Part shown: positions 1 to 35,927 of the stretch, one piece after another
Position numbering within the stretch: the first letter of the stretch is position 1
Layout: every line of letters begins with the position of its first letter
Virus record (IMG/VR): IMGVR_UViG_3300020159_004199
Location: 1 to 35,927 of that record
Reading direction: 5' to 3' (one strand)
DNA from: a virus
DNA length: 35,927 bases
Notes under the pieces: generated by a model
Seen by the model: only the letters and a program-made list of their open reading frames with translations
The model's database searches: none
Told to the model about the DNA's origin: nothing
Position numbers and translations under genes: made by a program

Positions 1-123
1 CGGACAGAATCATGCGCGGGGGAGCAGACGTTAATATACCAGTTTAAATAAATACTTGCAATAGTTTCACTAGACCCCTTGCTAGCCATGTTAAATTTAA
101 AAAAGACATACTAGCTGGGTGCT

Positions 124-141
124 GACCTAAGCAATTAGGTC
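124..141 (+). promoter_or_regulatory. Leader hairpin upstream of the capsid gene
   Basis: A perfect 7-bp inverted repeat (GACCTAA / TTAGGTC) closes a GCAA tetraloop of the stable GNRA type. No T-run follows, so it is a poor intrinsic terminator. It lies about 40 nt before the capsid start and could stabilise or insulate the capsid mRNA leader. Positions 1-183 otherwise hold no gene I can support; the upstream neighbour must lie outside the window. Confidence 0.45.
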
Positions 142-183
142 GCTCAATTCTATCCATCTTCAAATCATTAACGGAGAAAAAAA

Positions 184-1512
184 ATGTCATTCGACGAATC
201 AAGATTGAGTGAGCTACAAGGCGCACTCAGAACCAAAATGGCCGACAATAAAACTATTGCGGATTCATTCAAAATTGAGGACGGCATCGTTGTCGTTACT
301 CCAGAACAGAAATCAGCGTTCGACCACAACATGTCGGACATCCGCGAAATCAAGAGCCTCATCGATGGCCTTGAGCAAATGAAGTCAGTTGAACAATGGG
401 GCTCAGAGTCACAAGGTTCAGTATCTGGCTCATTCGACGCAGGTGCACAGTTCCGTCCAACAGAAGCCAAGTCTCTTGGCCAAATGTTCACAGACTCACC
501 AGAATTCAAGTCACTTCAGGGTGGCCGTAATGGTGCAAACATGGTTTCACCATTCGTGTTGAACTCTAGTGTTGCAAATGCCGGATTCAATGTCAAGGAT
601 GTCTACTCGGCACTGCCAACCGGCACGCCAGGTTCATTCGGAACAATCCAGCGTGACGCCATGGTTACTCCACCAACACGTACAAAGCGCGTTCGCGACT
701 TGTTCCCTGCACGCACCACAACTGCTGCTGTTATTGAATACTTCCGTATGCTCGGTTTCACAACACCAGGCACTACTGCAGTAAACAACGCAGGTCCAGT
801 AGCTGAGCGTAGCGGCGGTGCATTCGCAGCCAAGCCACAATCGTCATTCCAGTTCGTTGGTGAGCAGGCTCCTGTCCGCACACTCGCCCACTGGGAAGCA
901 GCGCACCGTAACGTGCTTGCTGACGAGCCACAGTTGCGTTCAATCATCGACAACGAACTCCTTTACGGACTTCGTCTCCAAGAGGATTACCAAATCCTTC
1001 AAGGCGATGGCACGGGCGAAAACCTCAAGGGCATCTTGGAGACCACCGGTATTCAGACATACGACTGGTCAGACGGTGCAACAGAACCAGTTGCAGACAC
1101 AAAGGCTGATGCAATCCGCCGTGCCGCAACTCTTGCCTTGTTGGCTTACTACGAACCAACTGGTGTCGTTTTGAACCCGCAAGACTGGGAAGACATCGAA
1201 CTTACCAAAGATGCAAACGGTCAGTACCTCATCGCAGTTTCGGTTGCAATGGGTGGCGAGCCAAAGCTTTGGCGCGTTCCTGTCGTAGACACTCCAGCAA
1301 TGCCAGTCGGTCAAGCTCTTATTGGTGCCTTCGGTACCGGAGCTCAACTGTACGACCGTGAACAAGCAAGCATCCGTATCTCGGAACAGCATGCAGACTT
1401 CTTCGTGCGTAACGCGATTGTCATCCTTGCTGAGCAGCGCCTCGCGCTTGCAGTCAAGCGTCCAGAGTCATTCGTCTCTGTCACGTTCGACGCAGCTCCA
1501 TCAGGAGCCTAA
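184..1512 (+). CDS. HK97-fold phage major capsid protein
   Basis: A 442-residue protein that should form the icosahedral shell. The first ~110 residues are polar and helix-prone (scaffold/delta-domain-like). The body carries the HK97-type signature: the long segment before residue 230, the E-loop/spine region, and ILQGDGTGENLKGIL near residues 270-285, which is characteristic of this family. The C-terminal part (ADFFVRNAIVILAEQRLALAVKRPESFV) matches the usual P-domain end. The start is fixed by GGAG at 173-176, 7 nt before ATG. Codon use is host-like (CGT for Arg, ATC/ATT for Ile), unlike the A-rich genes downstream, which fits very high expression. A strong terminator follows, so it can be a single-gene transcript. 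Terminase, portal and protease genes are presumably upstream, outside the window. Family assignment is confident; maturation cleavage near residue ~110 is inference. Confidence 0.93.
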   Translation: MSFDESRLSELQGALRTKMADNKTIADSFKIEDGIVVVTPEQKSAFDHNMSDIREIKSLIDGLEQMKSVEQWGSESQGSVSGSFDAGAQFRPTEAKSLGQMFTDSPEFKSLQGGRNGANMVSPFVLNSSVANAGFNVKDVYSALPTGTPGSFGTIQRDAMVTPPTRTKRVRDLFPARTTTAAVIEYFRMLGFTTPGTTAVNNAGPVAERSGGAFAAKPQSSFQFVGEQAPVRTLAHWEAAHRNVLADEPQLRSIIDNELLYGLRLQEDYQILQGDGTGENLKGILETTGIQTYDWSDGATEPVADTKADAIRRAATLALLAYYEPTGVVLNPQDWEDIELTKDANGQYLIAVSVAMGGEPKLWRVPVVDTPAMPVGQALIGAFGTGAQLYDREQASIRISEQHADFFVRNAIVILAEQRLALAVKRPESFVSVTFDAAPSGA

Positions 1513-1526
1513 TAAGCATTAAGCGA

Positions 1527-1563
1527 AACCCCGCTCATACCTTCGGGTGTGGGCGGGGTTTTT
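1527..1563 (+). terminator. Intrinsic terminator of the capsid gene
   Basis: A 15-bp GC-rich stem (AACCCCGCTCATACC paired with GGTGTGGGCGGGGTT, two G-U pairs) closes a TTCG tetraloop and runs into a T-tract. It sits 15 nt after the capsid stop. The UUCG loop makes it very stable. Confidence 0.92.
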
Positions 1564-1610
1564 GCTATGTATGGCATAATTAAAACATGCCTACCTTAGG
1601 GCTTATCCAG

Positions 1611-1648
1611 GAAATCCCTCGTCCTTGTTCTTGCAGGCGGGGGATTTC
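1611..1648 (+). other. Second intergenic hairpin
   Basis: GAAATCCC and GGGATTTC form the base of an imperfect 13-bp stem (with two possible G-U pairs) around a ~12-nt loop. No clean T-run follows; a small inverted repeat CTTGTT/AACAAG comes next. It may be a back-up terminator or an RNA-processing site between the capsid gene and the next operon. Confidence 0.4.
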
Positions 1649-1725
1649 TTGTTAAACAAGAGTACCCGAGGGTTTTAGTCATATGAGATAATGTTATTCT
1701 GTCCGTCAATTTTTAAAGGCCCTTT

Positions 1726-2343
1726 ATGGATGACACATCGAAAGAAATAGATGAACTTGCCGTTATTGAAGCAATGCTTAACAACCCTCAAGAAAAGTCA
1801 CTAACCGCATGGTTTACGGATAAAAAAGATTTGATTGAAGAAAAATCCGCAATACCCACAGACTCTGAACTATACGAAAGAGTTAAAGCTGAAGCTAAAG
1901 CTAAATTTGATGTTTATCCATCTGCCTATGCGAATGCTTGGCTAGTTCGTGAATACAAAAAACGCGGCGGCAGCTATAGAAAGGGAACCAAATCAATGTA
2001 CGACGGCGAAAATTTAGATAAACCAAAATGGATGACAAGCGGAATAAGGATAACTATTGAGTCTGAAGACCGCGACGAAACCTTTTTGGTTCCTGAAGAA
2101 AAAGAACTGGCGACTGCGCTTGTGTCTATAGCTAAAAAATATGGCAAGTTCAACCAAGACGGAACAGGTATATGGGCCGGATACGACTCGGCTAAAGACA
2201 ACGACGTTGCAAAAATTGGCGTTAAATGCAGTAACTGCGCCCTCTATGCCGGCGGCAACCAGTGTCGTATTATTGCATTGCCTGTCGAGCCAAATGGTAA
2301 ATGCAGATTTGCCGTAATCCCAGACGGAATAGTCTCGAAGTAA
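1726..2343 (+). CDS. Small virion-block protein with VYPSAYANAW motif and four-Cys tail
   Basis: 205 residues, no firm function. Residues ~50-85 hold AKAKFDVYPSAYANAWLV followed by EYKKRGG, a short domain I recall from small phage and giant-virus proteins (DUF5872-like; name from memory). The C-terminus has cysteines spaced C-x2-C-x8-C-x12-C (KCSNCALYAGGNQC then NGKC), a metal- or iron-sulfur-binding pattern. The start at 1726 has AAAGG 6 nt upstream. It is 8 nt from the giant gene that follows and is presumably co-transcribed with it. Both share the peptide EKSL, also at DNA level (AAGAAAAGTCACTA near 1793 and 3599). Codons are A-rich. A structural or head-associated role is inference from position. 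Confidence 0.75.
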   Translation: MDDTSKEIDELAVIEAMLNNPQEKSLTAWFTDKKDLIEEKSAIPTDSELYERVKAEAKAKFDVYPSAYANAWLVREYKKRGGSYRKGTKSMYDGENLDKPKWMTSGIRITIESEDRDETFLVPEEKELATALVSIAKKYGKFNQDGTGIWAGYDSAKDNDVAKIGVKCSNCALYAGGNQCRIIALPVEPNGKCRFAVIPDGIVSK

Positions 2344-2351
2344 CTAAAACC

Positions 2352-5300
2352 ATGGCCCGCCGCGTACTAAAAAAACTCCCAACAATAGGAAGAGCTTCTC
2401 GCTTTGAAGCGTTTAACCCTGACGCAATAGATGGCGACAACGACGGCATTGTTCAAGAGCTAACCAGGTTTGAACGCCCTGCAACAGCAAGAACTATTAG
2501 TGGAGCTATGTCAAAGCCTTTTGACATTAATCAACCCGTGCCCGAAATAATAGACGCTTTAATTAATGACCCATCTTTATACGACTTAGCACCACAAAAA
2601 ATACCGTCGGTTATATTCGAGATGGCCGGCGGAGACCGTGAACTTTTTGAACGTTCCAGAATTAGAAACGTAACTCCAAAAGGACAATGGTCCGAAAAAC
2701 GAATAATGGAACTAGTTAATGGTATAAAAATTGAACCGTCACCTGACGGTATTTTTACAATCGTTGCTCCCCCTATCCCCGAGATAAGAGAATTAATTGG
2801 TTTTGATGGGGATTTTTCCAACGTAAGGATTCCCTCGCCTGAAGCAAGAATTCGAATATATAAAGCAATTCTCGAAAATCTTAAAGAAAACAAAAATGAG
2901 AAACGCGCGTACGCCGAAACAATCAGTGAGAAGTTGTACAAAAAAGCCGATAACGGCATGTTTCTTCCACGTATGGAATATAACGACATGCGTGAATCTC
3001 TCGGCGAACAATATATGCCAGGTACGCCTTTCCATCCATTTGATGCAATATACGAACGTTTTTTAAGACTTTCAAACGACATGATGTTTGGCGCAGAGAT
3101 GAATCAGATGGAATACGTACAAGTCATGCATGACTTTTACGGGCATTTTGGAACTGGGCGTGGCTTTGACAGGCACGGAGAGTGGGCTAACTATTTAGCA
3201 ATGGTTCATGCTGCTGAAACAGTGAGTGAAGGCGATGACGAAATAATCGACCAAATAGCATTTGCGTTCTTTGACAGAATAATGACATCTCAACTTGCGG
3301 CCTGGGAAGAAGTTGACGAGAAAAGAGGAATCAGCACGGCTCAAGAAGCCCAAAGATTGATTTGGGAAATAATCCAACGTGAACATGATACGTGGGTAGA
3401 TAGAGACACGATGAGGCAAATAATTGGGATAGATGACCCTCTTACTTACTCTCGGCCTAAGACAAAATCACTATCCGAAAAAACTGAAACAATAAAAAAA
3501 CGAGCAGTTGCGTATCTTCATTCAATCGTGGACAACAACGTCGTAGAGACAGGACAGACTCACTCTTCTTTTGTTACAAAGAAAAATCCTGCAGTTGAAG
3601 AAAAGTCACTACGTAGATTTAACAGGTTCGACCGATTCGACCCCAACGCAATAGACGCCGACGGCGATGGAAAGGTTCAAGACGCAACTCGTTTTGAAAG
3701 ACCTGGATTACCTAGGGCTCCTAAAACACCTCGCCTAACCGGAGCAATGGCCAGGCCGCGCACGATGGATGAGCGGAATAAAAAAATTGTTGAGAAATAC
3801 AACAGCGGTCAGACGGCTAGACAAATAGCTAAAGAATTTGGCATGAACGAAGAAGCTGTTGAAGGTGTTTTAAAAGTCATGCGCAGACGTGGAGAAACAT
3901 TAAGAGCCCCCCTGACGGAAAGTGTTCAAGGACAACAAGAAGAAGCAAGAAAACTTTTTGATGAAGGTAAAACGTATAGCGAGATTGGTTATGCACTTGG
4001 CCTGACAAGAAGGCAGGCATACAATTTAATACGCAAATACGGAGAAGGACGTCAAAAACAACGCTCTATTGGCATAAAAGAAAGAAATGCCAAAATACTT
4101 GAAATGTTTGACTCAGGAAAAACTCGTCAAGAAATTGCAGACGAGTTCGACATTACTAGAGGCAGAGTGAATGAGGTGTTGCTTGAAAACGGAAGAAAAC
4201 GGCGAGTTAAACCAAAAGTTGAAAAAGAAAACACCAACCGCTTAAGCCGAAACCTCGAAAAGCGTAGAGCGGCGCTCGAAGTTTTAGGTTCCGAATTCGA
4301 AGCAGCGCGCGCCTTGCGTCCAACACCACAAATAGAGCCGTTACCCGTTGTAAACAGAACAGTACGTGCCCCTAAAGAACCACGTCGCACTCCCAAAAAG
4401 CCTAAGCCCCCTGCTCCCAAAACTAGAAAAGCTAGTCCTTCAAAAGATGTTGTTCCAAAGAAGAAAGAACCACGCCCTGCTCCTTCGCCCAAACCGGTTG
4501 TTGCTTCACCCAAACCGGTTGTTGCTTCACCCAAACCGGTTGTTGCTACTCCAAAACCGACACCTCCTATATTCATACCAGAAGGAATACCAGAATCTAG
4601 TAGAAGAATTCTTCAAGATTACGACGCCGGAAAAACAGTACTTGAGCTGGCCAAAGAAAGAAACATGAAGACTGGAGACATTCTTCAAACTTTAGTTAAG
4701 TACCGTCTGCCAGACAAAAGCGGCCGCATGACAATACCTAGGTCTTCAGGTGGATTAAAAGGCTCTATTGGTAGAAAAGGCCGCAAAAAGTCGATGCAAA
4801 AATACATAGACAATCCCCGTCTAGATATTGACGCAGAAACAATAGCTGAGTCTATTGGATTCTGGAGAGGCTTTTCTCTCGGAAGTGGAAGGATTAGTCC
4901 TGACAGCTACAACTACGCTAATCACCCGCAATTTTCTTATGATTTACAAACCGGCAAGCCGGTGGTTATTTTAGGCTCACGAACAGACTCTGCTGCAGAT
5001 ATTGAAAAAATAATAAAAGAAGGCAAGTACCTAATACGGAAATCTGGAACCTACGGCCTTGGAGGTAACTTTGGATTTGATGGAGACCCAATCATCGGAG
5101 AGGTTTATGAAGAATCTCTTGGGGTTGCGCGGTATCCAGGAACTTTAGCAAGAGTAAACCGCCTTATAGTAAAACTTAAATTACGGAACCCAATTGTTTA
5201 TAACGTTGGAATTTTAGAGGGACTCGAAGACTTTGCTTACAATTCCGAGATGTTTAGGTATAAAGACGGAGACGAAACCGGGCCAAGAGAAAATAGAATT

Positions 5301-8300
5301 ACAAACTTAAGAGAACAAACGAATGAATTCATTAAACAGCTCGGCGGAGAAAAGAAGGTTCGCGGTCTGTATAAAAAACTTTTAGAGACTGTAGAAAAAG
5401 AAGTTTCTTTAAACAGTTTTGACGATTCATGGAGCGCAAACGATGCCATTGAAAGATTAAATCGTTACGCAAAAATAGTCGAAGGTGGGGACATAGGGCA
5501 TATAGGACACCGCGATTTTAATCGGCTGGCGCGTGCTGCTGGCCATGATGCAATTGTTCGTCTTGCAATTGGACACTGGGAACCAGATACAAGCCACATT
5601 ATTGTTCTTGACGAAAGAAGTATAAAAATTGTTGGAAAACGTCCGGCTTATAATAAAGAAACTATTGAGGCCGAAGAATTAAGAATGGTCAACCGTTTTA
5701 TAGAGATGATAAACAGCCCTAACGGTCCGTTTTATCCAGGATTCCTAAGTGCGAGAGACATTAAGGAATATATTGCCAACATTGAAAAACTGCTTTTAGA
5801 CAAAGAAGCGAATCCAGATTCATGGACCGAAGTAGATGATAATTCGATAATTCGCCAAGCTCGCTATATTTTTAGGTCTTACGGAATGGGGCAAGCGGAA
5901 ATTAAATTTGCAGAAGAAAACGGCATCGAAACAAGTGAAGAGATAAAAAACACCCTTGAGGAAGGGTTGCAAATTGCGCTCGCCACTAACGGTTTAAAAA
6001 GAAAAAAGGGAAACAAACTTTCTGGGTCAATACGAAGAGCAGAACCAGAAGTATGGGAGATGCCGGAAGACGATTTAATACCTTTTGATGCTGGCGACTA
6101 TGATAACGAACTTGAGGGTGGAGCGTTATACGACGAGATGATTGGCCCTAAGCCAAAAGTAAACAGACCCAATGACAGAAAGCCGTTAACATTAGAATCA
6201 GCAACACAAAGACGCACTGCGCTAATTGCTGGTGGGTTTGTAAATCTTGATGACGAAATACAGGTGAGAGACGGCAAGTCCATATCTCAGCAAGCAAGAG
6301 AGGCCATAGCTCGAGATTTTGCAGAAGACAAACTTAGCTTGGCCGAAATTTTAAAAAAATACAAAGTCGGCGAAAGCTGGCTTCGTAAACATTTTCCAGA
6401 AATGGAATCTAAACAGTCTCGTAATAGACGCAGAAATGACTCAATACGTCAAGATTTCCTAGATGGTGCAACTATTGATTTCTTATCTAATAAATACAAT
6501 ATTTCTCCTAGGCATCTTCGTCGAAACATTGTAAGCGACTTGCTGAAAGAGCGAGGCGACACAGCAGACGCGCAAGAAAGTTACAAGGACCAATCAAACA
6601 GAAGAACCAATAGACGTTCAAGAAAAAATTCAAAAAAAACTAGCAAGACCAAACCAAACCCTTCTGAGTCGGTTGGCCCAAACAAAGACACAACTGCAGA
6701 TGTTCCAACTGAACCACTCATAACGCCTGGTGGGATTTCTGGTTCTATGTCAAATGAGAATTTTAATGTTGGATTAACCCTAAAAACTAAACTAAAAATA
6801 TCACCGTTAGAAAATGGATTATTTAAAGTAGAAATAGATTATGGCGACTTAACAATAAGTGCCGAAGTTGACCTAGATAACTACTCTTCGTACAAAGACG
6901 CTTATGATAGATGGATTGACTGGGATGGCAACTACGGCATGCGTGTTGCTTCATCTGCACTAATGGGGGAAAACCTTCCAGAAGCATGGGGTTACCGCGG
7001 AACCGACGATGGGACACACCATCACGACGTAATCAGTACCGGCGTAATGGTTTCTGGCGCTAAAGAATCTTTGTCAACCGTAGAGAAGCAAGTGACGGAT
7101 GCATTAATAGCCCTCCATCACATCAATACCGGTAAGGAGACCAATATTCGTCCTATTTACCGTGGTATTTCAAATATTACTGCCGGAAACGAACTGCTTA
7201 GCATGGGGAGCGGCAGTATCGTTACGCTGCCTCTCTCGGCTTTTACTGCAGATAGAAAAGTTGCAAACATGTATGCGACAGCAATGGGGACAACAAACGA
7301 CGGTCTTATACTTGAAGTTCTTCCAGGCGCGCGCGTAGGAGATGCTGCCGGAGACCAGTACCTACATAGGTTTGACTTGCTTGACGACAAAGGAAATGTA
7401 GAAGGCTCAGCTATTGATGTTACAGAATCAATTACACAAGGCAGATTTAAATTTGTAAAGATGTCTACAATTCTCGTGGCGAACCAATCAGGCGGAAACG
7501 ACTCAGTAAAGAAAATAACCCTTGAACAAATAGAAACATTTAACCCTGTTAAAGGTTCCTACGAAAAAAATTCAGGGAGACTATCCGGCTCCATGTCGTC
7601 CAAAAGAGACCAGTTTTTGGCTCGACTTGGAGACGTAAGACCAATCACTCAAGGTCTCGTTCCAGAAGACGTACAATCCCTTCAAGCCCGGGCTATTGAA
7701 ATGTATGTTCAAAGGAGCCCGACACTAATAAGACAGCTTTCTGATATCGAAGCACGTAACAGCTGGCAAACGGCTGCTGATGCCATCAACCCTGACGGCT
7801 CACGAATGTCTAAAGAGCAATACATAGCATTCAAAACAAACGAAATGCGTCAAATAGCTCAACAGTACGCTTCACGCAGGTTAAATAAATACGACCCCGA
7901 CACACGACCGCGTCATTTAGAACAACTTCAACATAACGTTGATTTAATGTTTGCTGCTTCTCCGGAATTGCAAATGCTTTGCGAACAGTATGGATACCCT
8001 TTGTACGCAATATTTAATGCGCAGGAAGTCAGAGACAAAGACGGAAAACCCGTATGGAAACCCAACGCGGAAGCACACGAAAAAAACATGCCCGGCACCG
8101 TCAATGGTATAACTTTGATGGGACTAAGTATTTCAGCTATCCACCCATACAGTGATGATGCGTTTATCCCTGAAGGGATGCTTTTTGGACAGGCCATACA
8201 AGACCAACGGCGTCTTCTTAATGGCCACTGGGGAATTCGTCCTGAAGCATACGGAACAGGCGTAGATACAGACCCCTTGTCCCTACATAAACTGCTTATC

Positions 8301-8741
8301 GAGCAGCATATGAGTGAATATGAAAAGCTTGGACGTCGTCCGGACTTAACTGATTCAAATACACCTCTTGGAACACTTAGGCACGAAACCTCGCACAGTA
8401 TTCACAGCGGGATGCTAGCCAGAGCACTACTGGATGTTTTAGAAAACCCATCTATTGAGACTCGCGAAAGATATGCATTGCTTTCACTAATGCTTAAACC
8501 AAACTGGCAGGCCGCCATTGCGGCTAGCGCCGGCAGCAGCAAGCAGGTGCAGATGATGTACGACCAAGCCGTAAGCGATTACGCGGCAAGCTCTCCGCCG
8601 GAGTGGTTTGCGGAGACACTAAGCGCAGCTTTGTCACCAAGTGAAAAAACTCGTGCTCTGTTAAATTTTAATCATCGCGGTATATTGGCTTTTGCAATTC
8701 CTGAACTTCGTAAATATTTGATAGAAGGAGACTGGCCGTGA
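2352..8741 (+). CDS. Giant modular polyprotein-like virion protein (HTH, ART-like and metallopeptidase domains)
   Basis: 2129 residues counted from ATG 2352 (MARRVLKK); an in-frame ATG at 2301 lies inside the previous gene and is less likely. Modules in order: Ca-loop-like DGDNDG (27-32); a domain with HDFYGH (260-265) and a following RHGEW; a second loop DADGDG (435-440), both loops inside R-F-[DN]-P-[ND]-A-I-D...RFERP; four helix-turn-helix units (~472-514, 528-566, 576-615, 751-790) with a Lys/Pro linker; an ART-like domain (WRG at 838-840, AGHDAIV from ~1063 to IKIVG ~1095); two more HTH units (~1314-1352, 1361-1402); an ADP-ribosyltransferase-like domain (IYRG 1602-1605, S1629-x2-T1632, E1692 before QGRF); and a zincin-like domain with HETSH (2011-2015) and EWFAE (2084-2088). 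A motif [IL]-x-G-[SA]-[MI] recurs at 49, 462, 802, 1223, 1462 and 1744, each time at a module border. I infer a processed or internal virion protein delivered into the host. Domain calls are motif-based. AGA and ATA codons are frequent. Confidence 0.8.
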   Translation: MARRVLKKLPTIGRASRFEAFNPDAIDGDNDGIVQELTRFERPATARTISGAMSKPFDINQPVPEIIDALINDPSLYDLAPQKIPSVIFEMAGGDRELFERSRIRNVTPKGQWSEKRIMELVNGIKIEPSPDGIFTIVAPPIPEIRELIGFDGDFSNVRIPSPEARIRIYKAILENLKENKNEKRAYAETISEKLYKKADNGMFLPRMEYNDMRESLGEQYMPGTPFHPFDAIYERFLRLSNDMMFGAEMNQMEYVQVMHDFYGHFGTGRGFDRHGEWANYLAMVHAAETVSEGDDEIIDQIAFAFFDRIMTSQLAAWEEVDEKRGISTAQEAQRLIWEIIQREHDTWVDRDTMRQIIGIDDPLTYSRPKTKSLSEKTETIKKRAVAYLHSIVDNNVVETGQTHSSFVTKKNPAVEEKSLRRFNRFDRFDPNAIDADGDGKVQDATRFERPGLPRAPKTPRLTGAMARPRTMDERNKKIVEKYNSGQTARQIAKEFGMNEEAVEGVLKVMRRRGETLRAPLTESVQGQQEEARKLFDEGKTYSEIGYALGLTRRQAYNLIRKYGEGRQKQRSIGIKERNAKILEMFDSGKTRQEIADEFDITRGRVNEVLLENGRKRRVKPKVEKENTNRLSRNLEKRRAALEVLGSEFEAARALRPTPQIEPLPVVNRTVRAPKEPRRTPKKPKPPAPKTRKASPSKDVVPKKKEPRPAPSPKPVVASPKPVVASPKPVVATPKPTPPIFIPEGIPESSRRILQDYDAGKTVLELAKERNMKTGDILQTLVKYRLPDKSGRMTIPRSSGGLKGSIGRKGRKKSMQKYIDNPRLDIDAETIAESIGFWRGFSLGSGRISPDSYNYANHPQFSYDLQTGKPVVILGSRTDSAADIEKIIKEGKYLIRKSGTYGLGGNFGFDGDPIIGEVYEESLGVARYPGTLARVNRLIVKLKLRNPIVYNVGILEGLEDFAYNSEMFRYKDGDETGPRENRITNLREQTNEFIKQLGGEKKVRGLYKKLLETVEKEVSLNSFDDSWSANDAIERLNRYAKIVEGGDIGHIGHRDFNRLARAAGHDAIVRLAIGHWEPDTSHIIVLDERSIKIVGKRPAYNKETIEAEELRMVNRFIEMINSPNGPFYPGFLSARDIKEYIANIEKLLLDKEANPDSWTEVDDNSIIRQARYIFRSYGMGQAEIKFAEENGIETSEEIKNTLEEGLQIALATNGLKRKKGNKLSGSIRRAEPEVWEMPEDDLIPFDAGDYDNELEGGALYDEMIGPKPKVNRPNDRKPLTLESATQRRTALIAGGFVNLDDEIQVRDGKSISQQAREAIARDFAEDKLSLAEILKKYKVGESWLRKHFPEMESKQSRNRRRNDSIRQDFLDGATIDFLSNKYNISPRHLRRNIVSDLLKERGDTADAQESYKDQSNRRTNRRSRKNSKKTSKTKPNPSESVGPNKDTTADVPTEPLITPGGISGSMSNENFNVGLTLKTKLKISPLENGLFKVEIDYGDLTISAEVDLDNYSSYKDAYDRWIDWDGNYGMRVASSALMGENLPEAWGYRGTDDGTHHHDVISTGVMVSGAKESLSTVEKQVTDALIALHHINTGKETNIRPIYRGISNITAGNELLSMGSGSIVTLPLSAFTADRKVANMYATAMGTTNDGLILEVLPGARVGDAAGDQYLHRFDLLDDKGNVEGSAIDVTESITQGRFKFVKMSTILVANQSGGNDSVKKITLEQIETFNPVKGSYEKNSGRLSGSMSSKRDQFLARLGDVRPITQGLVPEDVQSLQARAIEMYVQRSPTLIRQLSDIEARNSWQTAADAINPDGSRMSKEQYIAFKTNEMRQIAQQYASRRLNKYDPDTRPRHLEQLQHNVDLMFAASPELQMLCEQYGYPLYAIFNAQEVRDKDGKPVWKPNAEAHEKNMPGTVNGITLMGLSISAIHPYSDDAFIPEGMLFGQAIQDQRRLLNGHWGIRPEAYGTGVDTDPLSLHKLLIEQHMSEYEKLGRRPDLTDSNTPLGTLRHETSHSIHSGMLARALLDVLENPSIETRERYALLSLMLKPNWQAAIAASAGSSKQVQMMYDQAVSDYAASSPPEWFAETLSAALSPSEKTRALLNFNHRGILAFAIPELRKYLIEGDWP
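4488..4550 (+). repeat. Three 21-bp tandem repeats in the giant gene
   Basis: Three in-frame copies encode SPKPVVA-type heptads (residues ~713-733). The first two are identical; the third ends in ACT instead of TCA. They extend a Lys/Pro-rich linker between the third and fourth HTH units. The DNA identity indicates recent slippage or expansion. Confidence 0.9.
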
Positions 8742-8974
8742 GACCGTTTAAGGGCGCTAAAACACAAAAAGAGGCAGACGACATAGTTCAATCAGTTCAA
8801 AAATTTTGGCGTGATTCGTATGGTGATTATCAAGAAATGATGGGTCGTGAAGTTATTGCGGCTCAGGACCAAAATATTGCGTTACACTTTTCAGATGCCA
8901 TGAATTCAATAGAAAAGATGGCTAAAGAACTAAAGTCTTCTAAGAAACCAAAACGAGGCAAGAATGACACATGA
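8738..8974 (+). CDS. Small hypothetical protein following the giant gene
   Basis: 78 residues, GTG start that overlaps the stop of the giant gene by 4 nt (GTGA), with a good ribosome site AGAAGGAG at 8723-8730. The two genes are therefore translationally coupled. The protein is mostly helical and charged, with a Lys/Arg-rich tail (KSSKKPKRGKN). No family is recognised. Its tight coupling suggests a partner or chaperone of the giant protein, which is inference only. Confidence 0.7.
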   Translation: MRPFKGAKTQKEADDIVQSVQKFWRDSYGDYQEMMGREVIAAQDQNIALHFSDAMNSIEKMAKELKSSKKPKRGKNDT

Positions 8975-9146
8975 CCAAAATAAGTCACATTGTTCTTTAG
9001 AGCTAGAAGAAATTCAGAACCGGCTTAAATCTATAGACGAATCAATCAAGCTTCTCTTGGTTTCCGTACAGTCTTTGTCCGTTTGTAGCGGACATTCCGC
9101 TCCCTCTGCATCCCAGCCGACAGGTGTGTCTGTTTTTGCCACTTGA
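8964..9146 (+). CDS. Small coiled-coil hypothetical protein
   Basis: 60 residues. ATG 8964 overlaps the previous gene by 11 nt and has GAGG 5 nt upstream (8955-8958). Residues ~10-35 (LELEEIQNRLKSIDESIKLL) read as a short coiled coil; the C-terminal third is Ser/Ala-rich with two cysteines. No function recognised. It is the last gene of the structural block: the next promoter starts at its stop codon. Confidence 0.55.
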   Translation: MTHDQNKSHCSLELEEIQNRLKSIDESIKLLLVSVQSLSVCSGHSAPSASQPTGVSVFAT

Positions 9147-9171
9147 CATCGGTGTCAAATCATCTTACAGT
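9143..9171 (+). promoter_or_regulatory. Promoter with palindromic operator-like site
   Basis: -35 TTGACA (9143-9148), a 17-bp spacer and -10 TACAGT (9166-9171). Transcription should begin at about 9178, so the GTG at 9179 would be leaderless. The -35 box is one arm of a perfect 6-bp inverted repeat, TTGACA-TCGG-TGTCAA (9143-9158). A repressor bound there would block the -35. The HTH protein encoded at 9375 is a candidate autoregulator (inference). Confidence 0.7.
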
Positions 9172-9178
9172 ATTCGCT

Positions 9179-9391
9179 GTGAGCATAAAAAAAATAATAT
9201 CTAAAATTAGGTTTTTGTACCTTTTTCGTTTTTTAGGCGGGTATCATTGGACCTATTTTTTTAGCTGGAGGCTTCAGTCTTTGCGCGACGAAATAGAATT
9301 CAGGTACTACCACTGGAAACGCATGCGTCTACGAAAAAAAAAGATGTCGTCGAGCTTTAAAGGGAACAAAAGCCATGTTTGGAAAAACTAA
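9179..9391 (+). CDS. Small basic, aromatic hypothetical protein (leaderless start)
   Basis: 70 residues from GTG 9179. An in-frame TTG at 9143 was rejected because it is the T of the -35 box. There is no ribosome site, but the start lies 7 nt after the -10 box, consistent with a leaderless mRNA. The N-terminal half is hydrophobic and aromatic (FLYLFRFLGGYHWTYFFSW), possibly membrane-associated, and the C-terminal half is strongly basic (KRMRLRKKK). It overlaps the following HTH gene by 17 nt. No family recognised. Confidence 0.5.
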   Translation: MSIKKIISKIRFLYLFRFLGGYHWTYFFSWRLQSLRDEIEFRYYHWKRMRLRKKKMSSSFKGNKSHVWKN

Positions 9392-9611
9392 AAAACCACG
9401 CCTAGAAATAGGAAAACTCCTTGAACGCATGGGCCCTGAGTCAGACGCGGCTGAAATAGCCGCCGTTTTGTATGTAAAAGAAAGTACGGTCCGTAAATGG
9501 ATGCGTAAACCTCATAAAAGCATAGACCCGTTTGTTGCTGATTCTCTTGCTAGCCGCATCGGTAAGCACCCATTCCAAATATGGGACTGGGACTGGGTAG
9601 ACACAAAATGA
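9375..9611 (+). CDS. Small helix-turn-helix DNA-binding protein
   Basis: 78 residues. Residues ~22-48 (SDAAEIAAVLYVKESTVRKWMRK) form a clear HTH, followed by the ADSLASRIGKHPFQIW pattern seen in small phage HTH proteins whose last helix recalls 'A..LG.HP..IW'. It probably binds DNA as a dimer and may control the promoter at 9143 with its palindrome. The start ATG 9375 has only a distant AAGGG upstream; overlap with the previous gene suggests coupling. It could be a repressor, or an excisionase-like factor. Confidence 0.72.
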   Translation: MFGKTKKPRLEIGKLLERMGPESDAAEIAAVLYVKESTVRKWMRKPHKSIDPFVADSLASRIGKHPFQIWDWDWVDTK

Positions 9612-9955
9612 GCCTAGAAGAACTCGAGCGCCAGTATGGCAGTTTAATGTTTCTTAAATGCTGCACGTACTGGCCGATTCATGCCTACCACCTCAACAGG
9701 GGTGTAGGGCGATGCACCGTCTGTAAGAAACAAATGGAGATTGTCAATGACTACGAAGAAATTCAACGACTACGACTTACCGCAACCGAACTGGCGGAAG
9801 GACTTAGAATTTGGCCACCGAGGCGAGAATCTAATATCAGATTTCTTAGACGATGTTTCCAGTGGTTCCTTCGAGGTCAAGTCGGACCGATACCGCAACG
9901 GCAGGATGGTCGTGGAGACCCAACAGGACCCGGGAGCCCGTGGTACTTGGGTTAA
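9608..9955 (+). CDS. Zinc-ribbon-like small protein; 3' half overlaps the next gene
   Basis: Starts with a 4-nt ATGA overlap on the HTH gene and encodes 115 residues if it runs to the stop at 9955. Residues ~17-45 look real: KCCTYWPIHAYHLNRGVGRC then TVCKK, a Cys/His pattern suggestive of one zinc site. From 9747 onward it shares DNA with the nuclease-like gene in another frame (209 nt), and its residues there are Arg/Pro/Gly-rich and look like a shadow. Either the overlap is tolerated, or a +1 frameshift fuses the zinc part to the nuclease. I see no obvious slippery site. Only the first ~45 residues are well supported. Confidence 0.5.
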   Translation: MSLEELERQYGSLMFLKCCTYWPIHAYHLNRGVGRCTVCKKQMEIVNDYEEIQRLRLTATELAEGLRIWPPRRESNIRFLRRCFQWFLRGQVGPIPQRQDGRGDPTGPGSPWYLG

Positions 9956-10190
9956 CTCAGGAATAAACGTAACCAAAGCCAAATGGTGGGTATACCAATA
10001 CGCATTAGATGGGGCTTTTCACGTCATTGCCGTAGATAGATTAAAGCGTTATTTACGCCTAAATACAGATAAATTTAACGAGTCTACAAAGCGCATATTT
10101 GCGTCAGGAAGCGAAAACCCGGCAAAAGGGTTTCTTGTATTTCCAGCAGATGTGCTTGATATGCTCACAAACGAAAAATACGACGCTTAG
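9747..10190 (+). CDS. PD-(D/E)XK-like phage nuclease
   Basis: 147 residues from ATG 9747, with GGAG at 9735-9738. The pattern FEVKSDRYRNGRMVVETQ, then GINVTKAKWWVYQY, matches the core of a phage PD-(D/E)XK family that reads roughly 'EVK.D....TGN..vE......SGI..TkAdyW'. The E-x-K of FEVK and the later Glu of VVET are the likely metal ligands. Such proteins act as DNA-degrading or repair/recombination nucleases. It sits in an operon with ThyX. The call is by motif memory; an alternative start TTG 9741 adds two residues. Confidence 0.66.
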   Translation: MTTKKFNDYDLPQPNWRKDLEFGHRGENLISDFLDDVSSGSFEVKSDRYRNGRMVVETQQDPGARGTWVNSGINVTKAKWWVYQYALDGAFHVIAVDRLKRYLRLNTDKFNESTKRIFASGSENPAKGFLVFPADVLDMLTNEKYDA

Positions 10191-10203
10191 CGCAAAGGAA
10201 ACA

Positions 10204-10389
10204 ATGAAGTTCGTAGCAATTTTTTACGAAAAATCTTTTATATACGACGGTGAATCTAAAGAAGAATGGGGAGACATAATTCTCCTCTCAAATAACAAAC
10301 ATGCCGAGTTGTGGATACGAGGAATGGCGCGCGAGCGTGCAGAAACAATCGTTCTTGCCCTTAATAGTTATTTTGGATACGAATCATGA
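10204..10389 (+). CDS. Small hypothetical protein upstream of thyX
   Basis: 61 residues (MKFVAIFYEKSF...). The start is set by AAAGGA at 10194-10199; a longer in-frame reading would run inside the nuclease gene. The sequence reads as a compact alpha/beta fold (FVAIFYEKSF, DIILLSN, HAELWIRGMARERAETIVLALNSYF). The stop overlaps the thyX start (ATGA). No function recognised. Confidence 0.65.
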   Translation: MKFVAIFYEKSFIYDGESKEEWGDIILLSNNKHAELWIRGMARERAETIVLALNSYFGYES

Positions 10390-11084
10390 GCGAATGGATG
10401 GGAAACACCCACACAGTCCTCGACTACGGATTTGTACGCCTAGTCGACTCCATGGCAAACGACCTCAGCGTTGTCAACTCAGCCCGAGTGTCTTTTGGCA
10501 AGTCAACAGCAGAGATGTCGCCGGCAGATGTTGGACTAATCAACTTTCTTATGCGTGAACGGCACGGAACCCCCTTTGAGCACAACAGCTTCATGTTCCA
10601 TGTCAAGTGCCCTATCTTCGTCGCGCGCGAGTGGTTTCGCCACCGTATGGGGTCATTCAACGAATACTCCGGCCGGTACTCAGAGATGAATAATGAGTTT
10701 TATGTCCCTGACTGGGAAGACATGCGCACCCAAGTTGGCAAGCCCGGTAGCTACACCTTCGAGCCAATCGAGGACGAAGCAAAATGCGCCCATATCGACA
10801 GCGTCATAACTAACGCCTACGAATCTGCTTGGAATACCTACCGAGATTTGATTGATGGCGGCCTGGCGAAAGAATTGGCTCGCGCCGTTATTCCTGTCGG
10901 TGCGTATACCGAGTTCTATTGGACAGTCAACGCACGCTCACTGATGAACTTTCTCTCACTGCGCCTCGACGGCAACGCCCAGCTCGAGATTCGCAAATTT
11001 GCTGAAGCTGTGGAAACATTCCTAGAGAACAAGATGCCCATCACCCACCAGGCGTGGAAGATTAACGAACGAGTCGCGCCGTAG
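10386..11084 (+). CDS. thyX: FAD-dependent thymidylate synthase ThyX
   Basis: 232 residues. ThyX converts dUMP to dTMP using methylene-tetrahydrofolate, with FAD/NADPH as reductant. The family signature R-H-R-x7-S is present exactly (R85-H86-R87 to S95 in RHRMGSFNEYSGRYSE), with the upstream HGTPFEHNSFMFHV and downstream ELARAVIPVGAYTEFYWTVNARSLMNFLSLR blocks that line the flavin and dUMP sites. Length is normal for the family, which is homotetrameric. It is translationally coupled to the previous gene. With the ribonucleotide reductase and thioredoxin of this window it forms a nucleotide-supply set. Confidence 0.95.
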   Translation: MSEWMGNTHTVLDYGFVRLVDSMANDLSVVNSARVSFGKSTAEMSPADVGLINFLMRERHGTPFEHNSFMFHVKCPIFVAREWFRHRMGSFNEYSGRYSEMNNEFYVPDWEDMRTQVGKPGSYTFEPIEDEAKCAHIDSVITNAYESAWNTYRDLIDGGLAKELARAVIPVGAYTEFYWTVNARSLMNFLSLRLDGNAQLEIRKFAEAVETFLENKMPITHQAWKINERVAP

Positions 11085-11153
11085 CCAGAAATGGTAAATA
11101 CGGCCCGCTAAATCTATCCAATAACGCAGACCGAGTATTTATAAAAGGAACCC

Positions 11154-11396
11154 ATGACAAGCCAAGCAAAAACCGACAAGGTGTATCTAGCAGCACTCGA
11201 GGCGTACGAAGAGCACGAAGCGCTCGCACAGAAGTACATGAAGACCCTACGAGAGCTCCAGGAAGGCACCAAAACAGAGCCTTGGGTAATACAGGACTGC
11301 GAAGAGGTTTTTAGCCTGCACAACTGCATAGCGGCCGTCCTGAGGGACATCCTGTACGCCGGCGAAGACCTACCGCCGATGGACGACGTATTCTGA
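11154..11396 (+). CDS. Small helical hypothetical protein
   Basis: 80 residues, AAAGGA at 11144-11149 before ATG 11154. It is almost entirely helical, with a heptad-like stretch (YLAALEAYEEHEALAQKYMKTLRELQEG) and an acidic end (LPPMDDVF). No family recognised. It lies 69 nt after thyX in the same direction, likely its own cistron in the same operon. Confidence 0.6.
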   Translation: MTSQAKTDKVYLAALEAYEEHEALAQKYMKTLRELQEGTKTEPWVIQDCEEVFSLHNCIAAVLRDILYAGEDLPPMDDVF

Positions 11397-11549
11397 CAAG
11401 CGAAAACCACCGGCATTGACACGACGCCAACGAGACGACCAGTTATGGTTCTGATAAATCTATTTGAAATATGCATGAAAGCACTGGCGCAGCTTCTCCC
11501 CCGCAAAATGGAGCTATGAAAAAAATTTGCGGCATATGGGCGCTATGGC

Positions 11550-11577
11550 TTGTAAACATTCGATGCCGGCGTACGCT
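11550..11577 (+). promoter_or_regulatory. Possible promoter for the gene at 11619
   Basis: TTGTAA (11550-11555), a 16-bp spacer and TACGCT (11572-11577), followed at 11609 by a ribosome site. Box matches are moderate. The rest of the 11397-11612 gap holds no gene I can support. Confidence 0.35.
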
Positions 11578-11618
11578 AGTGTGATTGAGAAACAACTCGA
11601 CAACGACTAGGAGTGACA

Positions 11619-12062
11619 ATGCCACCTATGAAGGAGACGCTAGAGCACACGCTTGAATACCTGTACGCCCCAGTGTGGCCAGACAATGCTCATAACGTTA
11701 TAGAACAAGGACTTCACAACGATGACGAAACAGGATTCATGCTTGTCAACAGAGACACATACGCTGTTGGTTTCATCAACCTCACAGGAGGCGTACGTCT
11801 CAATGGCGTCACCGATTTCGAAATCGATGGCAAAACAATCACAGCGCCATCGTTCGACAAGTTCCAGACTGGCATAGCTGTGAAGATTAGGGTTGCCGAC
11901 TTGGACTTGACGCGACTCACGCCATCGTCCGAAGACTTCTCTGCTGCGTTCTACCCTGAAGACATGGAGTGCTATACGTACTTCGGTCAGGTGCCGGCGT
12001 CAGCAATCGTAGGACACGTTGAGTACAAGCTTAACTCTCCTGACATTCCAATGAAGCCTTAG
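11619..12062 (+). CDS. Hypothetical protein, 147 aa
   Basis: Start ATG 11619 has AGGAG at 11609-11613; the in-frame GTG at 11613 overlaps that ribosome site and is unlikely. The body alternates strands and turns (GFMLVNRDTYAVGFINLTGGVRLNGVTDFEIDGKTI), suggesting a beta-rich soluble fold. No motif is recognised. It is convergent with the minus-strand cluster that begins at 12126. Confidence 0.65.
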   Translation: MPPMKETLEHTLEYLYAPVWPDNAHNVIEQGLHNDDETGFMLVNRDTYAVGFINLTGGVRLNGVTDFEIDGKTITAPSFDKFQTGIAVKIRVADLDLTRLTPSSEDFSAAFYPEDMECYTYFGQVPASAIVGHVEYKLNSPDIPMKP

Positions 12063-12105
12063 TGTTCTGGTCGTAGCCGGCGCATAGGGTCAACGAACAG
12101 CACTA

Positions 12106-12127
12106 CGGGTGAGCTTTCGGGTGAGCT
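12106..12127. repeat. Short direct repeat CGGGTGAGCT (two copies; third at 12357)
   Basis: CGGGTGAGCT occurs at 12106-12115 and 12118-12127, and again at 12357-12366. The pair touches the 3' end of the small minus gene 12126-12344 and the third lies in its promoter spacer, so copies flank the gene. This could mark a cassette insertion or be a regulator site. Confidence 0.5.
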
Positions 12128-12344
12128 ATGCCTCGTCGTCTTCGTCGTCTTCGTACATCTTGAGCAGCGCTTCTTCACGCTCTTCTTCGCTCATAGCAGC
12201 TACCCTGTCTGCCACTACGTATACCCATTCGCCATCTTCTCGTATACGTATGTCAAGCAACCCAGCCTTTACCATTGCTGCCAGGTCCTTGCTAAGCTTG
12301 TCTATTGTGTAGTCATCGCTCATATTGATGTCGTCATCGCTCAT
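12126..12344 (-). CDS. Small acidic hypothetical protein
   Basis: 72 residues, very acidic at both ends (MSDDDINMSDDY; MYEDDEDDEA). The middle (IDKLSKDLAAMVKAGLLDIRIREDGEWVYVVADRVAAM) looks like a small winged-helix-like or alpha/beta unit. A near-consensus promoter lies directly upstream with 6 nt between -10 and ATG, so it is probably leaderless and independently expressed. It could act as a DNA mimic or regulator, which is speculation from charge. Confidence 0.6.
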   Translation of the reverse strand: MSDDDINMSDDYTIDKLSKDLAAMVKAGLLDIRIREDGEWVYVVADRVAAMSEEEREEALLKMYEDDEDDEA

Positions 12345-12350
12345 GTTAAG

Positions 12351-12379
12351 AGCATACGGGTGAGCTTACGGGTTGTCAA
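12351..12379 (-). promoter_or_regulatory. Near-consensus leaderless promoter
   Basis: On the minus strand: -35 TTGACA (12379-12374), 17-bp spacer, -10 TATGCT (12356-12351), then 6 nt to ATG 12344. It is one of the best promoters in the window and drives a single small gene. Confidence 0.78.
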
Positions 12380-12605
12380 CAGGCGATGCTTCATTACGCC
12401 ATATCCTTACGTTACGCACATACACAACGATGTAAGCAACAGAGCCAACTATGAACCCATACGTCTTTGTCTGTATAGCGAACACTACCCATAGGCACTC
12501 CATCACCATCAGCCACAAGAAAGCCTCCCACCTCTTCTTGCCCACGAAATACATGCCGCTGATACCCATAGCAGCAAGCACCCAAGACCACTGAAGTTCA
12601 GTCAT
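12366..12605 (-). CDS. Small integral membrane protein
   Basis: 79 residues from ATG 12605 (MTELQWSWVLAAMGI). Three hydrophobic segments (~5-20, ~25-42, ~46-66) end in a basic tail (RNVRIWRNE). The pattern W-x-W-V-L-A-A-x-G, a GKK/R-W turn, and Y-x-V-V-Y-x-R-N is shared with small membrane proteins common in actinophages. A longer frame to 12635 would begin inside the preceding gene. Function unknown; a holin-like or superinfection role cannot be excluded. Confidence 0.65.
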   Translation of the reverse strand: MTELQWSWVLAAMGISGMYFVGKKRWEAFLWLMVMECLWVVFAIQTKTYGFIVGSVAYIVVYVRNVRIWRNEASPVDNP

Positions 12606-12607
12606 CA

Positions 12608-12901
12608 CTAGAGCTTTGACACAACAAGACCGCATGAATGAGCAAACGACCTTGCCTCGTCACCTGAGCTGAAGGCAGCGGCTTGATAGTACGAACCGTT
12701 GCGCCTACGCAACAGCAGCCATTCATCTTTGTCCAGCACTTTGACAACGTGATATGAATCTTCACCCACTATCTGTATTCCATCTGATGCTAATTCGTAG
12801 CTATGCATAAATCTCCATTTGACCAGAGGCATAGCCAGCAGGGAAGCGGACAACAGAACAACCAACTGTTGCCGCAGCCAATAGGCGCTTCCTTTTCGCA
12901 C
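12608..12901 (-). CDS. Hypothetical membrane-anchored protein
   Basis: 97 residues if the GTG at 12901 is used; no good ribosome site is visible, so the start is uncertain. Residues ~10-28 (QQLVVLLSASLLAMPLV) form one membrane segment or signal anchor; the rest (IVGEDSYHVVKVLDKDEWLLLRRRNGSYYQAAAF) is a small beta-rich domain. It is adjacent to the membrane protein gene at 12366, probably in one operon. No family recognised. Confidence 0.5.
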   Translation of the reverse strand: MRKGSAYWLRQQLVVLLSASLLAMPLVKWRFMHSYELASDGIQIVGEDSYHVVKVLDKDEWLLLRRRNGSYYQAAAFSSGDEARSFAHSCGLVVSKL

Positions 12902-12947
12902 GCAAGGAGGAACGAGCTATCTGGCTATGCACGCACAAATCCTAGCA

Positions 12948-13577
12948 CTAGAACCACTCGGTAAGAAATCCCTGTTTCTCTAGCCCACCAGCCAATGTTG
13001 CGTAGAACTCATCGAACGCTTCGGGTAGCTCTTCGGGTTCAATCCTTTCAATGACACGCAGTAGCATCGCAGGGATACCGCCATCCTTGCGTCGAAGTAT
13101 CGATTGCCCAGGGAAATACATGTCTTCTTGGAACTCCACTTTACGCGGCACTGTGAGTTTATAAGGGCGCGTCACAATCGAGGTTTCATACTGATTTACG
13201 TGCGTAAAGGTCAGACACTCACGAACAGCATCCATCGTCACAAACGCCTGCTGTAAGGGGACATCACGGGTTGCCTCAGGGTCAGTGCTGCAATACCCCT
13301 CTGCCACCAAAGTGAACTCATCAACACCCCAGCCTTGACGCAAGATACATGCCGCGTTTGTTAGCCGACTGAAACGCTCTTGTACATCTGTCCGCATGTG
13401 CTCTGGTTTCATTGAAAGCAAGACTGCGAGATAATCGTCTTTCCACCCGTATAGGCCAAAAGTAAGGTCCTCTCCGATGCCGGCATCCTTTACGACCATC
13501 TGTTTGGCTAGAGATGCAGCGTCGCACACGAATATGACTTTATCTATCGAGTCCTCTGCATGTATCTTGCCAGTCAT
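12948..13577 (-). CDS. Hypothetical protein, 209 aa
   Basis: A soluble alpha/beta protein with no recognised motif (IDKVIFVCDAASLAKQMVVKDAG; RFSRLTNAACILRQGWGVDEFTLVAEGYCS). The ATG at 13577 has no clear ribosome site, but TACGCT lies 6 nt before it, consistent with the leaderless design used elsewhere here; the matching -35 is poor. It heads the minus-strand cluster and is divergent from the Lys/Ala-rich protein gene at 13641. Confidence 0.6.
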   Translation of the reverse strand: MTGKIHAEDSIDKVIFVCDAASLAKQMVVKDAGIGEDLTFGLYGWKDDYLAVLLSMKPEHMRTDVQERFSRLTNAACILRQGWGVDEFTLVAEGYCSTDPEATRDVPLQQAFVTMDAVRECLTFTHVNQYETSIVTRPYKLTVPRKVEFQEDMYFPGQSILRRKDGGIPAMLLRVIERIEPEELPEAFDEFYATLAGGLEKQGFLTEWF

Positions 13578-13640
13578 GCCATGAGCGTAGTTCAGTCATA
13601 TCTACACTACGGGTAGGTGTACGGGTGATAATGTCCCAAT

Positions 13641-14015
13641 ATGACTGAGAACAAAAACCATTCAAACAAGAAAAAAGCCAAAAAGGTTGCTGCTAAAAAA
13701 GCACCTGCCAAGAAGGCTGCTGCTAAGAAGGCTGTTGCTAAGAAAACAACTTCGCAAGACTCTGAGGTGAAAAAGAAGGCAGCACGCCCTGCAAAGACTT
13801 CTACATCTGTATCTTCTTCAGAACTAGCAGACATTAAAGTGAAGATTGAACAAGACGCGACCGAACTGGTCGATGCAGCCAAGTCGCTTATAACTTCTGT
13901 CTCGGGTGTAGCCCCTCATACTGCAATCACTTTTGTGTCCGAAGTAATCACAGCCAATGACATCAAGTCGGCCTCACTTCGCAAGCGCGTGCTGAAGTGG
14001 TTTAAGAGAAGCTAA
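13641..14015 (+). CDS. Histone-H1/HU-tail-like Lys-Ala-rich protein
   Basis: 124 residues. Residues ~9-50 are a Lys/Ala/Pro tract with AAKKAPAKKAAAKKA-type repeats, as in the tails of bacterial histone-like and mycobacterial HU proteins, which bind DNA non-specifically. The C-terminal ~70 residues (ELADIKVKIEQDATELVDAAKSLITSV...SLRKRVLKWFKRS) are helical, ending in a basic amphipathic helix. GATAAT lies 8 nt before ATG. It may coat phage or host DNA. No catalytic motif. It overlaps the 3' end of the convergent gene by 4 nt. Confidence 0.7.
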   Translation: MTENKNHSNKKKAKKVAAKKAPAKKAAAKKAVAKKTTSQDSEVKKKAARPAKTSTSVSSSELADIKVKIEQDATELVDAAKSLITSVSGVAPHTAITFVSEVITANDIKSASLRKRVLKWFKRS

Positions 14016-14380
14016 TCCTTATTGCTTAAATGCGGCCTGTCATTCCTGTCAGGACGTGCCGAGTTACGAGCCGCTACTCGCTTACAAACATTAATGCCCT
14101 CGGGTGTAATCCGGTAGTTACGATTGTCGTCAACAGTGAGCCAACCATATTTAACCAGTTTCGACGCGGCTATGTACCAAGTGTCTTTGCGTATTTGTTT
14201 GGTACGGAACTCTAGGTGTTGCTGATATGTGAACGTTGCAGGCTTGTTGTCTTGCCTCCACCAGCGCTCATAGAATCGTGCATACGTCAAAATAATATGA
14301 GCAGTCGTTAAGTAGCCCAACTTTGAGTAAGGGACACTATAGTCAGGAAAACGTTCTAAATGGGTAGGCTTTGACTTCAT
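14012..14380 (-). CDS. Small winged-helix-like protein
   Basis: 122 residues from ATG 14380 (MKSKPTHLERFPDYS). Residues ~60-110 (TKQIRKDTWYIAASKLVKYGWLTVDDNRNYRITPEGINVCKRV) read as a winged helix: recognition helix, then a beta-hairpin 'GWLTVDDNRNYRITPEG'. It is likely a transcriptional regulator. The frame stays open upstream to 14764, but that extension is the antisense of the tRNA-Arg gene (QGRTRTCDLRIRSPSLYP) and is an artefact. A leaderless promoter lies directly upstream. Confidence 0.68.
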   Translation of the reverse strand: MKSKPTHLERFPDYSVPYSKLGYLTTAHIILTYARFYERWWRQDNKPATFTYQQHLEFRTKQIRKDTWYIAASKLVKYGWLTVDDNRNYRITPEGINVCKRVAARNSARPDRNDRPHLSNKD

Positions 14381-14386
14381 GGAATC

Positions 14387-14415
14387 ATAATAGGGGTTTT
14401 TATTCAAGACGGCAA
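14387..14415 (-). promoter_or_regulatory. Leaderless promoter with -35 in the tRNA-Arg acceptor stem
   Basis: Minus strand: -35 TTGCCG (14415-14410), which is the complement of the tRNA 5' acceptor arm; 17-bp spacer; -10 TATTAT (14392-14387); 6 nt to ATG 14380. It mirrors the promoter on the other side of the tRNA. Confidence 0.6.
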
Positions 14416-14486
14416 GTAGCTCAGATGGATAGAGCGACGGACTTCTAATCCGCAGGTCGCAGGTTCGAGTCCTGCCTTGCCGGCCA
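14410..14486 (+). tRNA. tRNA-Arg (UCU), CCA encoded
   Basis: A complete cloverleaf: acceptor CGGCAAG (14410-14416) with CTTGCCG (14476-14482); D stem GCTC/GAGC; anticodon loop CTTCTAA with TCT at 14444-14446; T arm GCAGG-TTCGAGT-CCTGC (14459-14475); discriminator G and encoded CCA (14484-14486). The outermost anticodon-stem pair is an A-C mismatch. It decodes AGA, rare in many Actinobacteria but frequent in this phage's structural block. Confidence 0.95.
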
Positions 14487-14505
14487 CATGCAATACGGGT
14501 ATCAT
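14477..14505 (+). promoter_or_regulatory. Leaderless promoter with -35 in the tRNA-Arg 3' end
   Basis: -35 TTGCCG (14477-14482, tRNA 3' acceptor arm), 17-bp spacer, -10 TATCAT (14500-14505), 7 nt to ATG 14513. Confidence 0.6.
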
Positions 14506-14512
14506 GTAGAGC

Positions 14513-14593
14513 ATGAAAAACGTAAAATACTACAAATACGCAGCGATAGTATGGTGGATTGTTTTCGTGCTTTCCTTGTGGCTCTATTCTTGA
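14513..14593 (+). CDS. 26-residue single-pass membrane peptide
   Basis: ATG 14513 to TGA 14593 encodes MKNVKYYKYAAIVWWIVFVL plus SLWLYS: a basic, aromatic N-terminus and one hydrophobic helix. The promoter placement 7 nt upstream (leaderless) supports expression. Phage membrane peptides of this size can modulate host envelope functions, but no specific role can be read from the sequence. Confidence 0.45.
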   Translation: MKNVKYYKYAAIVWWIVFVLSLWLYS

Positions 14594-14595
14594 CG

Positions 14596-14601
14596 TATTA
14601 T
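14596..14601 (+). promoter_or_regulatory. -10 element before the gene at 14608
   Basis: TATTAT lies 6 nt before ATG 14608, the leaderless spacing seen elsewhere in this window. The -35 region (TTTCCT/TTCCTT around 14571-14577) is weak. Confidence 0.4.
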
Positions 14602-14607
14602 TAAAGC

Positions 14608-14904
14608 ATGAGCGACAATCCAGAGATTCTGTTCGGAGATTTACCGTTCTATAGAGCGTCAAGAGAACCATGCATTGTATGTGGACATACCACGGGTGAC
14701 TGTCTAGGTGACACAACACATGAAGTGCGCATATTTGGCATTCATCACAGCACGGATGCAGCAACAGAAAAAACCGAGATTCTTGTAGAAGAAGACGTCG
14801 TACAGGAGACGCAAATCACTCCGTTTACAAAAGCAAAGATTCTTGTAGCTCGCAAGGGAAGCTATGTCTCTGTTGCAAGGGCAAAAGAGTTAGGGATTAT
14901 TTAG
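14608..14904 (+). CDS. Small protein with CxxCGHxTGDC motif
   Basis: 98 residues. Residues ~22-34 (CIVCGHTTGDCLG) hold three cysteines and a histidine, a likely single zinc site I associate with small conserved actinophage proteins. The C-terminal part (TPFTKAKILVARKGSYVSVARAKELGII) resembles a short beta/helix unit. Function unknown. It lies 64 nt before the ribonucleotide reductase gene, which has its own promoter. Confidence 0.65.
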   Translation: MSDNPEILFGDLPFYRASREPCIVCGHTTGDCLGDTTHEVRIFGIHHSTDAATEKTEILVEEDVVQETQITPFTKAKILVARKGSYVSVARAKELGII

Positions 14905-14906
14905 CC

Positions 14907-14935
14907 TTTACGTGCCGCACTTATCGATGTACAAT
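14907..14935 (+). promoter_or_regulatory. Promoter of the ribonucleotide reductase gene
   Basis: TTTACG (14907-14912), 17-bp spacer, TACAAT (14930-14935). Predicted start is near 14942, giving a ~27-nt leader with GAGAGG at 14958-14963 before ATG 14969. Confidence 0.6.
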
Positions 14936-14968
14936 CGTTGTTCAGCTACAACCACATGAGAGGTTTCC

Positions 14969-16897
14969 ATGTCCTTACTTTCCAACGATTTCATCGCCCA
15001 ATACGCAAACCAAACACCACCATGGGGTTTCGGTGGTCTTGGAGAAATTGTCTTTTTGCGCACTTATAGCCGTGCTATTCCTGAAGCAAATCGCAACGAA
15101 TCATTCGTTGAAACAATTAAGCGTGTAATCGATGGCGCTGTAGATGTTGGTGTCCCATACACGCAAGAAGAAGCAGAAGCTCTCTTTGACCACATGTTTA
15201 ATCTTCGCTGCTTGTTCTCCGGCCGCGCATTGTGGCAGCTTGGAACACCATTGGTTAAGAAGTTCAATGCAACGTCTTTAAACAACTGCTACTTCACCAA
15301 CATCGAAAAGGTTGAAGACTTTGAACTTGTCTTTGACTATCTGATGCTTGGAGGTGGAGTCGGGTTCTCTGTAGAGCGTTCCAAGATTCATGAACTTCCA
15401 AAAGTTAAAGCAGGCGTATCTATCACGCATGAACGCAGCAACGATGCAGACATCATTGTCCCAGACTCACGTCAAGGATGGCGTCGTCTTCTTCATAGCG
15501 TATTGAAGTCATACTTTGATACGGGTAAGTCTTTCTCATACTCCACAATTCTGGTTCGCGAATTTGGAGCACCACTCAACACGTTTGGTGGAACAGCAAG
15601 CGGACCTGGCGCGCTCATCGACGGCATTGCCGACATATGCAAAGTGATGGACAATCGTGTTGGCAAGAAGCTTCGTTCTATCGATGTTCTTGACGTCTGC
15701 AACATCATTGGAAAGATTGTTGTGTCGGGTTCTTCACGTCGCTCTGCACAGATTGCAATTGGCGACCCAGACGACGTTCTGTTCTTGCGCGCAAAGAACT
15801 GGGGCACAGGAAACGTTCCTGCATATCGAGCAAACTCAAACAACAGCATCTATGCAGACCACTTCGACGAAATACAACCAGAACTTTGGAAGGGATATGA
15901 CGGCTCAGGTGAACCATACGGGCTCGTTAATCGTCGCCTTGCGCGTAAGTTTGGACGTCTTGGCGAAGTTCGTACCGACAACTCAATCGAAGGCTTTAAC
16001 CCATGTGCAGAGATTGGTCTTGCAGATGGCGAGTCTTGCAACCTTGCAACAGTGTTTCTTCCAAACATCACGTCGCTTGAGCAGTTCCAAGAAATCAGCA
16101 TCTTGTTGTACAAGACGCAAAAAAACATCACACGCATGGAGTATCCATACGAAAAGACATCAACAATCGTTCGAAAGAATGCGCGCCTTGGTCAGTCCAT
16201 TACGGGTATTCTTCAGTCGACGCCGGAGCAAATCTCATGGCTTGATAGCGCATACAAGAATCTTCGCGACTATGACGTTGCTTACTCAAAAGAAAACGGG
16301 CTACCTGTATCAGTTCGCTTAACCACAGTGCAGCCATCTGGCACATTGTCTCTTCTTCCTGGGGTTACTCCCGGTATTCACCCTGCGTATGCGCGTTACT
16401 ACATTCGCCGCGTTCGTTTTGGTGCATCTGACCCTCTTGTTGATGCATGCCGTAAGCGTGGATACAAAGTGACTTGGGATATCGGAATCGACGGCCGCGA
16501 AGACCACACTCGCTATGTTGTTGAATTTCCATGTCAGTCGCCTGAAGGTTCAGTGCTTGCTGCCGACATGACAGCTATTGAACAGCTTGAGTGGGTTAAG
16601 AAGATGCAAACAGAGTGGGCAGACAACGCTGTTTCAGTGACTGTGTACTACCGCAAAGAAGAGTTGTCACTGATTAAGGAATGGTTGAGCTCCAACTACG
16701 ACACGGGTGTCAAGTCGGTTTCGTTCCTTCTTCATGCCGACCACAACTTCCCACTTCCTCCATACGAGGAAATCGATGAGGACACGTACAAGAAGCTGCT
16801 TGGGAAGGTTGACTTCTCTGTTCAGTTGTCTCCAGACATCTTTAAGGACGCGCTTGACCTTGACGACTGCTCTACGGGTGCCTGCCCTGTAAAATAG
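14969..16897 (+). CDS. nrdJ: Adenosylcobalamin-dependent (class II) ribonucleoside reductase
   Basis: 642 residues, monomeric class II type. It reduces ribonucleotides to deoxyribonucleotides using a B12-generated thiyl radical. Seen in the sequence: NNCYF with C107 (first redox cysteine), NPCAEI at 344-349 with C346 and E348 (active-site Cys and Glu), VSGSSRRSAQIAIGD, VQPSGTLSLLPGVTPGIHPAY, and a C-terminal thiol pair CSTGACPVK (C634, C639) that passes electrons from thioredoxin. The thioredoxin gene at 24190 is a plausible donor. No separate small subunit or activase is needed. Being B12-dependent it works with or without oxygen, provided the host has cobalamin. Codon use is host-like (CGT, CGC). 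A terminator follows. Confidence 0.93.
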   Translation: MSLLSNDFIAQYANQTPPWGFGGLGEIVFLRTYSRAIPEANRNESFVETIKRVIDGAVDVGVPYTQEEAEALFDHMFNLRCLFSGRALWQLGTPLVKKFNATSLNNCYFTNIEKVEDFELVFDYLMLGGGVGFSVERSKIHELPKVKAGVSITHERSNDADIIVPDSRQGWRRLLHSVLKSYFDTGKSFSYSTILVREFGAPLNTFGGTASGPGALIDGIADICKVMDNRVGKKLRSIDVLDVCNIIGKIVVSGSSRRSAQIAIGDPDDVLFLRAKNWGTGNVPAYRANSNNSIYADHFDEIQPELWKGYDGSGEPYGLVNRRLARKFGRLGEVRTDNSIEGFNPCAEIGLADGESCNLATVFLPNITSLEQFQEISILLYKTQKNITRMEYPYEKTSTIVRKNARLGQSITGILQSTPEQISWLDSAYKNLRDYDVAYSKENGLPVSVRLTTVQPSGTLSLLPGVTPGIHPAYARYYIRRVRFGASDPLVDACRKRGYKVTWDIGIDGREDHTRYVVEFPCQSPEGSVLAADMTAIEQLEWVKKMQTEWADNAVSVTVYYRKEELSLIKEWLSSNYDTGVKSVSFLLHADHNFPLPPYEEIDEDTYKKLLGKVDFSVQLSPDIFKDALDLDDCSTGACPVK

Positions 16898-16907
16898 GCG
16901 CAAACGC

Positions 16908-16945
16908 AAAGCCCGGAGGCATCCACCAAATGTCTCCGGGCTTTT
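16908..16945 (+). terminator. Terminator after the reductase gene
   Basis: An 11-bp stem, AAAGCCCGGAG (16908-16918) with CTCCGGGCTTT (16934-16944), followed by a short T-run. It starts 10 nt after the stop codon. Confidence 0.85.
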
Positions 16946-16948
16946 GCT

Positions 16949-17128
16949 ATGTTCAAAGACATGCGTACAACAGCAGATATTGCAGCAATAGTCACAATCA
17001 TCCTTATGGCAGCCATGATTAAGCGTAGGGACTTTGTTATCAATGCCCAGCGTCGAGCCAACGCGATGCTAATTAAATCAAATAGGCGTCTTATAAAAGA
17101 GATTGACGACGTATTGTCAGAGCGTTAG
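16949..17128 (+). CDS. Small single-pass membrane protein
   Basis: 59 residues from ATG 16949, or 55 from ATG 16961. Residues ~9-24 (ADIAAIVTIILMAAMIK) form one membrane helix, then a basic cytoplasmic tail (RRDFVINAQRRANAMLIKSNRRLIKEID). No clear ribosome site, and it begins right after the reductase terminator, so expression is uncertain. Its stop overlaps the end of the convergent RHH gene by 4 nt. Confidence 0.42.
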   Translation: MFKDMRTTADIAAIVTIILMAAMIKRRDFVINAQRRANAMLIKSNRRLIKEIDDVLSER

Positions 17129-17439
17129 CGCAAGCGCACGTTGCACTTAGTGCAGCGCTCGGACCACGGGTAAGACTGGCGAAACTCTATTGGATGAGGG
17201 CAATCAATCTCGTAAGCTGCTGCCTCGTTGCACAACCGTCTTACAAACTCAGCCAACGACACACCCTGTCTTTCGGCTGTCAGTTTCCACCGGTCGTGGT
17301 CATACTCTGTAGCACGAACAATTACCTGCTTCATTGCCGGTTCTCCCGGTGTTGAGCTCGTATTCGTCTTACGGGTTGGCTCCAAAGTCTCGGCTAGCTT
17401 TTCCATTGCCGCTTCAATATTGTCTTCTTCATTACTCAT
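17125..17439 (-). CDS. Ribbon-helix-helix (Arc/MetJ-type) regulator with Cys tail
   Basis: 104 residues from ATG 17439, which has AGGTGG upstream; GTG 17448 is possible but lies inside the ribosome site region. Residues ~35-75 (MKQVIVRATEYDHDRWKLTAERQGVSLAEFVRRLCNEAA) are a typical RHH: strand, helix, 'GVSLAEFVR' turn, helix. The tail CPHP...CTKC may bind zinc. RHH dimers bind operator DNA through the paired strands. It overlaps the upstream TerS-like gene by 8 nt, is the last gene of the replication operon and may control it. Confidence 0.75.
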   Translation of the reverse strand: MSNEEDNIEAAMEKLAETLEPTRKTNTSSTPGEPAMKQVIVRATEYDHDRWKLTAERQGVSLAEFVRRLCNEAAAYEIDCPHPIEFRQSYPWSERCTKCNVRLR

Positions 17440-18067
17440 TATTGCCACCTACATCAACTATTTCTGCTTCAACTATGTCTAGCTGACTAATGTCTTTATC
17501 TGTATCAAACAGTATGGCATTGACTGCTTCCATAGGCAGAACTCCCGAGCGACCCATAATCTCAAGCAGTTGACGGGCTTCATTTTCGGGTGACCATGTT
17601 GACAGCGCAACCGAGTCCCCTTTAGCGCCTGACAGTGTTGCACGCACAGGTGCATTTTGGGTTGCCGCAATATCAAGCTGGACATTTATGTTGTTTTGTT
17701 CCATGCCAAGAAGCTTTGCTCTTCTATCCATTATGGAAAGGACCTGCTGGATGGCCTTCATGTCGGGTTCTACGCTCATCTCAGAGCCGTCTTCTGTCGT
17801 AACGCGCCGATGCTGCGTCATGGGCCATATTGACTGCTGCAGGGCGTCCAGACGCTCCAGCTCAAGCCTGAGGACCTCTGGGTAGGCAAGGAGGGCTTCT
17901 CTGTTCATCTTCTCAAGCTGACGCCTAATAGATGCGTTAACAGAGCTTGACGTCATGTTGAAGCGTCTAGATATTTCATTAATAGCTACGCCGGCTTGTC
18001 GCATCTTAAAAATACGTAAGTCTCTTTCGGCTAAAAACTCTCTTGATAATGAGTTGTTGTTTGCCAT
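17432..18067 (-). CDS. TerS-like / HTH DNA-binding protein
   Basis: 211 residues. The N-terminal HTH (RDLRIFKMRQAGVAINEISRRFNMTSSSVNASIRRQLEKM) is followed by a long helix (ALLAYPEVLRLELERLDALQQSIWPM) and, after a variable loop, PDMKAIQQVLSIMDRRAKLLGM. This layout is typical of a family in actinophages often annotated as small terminase or terminase-like. If it is TerS it selects DNA for packaging, but its place behind the primase gene, far from the capsid gene, leaves a replication-initiator or regulatory role open. It follows the primase stop by 3 nt without a ribosome site, so translation is probably coupled. Confidence 0.6.
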   Translation of the reverse strand: MANNNSLSREFLAERDLRIFKMRQAGVAINEISRRFNMTSSSVNASIRRQLEKMNREALLAYPEVLRLELERLDALQQSIWPMTQHRRVTTEDGSEMSVEPDMKAIQQVLSIMDRRAKLLGMEQNNINVQLDIAATQNAPVRATLSGAKGDSVALSTWSPENEARQLLEIMGRSGVLPMEAVNAILFDTDKDISQLDIVEAEIVDVGGNNE

Positions 18068-18070
18068 GTA

Positions 18071-19783
18071 TTAGTCGACTTTCATGAATTCAAGGACCTC
18101 AAAGGGGAAAAGAGTTCCTCGCTTCATTTTAGTCGGCCATTCACGTATGTCACGAGCACCTCGGAAATGGCGCACCTCGTACACAAAGCCCTCAAGTGCT
18201 GTTGGGTCGGGCTGTAGGGCAATACCGAACTCTGGCCAGCGAGACCAGACAGACGAACCGAACGGGCGTAAGTCACGCGAACCAACTGAACCGAGTGGGG
18301 CGTGGTGCTCAAGCCAAAGGGCGCACCCATATACGTCACGAATTTGGTCTAAATACCTAGCCACCTCGATTGCGAGAGCTTCTGAAGTGCGGGTACCGGA
18401 GTCAATAAACGACTTATACAGAGGACCAATACAGATGAGCTCCGGGCGAATGCGGTCAATATACGACTCAAGCAGTGCTCGGTCTTTGGCGCTACAAAGG
18501 TCAAGACCATCTGGTTTTATCAACAGGTGAGCATCAACGTCATCTGCAAAACCCCTAGAAATTGCAGCGCTCATAATCTTGCTAGATGTGCGTTTAATAA
18601 TACGCTCTGGGTTTTCAAGGTCCACCGTGAGCGTACGCACACGAGGCATGCGCTGATATGTAAACGGGTGAATTCCAGCCGCGCAACAGATTGCAACCTG
18701 GCGAGCAAGCATTGTCTTGCCGACACCTTCTGCAGCAACAACAATTACTCGTTCCTGCTTTTCAAGTACACCCGGGATAACCCAATCATAGGTATCGTCA
18801 GTTTCTTCACGAAGAAAATCTTCCCACTTGACTAGTCGTCCGCCATCAACAGCGGCGCTGCCGTCCGTCGGGCTGTTTGTAAGAATCAAACTGAGGCGAG
18901 TAAAAACTTGGGCATCTGTCAATTCTTCAGTATCAAACACGTCAAGCATCTTGTCGCGAACAGTCTTTACGTAGTCACTTGCAAGGTCTGGAACAATTGC
19001 GTTACCAACGTCGTCTAATTCAAGAAGTTCGTCAATAGAAAGGCCAGCCTGCAAGTGGTCAGAGATGTCTTTGTGCTCTCCACAAACCCAGGTATTAACG
19101 TTGCATCCAGCGGCACGAAGTTTTGATGCAACATCAAGCGCGTGAAGAATGCCTGGCTTGTCGTTATCAGCGATTACTTCGACATAAGCGCCTGCAAGAT
19201 GTCGAGTGTGTTCACCGTCCCACACGCCAGCACCGCCGGTTGTAGTTGTTGCAACGATTCCTTTTTTGATAAGTGTGTCAGCGTCTTTTTCGCCTTCGAC
19301 AATCCAGATTGGCTGCCCGTCAGCAACCCCTTTAATCACTGCTGGCAGATTATAAAGAACTTTGCGGGTTCCGTCGAGGTCGTAAAGGTATGCGCCTTTT
19401 TTGTCAGGGTCCGGACGGCGTTGCCTAAATGTTTTTTTGCCATCTTCGTTTACGTAACGAAGTTTCTCAAACAGCAACACGCCGTTTTCATCTACGTACG
19501 GGTAAGCCTTAACGAGTTTGTTTTTCTTTGCGGGTGCTTTGGTTTGTGACTCGGGTGGATAGAGGTCTTTAATTTTCATGCCAAGAGCATCACAGATTTG
19601 ATTGACGTTGCATGGAGAACCAAAATGACAAGCAAGCAAGACGCGGCCGTCATCACCTTCTTTAACCGAGAGAGACGGGTTCTCGTCTCCGTTACGGCAA
19701 GGGCAGCTTGCATGCCAGTTCGCACCTGATTTTTTAACATTAGATAGCTTGCTAAGTACGACCTCTACTGGACTTTGCGTCAT
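18071..19783 (-). CDS. Bifunctional DNA primase-helicase (zinc finger, Toprim, RecA-like ATPase)
   Basis: 570 residues. An N-terminal CHC2-like zinc finger (C27, C29, C52, C58) binds template. The Toprim domain shows EGEKDAD (163-169) and ADND (205-208), the metal-binding acids of primases. A RecA/RepA-type ATPase follows, with Walker A AAEGVGKT (350-357), a TVDLENPER strand, then LICIGPLYK and a WLEHHAPL segment. The order matches phage primase-helicases that prime and unwind at the fork. The start overlaps the WhiB stop (ATGA), so both are co-translated. The ATPase is closer to the RepA/AAA_25 group than to DnaB-like T7 gp4 (inference from motifs). Confidence 0.9.
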   Translation of the reverse strand: MTQSPVEVVLSKLSNVKKSGANWHASCPCRNGDENPSLSVKEGDDGRVLLACHFGSPCNVNQICDALGMKIKDLYPPESQTKAPAKKNKLVKAYPYVDENGVLLFEKLRYVNEDGKKTFRQRRPDPDKKGAYLYDLDGTRKVLYNLPAVIKGVADGQPIWIVEGEKDADTLIKKGIVATTTTGGAGVWDGEHTRHLAGAYVEVIADNDKPGILHALDVASKLRAAGCNVNTWVCGEHKDISDHLQAGLSIDELLELDDVGNAIVPDLASDYVKTVRDKMLDVFDTEELTDAQVFTRLSLILTNSPTDGSAAVDGGRLVKWEDFLREETDDTYDWVIPGVLEKQERVIVVAAEGVGKTMLARQVAICCAAGIHPFTYQRMPRVRTLTVDLENPERIIKRTSSKIMSAAISRGFADDVDAHLLIKPDGLDLCSAKDRALLESYIDRIRPELICIGPLYKSFIDSGTRTSEALAIEVARYLDQIRDVYGCALWLEHHAPLGSVGSRDLRPFGSSVWSRWPEFGIALQPDPTALEGFVYEVRHFRGARDIREWPTKMKRGTLFPFEVLEFMKVD

Positions 19784-20076
19784 CGTCGTGCCTTGTTTGT
19801 AGCCGGGTCAAAATACCCAGGCTGTTTTAACGTGATTCCTCGTTCTTTGCGCAAGGCAACTCGACGTTTCTCGGTTAAGCCTCCCCATATCCCGAACATT
19901 TCGTGATGTATGCCATATTCTGCACATTTGTTCTGTACCAAACATGAATGACAAGTAGATATGGCTTTTCGCATATCCCTAGTTATGCCTCGCGTCCTCG
20001 AATCCGGGAAGAAAAATGCTGTTGGCATGCTTGAACATGCGCCCTCTTTTGGCGGACTTAAAATTTCGTTGTCCAT
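19780..20076 (-). CDS. WhiB-family iron-sulfur regulator (first copy)
   Basis: 98 residues from ATG 20076, fixed by AGGAGG 5-6 nt upstream. Wbl features: ACSSMPTAFFFPDSR with the first Cys, CHSCLVQNKC supplying the other three [4Fe-4S] ligands (C-x2-C-x5-C), then the GIWGGLTEKRR turn and basic helix. Wbl proteins bind the housekeeping sigma factor and redirect transcription, and are practically confined to Actinobacteria and their phages. It is cotranscribed with the primase, suggesting early-middle gene control. Confidence 0.93.
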   Translation of the reverse strand: MDNEILSPPKEGACSSMPTAFFFPDSRTRGITRDMRKAISTCHSCLVQNKCAEYGIHHEMFGIWGGLTEKRRVALRKERGITLKQPGYFDPATNKARR

Positions 20077-20110
20077 GTTCCTCCTGATTAACAAGTGGAA
20101 GGATAGACGA

Positions 20111-20605
20111 CTAAAAGCGTCTCGTCAACACCTGCCACGCATACTTTAAACGCACGGTCAGTGATGGTTTTTTGTCAGCAATAGTTGCGATGATTATTTG
20201 ATTCCATTCAGCCGACACTTTGTATATCTGGTGAACCATCATGTCCCAATATGGAGAATTGCGAGCCTTTAGCCACGCTTGCTCGTCGAATATTCCATGG
20301 TCTTCGAAGAGAATAGTTTCAACGTCTGTTTTGCTACCAATTATCTCAAGAGACCAACCGGTTTGTGCTTCTATTGCACACATCATCGAATACATGCCGC
20401 TTTGGCCATATGATTCATGCACAAATGCACTAATTTCATTCATCATGTCGAAAACAGTGCTTGAATGCCCGGGTATCTGAGTAATCAATGGTTTGGCGGC
20501 AAGCATTTGCTCTAATAGGGTTTCTTCGCAGTTTTCAATTAAGAAATCATCATCTTCATCAACAAAATCGTCGTCACCGTCAAATGGAAATGAATCGCCG
20601 CTCAT
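20111..20605 (-). CDS. Hypothetical protein with acidic N-terminus
   Basis: 164 residues from ATG 20605, which shares one base with the stop of the DUF932 gene (TGATG), so re-initiation is likely. The N-terminus is highly acidic (DGDDDFVDEDDDF). The rest is mixed helix/strand (FDMMNEISAFVHESYGQSGMYSMMCAIEAQTGWSLEII) without a known motif. It belongs to the DUF932-WhiB-primase operon. Confidence 0.62.
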   Translation of the reverse strand: MSGDSFPFDGDDDFVDEDDDFLIENCEETLLEQMLAAKPLITQIPGHSSTVFDMMNEISAFVHESYGQSGMYSMMCAIEAQTGWSLEIIGSKTDVETILFEDHGIFDEQAWLKARNSPYWDMMVHQIYKVSAEWNQIIIATIADKKPSLTVRLKYAWQVLTRRF

Positions 20606-21630
20606 CACCTCAACGATAGCACAAGCCCGTAGGCCTGCAGCTTCGTGCGCGTTGCGTGTGATGTGTCGTCCATGCTTGCTATAGCTCGCTCTTGTGGCGT
20701 TGATTCACGATAGTGGTCTAGATATTCACCGATTGCATTAACTAGAGCCCATCCATTGTGCCCGAATTTTGCAGCATTTTTTTCATTCATATAAATAGAC
20801 CTAATCACATCAATCACTCCTTCGCGACGATGACGCTGACGTTCTGTTTCGGTTGCGCGTTCTGGGTAAAGAGTGCCGAGAACTTTTTCAATACGACCTG
20901 TAGAGGGAGACGTGTTGATGCGCAACAAAGCTTCAGCTTGTTTAGTAAAAGCTTCTGACCATGCGGTAGACAAATTCAAAACCGTACGGGCGTCATCCAT
21001 TGCAAGGTCAACGTTGCGGGTGTGTCGTGCTGTAAATACACGTTGGGCTTGTTGAAGCCCTAGCACAACAGTGTTATTGCACACGGCGCGAATATCTGTG
21101 TTTGCATAACGAATTGGCCAAACACCATCATGTCCTGTCGATACGACTAGGTAGCGACCGATTTTGTCATTCACCCCGGCGGGGTCAATCACTATTGCTC
21201 CAAGGTCAATTGTCGAGAAAAACCGGGCTCCGTTTCTCAGCACCCCACATGTGTCGATTATGGCGTCACCATTGGATGCCCCAACAACCGCTACGGCGCG
21301 CTCAAGCACTTCACGGTTTTGTCGTACTTCGTATCTTGTGCCGACCGTTGCGAGCGGAGAAAAGGTTCCGTCTATATCCATCCGAACAGTTGCTCGCGAA
21401 TCAGTGATAATTACAGGAGTGCCGTCTGTATTTCTAATCAATACACCACTGTCGTCGACTGCGGCAACCTTTGTAAGGACTACGTCGTAATCGGCGTATG
21501 CCGCTTCTAGCATCGCGTCAACGTTCTGAAGCTCCCTTACGGACGTACCGAGTCGGTGCCAGGGGACAGCATGTCCTGCGTAAGCAAATCGGGTTCTTCC
21601 GTCACTAGTTGAATCAAGGTCATGTGCCAT
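20605..21630 (-). CDS. DUF932 phage/plasmid-type protein
   Basis: 341 residues. The opening (MAHDLDSTSDGRTRFAYAGHAVPWHRLGT) and internal blocks (VDAMLEAAYADYDVVL; GTRYEVRQNREVLERAV; YLVVSTGHDGVWPIRYANTDIRAVCNNTV) match the DUF932 family (TIGR03299-like), widespread in phages and plasmids. Molecular function is unknown; neighbours are usually replication or recombination genes, as here. GAGGAA precedes ATG 21630. It is the first gene of the minus-strand replication operon, divergent from the gene at 21711. Confidence 0.88.
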   Translation of the reverse strand: MAHDLDSTSDGRTRFAYAGHAVPWHRLGTSVRELQNVDAMLEAAYADYDVVLTKVAAVDDSGVLIRNTDGTPVIITDSRATVRMDIDGTFSPLATVGTRYEVRQNREVLERAVAVVGASNGDAIIDTCGVLRNGARFFSTIDLGAIVIDPAGVNDKIGRYLVVSTGHDGVWPIRYANTDIRAVCNNTVVLGLQQAQRVFTARHTRNVDLAMDDARTVLNLSTAWSEAFTKQAEALLRINTSPSTGRIEKVLGTLYPERATETERQRHRREGVIDVIRSIYMNEKNAAKFGHNGWALVNAIGEYLDHYRESTPQERAIASMDDTSHATRTKLQAYGLVLSLR

Positions 21631-21645
21631 ATCTTTACTTCCTCA

Positions 21646-21659
21646 CTGGATTTATCCAG
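21646..21659. promoter_or_regulatory. Palindrome in the divergent control region
   Basis: CTGGATTTATCCAG: two perfect 6-bp arms around a 2-bp centre, placed between the DUF932 ribosome site and a possible minus-strand TACAAT -10, and ~17 bp from the plus-strand -35. It is a candidate operator for a dimeric regulator such as the RHH or HTH proteins of the window. Confidence 0.5.
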
Positions 21660-21675
21660 ATTGTAGCCGATGTCG

Positions 21676-21704
21676 TTGCCTTTTCGTAGAGACTGCGTTA
21701 TGTT
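21676..21704 (+). promoter_or_regulatory. Leaderless promoter
   Basis: -35 TTGCCT (21676-21681), 17-bp spacer, -10 TATGTT (21699-21704), 6 nt to ATG 21711, where transcription should begin. Confidence 0.62.
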
Positions 21705-21710
21705 GTGGCT

Positions 21711-22661
21711 ATGAGTAAAAACAACCTTCCAAACCTTTCATTTAATGAGCTCTGCTCCCATATTGGGGAAGATGCTGAGTTGATTAAAAAGCTGACAAAA
21801 AAATTCATTGAGGACCTTGATGCGGCTGACCGCTGGGATTCTGTTCCTCCGGGTACTCGCGACAAAATGTTTGAGCTTGTCGGAGTCATGGAGAACGATG
21901 AAATCATCCATAAGGAGATGGTCGAGTTTATGGGCATCTTCTCCAAGCTTGTTATGCATGTAATGAGCGAAGATGACGACTCTGAGCCAATGTCTTCAAT
22001 GGCAGAGGGGCTTGAAGAACAGCCACATGATGTACGGGCTCTAGTTAACGCGGCCACGATGTTTACTGAGTCTGCAGAGGGAGTAAAGGTGGAGATGTGT
22101 TCAATTAATGGAGGTCCAACAGAGTTGCCTGGGACGCTTGTGTACATGGTTCCCGTAGAGAATGGACCAGAAGGATTTGACCCAGAGCTGTTTGACTCTA
22201 GGAACTATCACATGTATGTCTTGCAGCTTGAACTCCCGCCAGGAGATGGGCCATTTCTTGTCATTAGGGATGCTTTAAACGAAGCCTTTGAGAAGTACGG
22301 AACACCAGCAGTGCTGTCGTTTGTATGTGACACCTACATGCGTGAGTTCGACTCTGTTGAAGAGGCTACGGGTGAGTCTGGACGACGTGAAATCCTGGAC
22401 ATGGAACGTGAGTTCTTTTCGCCTACCGGTCAAGTAGAGCAGGCTATTGCTGCAATTGTGATGACAAAAAATACTCCAGTCATTACAACTGTCTCAAAGT
22501 ACCGCTACGACGACAAAGGACAGCCCGAGTTCATCGTTGGTGGGTCGTCCTATGCGGTTAATCCCACTTTGGAAATTCTTCAGGACCCCAGTCATAGGGG
22601 GGTTATTTGTTCTCTTTTTGATATATATCTCAGCCTTGGAGATGAAATTTCGGACTGGTAA
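21711..22661 (+). CDS. Hypothetical protein, 316 aa
   Basis: The ATG at 21711 is preferred over GTG 21705 because it coincides with the predicted transcript start (leaderless) and no ribosome site exists. The first ~90 residues are helical and charged (SFNELCSHIGEDAELIKKLTKKFIEDLDAADRW). The later part has alternating strands (FLVIRDALNEAFEKYGTPAVLSFVCDTYMREF; IAAIVMTKNTPVITTVSKYRYDDKGQPEF). No catalytic motif recognised. It is probably an early protein, since it is divergent from the replication operon. Confidence 0.7.
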   Translation: MSKNNLPNLSFNELCSHIGEDAELIKKLTKKFIEDLDAADRWDSVPPGTRDKMFELVGVMENDEIIHKEMVEFMGIFSKLVMHVMSEDDDSEPMSSMAEGLEEQPHDVRALVNAATMFTESAEGVKVEMCSINGGPTELPGTLVYMVPVENGPEGFDPELFDSRNYHMYVLQLELPPGDGPFLVIRDALNEAFEKYGTPAVLSFVCDTYMREFDSVEEATGESGRREILDMEREFFSPTGQVEQAIAAIVMTKNTPVITTVSKYRYDDKGQPEFIVGGSSYAVNPTLEILQDPSHRGVICSLFDIYLSLGDEISDW

Positions 22662-22714
22662 CCCAGTGTTTTCTTGCGTTTTCGTTCTGTGAAGAAAAAA
22701 TTCTAGAATGGGGG

Positions 22715-22743
22715 TTGCAAGTCGACCGAGACTGCTGTTTAAT
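22715..22743 (+). promoter_or_regulatory. Leaderless promoter of the ParB-like gene
   Basis: -35 TTGCAA (22715-22720), 17-bp spacer, -10 TTTAAT (22738-22743), 7 nt to ATG 22751. The apparent upstream TTG start in this frame is simply the -35 box. Confidence 0.6.
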
Positions 22744-22750
22744 AACATTT

Positions 22751-23644
22751 ATGGATATCAAACATAAATCACTGACCAGGATGTTTGCTAGCTCGTCCGA
22801 GCCAACAGTAAACATCATCACCATCACTCCAGAAATGGCATCAGCCCTTCTTGAGCTAAACACACTCAACCGCCCACTCAGCCGAGGACGTGTGCGTATG
22901 TACGCAGACCAAATGAAGCGTGGACAATGGAAAATCAACGGAGAGTCAATCAAGACATCCTGCAACCCATTAACCGGGGATGTTCGTCTTCTTGACGGCC
23001 AACACCGCCTTGTCGCCTGCGTTGAGTCTGGCGTTTCTTTCAAGACGCTTGCAGTGTCCGACCTTGACGAGTCAGTCTTTTCTGTAATCGACCGAGGCAA
23101 GGCTCGTGGAAACCACGACGTCTTGGCAATTGCCGGTATCAAGAACGGCTCTCACATTGCTCCAGCAGTGAAGTACTTCATTTGCCTTGAAGCTGGACTC
23201 AATCCACGCAACAAGGATGCAATCATGCTTATTAGTGCAGAAGACGTGCTTGATTACGTACGTCGTCACGACGACCACGTCGAGTGGGCTTATCAGCATG
23301 GACGCCGTATTGATTCAGCAATTGGCGGCATTCGTACCGCATGGATTATCTTCTCCGGAATCGTTGCTATGGAGCGTGGCGAACGCGACAGTGTCGATGC
23401 ATTCCTGCAGCCAATGGTTTCTGGCGAAAACCTTGTCAACGGCGACCCACGTCTTGCTCTTCGCAACTGGGTTATCCGCAACGGCAACACACGTAGCGGC
23501 GCTGTGACAATCGAAAACGTTGCAACATACATTCGTGCATATAACCAATGGGTGGCTGGCGATTCATTGAAGGTTGTGCGTCCATGGACGTCAAACAGTG
23601 ACTGGCCAAAAATCAACACAACCGACTACGGTCCAACTTTCTAG
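22751..23644 (+). CDS. ParB/Srx-like nuclease-domain protein
   Basis: 297 residues. The ParB-like core is clear: LNRPLSRGRVRMYADQMKRG, QWKINGESIKTS, then GDVRLLDGQHRLVACVESG with the conserved DGQHRL, and DLDESVFSVIDRGKAR. In phages this domain type occurs in stand-alone proteins of uncertain role (DNA binding or nicking, CTP-type switches in true ParB). The C-terminal ~180 residues are helical. The leaderless start and strong terminator make it a one-gene transcript. Host-like codon use suggests good expression. Confidence 0.85.
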   Translation: MDIKHKSLTRMFASSSEPTVNIITITPEMASALLELNTLNRPLSRGRVRMYADQMKRGQWKINGESIKTSCNPLTGDVRLLDGQHRLVACVESGVSFKTLAVSDLDESVFSVIDRGKARGNHDVLAIAGIKNGSHIAPAVKYFICLEAGLNPRNKDAIMLISAEDVLDYVRRHDDHVEWAYQHGRRIDSAIGGIRTAWIIFSGIVAMERGERDSVDAFLQPMVSGENLVNGDPRLALRNWVIRNGNTRSGAVTIENVATYIRAYNQWVAGDSLKVVRPWTSNSDWPKINTTDYGPTF

Positions 23645-23667
23645 TACCCCCAAACCCACTAGAACAG

Positions 23668-23698
23668 AAACCCGGTCCTTCATTGGGCCGGGTTTTTT
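23668..23698 (+). terminator. Terminator after the ParB-like gene
   Basis: Stem AAACCCGGTCC with GGGCCGGGTTT around TTCATT-type loop, followed by six Ts. A strong intrinsic terminator 24 nt after the stop. Confidence 0.9.
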
Positions 23699-23708
23699 GT
23701 TTGTCCGG

Positions 23709-23736
23709 TTGTTTTTTCATACTTATTCCCTACACT
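23709..23736 (+). promoter_or_regulatory. Leaderless promoter
   Basis: TTGTTT (23709-23714), 16-bp spacer, TACACT (23731-23736), 7 nt to ATG 23744. Confidence 0.5.
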
Positions 23737-23743
23737 GTGCAGC

Positions 23744-24187
23744 ATGCAATCAGAAACTAAATCATGCGACATGTGCGGCGTGACCCATGACGCCAGTCAG
23801 CAGTCTGGAAACTTTATTGACTACGGCTGGAGCATCAACTGGCTCGCCCTTGGTCACTACGGCGGGTTCACCGACTGTATCCCTAGCCAAGAACTTGGAG
23901 AAGTTAACTCAATTGGCGACTATGACCCGAGCCCATACATGGTTCACATGTGTCACGACTGCTGCGTAAAACTCATTGCCACTTTCCCTGCACTTGTAAA
24001 GGTGGCCGGCATCCGCGGTGGCCACCCCAACATGAATGAGCACGACTCTTCTAACGGAATCGCTACACCCCCATGCTGCCCTTATGCGTGGACGTGGGTT
24101 AAGCGTGAAGAAAAAGACGAGTACGGAAACCGTCACGACACTTACTTTGCAACCGACGAGCTCGGTTGGGAAAAAGTTGAAGACTAG
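23744..24187 (+). CDS. Cysteine-rich conserved phage protein
   Basis: 147 residues with three Cys clusters: CDMCGVTHD near the start, CHDCC near residue 70, and CCPYAW near 110. They suggest one or two zinc sites. The middle (GNFIDYGWSINWLALGHYGGFTDC) is aromatic-rich. I do not recognise the family. It is convergent with thioredoxin, with only 2 nt between stop codons. Confidence 0.7.
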   Translation: MQSETKSCDMCGVTHDASQQSGNFIDYGWSINWLALGHYGGFTDCIPSQELGEVNSIGDYDPSPYMVHMCHDCCVKLIATFPALVKVAGIRGGHPNMNEHDSSNGIATPPCCPYAWTWVKREEKDEYGNRHDTYFATDELGWEKVED

Positions 24188-24189
24188 CC

Positions 24190-24513
24190 TTACCTGCTTA
24201 GATACTTATCCAAGTAAGCAACCATGTCTTCGCGCTCGTGAGCGCCAACAATAACTTTGTCCTGTCGGCCGTTATTAAAAACGATTACAGTAGGGATGTC
24301 CATCACGTTGAGCTCCCGGGCAATATCCATTTCCGCGTCAATGTTTAGGCGCGCAACGATGATGTCGTCTTCATAGTCCGATGCGATTGCGTCAATGATT
24401 GGCTTAAAATACTGACAGGGTCCGCACCATTCAGCCCAAACCTGAACGATGACCGGTTTGACGGAGCTACCAATAAGCTCATAATACGACTGTTTATCAA
24501 GGTCTCTTACCAT
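24190..24513 (-). CDS. trxA: Thioredoxin
   Basis: 107 residues, normal length. WAEWCGPCQYFKP carries the redox pair C30 and C33; DIPTVIVFNNG supplies the conserved cis-Pro. It reduces disulfides such as the C-terminal cysteines of the class II ribonucleotide reductase at 14969. A -10 box lies 6 nt before ATG 24513, so the mRNA is probably leaderless. Confidence 0.95.
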   Translation of the reverse strand: MVRDLDKQSYYELIGSSVKPVIVQVWAEWCGPCQYFKPIIDAIASDYEDDIIVARLNIDAEMDIARELNVMDIPTVIVFNNGRQDKVIVGAHEREDMVAYLDKYLSR

Positions 24514-24519
24514 AGAGAC

Positions 24520-24525
24520 AGTATA
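24520..24525 (-). promoter_or_regulatory. -10 box of the thioredoxin gene
   Basis: TATACT (24525-24520 on the minus strand), 6 nt before ATG 24513. The -35 equivalent (TTCCCG, spacer 16) falls inside the T arm of the upstream tRNA-Ile gene. Confidence 0.55.
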
Positions 24526-24532
24526 AGCCTAG

Positions 24533-24606
24533 TGGGCTAGGCGGGAATTGAACCCGCGGCCAGCACCTTATAAGAGTGCTGCTCTTACCAACTGAGCTAC
24601 TAGCCC
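24533..24606 (-). tRNA. tRNA-Ile (UAU)
   Basis: Acceptor GGGCTAG/CTAGCCC (24606-24600 and 24540-24534), discriminator A at 24533, no CCA encoded. D arm AGCTCAGTTGGTAAGAGC; anticodon stem GCACT/GGTGC with loop CTTATAA, so anticodon TAT; T arm GCGGG-TTCAATT-CCCGC. It reads AUA directly. Most bacteria read AUA with a lysidine-modified CAU tRNA, so a UAU tRNA is notable. Confidence 0.93.
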
Positions 24607-24614
24607 GAGTCGGG

Positions 24615-24764
24615 TCACTTCTTCTTTTTTATAACGTAGCCAGCAGCTTTGAGGTCTTTAACGATAGTTTCTGGTATGCCGCTCCAAATAGGGATGCCGG
24701 ACTTGGTCAACGAGTGAGCAATGATGTCCAGTTTTTTCTTGCGGTGTAACTGAAGTGTAATCAT
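24615..24764 (-). CDS. 49-residue basic hypothetical protein
   Basis: ATG 24764 to TGA 24615 encodes MITLQLHRKKKLDIIAHSLT..., ending AAGYVIKKKK. TAAGAT lies 6 nt before the start (possible leaderless promoter; -35 weak). The protein has two helices, a central Gly/Pro/Trp turn and basic ends, suggesting nucleic-acid binding. No family recognised. Confidence 0.5.
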   Translation of the reverse strand: MITLQLHRKKKLDIIAHSLTKSGIPIWSGIPETIVKDLKAAGYVIKKKK

Positions 24765-24802
24765 ACGGGTATCTTACCAGCGCTTTCTGTTTTCATCTTT
24801 CT

Positions 24803-25036
24803 CTATCGCCGTTGCCATTTATCGGGGGCACTGGTGTTCTGCCATTTGAGAGACTGATATACGGCGTTTTCCAGAGACTTTAATACTGCTTTAATCAACT
24901 TCAGACGTGCATCGGGTTCTATTTTTTCAGTGACGTAACGCTGCCGTTCTGATTCCAAAACATTAAACAAGGTGTTAATCTGGCTGTCATTTAACATCAT
25001 GACGTATGGCTTTCGTTTTTTTTCATTAGTTTTCAT
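24803..25036 (-). CDS. Small helical hypothetical protein
   Basis: 77 residues from ATG 25036, fixed by AAAGGA about 6 nt upstream. The open frame continues upstream only as antisense of the tRNA(CAU) gene (MVVGSSPTGPT). Contents: a basic start (KTNEKKRKP), then LNDSQINTLFNVLESERQRYVTEKIEPDARLKLIKAVLKSLENAV, two amphipathic helices. Function unknown. Confidence 0.6.
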   Translation of the reverse strand: MKTNEKKRKPYVMMLNDSQINTLFNVLESERQRYVTEKIEPDARLKLIKAVLKSLENAVYQSLKWQNTSAPDKWQRR

Positions 25037-25056
25037 TGTTTTTCCTTTCGAAACGG

Positions 25057-25130
25057 TGGGCCCTGTGGGACTTGAACCCACGACCAACGGATTATGAGTC
25101 CGGCGCTCTAACCGACTGAGCTAAGGGCCC
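25057..25130 (-). tRNA. tRNA with CAU anticodon (Met or Ile2)
   Basis: Acceptor GGGCCCT/AGGGCCC, discriminator A at 25057, followed by CCG (no full CCA). Anticodon loop CTCATAA with CAT; T arm GTGGG-TTCAAGT-CCCAC. The body resembles both elongator tRNA-Met and lysidine-type tRNA-Ile2; features such as the CTTAGCTCAG start and TTGGTCG variable region recall Ile2. Identity cannot be settled by eye. Confidence 0.9.
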
Positions 25131-25142
25131 GTTGAGATTATG

Positions 25143-25169
25143 AAAAAACCCCCGGATTTAACCAGGGGT
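25143..25169 (-). terminator. Terminator of the small AT-hook-like gene
   Basis: Read on the minus strand: ACCCCTGG, loop TTAAAT, CCGGGGGT, then six Ts. A second perfect 8-bp hairpin, CATGAGGC/GCCTCATG (25178-25205), lies just upstream in that transcript. Confidence 0.8.
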
Positions 25170-25217
25170 CTCTCACTCATGAGGCAAAGAGGGGGGAGCC
25201 TCATGCAGTTCAGTGTC

Positions 25218-25427
25218 CTAGTTGGACGATTCGATTGTTGCCAGCTCTTGTTTGTAAATAACGTCAAATTCGAGCTCGTAGCGGCGCTGCAGAATGAGTC
25301 CTGCGCGACGGCGGGCTTCCTGGCGGATGCGATTTTTTTCGCGCTGAATTTCGAGGCGCTGAGCCTTTATCTCCGGGCTTAGTGGCTTCCGGCCTCGTTT
25401 TTTCTTTTCCTGAATTTCTTCGGTCAT
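25218..25427 (-). CDS. Small basic protein with AT-hook-like motif
   Basis: 69 residues from ATG 25427, with AAAGGAA upstream. KKKRGRKPLSP is an AT-hook-like motif for minor-groove binding, followed by a long Arg/Lys/Gln-rich helix (EIKAQRLEIQREKNRIRQEARRRAGLILQRRYE). It is likely DNA-binding. It is monocistronic with its own terminator. Confidence 0.62.
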   Translation of the reverse strand: MTEEIQEKKKRGRKPLSPEIKAQRLEIQREKNRIRQEARRRAGLILQRRYELEFDVIYKQELATIESSN

Positions 25428-25515
25428 AATGGTTCCTTTCACCAATTGAATAAGTGGTGTGAACTTTATCTATGCAGACTCATCACCGCAACCCCCAAAT
25501 TGTGATTTTTTGGAG

Positions 25516-25544
25516 TTGCTTTTCATAAGTAGCCGTGGTTTAAT
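25516..25544 (+). promoter_or_regulatory. Promoter for 25569-26468 genes
   Basis: TTGCTT (25516-25521), 17-bp spacer, TTTAAT (25539-25544). Start near 25551; AAGGAG at 25557-25562 serves ATG 25569. Confidence 0.6.
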
Positions 25545-25568
25545 TAAGGAAACAAAAGGAGAAATGTC

Positions 25569-25781
25569 ATGGCATCAAGGACACACGGGAACAAGATAAT
25601 CACCGAGCTTTTTAAGGAGCTTAGTCGTCTTGGATTTAACGTAATTCAAAACAAAAACAACACTTTTAAGATTGTGCCACCGCCAGAGCTTGGCGGGCGT
25701 ATCTACAGCACTCACGGCACACCAAAAGCCGACAAGCCCATCAAGGCTTACTACCGAAAGACATATGGAATCAAACTATGA
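25569..25781 (+). CDS. HicA-fold-like small protein
   Basis: 70 residues. The order 'helix, GFNVIQNKNNTFKIVPP, GGRIYSTHGTP, helix' parallels HicA/YcfA-type dsRBD-like folds (L..lGf.v.r.k.sH...p.......p.HTp). The catalytic His of true HicA toxins is not evident at its usual place (NTFKI instead of a His), although a His is present in STHGTP. No HicB partner is seen next to it; the neighbour is a longer acidic protein. An RNA-binding role is plausible, toxin activity uncertain. Confidence 0.58.
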   Translation: MASRTHGNKIITELFKELSRLGFNVIQNKNNTFKIVPPPELGGRIYSTHGTPKADKPIKAYYRKTYGIKL

Positions 25782-26335
25782 GCAATCAACTTATTGACCA
25801 AATATTGCGGGCCGCCGTAGAAGCAAAAGAAGGCGTGTGTGAAGAACACAAAGGCCCCAAGGACGTTGAACCCTTTATTTGTGGAGTTGCCAAAGGTGGT
25901 GAACCGTTTGCTATGCCCGACACTCTAGATGGGCATCCGTCAGAAAATCTTCCGCTTCTTCTTATGTACCTAGCCAATGCGCTCAATGACAAAAACGGAA
26001 CAATGGAGTGGGAATGGCTTGCTTATATTGTTGAAGGCTACGTGCACGAAGCTGACGATGAAGATGATTTTCAACGCGGTCAGTTAGAGCGAGACTTCAA
26101 GAACAACCCGGCATCCGCAGTAAAAGAGAGCATGATTGCCAACCTGTACATGTGGGATGGTGATAACAAAGTTCAGTCGATTACATACTGCTACGGAGAT
26201 GACGGCATGCCTGTATGGGGTGAACCAGTAAATGCTGAAGAAACGAAAGGGATGGTTCCGTTTATCTTTGATAGTTTCCGGACCTTTTGTCAGCATGAAG
26301 GCGATGAGTCAAAACTGAACCTTAATGAACCCTGA
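25778..26335 (+). CDS. Hypothetical acidic protein, 185 aa
   Basis: Overlaps the HicA-like gene by 4 nt (ATGA). Helix-rich and acidic: ILRAAVEAKEGVCEEHKGPKDVEPFICGVAKGGEPFAMPDTL, WEWLAYIVEGYVHEADDEDDF. The strand-like segment VQSITYCYGDDGMPVWGEPV follows. No family recognised. Coupling to the small RNA-binding-like protein suggests a functional pair, possibly antitoxin-like (speculative). Confidence 0.65.
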   Translation: MSNQLIDQILRAAVEAKEGVCEEHKGPKDVEPFICGVAKGGEPFAMPDTLDGHPSENLPLLLMYLANALNDKNGTMEWEWLAYIVEGYVHEADDEDDFQRGQLERDFKNNPASAVKESMIANLYMWDGDNKVQSITYCYGDDGMPVWGEPVNAEETKGMVPFIFDSFRTFCQHEGDESKLNLNEP

Positions 26336-26468
26336 AGACCGCCGCCTCATCTGGACACTAGTAATGACCCTCATGGGTGTTTATGTCCTTATTTTGCCTA
26401 CGGCGCTGGCTGTAGCAGCAATGGCTTTTAGCGCCTATGCAGCCCACAGGGTAATGAACAGGCCTTAA
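26325..26468 (+). CDS. 47-residue membrane protein (holin candidate)
   Basis: MNPEDRRLIWTLVMTLMGVY... has a charged N-terminus, two short hydrophobic stretches (~9-24 and ~25-40) and a basic tail (HRVMNRP). It overlaps the previous gene by 11 nt and ends 1 nt before the stop of the convergent lysin gene. Small size, membrane segments and position beside a lysin make it a holin candidate; this is inference. Confidence 0.5.
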   Translation: MNPEDRRLIWTLVMTLMGVYVLILPTALAVAAMAFSAYAAHRVMNRP

Positions 26469-27392
26469 CTAGTTTTCAAAGCCTGAGGAGGCCGACCAGT
26501 GGCCAATCCCTCCATTGTCGAACAAGTAGCGGGCTACCTTCAGGTTGCACTTGGAGTCAAGCAAGACATCCATGTTTTTGCCGCCACACACGTTCTTTGT
26601 CACAGTCTTCCATGAAGAATTTATTTGCAACAAGCCATAGTCACGAGTGCCATTTGAATTCTTTTTGGAAACAACTTTTTCCTGACACCGGCTTTCGCGC
26701 CACATAATGTAACTGAACTTTTTGACCGGAACGAGTCCATTGGATTTAAGTCGAGCTTCCCACTGAGGGCATCGTTTGACATCCGTGCCAGCGATACTCT
26801 GAGAAGAAACCTCTCCCGAAGGAGCTTTGTATCCTGGGCGAGTTTTCTTCCACTCAGCCATACCGTCTTCCGTGTATCGCTCACGCAGCGGCTTACGTGT
26901 TTCCCAGTTGATGCATCCCCTACCCCAGTTCTTGGAGTTGCGCCAACCAATAGCTGGCCGGAAGAAGGGGCGATTATTTAGCTTGTCGTCAAGAGTCCGA
27001 AATGTGTTCTTTGTTTGATAGCCCAAAAAAGACACGCGATTTCCTATGATGATTTGCTCTTCTTTGGTTGCTTTAGGTGGACGAGAAGCAAACTGCGTTC
27101 CGCCATAGTTAACCCAAACTGACTGCGCCATTCCTAGGCCGCCAGAAAAGTATCCGCCGTTTTTCCAGTTGTGATTTGTTTCGCACCAAGAAACAGCTTC
27201 CCAGAACTTAACTGAACCAGCTTTGCGAGTACGAAGTTGCTCAACTAATTCCGGGTGCGTTGCGTTGGTTGGTATCACGCTATGGGGCAACACAGTTGTG
27301 GTTGTTAACCCCACAGCCAAAACCGTTGGAGGTGTAAAACCTGCCAACAGCGACATAGCGCAAATCGATAAAAGTAAACGGCGAATGGTCAT
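26469..27392 (-). CDS. Secreted lysin: Rpf-like domain plus lytic transglycosylase domain
   Basis: 307 residues. An N-terminal Sec signal (RRLLLSICAMSLLAGFTPP... to ~27). Residues ~62-125 (FWEAVSWCETNHNWKNGG, SGGLGMAQSVWVNYGG, ATKEEQIIIGNRV) match the resuscitation-promoting-factor/transglycosylase-like fold with catalytic E71. Residues ~225-300 (FSYIMWRESRC with E233, then DYGLLQINSSW) form an SLT/goose-lysozyme-type domain. Both cleave the peptidoglycan glycan backbone. Two muralytic domains plus a signal peptide suggest a secreted endolysin, or a virion-independent wall enzyme. A hairpin holds the ribosome site. Confidence 0.88.
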   Translation of the reverse strand: MTIRRLLLSICAMSLLAGFTPPTVLAVGLTTTTVLPHSVIPTNATHPELVEQLRTRKAGSVKFWEAVSWCETNHNWKNGGYFSGGLGMAQSVWVNYGGTQFASRPPKATKEEQIIIGNRVSFLGYQTKNTFRTLDDKLNNRPFFRPAIGWRNSKNWGRGCINWETRKPLRERYTEDGMAEWKKTRPGYKAPSGEVSSQSIAGTDVKRCPQWEARLKSNGLVPVKKFSYIMWRESRCQEKVVSKKNSNGTRDYGLLQINSSWKTVTKNVCGGKNMDVLLDSKCNLKVARYLFDNGGIGHWSASSGFEN

Positions 27393-27407
27393 ACGGAATC
27401 CTTCCGT
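27393..27407 (-). promoter_or_regulatory. Hairpin sequestering the lysin ribosome site
   Basis: In the mRNA, ACGGAA-GGA-TTCCGT lies immediately before AUG. The Shine-Dalgarno core AAGGA spans the stem and loop, so the fold should damp translation. Confidence 0.45.
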
Positions 27408-27505
27408 TGGGGGATGGGACAGCAGGTGGGGCTTTGCCTCGCAACCTGCTTTATGGCAGTAGTGCTATGTCTCAATTATAGACCAACACACTTGACATGT
27501 GCAAG

Positions 27506-29467
27506 TTACGTTGTAGCTACGGCTGAATCAAAAAAGTTGAGGAAAATTTGCTTGGATATCGATTCGCCTTCTATTTCAGGGGTATGGCCCTCGATTGCGG
27601 CTGTAACAACCCCTCGTTTTTCGGCAATTAGAGCAAATATTTCTTCGTCAATTGTGTCCTGGGCGAGGAAGTATGAGGCGGTTACGGCATTTTTTTGCCC
27701 CAAACGATGGCATCGACTATATGTCTGGTCTACGTCAGCCGGTGTCCATGGAAGCTCTACAAAGATGACATTTGAAGACGCGGTTAATGTATGTCCTGTC
27801 TTAGCCGCCTGGATAGAGAGAACGATGACGGGTGCATCTTCGGTACTCATCTCTTGAAACTCTCGTTTCATTTCTTCAATCTCGGAAACATCCATGCCGC
27901 CTTGTATCTTCCGGCCGCCGTACTTGTTAGCCAAGTCGCTAACAATCTCACGGTGATGCGCAGCAATGACGACCTTTTCTCCGGCTTCAATAAGCGACTC
28001 TACATACTCTTCTACGGCTTTGATTTTTGCTTTTGCTGCGATGCGGCGTAAAACAGAAATGCGAACAAGATGTTCGTTTGATTCTGCGCGCATCTTTGCC
28101 CTAACGGCACTAGAACCGACCGGTTCACCGAGCTCTTTAGCAACTTCTCGCGCACGTTCCATGACGTAGGCGATGATATCGTCTTTTGCCTTTTTGTATT
28201 CAGCTTTTGCTTTTGCATCTATCTCAACGTAAACGGGTGAATGACGAACATCTGGAAGCTCCAGAAGAACCTGGTCTTTTGTTCGACGGATGTAACACGT
28301 TGAACGAAGTGTTTTGTTTAGTTCTTCAAGGTTTGTTGCGCCATCAATGTGCCACTGGCCAAAACGGTCACGAAATGCACCGCAGTATCGGCGATAGAAA
28401 CCCCAAAGACCACCAAACTTGTTTAGTTCACCGAGTATGTCGAGTTGAGAAGCGTATTCTGCTGGTTTGTTTGTTATCGGCGTGCCGGTCAAACATAAAA
28501 CAACACCGTCTTTATGGACCGATTTAGCAATCTTTATTGCGCTTTTGGTGCGTTGCGCTGTTGCTGTTTTTGCGTAATGAGACTCATCAAACACGTACGA
28601 TGCGTGTCCCATTAGTTGTTTTTGCCAATGAGAGATGTTTGAGTAACCAACGATTAACCAGTCGTATCCGGAATCACGAGACGGAAAGTCCTTGCGGTTG
28701 CTCACAGTAACAACCGAGTCTTCTGGCACCCATCGATTTATTTCTTTCGCCCAATTCAATACGAGCGTCGGTGGACAAACAACAACACACGGGTAGGCAT
28801 TACCGCTTGTGTTTTGTGCTGCTTTGACGGTTGCAATTGCTTGGATAGTTTTACCAAGCCCCATGTCATCTGCAATAAAACACCGACGCGCATTAAGAGC
28901 ATAAACAATGCCGGCACGTTGATACGGAAGCAATTCTCCAACAAGCCCATCTACGGTAATCTCTGCATCTGTTGAGCGAGAGTCTTGTGTGCGACGGTCT
29001 TGCTCGTCTGCTATTGATGTTGCTTTATCGCGCAGTTCGCTTGGCACTTCTTCGCCAAACTTGTCGGCCCATGTGATTGCTTCACGTACTGCCGTCATTG
29101 GAACACGCCATGCCATTGTTTTTGCATGCCAGGTAACCCCCGGAAGAGACTTGACCGAACGAACCTTTACAGGGTCGTATGCAAATCCTAAATACACCCA
29201 CCCATCTTCTTCGCGAAGGCCAAATATTTCGCGCGATAGTTGCGGTGCATCAAACACGACAATTTCTCGTTCTACAACCATTCCTGCGCTCATCGCAAAT
29301 TGCCTAATTAACACTATTGATGTCATGGGTGCGCGCCACACTTTTGAAAGCTTGTCCCACTTTGCGCCTGGTATTCGCTTGATGCTGGCGACTAAAGCTT
29401 TGTCATACGGGAAATCGAGTACTAGTTCACTTCCCGATATAAAAACGTATCCAGTATCTTTGTTCAT
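27506..29467 (-). CDS. SNF2-family (SMARCAL1/HARP-like) helicase
   Basis: 653 residues. The N-terminus holds two HARP-like repeats: FPYDKALVASIKRIPGAKWD...VWRAPM (~19-48) and FAYDPVKVRSVKSLPGVTWH...AWRVPM (~95-124). The ATPase has DMGLGKT (201-207, motif I), VVVCPPTLVLNW (Ia), DESH (294-297, motif II), LTGTPITN (III), and the second lobe ends with LPWTPADVDQTYSRCHRLGQ (V-VI). SMARCAL1-type enzymes reanneal single strands and remodel stalled forks, so a role in replication or recombination restart is likely. ATG 29467 has GAGGA upstream. The gene precedes structured island I. Confidence 0.92.
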   Translation of the reverse strand: MNKDTGYVFISGSELVLDFPYDKALVASIKRIPGAKWDKLSKVWRAPMTSIVLIRQFAMSAGMVVEREIVVFDAPQLSREIFGLREEDGWVYLGFAYDPVKVRSVKSLPGVTWHAKTMAWRVPMTAVREAITWADKFGEEVPSELRDKATSIADEQDRRTQDSRSTDAEITVDGLVGELLPYQRAGIVYALNARRCFIADDMGLGKTIQAIATVKAAQNTSGNAYPCVVVCPPTLVLNWAKEINRWVPEDSVVTVSNRKDFPSRDSGYDWLIVGYSNISHWQKQLMGHASYVFDESHYAKTATAQRTKSAIKIAKSVHKDGVVLCLTGTPITNKPAEYASQLDILGELNKFGGLWGFYRRYCGAFRDRFGQWHIDGATNLEELNKTLRSTCYIRRTKDQVLLELPDVRHSPVYVEIDAKAKAEYKKAKDDIIAYVMERAREVAKELGEPVGSSAVRAKMRAESNEHLVRISVLRRIAAKAKIKAVEEYVESLIEAGEKVVIAAHHREIVSDLANKYGGRKIQGGMDVSEIEEMKREFQEMSTEDAPVIVLSIQAAKTGHTLTASSNVIFVELPWTPADVDQTYSRCHRLGQKNAVTASYFLAQDTIDEEIFALIAEKRGVVTAAIEGHTPEIEGESISKQIFLNFFDSAVATT

Positions 29468-29483
29468 TTGTCCTCAATCATAA

Positions 29484-29801
29484 GGGTTGATAGTCCCGTA
29501 CCACGCTTCACTTCTTTCCGTTTACCGGTCGACGCTACGGTTGTTACACTCGTTCCTCGTTACACAAACCTACGCTACGACCTCTGTAAACAGAAAAGAA
29601 GTCTTCGCTGTCTCAGCAGTCCCGACTTATAATCGTTCGCTTACTCACTGCCCATTTCCTCACTACGGTCGCTAGCCGTTCGCTAACGCCTACACAGGAT
29701 TCTACTCACCTTCGGTTCGTCATCCCGTTTCGGCTACGCTCCACTCTGCGAACTACGTTCAGAAACGAGTCCGTTCGTCGCTCACTCGCTCGCGAGTCCC
29801 G
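29484..29801. repeat. Non-coding structured island I
   Basis: Between the helicase and the second WhiB gene. AGTCCCG boxes at 29492, 29618 and 29795 delimit two hairpin units: family-1 hairpin (29511-29601) and a ~175-nt family-2 unit whose loop TCTACTCACCTTCGGTTCGT is closed by GGAT/ATCC (29697-29725). Open frames here are short or overlap the repeats; the last box encodes the WhiB C-terminus. The transcribed strand is unknown. Confidence 0.7.
29511..29601. ncRNA. Family-1 hairpin, copy A
   Basis: Outer stem CTTCTTTCCGTTTAC (29511-29525) with a near-perfect complement at 29586-29601; inner stem GGTCG/CGACC; internal loop ACGCTAC/TACGCT; inner GGTT/AACC; a 23-nt apical segment identical in copies B and C. 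Confidence 0.6.
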
Positions 29802-30057
29802 TTGTTACTTCAGGTCGTCCGCACACCTTGTGGTATGCCCGAATAAGAGGCAGCCGCTGTGTTTCGGTTTTGCCGCCCCAAATCCCGTATTCGATTCCGT
29901 TCGTAACTGCGTAGTTCAAACATTCCCATTCAACTGGGCATTTATCGCAAATCTCGATTGTCTTTTTTGAGACCCCTTTGGTCGTCGGAAAAAAGAAAGA
30001 TAAAGAGACTTCTTTACAAGCTCGAGCTTCTCGCCATCCATTATTGGTAAGTGACAT
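29782..30057 (-). CDS. WhiB-family iron-sulfur regulator (second copy)
   Basis: 91 residues from ATG 30057, with AAAGGA upstream. Wbl signature: ARACKEVSLSFFFP (first Cys), CDKCPVEWEC (C-x2-C-x5-C), GIEYGIWGGKTETQRL. It differs clearly from the first Wbl (19780), so the two probably act at different stages or on different partners. The C-terminus runs through an AGTCCCG box of island I. Its 5' leader contains a reverse-oriented structured unit (30132-30250), so post-transcriptional control is conceivable. Confidence 0.92.
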   Translation of the reverse strand: MSLTNNGWREARACKEVSLSFFFPTTKGVSKKTIEICDKCPVEWECLNYAVTNGIEYGIWGGKTETQRLPLIRAYHKVCGRPEVTTGLASE

Positions 30058-30131
30058 TGAATTTCCTTTAGTAGTAACAGTAGTAGTCGAGCTAACAATA
30101 CACAACACGTGTGTGAAAAGCAACTCTTTCT

Positions 30132-30250
30132 CGGGACTAGCGAGTGAGGCTGTGGTTTTTGTTTGTCGACCAGAGGTCGGGTAAGTGAGGTACGAACGTT
30201 CTCGACCGTTGGTCGGTAAACAAGACCACGACGAGCGAGCGTACGGGACT
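30132..30250 (-). repeat. Reverse-oriented structured unit in the second WhiB leader
   Basis: Bounded by CGGGACT (the box complement) at 30132 and 30244. Read on the minus strand: GTGGT and TTGTTT pair with AAACAA and ACCAC, enclosing two hairpins with the same stem, CGACC-AAC-GGTCG and CGACC-TCT-GGTCG. It is the same orientation relative to the WhiB mRNA as a 5' leader element. Bases 30058-30131 hold only the ribosome site. Confidence 0.6.
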
Positions 30251-30261
30251 AACGGATACAT

Positions 30262-30304
30262 AAAAAAACCCGCACCAGCTGCTGTGTGGGCAGTCAGTGC
30301 GGGC
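30262..30304 (-). terminator. Terminator of the ssb gene
   Basis: On the minus strand GCCCGCAC pairs with GTGCGGG, with a CAGCTG-containing loop, followed by seven Ts. It ends the SSB transcript before the WhiB leader. Confidence 0.88.
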
Positions 30305-30318
30305 TCTTTAGCGACAGG

Positions 30319-30771
30319 TCAGAACGGCTCGTCGTCCTCTGGAATGTCGTTGCGTGTTGCCGCCGGACGCTTTGCACCCGAAGATGCTGGGCGCTTAGGC
30401 GCTGAGTCGCTCGAAGCTGCGGCTTTACGCTGCACGTCCTCGAGGCCGCGTGCAGATGGTCCTACTTCCGACACAATGAACTCGATAACCGAACGCTTCT
30501 GTCCGGAATCTTTGTCTTCCCAGCTGCGCTGCTCGGGCTTACACACCACGATGACGCGCATTCCCTTGGTGGCGATGCGACACATGTCCTCAGCTGTTTG
30601 ACGCCATGCGACAAGGTTGAAGTACGAAGTCTTCTCTTGACGCTCTCCGTCTTTGTCTGTCCAGTACTCATTGACTGCGATGCCGGCGGTTGCTTTGGCT
30701 GTTCCCCCTTCGAAGAACTTGAGCTCCGGGTCTGCCGTGAGGTTTCCGATAAGTGTAATAGGCGTTGACAT
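30319..30771 (-). CDS. ssb: Single-stranded DNA-binding protein
   Basis: 150 residues. An OB-fold N-terminus (ITLIGNLTADPELKFFEGGTAKATAGIAVN, TSYFNLVAWRQTAEDMCRIATKGMRVIVVC), a Pro/Ala/Ser linker and the acidic tip DIPEDDEPF that recruits replication partners. It coats single strands at the phage fork, with primase-helicase and SNF2 helicase as natural partners. GGAG lies 8 nt before ATG 30771. Confidence 0.95.
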   Translation of the reverse strand: MSTPITLIGNLTADPELKFFEGGTAKATAGIAVNEYWTDKDGERQEKTSYFNLVAWRQTAEDMCRIATKGMRVIVVCKPEQRSWEDKDSGQKRSVIEFIVSEVGPSARGLEDVQRKAAASSDSAPKRPASSGAKRPAATRNDIPEDDEPF

Positions 30772-30827
30772 TGCTTTACTCCAATACGTTTGATTGCCTG
30801 GATTTACTTTAACAGGATGATAGTGTC

Positions 30828-31073
30828 ATGTCCATGGCTAAATCAGGAAATCTTCACGAAGCACGGCTGGCTTTATTCGAACACCTAAAAGGGGAACTAA
30901 TGATACTCATGGGTGTCGTTCCTTCTGAGATTGAATCAAAAGAAGACCTACTTCGACAAATGGAAGAAATTGGGGACGTTGCCCAAGCTGTATTGGAAGC
31001 TTTAAACATTGAGATAGTGGAAATAAAAGAAGGCAAGATTCACGCGGTTATCGATGTTGGCGAGATTGATTAG
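30828..31073 (+). CDS. Small helical hypothetical protein
   Basis: 81 residues; AGGA about 10 nt before ATG 30828, with a second in-frame ATG two codons on. Helical (LHEARLALFEHLKGELMILMGV; DLLRQMEEIGDVAQAVLEAL) with a final strand-rich segment (IEIVEIKEGKIHAVIDVG). No family recognised. It ends on the stop of the convergent gene (4-nt overlap). Confidence 0.6.
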   Translation: MSMAKSGNLHEARLALFEHLKGELMILMGVVPSEIESKEDLLRQMEEIGDVAQAVLEALNIEIVEIKEGKIHAVIDVGEID

Positions 31074-31519
31074 TCGCCATCGATGAGCCGGTAGACAATT
31101 GATGCTTCAATAAATATCAAAGCATAACTAATGCGCAACAATCCCTCGTCGTCTACCTCCGCCACGACATCGACAGATTCGATTGGTACACCGAGTCGTT
31201 TTGCGATTATTGCCTGAGCTTTGCTGATGTCTATTTCGTTTGCAAAACCGTAGAGGTCGTCGCCCATAAGGTCGGCCGCGTCCATTGGGTCAATTATCTT
31301 TACGGTGCGCCCCTGAATTGGAGCAACACGGTCATTTATTTGTCCTGCAAGAACACAGCCGGAACAAGCAAGTCTTTTTGTAGGCATAACTCGCTTACGT
31401 ATTTCGGTATGACCGCATTCAAGGCGATGTCGATACTCAACCGAACCCCATTGGCCTGTTTTTTCTATGTCCACGACCAGCCGCTGTGGGGCTGTTTTTT
31501 TGTTTATTTCTTCGGCCAT
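31070..31519 (-). CDS. Hypothetical protein with zinc-ribbon-like Cys/His
   Basis: 149 residues. Residues ~32-55 (RLECGHTEIRKRV...LACSGC) give C-G-H and C-x2-C, a probable zinc site as in small phage proteins of the 'ECGH...C..C' type. The C-terminal part (ISKAQAIIAKRLGVPIESVDVVAEVDDEGLLRISYALIF) is alpha/beta. Function unknown. It follows the small Cys-rich gene at 31529 with a 9-nt gap, probably in one operon. Confidence 0.65.
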   Translation of the reverse strand: MAEEINKKTAPQRLVVDIEKTGQWGSVEYRHRLECGHTEIRKRVMPTKRLACSGCVLAGQINDRVAPIQGRTVKIIDPMDAADLMGDDLYGFANEIDISKAQAIIAKRLGVPIESVDVVAEVDDEGLLRISYALIFIEASIVYRLIDGD

Positions 31520-31528
31520 TAAAAGATG

Positions 31529-31738
31529 CTAGTCAAAAAGACTGTCGACGACGACAAGATTGACGATGTCGGCCGGCGCAGTTTCAGCACAAATAGAGTG
31601 CGCATACATGTAAAGCTTTTTGATGTGCCGAGGATTCGAGTTGCTGCCGGTCTTTACCCAGGCACGAACTAAGTGATAGGTGCCGCTACCTATGTCGACA
31701 ATCGGATGTTTACAGAATTCGCATACGTACTGAGGCAC
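31529..31738 (-). CDS. Small Cys/His protein, leaderless GTG start
   Basis: 69 residues. VCEFCKHPIVDIGSGTYHLVRAWV...AHSIC gives two CxxC-like ligands plus His and Cys, likely zinc. GTG 31738 lies 6 nt after a perfect TATAAT, so it should be leaderless. An ATG at 31740 is out of frame. The promoter overlaps the first box of structured island II. Confidence 0.62.
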   Translation of the reverse strand: MPQYVCEFCKHPIVDIGSGTYHLVRAWVKTGSNSNPRHIKKLYMYAHSICAETAPADIVNLVVVDSLFD

Positions 31739-31744
31739 ATCTTT

Positions 31745-31773
31745 ATTATAGACAGAGGTTGACAGTCCCGCAA
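31745..31773 (-). promoter_or_regulatory. Leaderless promoter overlapping an AGTCCCG box
   Basis: Minus strand: -35 TTGCGG (31773-31768), 17-bp spacer, -10 TATAAT (31750-31745), 6 nt to GTG 31738. The box at 31764-31770 covers the -35/spacer junction. Confidence 0.68.
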
Positions 31774-31799
31774 TAGGTAATAGTCCGTTCGTATTACCC

Positions 31800-31873
31800 G
31801 AATGAAAGGTAAACGCTACGACCGTTACACTCGTTCCTCGTTACACAGGTCTACGCTTTTTACCACTTCATTC
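31800..31873. ncRNA. Family-1 hairpin, copy C
   Basis: Outer stem GAATGAAAGGTAAA with TTTTACCACTTCATTC; inner GACC/GGTC; same ACGCTAC/TACGCT internal loop and identical 23-nt apex as copies A and B. Stem sequences differ from A and B but stay complementary. Confidence 0.6.
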
Positions 31874-32151
31874 AAGTAACAACTCACTAGTCGTGAGCCC
31901 CGCCTGCGGGTATAAAGCTCATACAAAGGGCTAAAACACGTTCGTTTCTACTTCAATTACTAGCCACCGCTTATTCTCCCTCCGCAAATTTAAGAAAATT
32001 TCCTACGGGAAGAAACGCTACGGCTTGTCATTAAAGATAGAAAACTCACTCCCGAACTACTTTATAAAAAGTGTTTCTTTCATGTGTACTTGTAAGCCCC
32101 GGCTATAGGTATAAAACTTATATAAAGGGCTTTAGTCCGTTCGTGTTTATC

Positions 32152-32223
32152 GAACACTCGGTCGACGCTACGGTTGTTACACTCGTTCCTCGTTACACAA
32201 ACCTACGCTCCGACCATGTGTTC
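32152..32223. ncRNA. Family-1 hairpin, copy B
   Basis: Outer stem GAACAC/GTGTTC, then GGTCG/CGACC, ACGCTAC/TACGCT loop, GGTT/AACC and the shared apex. It is followed by ACAACTCACTAGTCG and a GAGTCCCG box, as copy C is by a GAGCCCCG box. Confidence 0.6.
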
Positions 32224-32270
32224 TCAAAACAACTCACTAGTCGGGAGTCCCGAATAAGTAATACACCTTC

Positions 32271-32322
32271 GGCGCAAGGGCTTGCTCGCTTCGCTCGCTT
32301 TAATAACGCCCTTCTTTGCGCC
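32271..32322. ncRNA. Family-3 hairpin, copy X1
   Basis: GGCGCAAGGGC (32271-32281) pairs with GCCC-TTC-TTTGCGCC (32308-32322). Copy X2 at 34392 has the same layout with two compensatory changes. Confidence 0.6.
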
Positions 32323-32679
32323 TTCGCTGAACTGCGTCAGCAACGCGTTGGGTCTCGAGAGTCCCGAGGCAACTTCGCCGACTTACGGGGCTCGCACGGG
32401 CGAAGCGCATCAAAGCAAGGAGTTTTTCCGGAAGACCGGCCGGCCGGAGAGAAAAAAAACGGGTGTTTGTTATTCATCAAACCCTGGAAGCTGGTTGCTT
32501 TATGCTTCCTCAGGAGAATAACGATTCCCTGGAAGGCTTCTTTGATGTCTGGGGGGCAAAACTCGTGAGTCCCGCGGGGGTTGCAAAACTTGTTGCGCCT
32601 ATCGCGATGGCGCACGCAAGCTAAAACACAGCGCGCTGCGGGCTAAAACGACTGCACGGGGCTTACAAACGGACAATTA

Positions 32680-32811
32680 ATGACGGTGGCGGAAGAGCGC
32701 CTTGCTTTGTCAGCTAGTTACTTGAAACGGTCGTTTACTGAACTAATCCAACACCAGCCAGCACCACTCACGAGAGCGATACTTAAAAGGAATGATGAAT
32801 TCAGTGCGTAG
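32680..32811 (+). CDS. 43-residue protein sharing the MTVAEE start
   Basis: MTVAEERLALSASYLKRSFT... then ELIQHQPAPLTRAILKRNDEFSA. Its first 17 nt (ATGACGGTGGCGGAAGA) and a GGGGCTTACAA stretch ~19 nt upstream are shared with the genes starting at 34966 and 35899, while the remainder differs. It overlaps the minus gene 32718-32933. It is either a short real protein or a decayed copy of a start cassette. Confidence 0.35.
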   Translation: MTVAEERLALSASYLKRSFTELIQHQPAPLTRAILKRNDEFSA

Positions 32812-32933
32812 AACGAGCCTAGACAAAAAACGAAGCCAAAGAATGACCGTGCTTTGTAATTCATTTGTGGCGCTGGGAAGCCCAACCTGTCTCGTACTGC
32901 TTGAGTACGGGCACGAATATTTAGCTCACTCAT
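32718..32933 (-). CDS. Small membrane protein
   Basis: 71 residues from ATG 32933, with AGGAGG about 9 nt upstream. A basic N-terminus (RARTQAVRDRLG), then two hydrophobic segments (SFFGFVFCLGSFYALN; FLLSIALVSGAGWCWISS). It follows the DUF4314 gene by 4 nt and is presumably cotranscribed. No family recognised. Confidence 0.6.
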   Translation of the reverse strand: MSELNIRARTQAVRDRLGFPAPQMNYKARSFFGFVFCLGSFYALNSSFLLSIALVSGAGWCWISSVNDRFK

Positions 32934-32937
32934 TGAT

Positions 32938-33141
32938 TTATGCCTCCTCAATAACTGTCCACGAATCAATGCCTGGAATTAATCCGAGCGTAGAACCGTC
33001 TTCCCAATCAACCATTACCGTACCAAGGTCGTCGACATAAAAGACGGTACCCTCGCTCCCCGGCTTGAGTTTTGTGTGGCTGTCGTCGGTAAAAACGAGC
33101 TTTACCCGTTGACCGACCAAAGTGCTAACCGAAGGCAACAT
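32938..33141 (-). CDS. DUF4314-like small protein
   Basis: 67 residues from ATG 33141, with GGTGG 6 nt upstream. GQRVKLVFTDDSHTKLKPGS, EGTVFYVDDLGTVMVDWEDGSTLGLIPGIDSW matches the DUF4314 pattern (G.RV.L......p...G..GtV..VDDiGti.v.WD.Gs.L.l..g.D), a small beta-barrel common in actinophages and mobile elements. Function unknown. Confidence 0.8.
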   Translation of the reverse strand: MLPSVSTLVGQRVKLVFTDDSHTKLKPGSEGTVFYVDDLGTVMVDWEDGSTLGLIPGIDSWTVIEEA

Positions 33142-33276
33142 TGAGAGCCACCATAAATGCAATTGCTGTTAATAAATTTGTCATAGCTACATCATAACGG
33201 TGTCATAATTAAAACCACAACCTTTACCGGTTACCTACTGGTGATAATGTGTAAACGAACAACGCCAGGAGATGTG

Positions 33277-34206
33277 ATGGAACAACCCAACTTGATGGAA
33301 CTTGCTTTGCCCGAAGACGCGGTCTTAGAAATGAGCAAGGACGAACGCCTTGAACGGATGCATAAGCTAGTAAGCGAGTCGCATCATCTCCTGGATTGGG
33401 GCATACAATCCATGATAATCGACGAAAATCGTCGCCTAGCTGGCACTGCCGTCCTGTTCTCCGGTGGAAACGATTCAACCTGTTTGGCACACATGTTCCG
33501 CGGCCGCGCGGATTATGCAATACATGCCAATACCTCTATCGGCATAGAGGAGACACGGCAATTCGTGCGTAATACCTGCTCCGAGTGGGGCATGGAGCTC
33601 CGTGAGTACTTTCCTCCTGCAGGTTCAACCTACCGTGAACTCGTTCTAGACCAAGGGTTTCCTGGACCTGGGTTTCATTTTAAAATGTACCAACGGCTGA
33701 AAGAGCGCGCATTGCATCAGGCTCGCCGTGAAATCGTAAAGAAACCACGGCAAGAACGGGTTGTTTTCCTTGCCGGACGCCGGCGAACAGAGTCTGCACG
33801 GCGTGCAAACGTTCCTGAGCTAAACCGTACCGGGTCAATTGTTTGGGTATCCCCCTTGGTTAACTGGACCAAAACAGACCTCTACACCTACCGTGACTGG
33901 GCCGGCGATGTTCCCCGTAACCGAGTCTCTGACTTGATACATATGTCGGGCGAGTGTCTCTGCGGTGCTTTTGCGCACAAAGACGAGCTTGCAGAGATTG
34001 AAATGTTTTTCCCTGAGGTTGCAGAAGAAATTCGCGAGCTTGAAGTTGCCGTACGTGCGGCCGGACATCCCGAAAAAAAGTGCAAGTGGGGATGGGGAGC
34101 TACAGAAAAACTAACCCCCGAAGAGCTGAAGTCAGGACCGTTGTGTTCTTCCTGTGAATACCGCATGGAAGGTGTTTTAGATGAACTCGATAGTCCCGCG
34201 ACATGA
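33277..34206 (+). CDS. PP-loop PAPS-reductase-like protein
   Basis: 309 residues from ATG 33277 (AGGAG at 33267-33271; longer GTG/ATG starts lack such a site). FSGGNDST (61-68) is the adenylate-binding PP-loop of the PAPS reductase/ATP-sulfurylase superfamily. GRRRTESARRANV is the Arg-rich substrate loop. SGECLCGAF and CSSCEYR near the C-terminus give four cysteines, possibly an iron-sulfur site as in DndC-like enzymes. Options are assimilatory sulfate chemistry, DNA phosphorothioation or a tRNA/DNA sulfur modification. No dnd partners are seen, so function is open. Its stop lies within the first box of island III. Confidence 0.82.
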   Translation: MEQPNLMELALPEDAVLEMSKDERLERMHKLVSESHHLLDWGIQSMIIDENRRLAGTAVLFSGGNDSTCLAHMFRGRADYAIHANTSIGIEETRQFVRNTCSEWGMELREYFPPAGSTYRELVLDQGFPGPGFHFKMYQRLKERALHQARREIVKKPRQERVVFLAGRRRTESARRANVPELNRTGSIVWVSPLVNWTKTDLYTYRDWAGDVPRNRVSDLIHMSGECLCGAFAHKDELAEIEMFFPEVAEEIRELEVAVRAAGHPEKKCKWGWGATEKLTPEELKSGPLCSSCEYRMEGVLDELDSPAT

Positions 34207-34241
34207 CCGTTCATTCATTCACTGCGCATTTCCTCACTACC

Positions 34242-34328
34242 GGTAAATTCTCGTTACGCTAACGCCTACGAGTAATCTACTCACCTTTGGTTCGTCATTA
34301 CTCTTCGGCTCGCTTCACTTTATTTACC
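34242..34328. ncRNA. Family-2 structured unit, copy 2 core
   Basis: GGTAAA (34242-34247) pairs with TTTACC (34323-34328); inside, GAGTAAT/ATTACTC (34270-34276, 34297-34303) closes the loop CTACTCACCTTTGGTTCGTC, nearly identical to copy 1 in island I, where the closing stem is GGAT/ATCC. Confidence 0.58.
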
Positions 34329-34391
34329 CCCGTTCGTAAATGACTCCGTTCATTCACTCACTCCTCGAGAGTCCCGAAGGTAAGAAGCTTC

Positions 34392-34445
34392 GGTGCGAGG
34401 GCTTGCTCGGCTAGCGCCTCGCTTTAGTGACGCCCTCTTCGCACC
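34392..34445. ncRNA. Family-3 hairpin, copy X2
   Basis: GGTGCGAGGGC with GCCC-TC-TTCGCACC. Relative to X1, C-G became T-A and A-T became G-C, so pairing is kept. Both copies lead to a CTCGAGAGTCCCG box 40 nt downstream. Confidence 0.6.
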
Positions 34446-34937
34446 TTCGCAGAGCCCAAGCCTGCAAGTTGCTTAACGCTCGAGAGTCCCGTGAACTTCG
34501 CTTCTGCTTCCAACACCCCTCTGGGTCGTTGTCGCAGAAAGCTCGAGAGAGACATCAAAAGACTCGAGAGCCCCGACATCCAACAGCGCATCTTCGGGAC
34601 TCCAACGACCAAACGGCAAAACGATGTCTTCTCCTTTTTTTGGTCTCGCGGCCGAGGGACCGAGAAAGAAAAATGGGCTTCTGAAACCCTTGAAAAATAA
34701 GGCTTTTGGGAAAGTGTCGTTTTTGGATTTTGGGCCAACTTCTGAGCTGGCAAAAAAATCAAGAAACAGCCCATTTTAGGCAAAGCTCCGCCCACGCAAA
34801 TCACTTCTTTTTTCACTTTATCTGGGAAATAAAAAAATACAACCTAGCTTGGGATTTTTTTGGGGACCCAAACTAACGGGAAAGAGTAAACCTTGAAAAC
34901 TTCGCAGATGGGTCTTGAGTCCCGTGCCGGCTGCCGC

Positions 34938-35055
34938 TACGCTCGGGGCTCACAACTGTAAAGGAATGACGGTGGCGGAAGAACAAATGACATTTGATGA
35001 ATGGATGAAGATAGGCATCGAGCTTGGATGGTGTGGCCCACCCGTGTGTTATACG
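34938..35055. repeat. Left arm of 118-bp inverted repeat
   Basis: Matches the reverse complement of 35810-35927 with one mismatch (35001 A versus the complement of 35864 G). It contains the upstream region and first 30 codons of the small gene at 34966. Confidence 0.93.
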
Positions 35056-35211
35056 CACGACGGTCTTCCGATGGCACTTGCAGAGGACGAGGAGTTCGAG
35101 CGGGGCTCCGACCCGTGCCTACACATAATCCGTTTATACGACGACGGCGAGCATCGTGCGGCCGTTGAAGAATCCCACTCGCCTTCCCAATGGCGTAACC
35201 ATTACAAGTGA
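34966..35211 (+). CDS. Conserved small actinophage protein (GWCGPPVC...HSPSQWR)
   Basis: 81 residues from ATG 34966, or 74 from ATG 34987, which has GGAAG 7 nt upstream and is the better-supported start. MTFDEWMKIGIELGWCGPPVCYTHDGLPMALAEDEEFERGSDPCLHIIRLY...HSPSQWRN is a pattern I recall from many actinophages, function unknown. The first 30 codons lie in the inverted-repeat arm, and the other arm carries a truncated copy (35750-35899). Confidence 0.72.
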   Translation: MTVAEEQMTFDEWMKIGIELGWCGPPVCYTHDGLPMALAEDEEFERGSDPCLHIIRLYDDGEHRAAVEESHSPSQWRNHYK

Positions 35212-35230
35212 GATTTATAGGGCACAAGTG

Positions 35231-35259
35231 TTGACTTTTGTTTGTCACGCCTGTATCGT
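35231..35259 (+). promoter_or_regulatory. Promoter for the gene at 35292
   Basis: TTGACT (35231-35236), 17-bp spacer, TATCGT (35254-35259). Start near 35266, leaving a short leader with AAGGAGG at 35280-35286. Confidence 0.68.
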
Positions 35260-35291
35260 TTCAACTCTCTACTGTTTCCAAGGAGGAAATT

Positions 35292-35753
35292 ATGACCCAG
35301 TCCATTATCGGTCTCGCTGAGACCGTCGAAGAGAATGTGCACGAGCACATCACTAAGGCATACGGTGAAGGTGGTGGCTTCGAGCTTCCAGCGGCCAGTC
35401 TGTTTGGCATTGAAACCGACTCTGATGGAAAGTTTGTCGACATTTCTTATGTCTACGCTCACCCAGATGTTTACGACCTTCTGCATCTCCCAGCAAGTGA
35501 GCTGTTGACGACTTTTACCACTTTTGCCGTTGTAACGACCGGATGGGCCGCCCCATTGAACAACGACGGTGAAGTTGACGGTGCACCTAGCAAGCACCCA
35601 GAGCGTCGCCGTGTTCGTCTTGTCATCACGGCAAACATCGACGGTGTTGCTTCCGTGCTTCGTTTTGAAGATGACAGCGACAACGTTATTGTTGACCCTG
35701 GCCAAGCAACGGGTTCACTCGCGGAAGCGGTGTTGAACTTCGTCGCTAACTAG
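35292..35753 (+). CDS. Hypothetical protein, 153 aa
   Basis: A strong ribosome site (AAGGAGG) and a good promoter point to high expression. MTQSIIGLAETVEENVHEHITKAYGEGG is a helical start; then KFVDISYVYAHPDVYDLLHLPASELLTTFTTFAVVTTGWAAPL and RRRVRLVITANIDGVASVLRFEDD give an alpha/beta domain with a hydrophobic core. No family recognised. It lies between the arms of the inverted repeat. Confidence 0.75.
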   Translation: MTQSIIGLAETVEENVHEHITKAYGEGGGFELPAASLFGIETDSDGKFVDISYVYAHPDVYDLLHLPASELLTTFTTFAVVTTGWAAPLNNDGEVDGAPSKHPERRRVRLVITANIDGVASVLRFEDDSDNVIVDPGQATGSLAEAVLNFVAN

Positions 35754-35899
35754 TGGTTGTTGCCATCTGCGTGGTTCTTGCCCTTCTGTGGATTTTTGAC
35801 TAACGCGGCCGTATAACACACGGGTGGGCCACACCATCCAAGCTCGATGCCTATCTTCATCCAGTCATCAAATGTCATTTGTTCTTCCGCCACCGTCAT
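35750..35899 (-). pseudogene. Truncated copy of the small conserved gene
   Basis: On the minus strand the right repeat arm encodes MTVAEEQMTFDDWMKIGIEL, GWCGPPVCYT, then diverges into AALVKNPQKGKNHADGNNH and stops (49 residues). Only the first 30 residues match the gene at 34966 (one Glu to Asp change). It is either a decayed duplicate or an alternative C-terminus exposed by inversion. Confidence 0.6.
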
Positions 35900-35927
35900 T
35901 CCTTTACAGTTGTGAGCCCCGAGCGTA
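35810..35927. repeat. Right arm of 118-bp inverted repeat (runs to window end)
   Basis: Reverse complement of 34938-35055 with one mismatch, ending in a GAGCCCCG box. The repeat may continue beyond the window. Confidence 0.93.

Follow-up and report, generated by a model that had tools for sequence, protein, structure and literature searches.

Phage mosaicism is known everywhere, and joints so well conserved that they can be read as a signal are, to our knowledge, rare. Cluster A (L5-type) mycobacteriophages carry stoperators, short sites dispersed over one portion of the genome and also found inside genes, and the integron core is GTTRRRY, from which the 7-mer described here differs. PeSL (promoter-early stem-loop) elements of T4-type phages have been linked to modular shuffling (summarized in PMC4503421), and SAS of cluster K mycobacteriophages is a 13-bp motif, GGGATAGGAGCCC, found at the ribosome-binding sites of start codons (PMC3203893). 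We analyzed a 35,927-nt stretch of viral DNA (IMG/VR record IMGVR_UViG_3300020159_004199; “the window”) in which three islands combine a repeated 7-nt box with hairpins. We read these islands, at a probability of about 45%, as composite elements that bound gene cassettes, act at the level of DNA, and serve as joints for cassette exchange.

Boxes and hairpin units in the window

The window contains 22 AGYCCCG sites, compared with 5.83 ± 2.70 expected, and none of 100 dinucleotide shuffles reached that number. Twenty of them fall within positions 29484 to 34950, which make up 15% of the window (binomial P ~7e-15), and positions 1 to 29400 are free of the box. A site scan recovered all 14 forward boxes that an initial annotation of this DNA had placed here, together with the complements (complementary boxes lie at 30132, 30244, 32386, 32657, 34595, 34944, and 35101). 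The additional boxes listed there at 30132, 30244, and 34944 are present, but the one at 35915 is not independent, since positions 34938 to 35055 and 35810 to 35927 are inverted copies (117/118 identical); this duplication at the window end is probably a contig-end artifact. No boxes had been found inside ordinary genes; boxes in fact touch the genes for PAPS-reductase (box 34192, the first of island 3, forms its last codons) and WhiB (box 29795 lies within its C-terminal codons) as well as a small open reading frame (ORF; 34967 to 35211). The left units of island 2 belong to one repeat family, D1, and are 65 to 78% identical.

Table 1. Coordinates of the box, hairpin, and tag features of the window
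Feature	Position	Strand	Remarks
Island 1, between WhiB and SNF2	29484..29801	-	two box-bounded hairpin units
Island 1 units	29492-29624 + 29618-29801	purine-rich strand = minus	boxes, folding
Box-bounded hairpin module, WhiB-SSB	30132..30250	+	z = -4.0; orientation opposite to other units
Island 2 left, box-bounded hairpin units	31764..32252	-	31764-31902, 31896-32101, 32095-32252
Box-bounded unit akin to 34370-34491	32246..32366	-	repeat families D8, D12
Box palindrome AGTCCCG-N19-CGGGGCT	32360..32392	+	sequence
Spacer (“core”), palindrome to last boxes	32393..32567	.	sequence; no fold signal
Box pair AGTCCCG...CGGGGCT ahead of tag	32568..32663	+	sequence
Tag GACGGTGGCGGAAGA	32682..32696	+	18 nt past box
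Island 3 hairpin unit akin to 29618-29801	34192..34376	-	families D5, D6
Island 3 box-bounded units	34370..34575	.	34370-34491, 34485-34575
Box palindrome AGCCCCG-N19-CGGGACT	34569..34601	+	sequence
AT-rich core	34602..34917	.	no fold signal; parts like G003 stretches by eye
Box palindrome AGTCCCG-N19-CGGGGCT	34918..34950	+	sequence
Tag GACGGTGGCGGAAGA	34968..34982	+	17 nt past box
Single box within small ORF (34967-35211)	35101..35107	-	sequence

The claim that nearly everything between boxes folds held for part of this DNA. Four units, all imperfect hairpins (29492 to 29624, 30132 to 30250, 31764 to 31902, and 32095 to 32252), folded better than shuffles (z = -2.5 to -4.0, better strand), but three of the stretches tested (29618 to 29801, 32387 to 32568, and 34602 to 34924) did not (z = +1.3 to -0.9), and neither did the unit at 32246 to 32366. 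A search of Rfam, proposed earlier as a check for ornate phage RNAs such as GOLLD and ROOL, returned only tRNAs at gathering score and no family in the islands, where the best subthreshold match was a miRNA model (E = 0.67; 22.5 bits, compared with a cutoff of 90). Promoter-like matches in this region of the window showed no excess over shuffles and lay below the shuffle mean; on these two results, the large structured RNA that had been suggested is not supported.

The composite element in related phages

The phages that carry the boxes are uncultured and form a group related to phages of actinobacteria. Their composite intergenic element consists of box palindromes (AGYCCCG-N17-19-CGGGRCT), box-bounded hairpin modules, and a 15-bp tag, GACGGTGGYGGAWGA, with the box part ending ~8 to 24 nt upstream of the tag. 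Palindrome spacing was 24 to 26 in 65 of 75 forward-reverse pairs. The tag, listed 68 times across 9 of the 13 contigs, has a single orientation within each genome, and a reversed control pattern gave no match in the same contig set. Gene direction has no bearing on that orientation: downstream of the tag lie plus-strand genes for 44 distinct copies and minus-strand genes for 47, as called by a simple home-made coding score, and such counts are not independent because many loci are closely related. Tags are mostly noncoding and lie as often ahead of gene 3' ends. Across the phage clade, boxes, tag, and the structure of the modules are conserved, and for this reason a function, as anticipated in the initial annotation, is likely; replication-origin iterons, also proposed there, are unlikely because the elements are repeated beside many genes.

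The tag itself, which appears as GACGGTGGCGGAAGA 3' of the last box in islands 2 and 3, had been overlooked, and the co-oriented composite array of putative cassette boundaries, our main feature, lies outside the readings first offered. As a promoter -35 element, the tag was rejected, with 90 of 91 box-associated copies that have a called gene downstream lacking a fitting -10 hexamer. By eye, some other contigs (L053, L054, L059, and L072) show what looks like a TTGACG...TANNNT promoter. Nor is the tag a gene start, a role seen only in a few genes (MTVAEE) and not in the mostly noncoding copies; at 34968 to 34982 it doubles as the first codons of a small gene with a homologue in L040. A cellular origin was likewise rejected (19 single matches, in scattered genomes and chance-like), and early DNA-pattern scans (TTACACTCGTTCCTCGTTACAC and a CTCGAGAGTCCCG pattern) gave no match, or chance matches plus L017.

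One hairpin module family in the relatives has changes on both sides in 28 of 39 pairs, a result that 0 of 500 shuffles gave, so that the question of covariation raised by the initial annotation is answered, for this family, in favor of structure. In it, 98.9% of cells are paired and purine-rich internal loops are conserved; the modules of the window match it weakly, with weak covariance-model matches at 29624 and 29801, both on the minus strand, and in 31764 to 32252. Rfam contains no match for this covarying module, a structured nucleic-acid element. The covariation could equally reflect RNA function, with each box-bounded module acting as a noncoding RNA that is cleaved or bound at its boxes, and the conserved loops and the several units that beat shuffles in folding are consistent with this. 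We nevertheless consider this reading distinctly unlikely. The sites seem, by eye, to be placed between the terminators and promoters of neighboring genes, promoter-like matches are below the shuffle mean, and modules are found in both orientations. Moreover, in a loop test on mutually related sequences, apical GNA triloops were enriched ~4-fold, on the purine strand only, and GNRA tetraloops were not, which fits DNA better than RNA.

The same strand-specific triloops favor single-stranded DNA hairpin signals for a polymerase or nuclease, like the C(GNA)G promoters of N4 virion RNA polymerase, which are such hairpins (PMC4496689). We regard this alternative as highly improbable. The loop-test sequences are related to one another, and a T7/N4-type RNA polymerase match (PF00940) was seen neither in the contigs nor in any control genome; a 2146-amino-acid ORF had no RNA polymerase or PDB match.

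Base pairing was rejected as the cause of the box arms, whose letters are approximately independent (C/A mismatch, 9; T/A, 2; tag clade), and the inner stems of the palindromes covary clearly in the 19-nt class only. The SNF2 gene of a sister clade carries 4 to 7 boxes, compared with ~0.6 in synonymous shuffles (8 of 9 sequences), and their excess in both orientations suggests a protein-bound DNA site. No close cultured relatives were found (SNF2, ≤33% among the matches listed). The box could serve a phage or host regulator as its operator, with the element setting or insulating early-gene expression and shuffling as a side effect. Half-site palindromes at fixed spacing, boxes within coding sequence in both orientations, and the limitation of boxes to one genome segment speak for such transcription control, but tag orientation ignores gene direction, a -10 is missing, and the conserved hairpin modules and the absence of island 1 from relatives would be left unexplained; we regard it as possible but unlikely.

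Cassettes and their proposed boundaries

Mapped tags occupy one low-coding segment per genome, usually 8 to 20 kb, with a coding density of 0.15 to 0.8, compared with ~0.9 to 1.0 in late-gene blocks; in genome G010, the remaining 96 kb holds 1 box. The genes between elements make up cassettes, at about one element per cassette, and cassette order varies among phages, with F8, F9, F27, and F3 in different neighborhoods. For F8 cassettes with different left neighbors, homology begins at -2 (L055/L117) or -1 (L055/L108) relative to the tag, and for F2 cassettes (L117/L201), it begins at 0. Genes appear, from such alignments, to be swapped as units at these signals. Against a role as joints, the homology of several other pairs has its limits away from the tag, at -24 to -44, further out, or inside the cassette.

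Under the cassette-boundary reading, a phage- or host-encoded protein would bind the box as double-stranded DNA, and a second factor would read the tag. The bound, hairpin-bearing sites would be joints for cassette exchange between co-infecting relatives and would also insulate from one another the cassettes, apparently self-contained units that, by eye, each carry a promoter and a terminator of their own; the hairpin modules may be add-on parts that multiply at boxes. A tyrosine recombinase (phage_integrase family) was found in 0 of 13 contigs, which may be incomplete, and in 14 of 14 controls, and no resolvase was found in the 13 contigs. As no site-specific recombinase was found, exchange would rely on the phage's or the host's homologous recombination, which by itself leaves the shared tag orientation unexplained. 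Boundary shuffling could be a by-product of repeats having another job.

A selfish family of mobile palindromes, REP- or MITE-like and spreading through a low-coding region that tolerates them, would fit the variable copy number, the one locus in opposite orientation (the WhiB-SSB module, inverted relative to the G002 copy; compare L020, 2700 to 2877), and the extra island between WhiB and SNF2, genes that are directly adjacent in G001 and G002, where island 1 is missing. Against it stand the uniform orientation of the tags, a ratio close to one element per cassette, clade-wide conservation, and the absence from the 13 contigs of Y1 transposase (0 of 13; 5 controls positive; a host enzyme may exist), integrase, and resolvase, and we consider it improbable. 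The missing island and the flipped module thus lend the mobile family proposed in the initial annotation partial support, and the same can be said of its interpretation as a whole.

A bolder form of the cassette-boundary reading, which we hold doubtful, is an integrase-free phage cassette system in which co-oriented composite sites, made up of box palindromes, the 15-bp tag, and covarying hairpins of single-stranded DNA, mark the exact joints for inserting and reordering single-gene cassettes, via an unknown recombinase or guided homologous recombination. A clade-wide, one-way boundary-element array with a precise junction would provide a testable system for early-gene exchange in phages.

Comparison with known systems

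Like stoperators, the boxes are short, lie in one genome part, and occur also inside genes, but they differ in sequence and are paired in palindromes; they are candidate operators. The Y1 transposase of REP/RAYT or IS200/IS605-type elements is absent from the 13 contigs. PeSL elements, as summarized in PMC4503421, are likewise intergenic stem-loop composites, set among the small genes of a hyperplastic region, and share with the present elements an association with module shuffling. Unlike PeSL, the tag yielded no promoter in the -10 hexamer test and is oriented independently of gene direction, and nothing known among PeSL elements corresponds to the box, the tag, or the covarying modules. SAS/ESAS of cluster K mycobacteriophages resemble our element in having a short repeated motif preceded by inverted repeats with a variable spacer and in largely facing one way (PMC3203893); the same is true of the SAS/ESAS-like motifs described for Microbacterium cluster EF phages (PMC7302621). 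In contrast to these, our tag is GACGGTGGYGGAWGA, mostly noncoding, and not placed at translation starts. As in integron attC arrays, cassettes are set apart by imperfect palindromes that share one orientation and carry conserved 7-mers at their outer ends, and genes can reorder; unlike integrons, these arrays lie in phages, with no tyrosine recombinase in 13 contigs. Set against integron sites, the tags are co-oriented and some cassette junctions fall at the tag, where recombination is putative.

Boxes and hairpin units in the window

The initial annotation had placed 14 forward copies of a 7-bp box, AGYCCCG (AGTCCCG or AGCCCCG), together with complements, largely in three islands, and all were present in the window sequence at the positions claimed. 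The window contains 22 AGYCCCG sites, a number that no dinucleotide shuffle attained (5.83 ± 2.70 per shuffle); of these, 20 lie within 29484-34950, and 1-29400 holds none. The box at 35915 is also present but is a copy made by an inverted duplication at the contig end and should therefore be left out of the box count; the duplication is probably an assembly or amplification fold-back. The view that boxes lie outside ordinary genes required amendment, as the WhiB and PAPS-reductase open reading frames (ORFs) extend into boxes at their ends and a small ORF contains one.

Features of the window and their coordinates
Feature	Coordinates	Description
Island 1	29484-29801	Two box-bounded hairpin units
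Island 2	31764-32663	Several hairpin units, then box palindrome (32360-32392), spacer, box pair (32568-32663); tag at 32682
Island 3	34192-34924	Hairpin units, palindrome (34569-34601), AT-rich core, palindrome (34918-34950); tag at 34968
Small ORF	34967-35211	Contains one box; first codons supplied by tag
Inverted duplication	34938-35055 and 35810-35927	118 nt (117/118 identical), stopping exactly at contig end
PAPS-reductase-like phage gene	33277-34206	Nearest cultured matches in Rhodococcus, Streptomyces, and Arthrobacter phages
2146-aa ORF	2301-8741	Adjoins capsid gene; several helix-turn-helix matches (residues ~480-800); no PDB match

The hairpin units of the window are repeats of one another (roughly 65 to 90% identity). 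Nearly everything between boxes had been thought to fold into hairpins; several units did beat shuffled sequences, but 29618-29801 and the cores did not. By inspection rather than calculation, the folds contain symmetric 3x3 internal loops, where stacking of G-A pairs would be possible.

When nine hairpin modules from related loci (L057, L060, L108, L117, L168, L192, and L213) were aligned with MAFFT, the consensus structure had 39 pairs, and 16 of these showed compensatory changes. After a covariance model, as proposed for a check, had extended the set to 16 matches (14 distinct), 28 of the 39 pairs showed changes on both sides, and 0 of 500 shuffles scored as high; the 16-match alignment was fitted to the structure and hence favors it, whereas the nine-sequence alignment was not so fitted. 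In the extended alignment, 98.9% of cells pair, and slid structures show nothing. A covariance model built on these modules detected L020:254-396 (E = 2e-5), which was absent from training. Within the window islands, its five best matches (E = 0.004 to 0.6) were hairpin units that begin with a box; in 1-29400, the best E value was 2.7. Since the model starts with the box, which thus contributes to the score, membership of the window units in this family is only probable.

The composite element in related viruses

Using the SNF2 protein as the query, we found 18 loci. The viral contigs G001 and G002/G003 are close to the window (SNF2 identities of 79 and 71%) and syntenic. WhiB directly adjoins SNF2 in G001 and G002, which makes island 1 an extra feature of the window, where it has taken the place of the end of WhiB (PEVTTGLASE, versus PEVEPVL in G002); parsimony with these two relatives suggests a gain in the window rather than two losses. 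The WhiB-SSB module has opposite orientations in the window and G002.

A 15-bp tag, GACGGTGGCGGAAGA, comes after the last box in G003, and both window tags have this sequence. Among the matches listed, a scan of viral contigs for the tag added further contigs, as did a scan for CGGGGCT-N8-24-tag; gene-order comparison showed that those covering the SNF2 region carry SNF2 relatives. Among the matches listed, 68 tag copies occur in 9 of 13 contigs, in a single orientation within every genome, and a reversed control pattern had no match in the 13 contigs. The four tag-free contigs are G001, which ends ahead of the segment, and three from a sister clade with 60% SNF2 identity, in which AGTCCCG-N17-CGGGGCT replaces the tag element, sometimes with another box 21 nt later. 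A search of genome_contigs for the box-plus-tag pattern yielded 19 scattered single matches, consistent with chance. Coding density in the tag-bearing segment is lower than in late-gene blocks in three contigs (G010, G017, and G018), and boxes are nearly absent beyond that segment.

The tag was rejected as a promoter or gene start: a gene was called downstream of 91 distinct tags, on the plus strand for 44 and on the minus strand for 47, and a fitting -10 hexamer accompanied 1 of these tags. Box-less tags in five other viral contigs (L053, L054, L059, L072, and L126) have, by eye, a -10-like hexamer 17 to 18 nt downstream. In the window and in L040 (17489-17750, minus strand), a small gene starts with codons supplied by the tag (MTVAE), as though the two had been joined.

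Proposed DNA-level function and cassette exchange

Sister-clade SNF2 genes carry 4 to 7 boxes, compared to ~0.6 with synonymous codons shuffled, in 8 of 9 sequences, the ninth (L033) being truncated; the nine are mutually 72 to 100% identical and so represent few independent lineages. These boxes (including those in L023, L025, L026, L030, and L031) occur in both orientations at largely shared positions. Because the box is selected inside a gene independently of strand, it is a candidate double-stranded site for a protein. The letters of the two arms of the box palindrome (AGYCCCG-N17-19-CGGGRCT) vary about independently, like half-sites. For inner pairing, the 19-nt class alone exceeded cross-paired sequences (62 versus 43.7 ± 4.9); in the 17- and 18-nt classes, other registers reached z values of 2 to 2.7, weak among 27 tests.

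On the purine strand, 51 GNA triloops had a closing stem of 3 or more pairs (13.1 ± 3.5 expected), compared to 1 on the opposite strand, and GNRA tetraloops were not enriched (10 versus 8.8). DNA minihairpins have GNA triloops as their extra-stable loops, according to references cited in PMC6479982, and so do N4 promoters (PMC4496689). The pattern leans toward single-stranded DNA without deciding the matter, because the sequences are related and the excess in the window alone is small (9 versus 4.4 ± 2.1).

The order of gene families in the cassettes (small genes between successive elements) varies among phages; family F8, for example, is preceded by F37, F2, or F3. Where the same cassette has different left neighbors, DNA similarity begins at tag position -2 (F8, L055/L117), -1 (F8, L055/L108), or 0 (F2, L117/L201). 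In other comparisons, it begins 24 to 44 nt ahead of the tag, where the last box is shared, further upstream, or within the cassette; the joint is therefore exact in only part of the comparisons. Tag-to-tag spacing is often 650 to 850 bp (including in L117, L066, G017, and G018), whatever the gene size (55 to 190 codons).

We favor, with a probability of roughly 0.45, the reading that the elements are DNA-level boundaries and exchange joints, in which binding proteins, the tag, and a recombination route would each take part. The observed parts of this picture are the recurrence of the elements, their orientation, their confinement to one segment, the reordering of cassettes, some exact junctions, and the covariation. 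Control of transcription by the elements ranks next and seems rather unlikely. No integrase, resolvase, or Y1 transposase was found in the 13 contigs, with controls working, and IMG/VR contigs may be incomplete.

We found no description of the present element in the open-licence literature. Repeated intergenic phage motifs are already known from PeSL and SAS/ESAS, which it resembles in this respect, but it differs from both in its sequence, its independence of gene direction, and its covarying modules.
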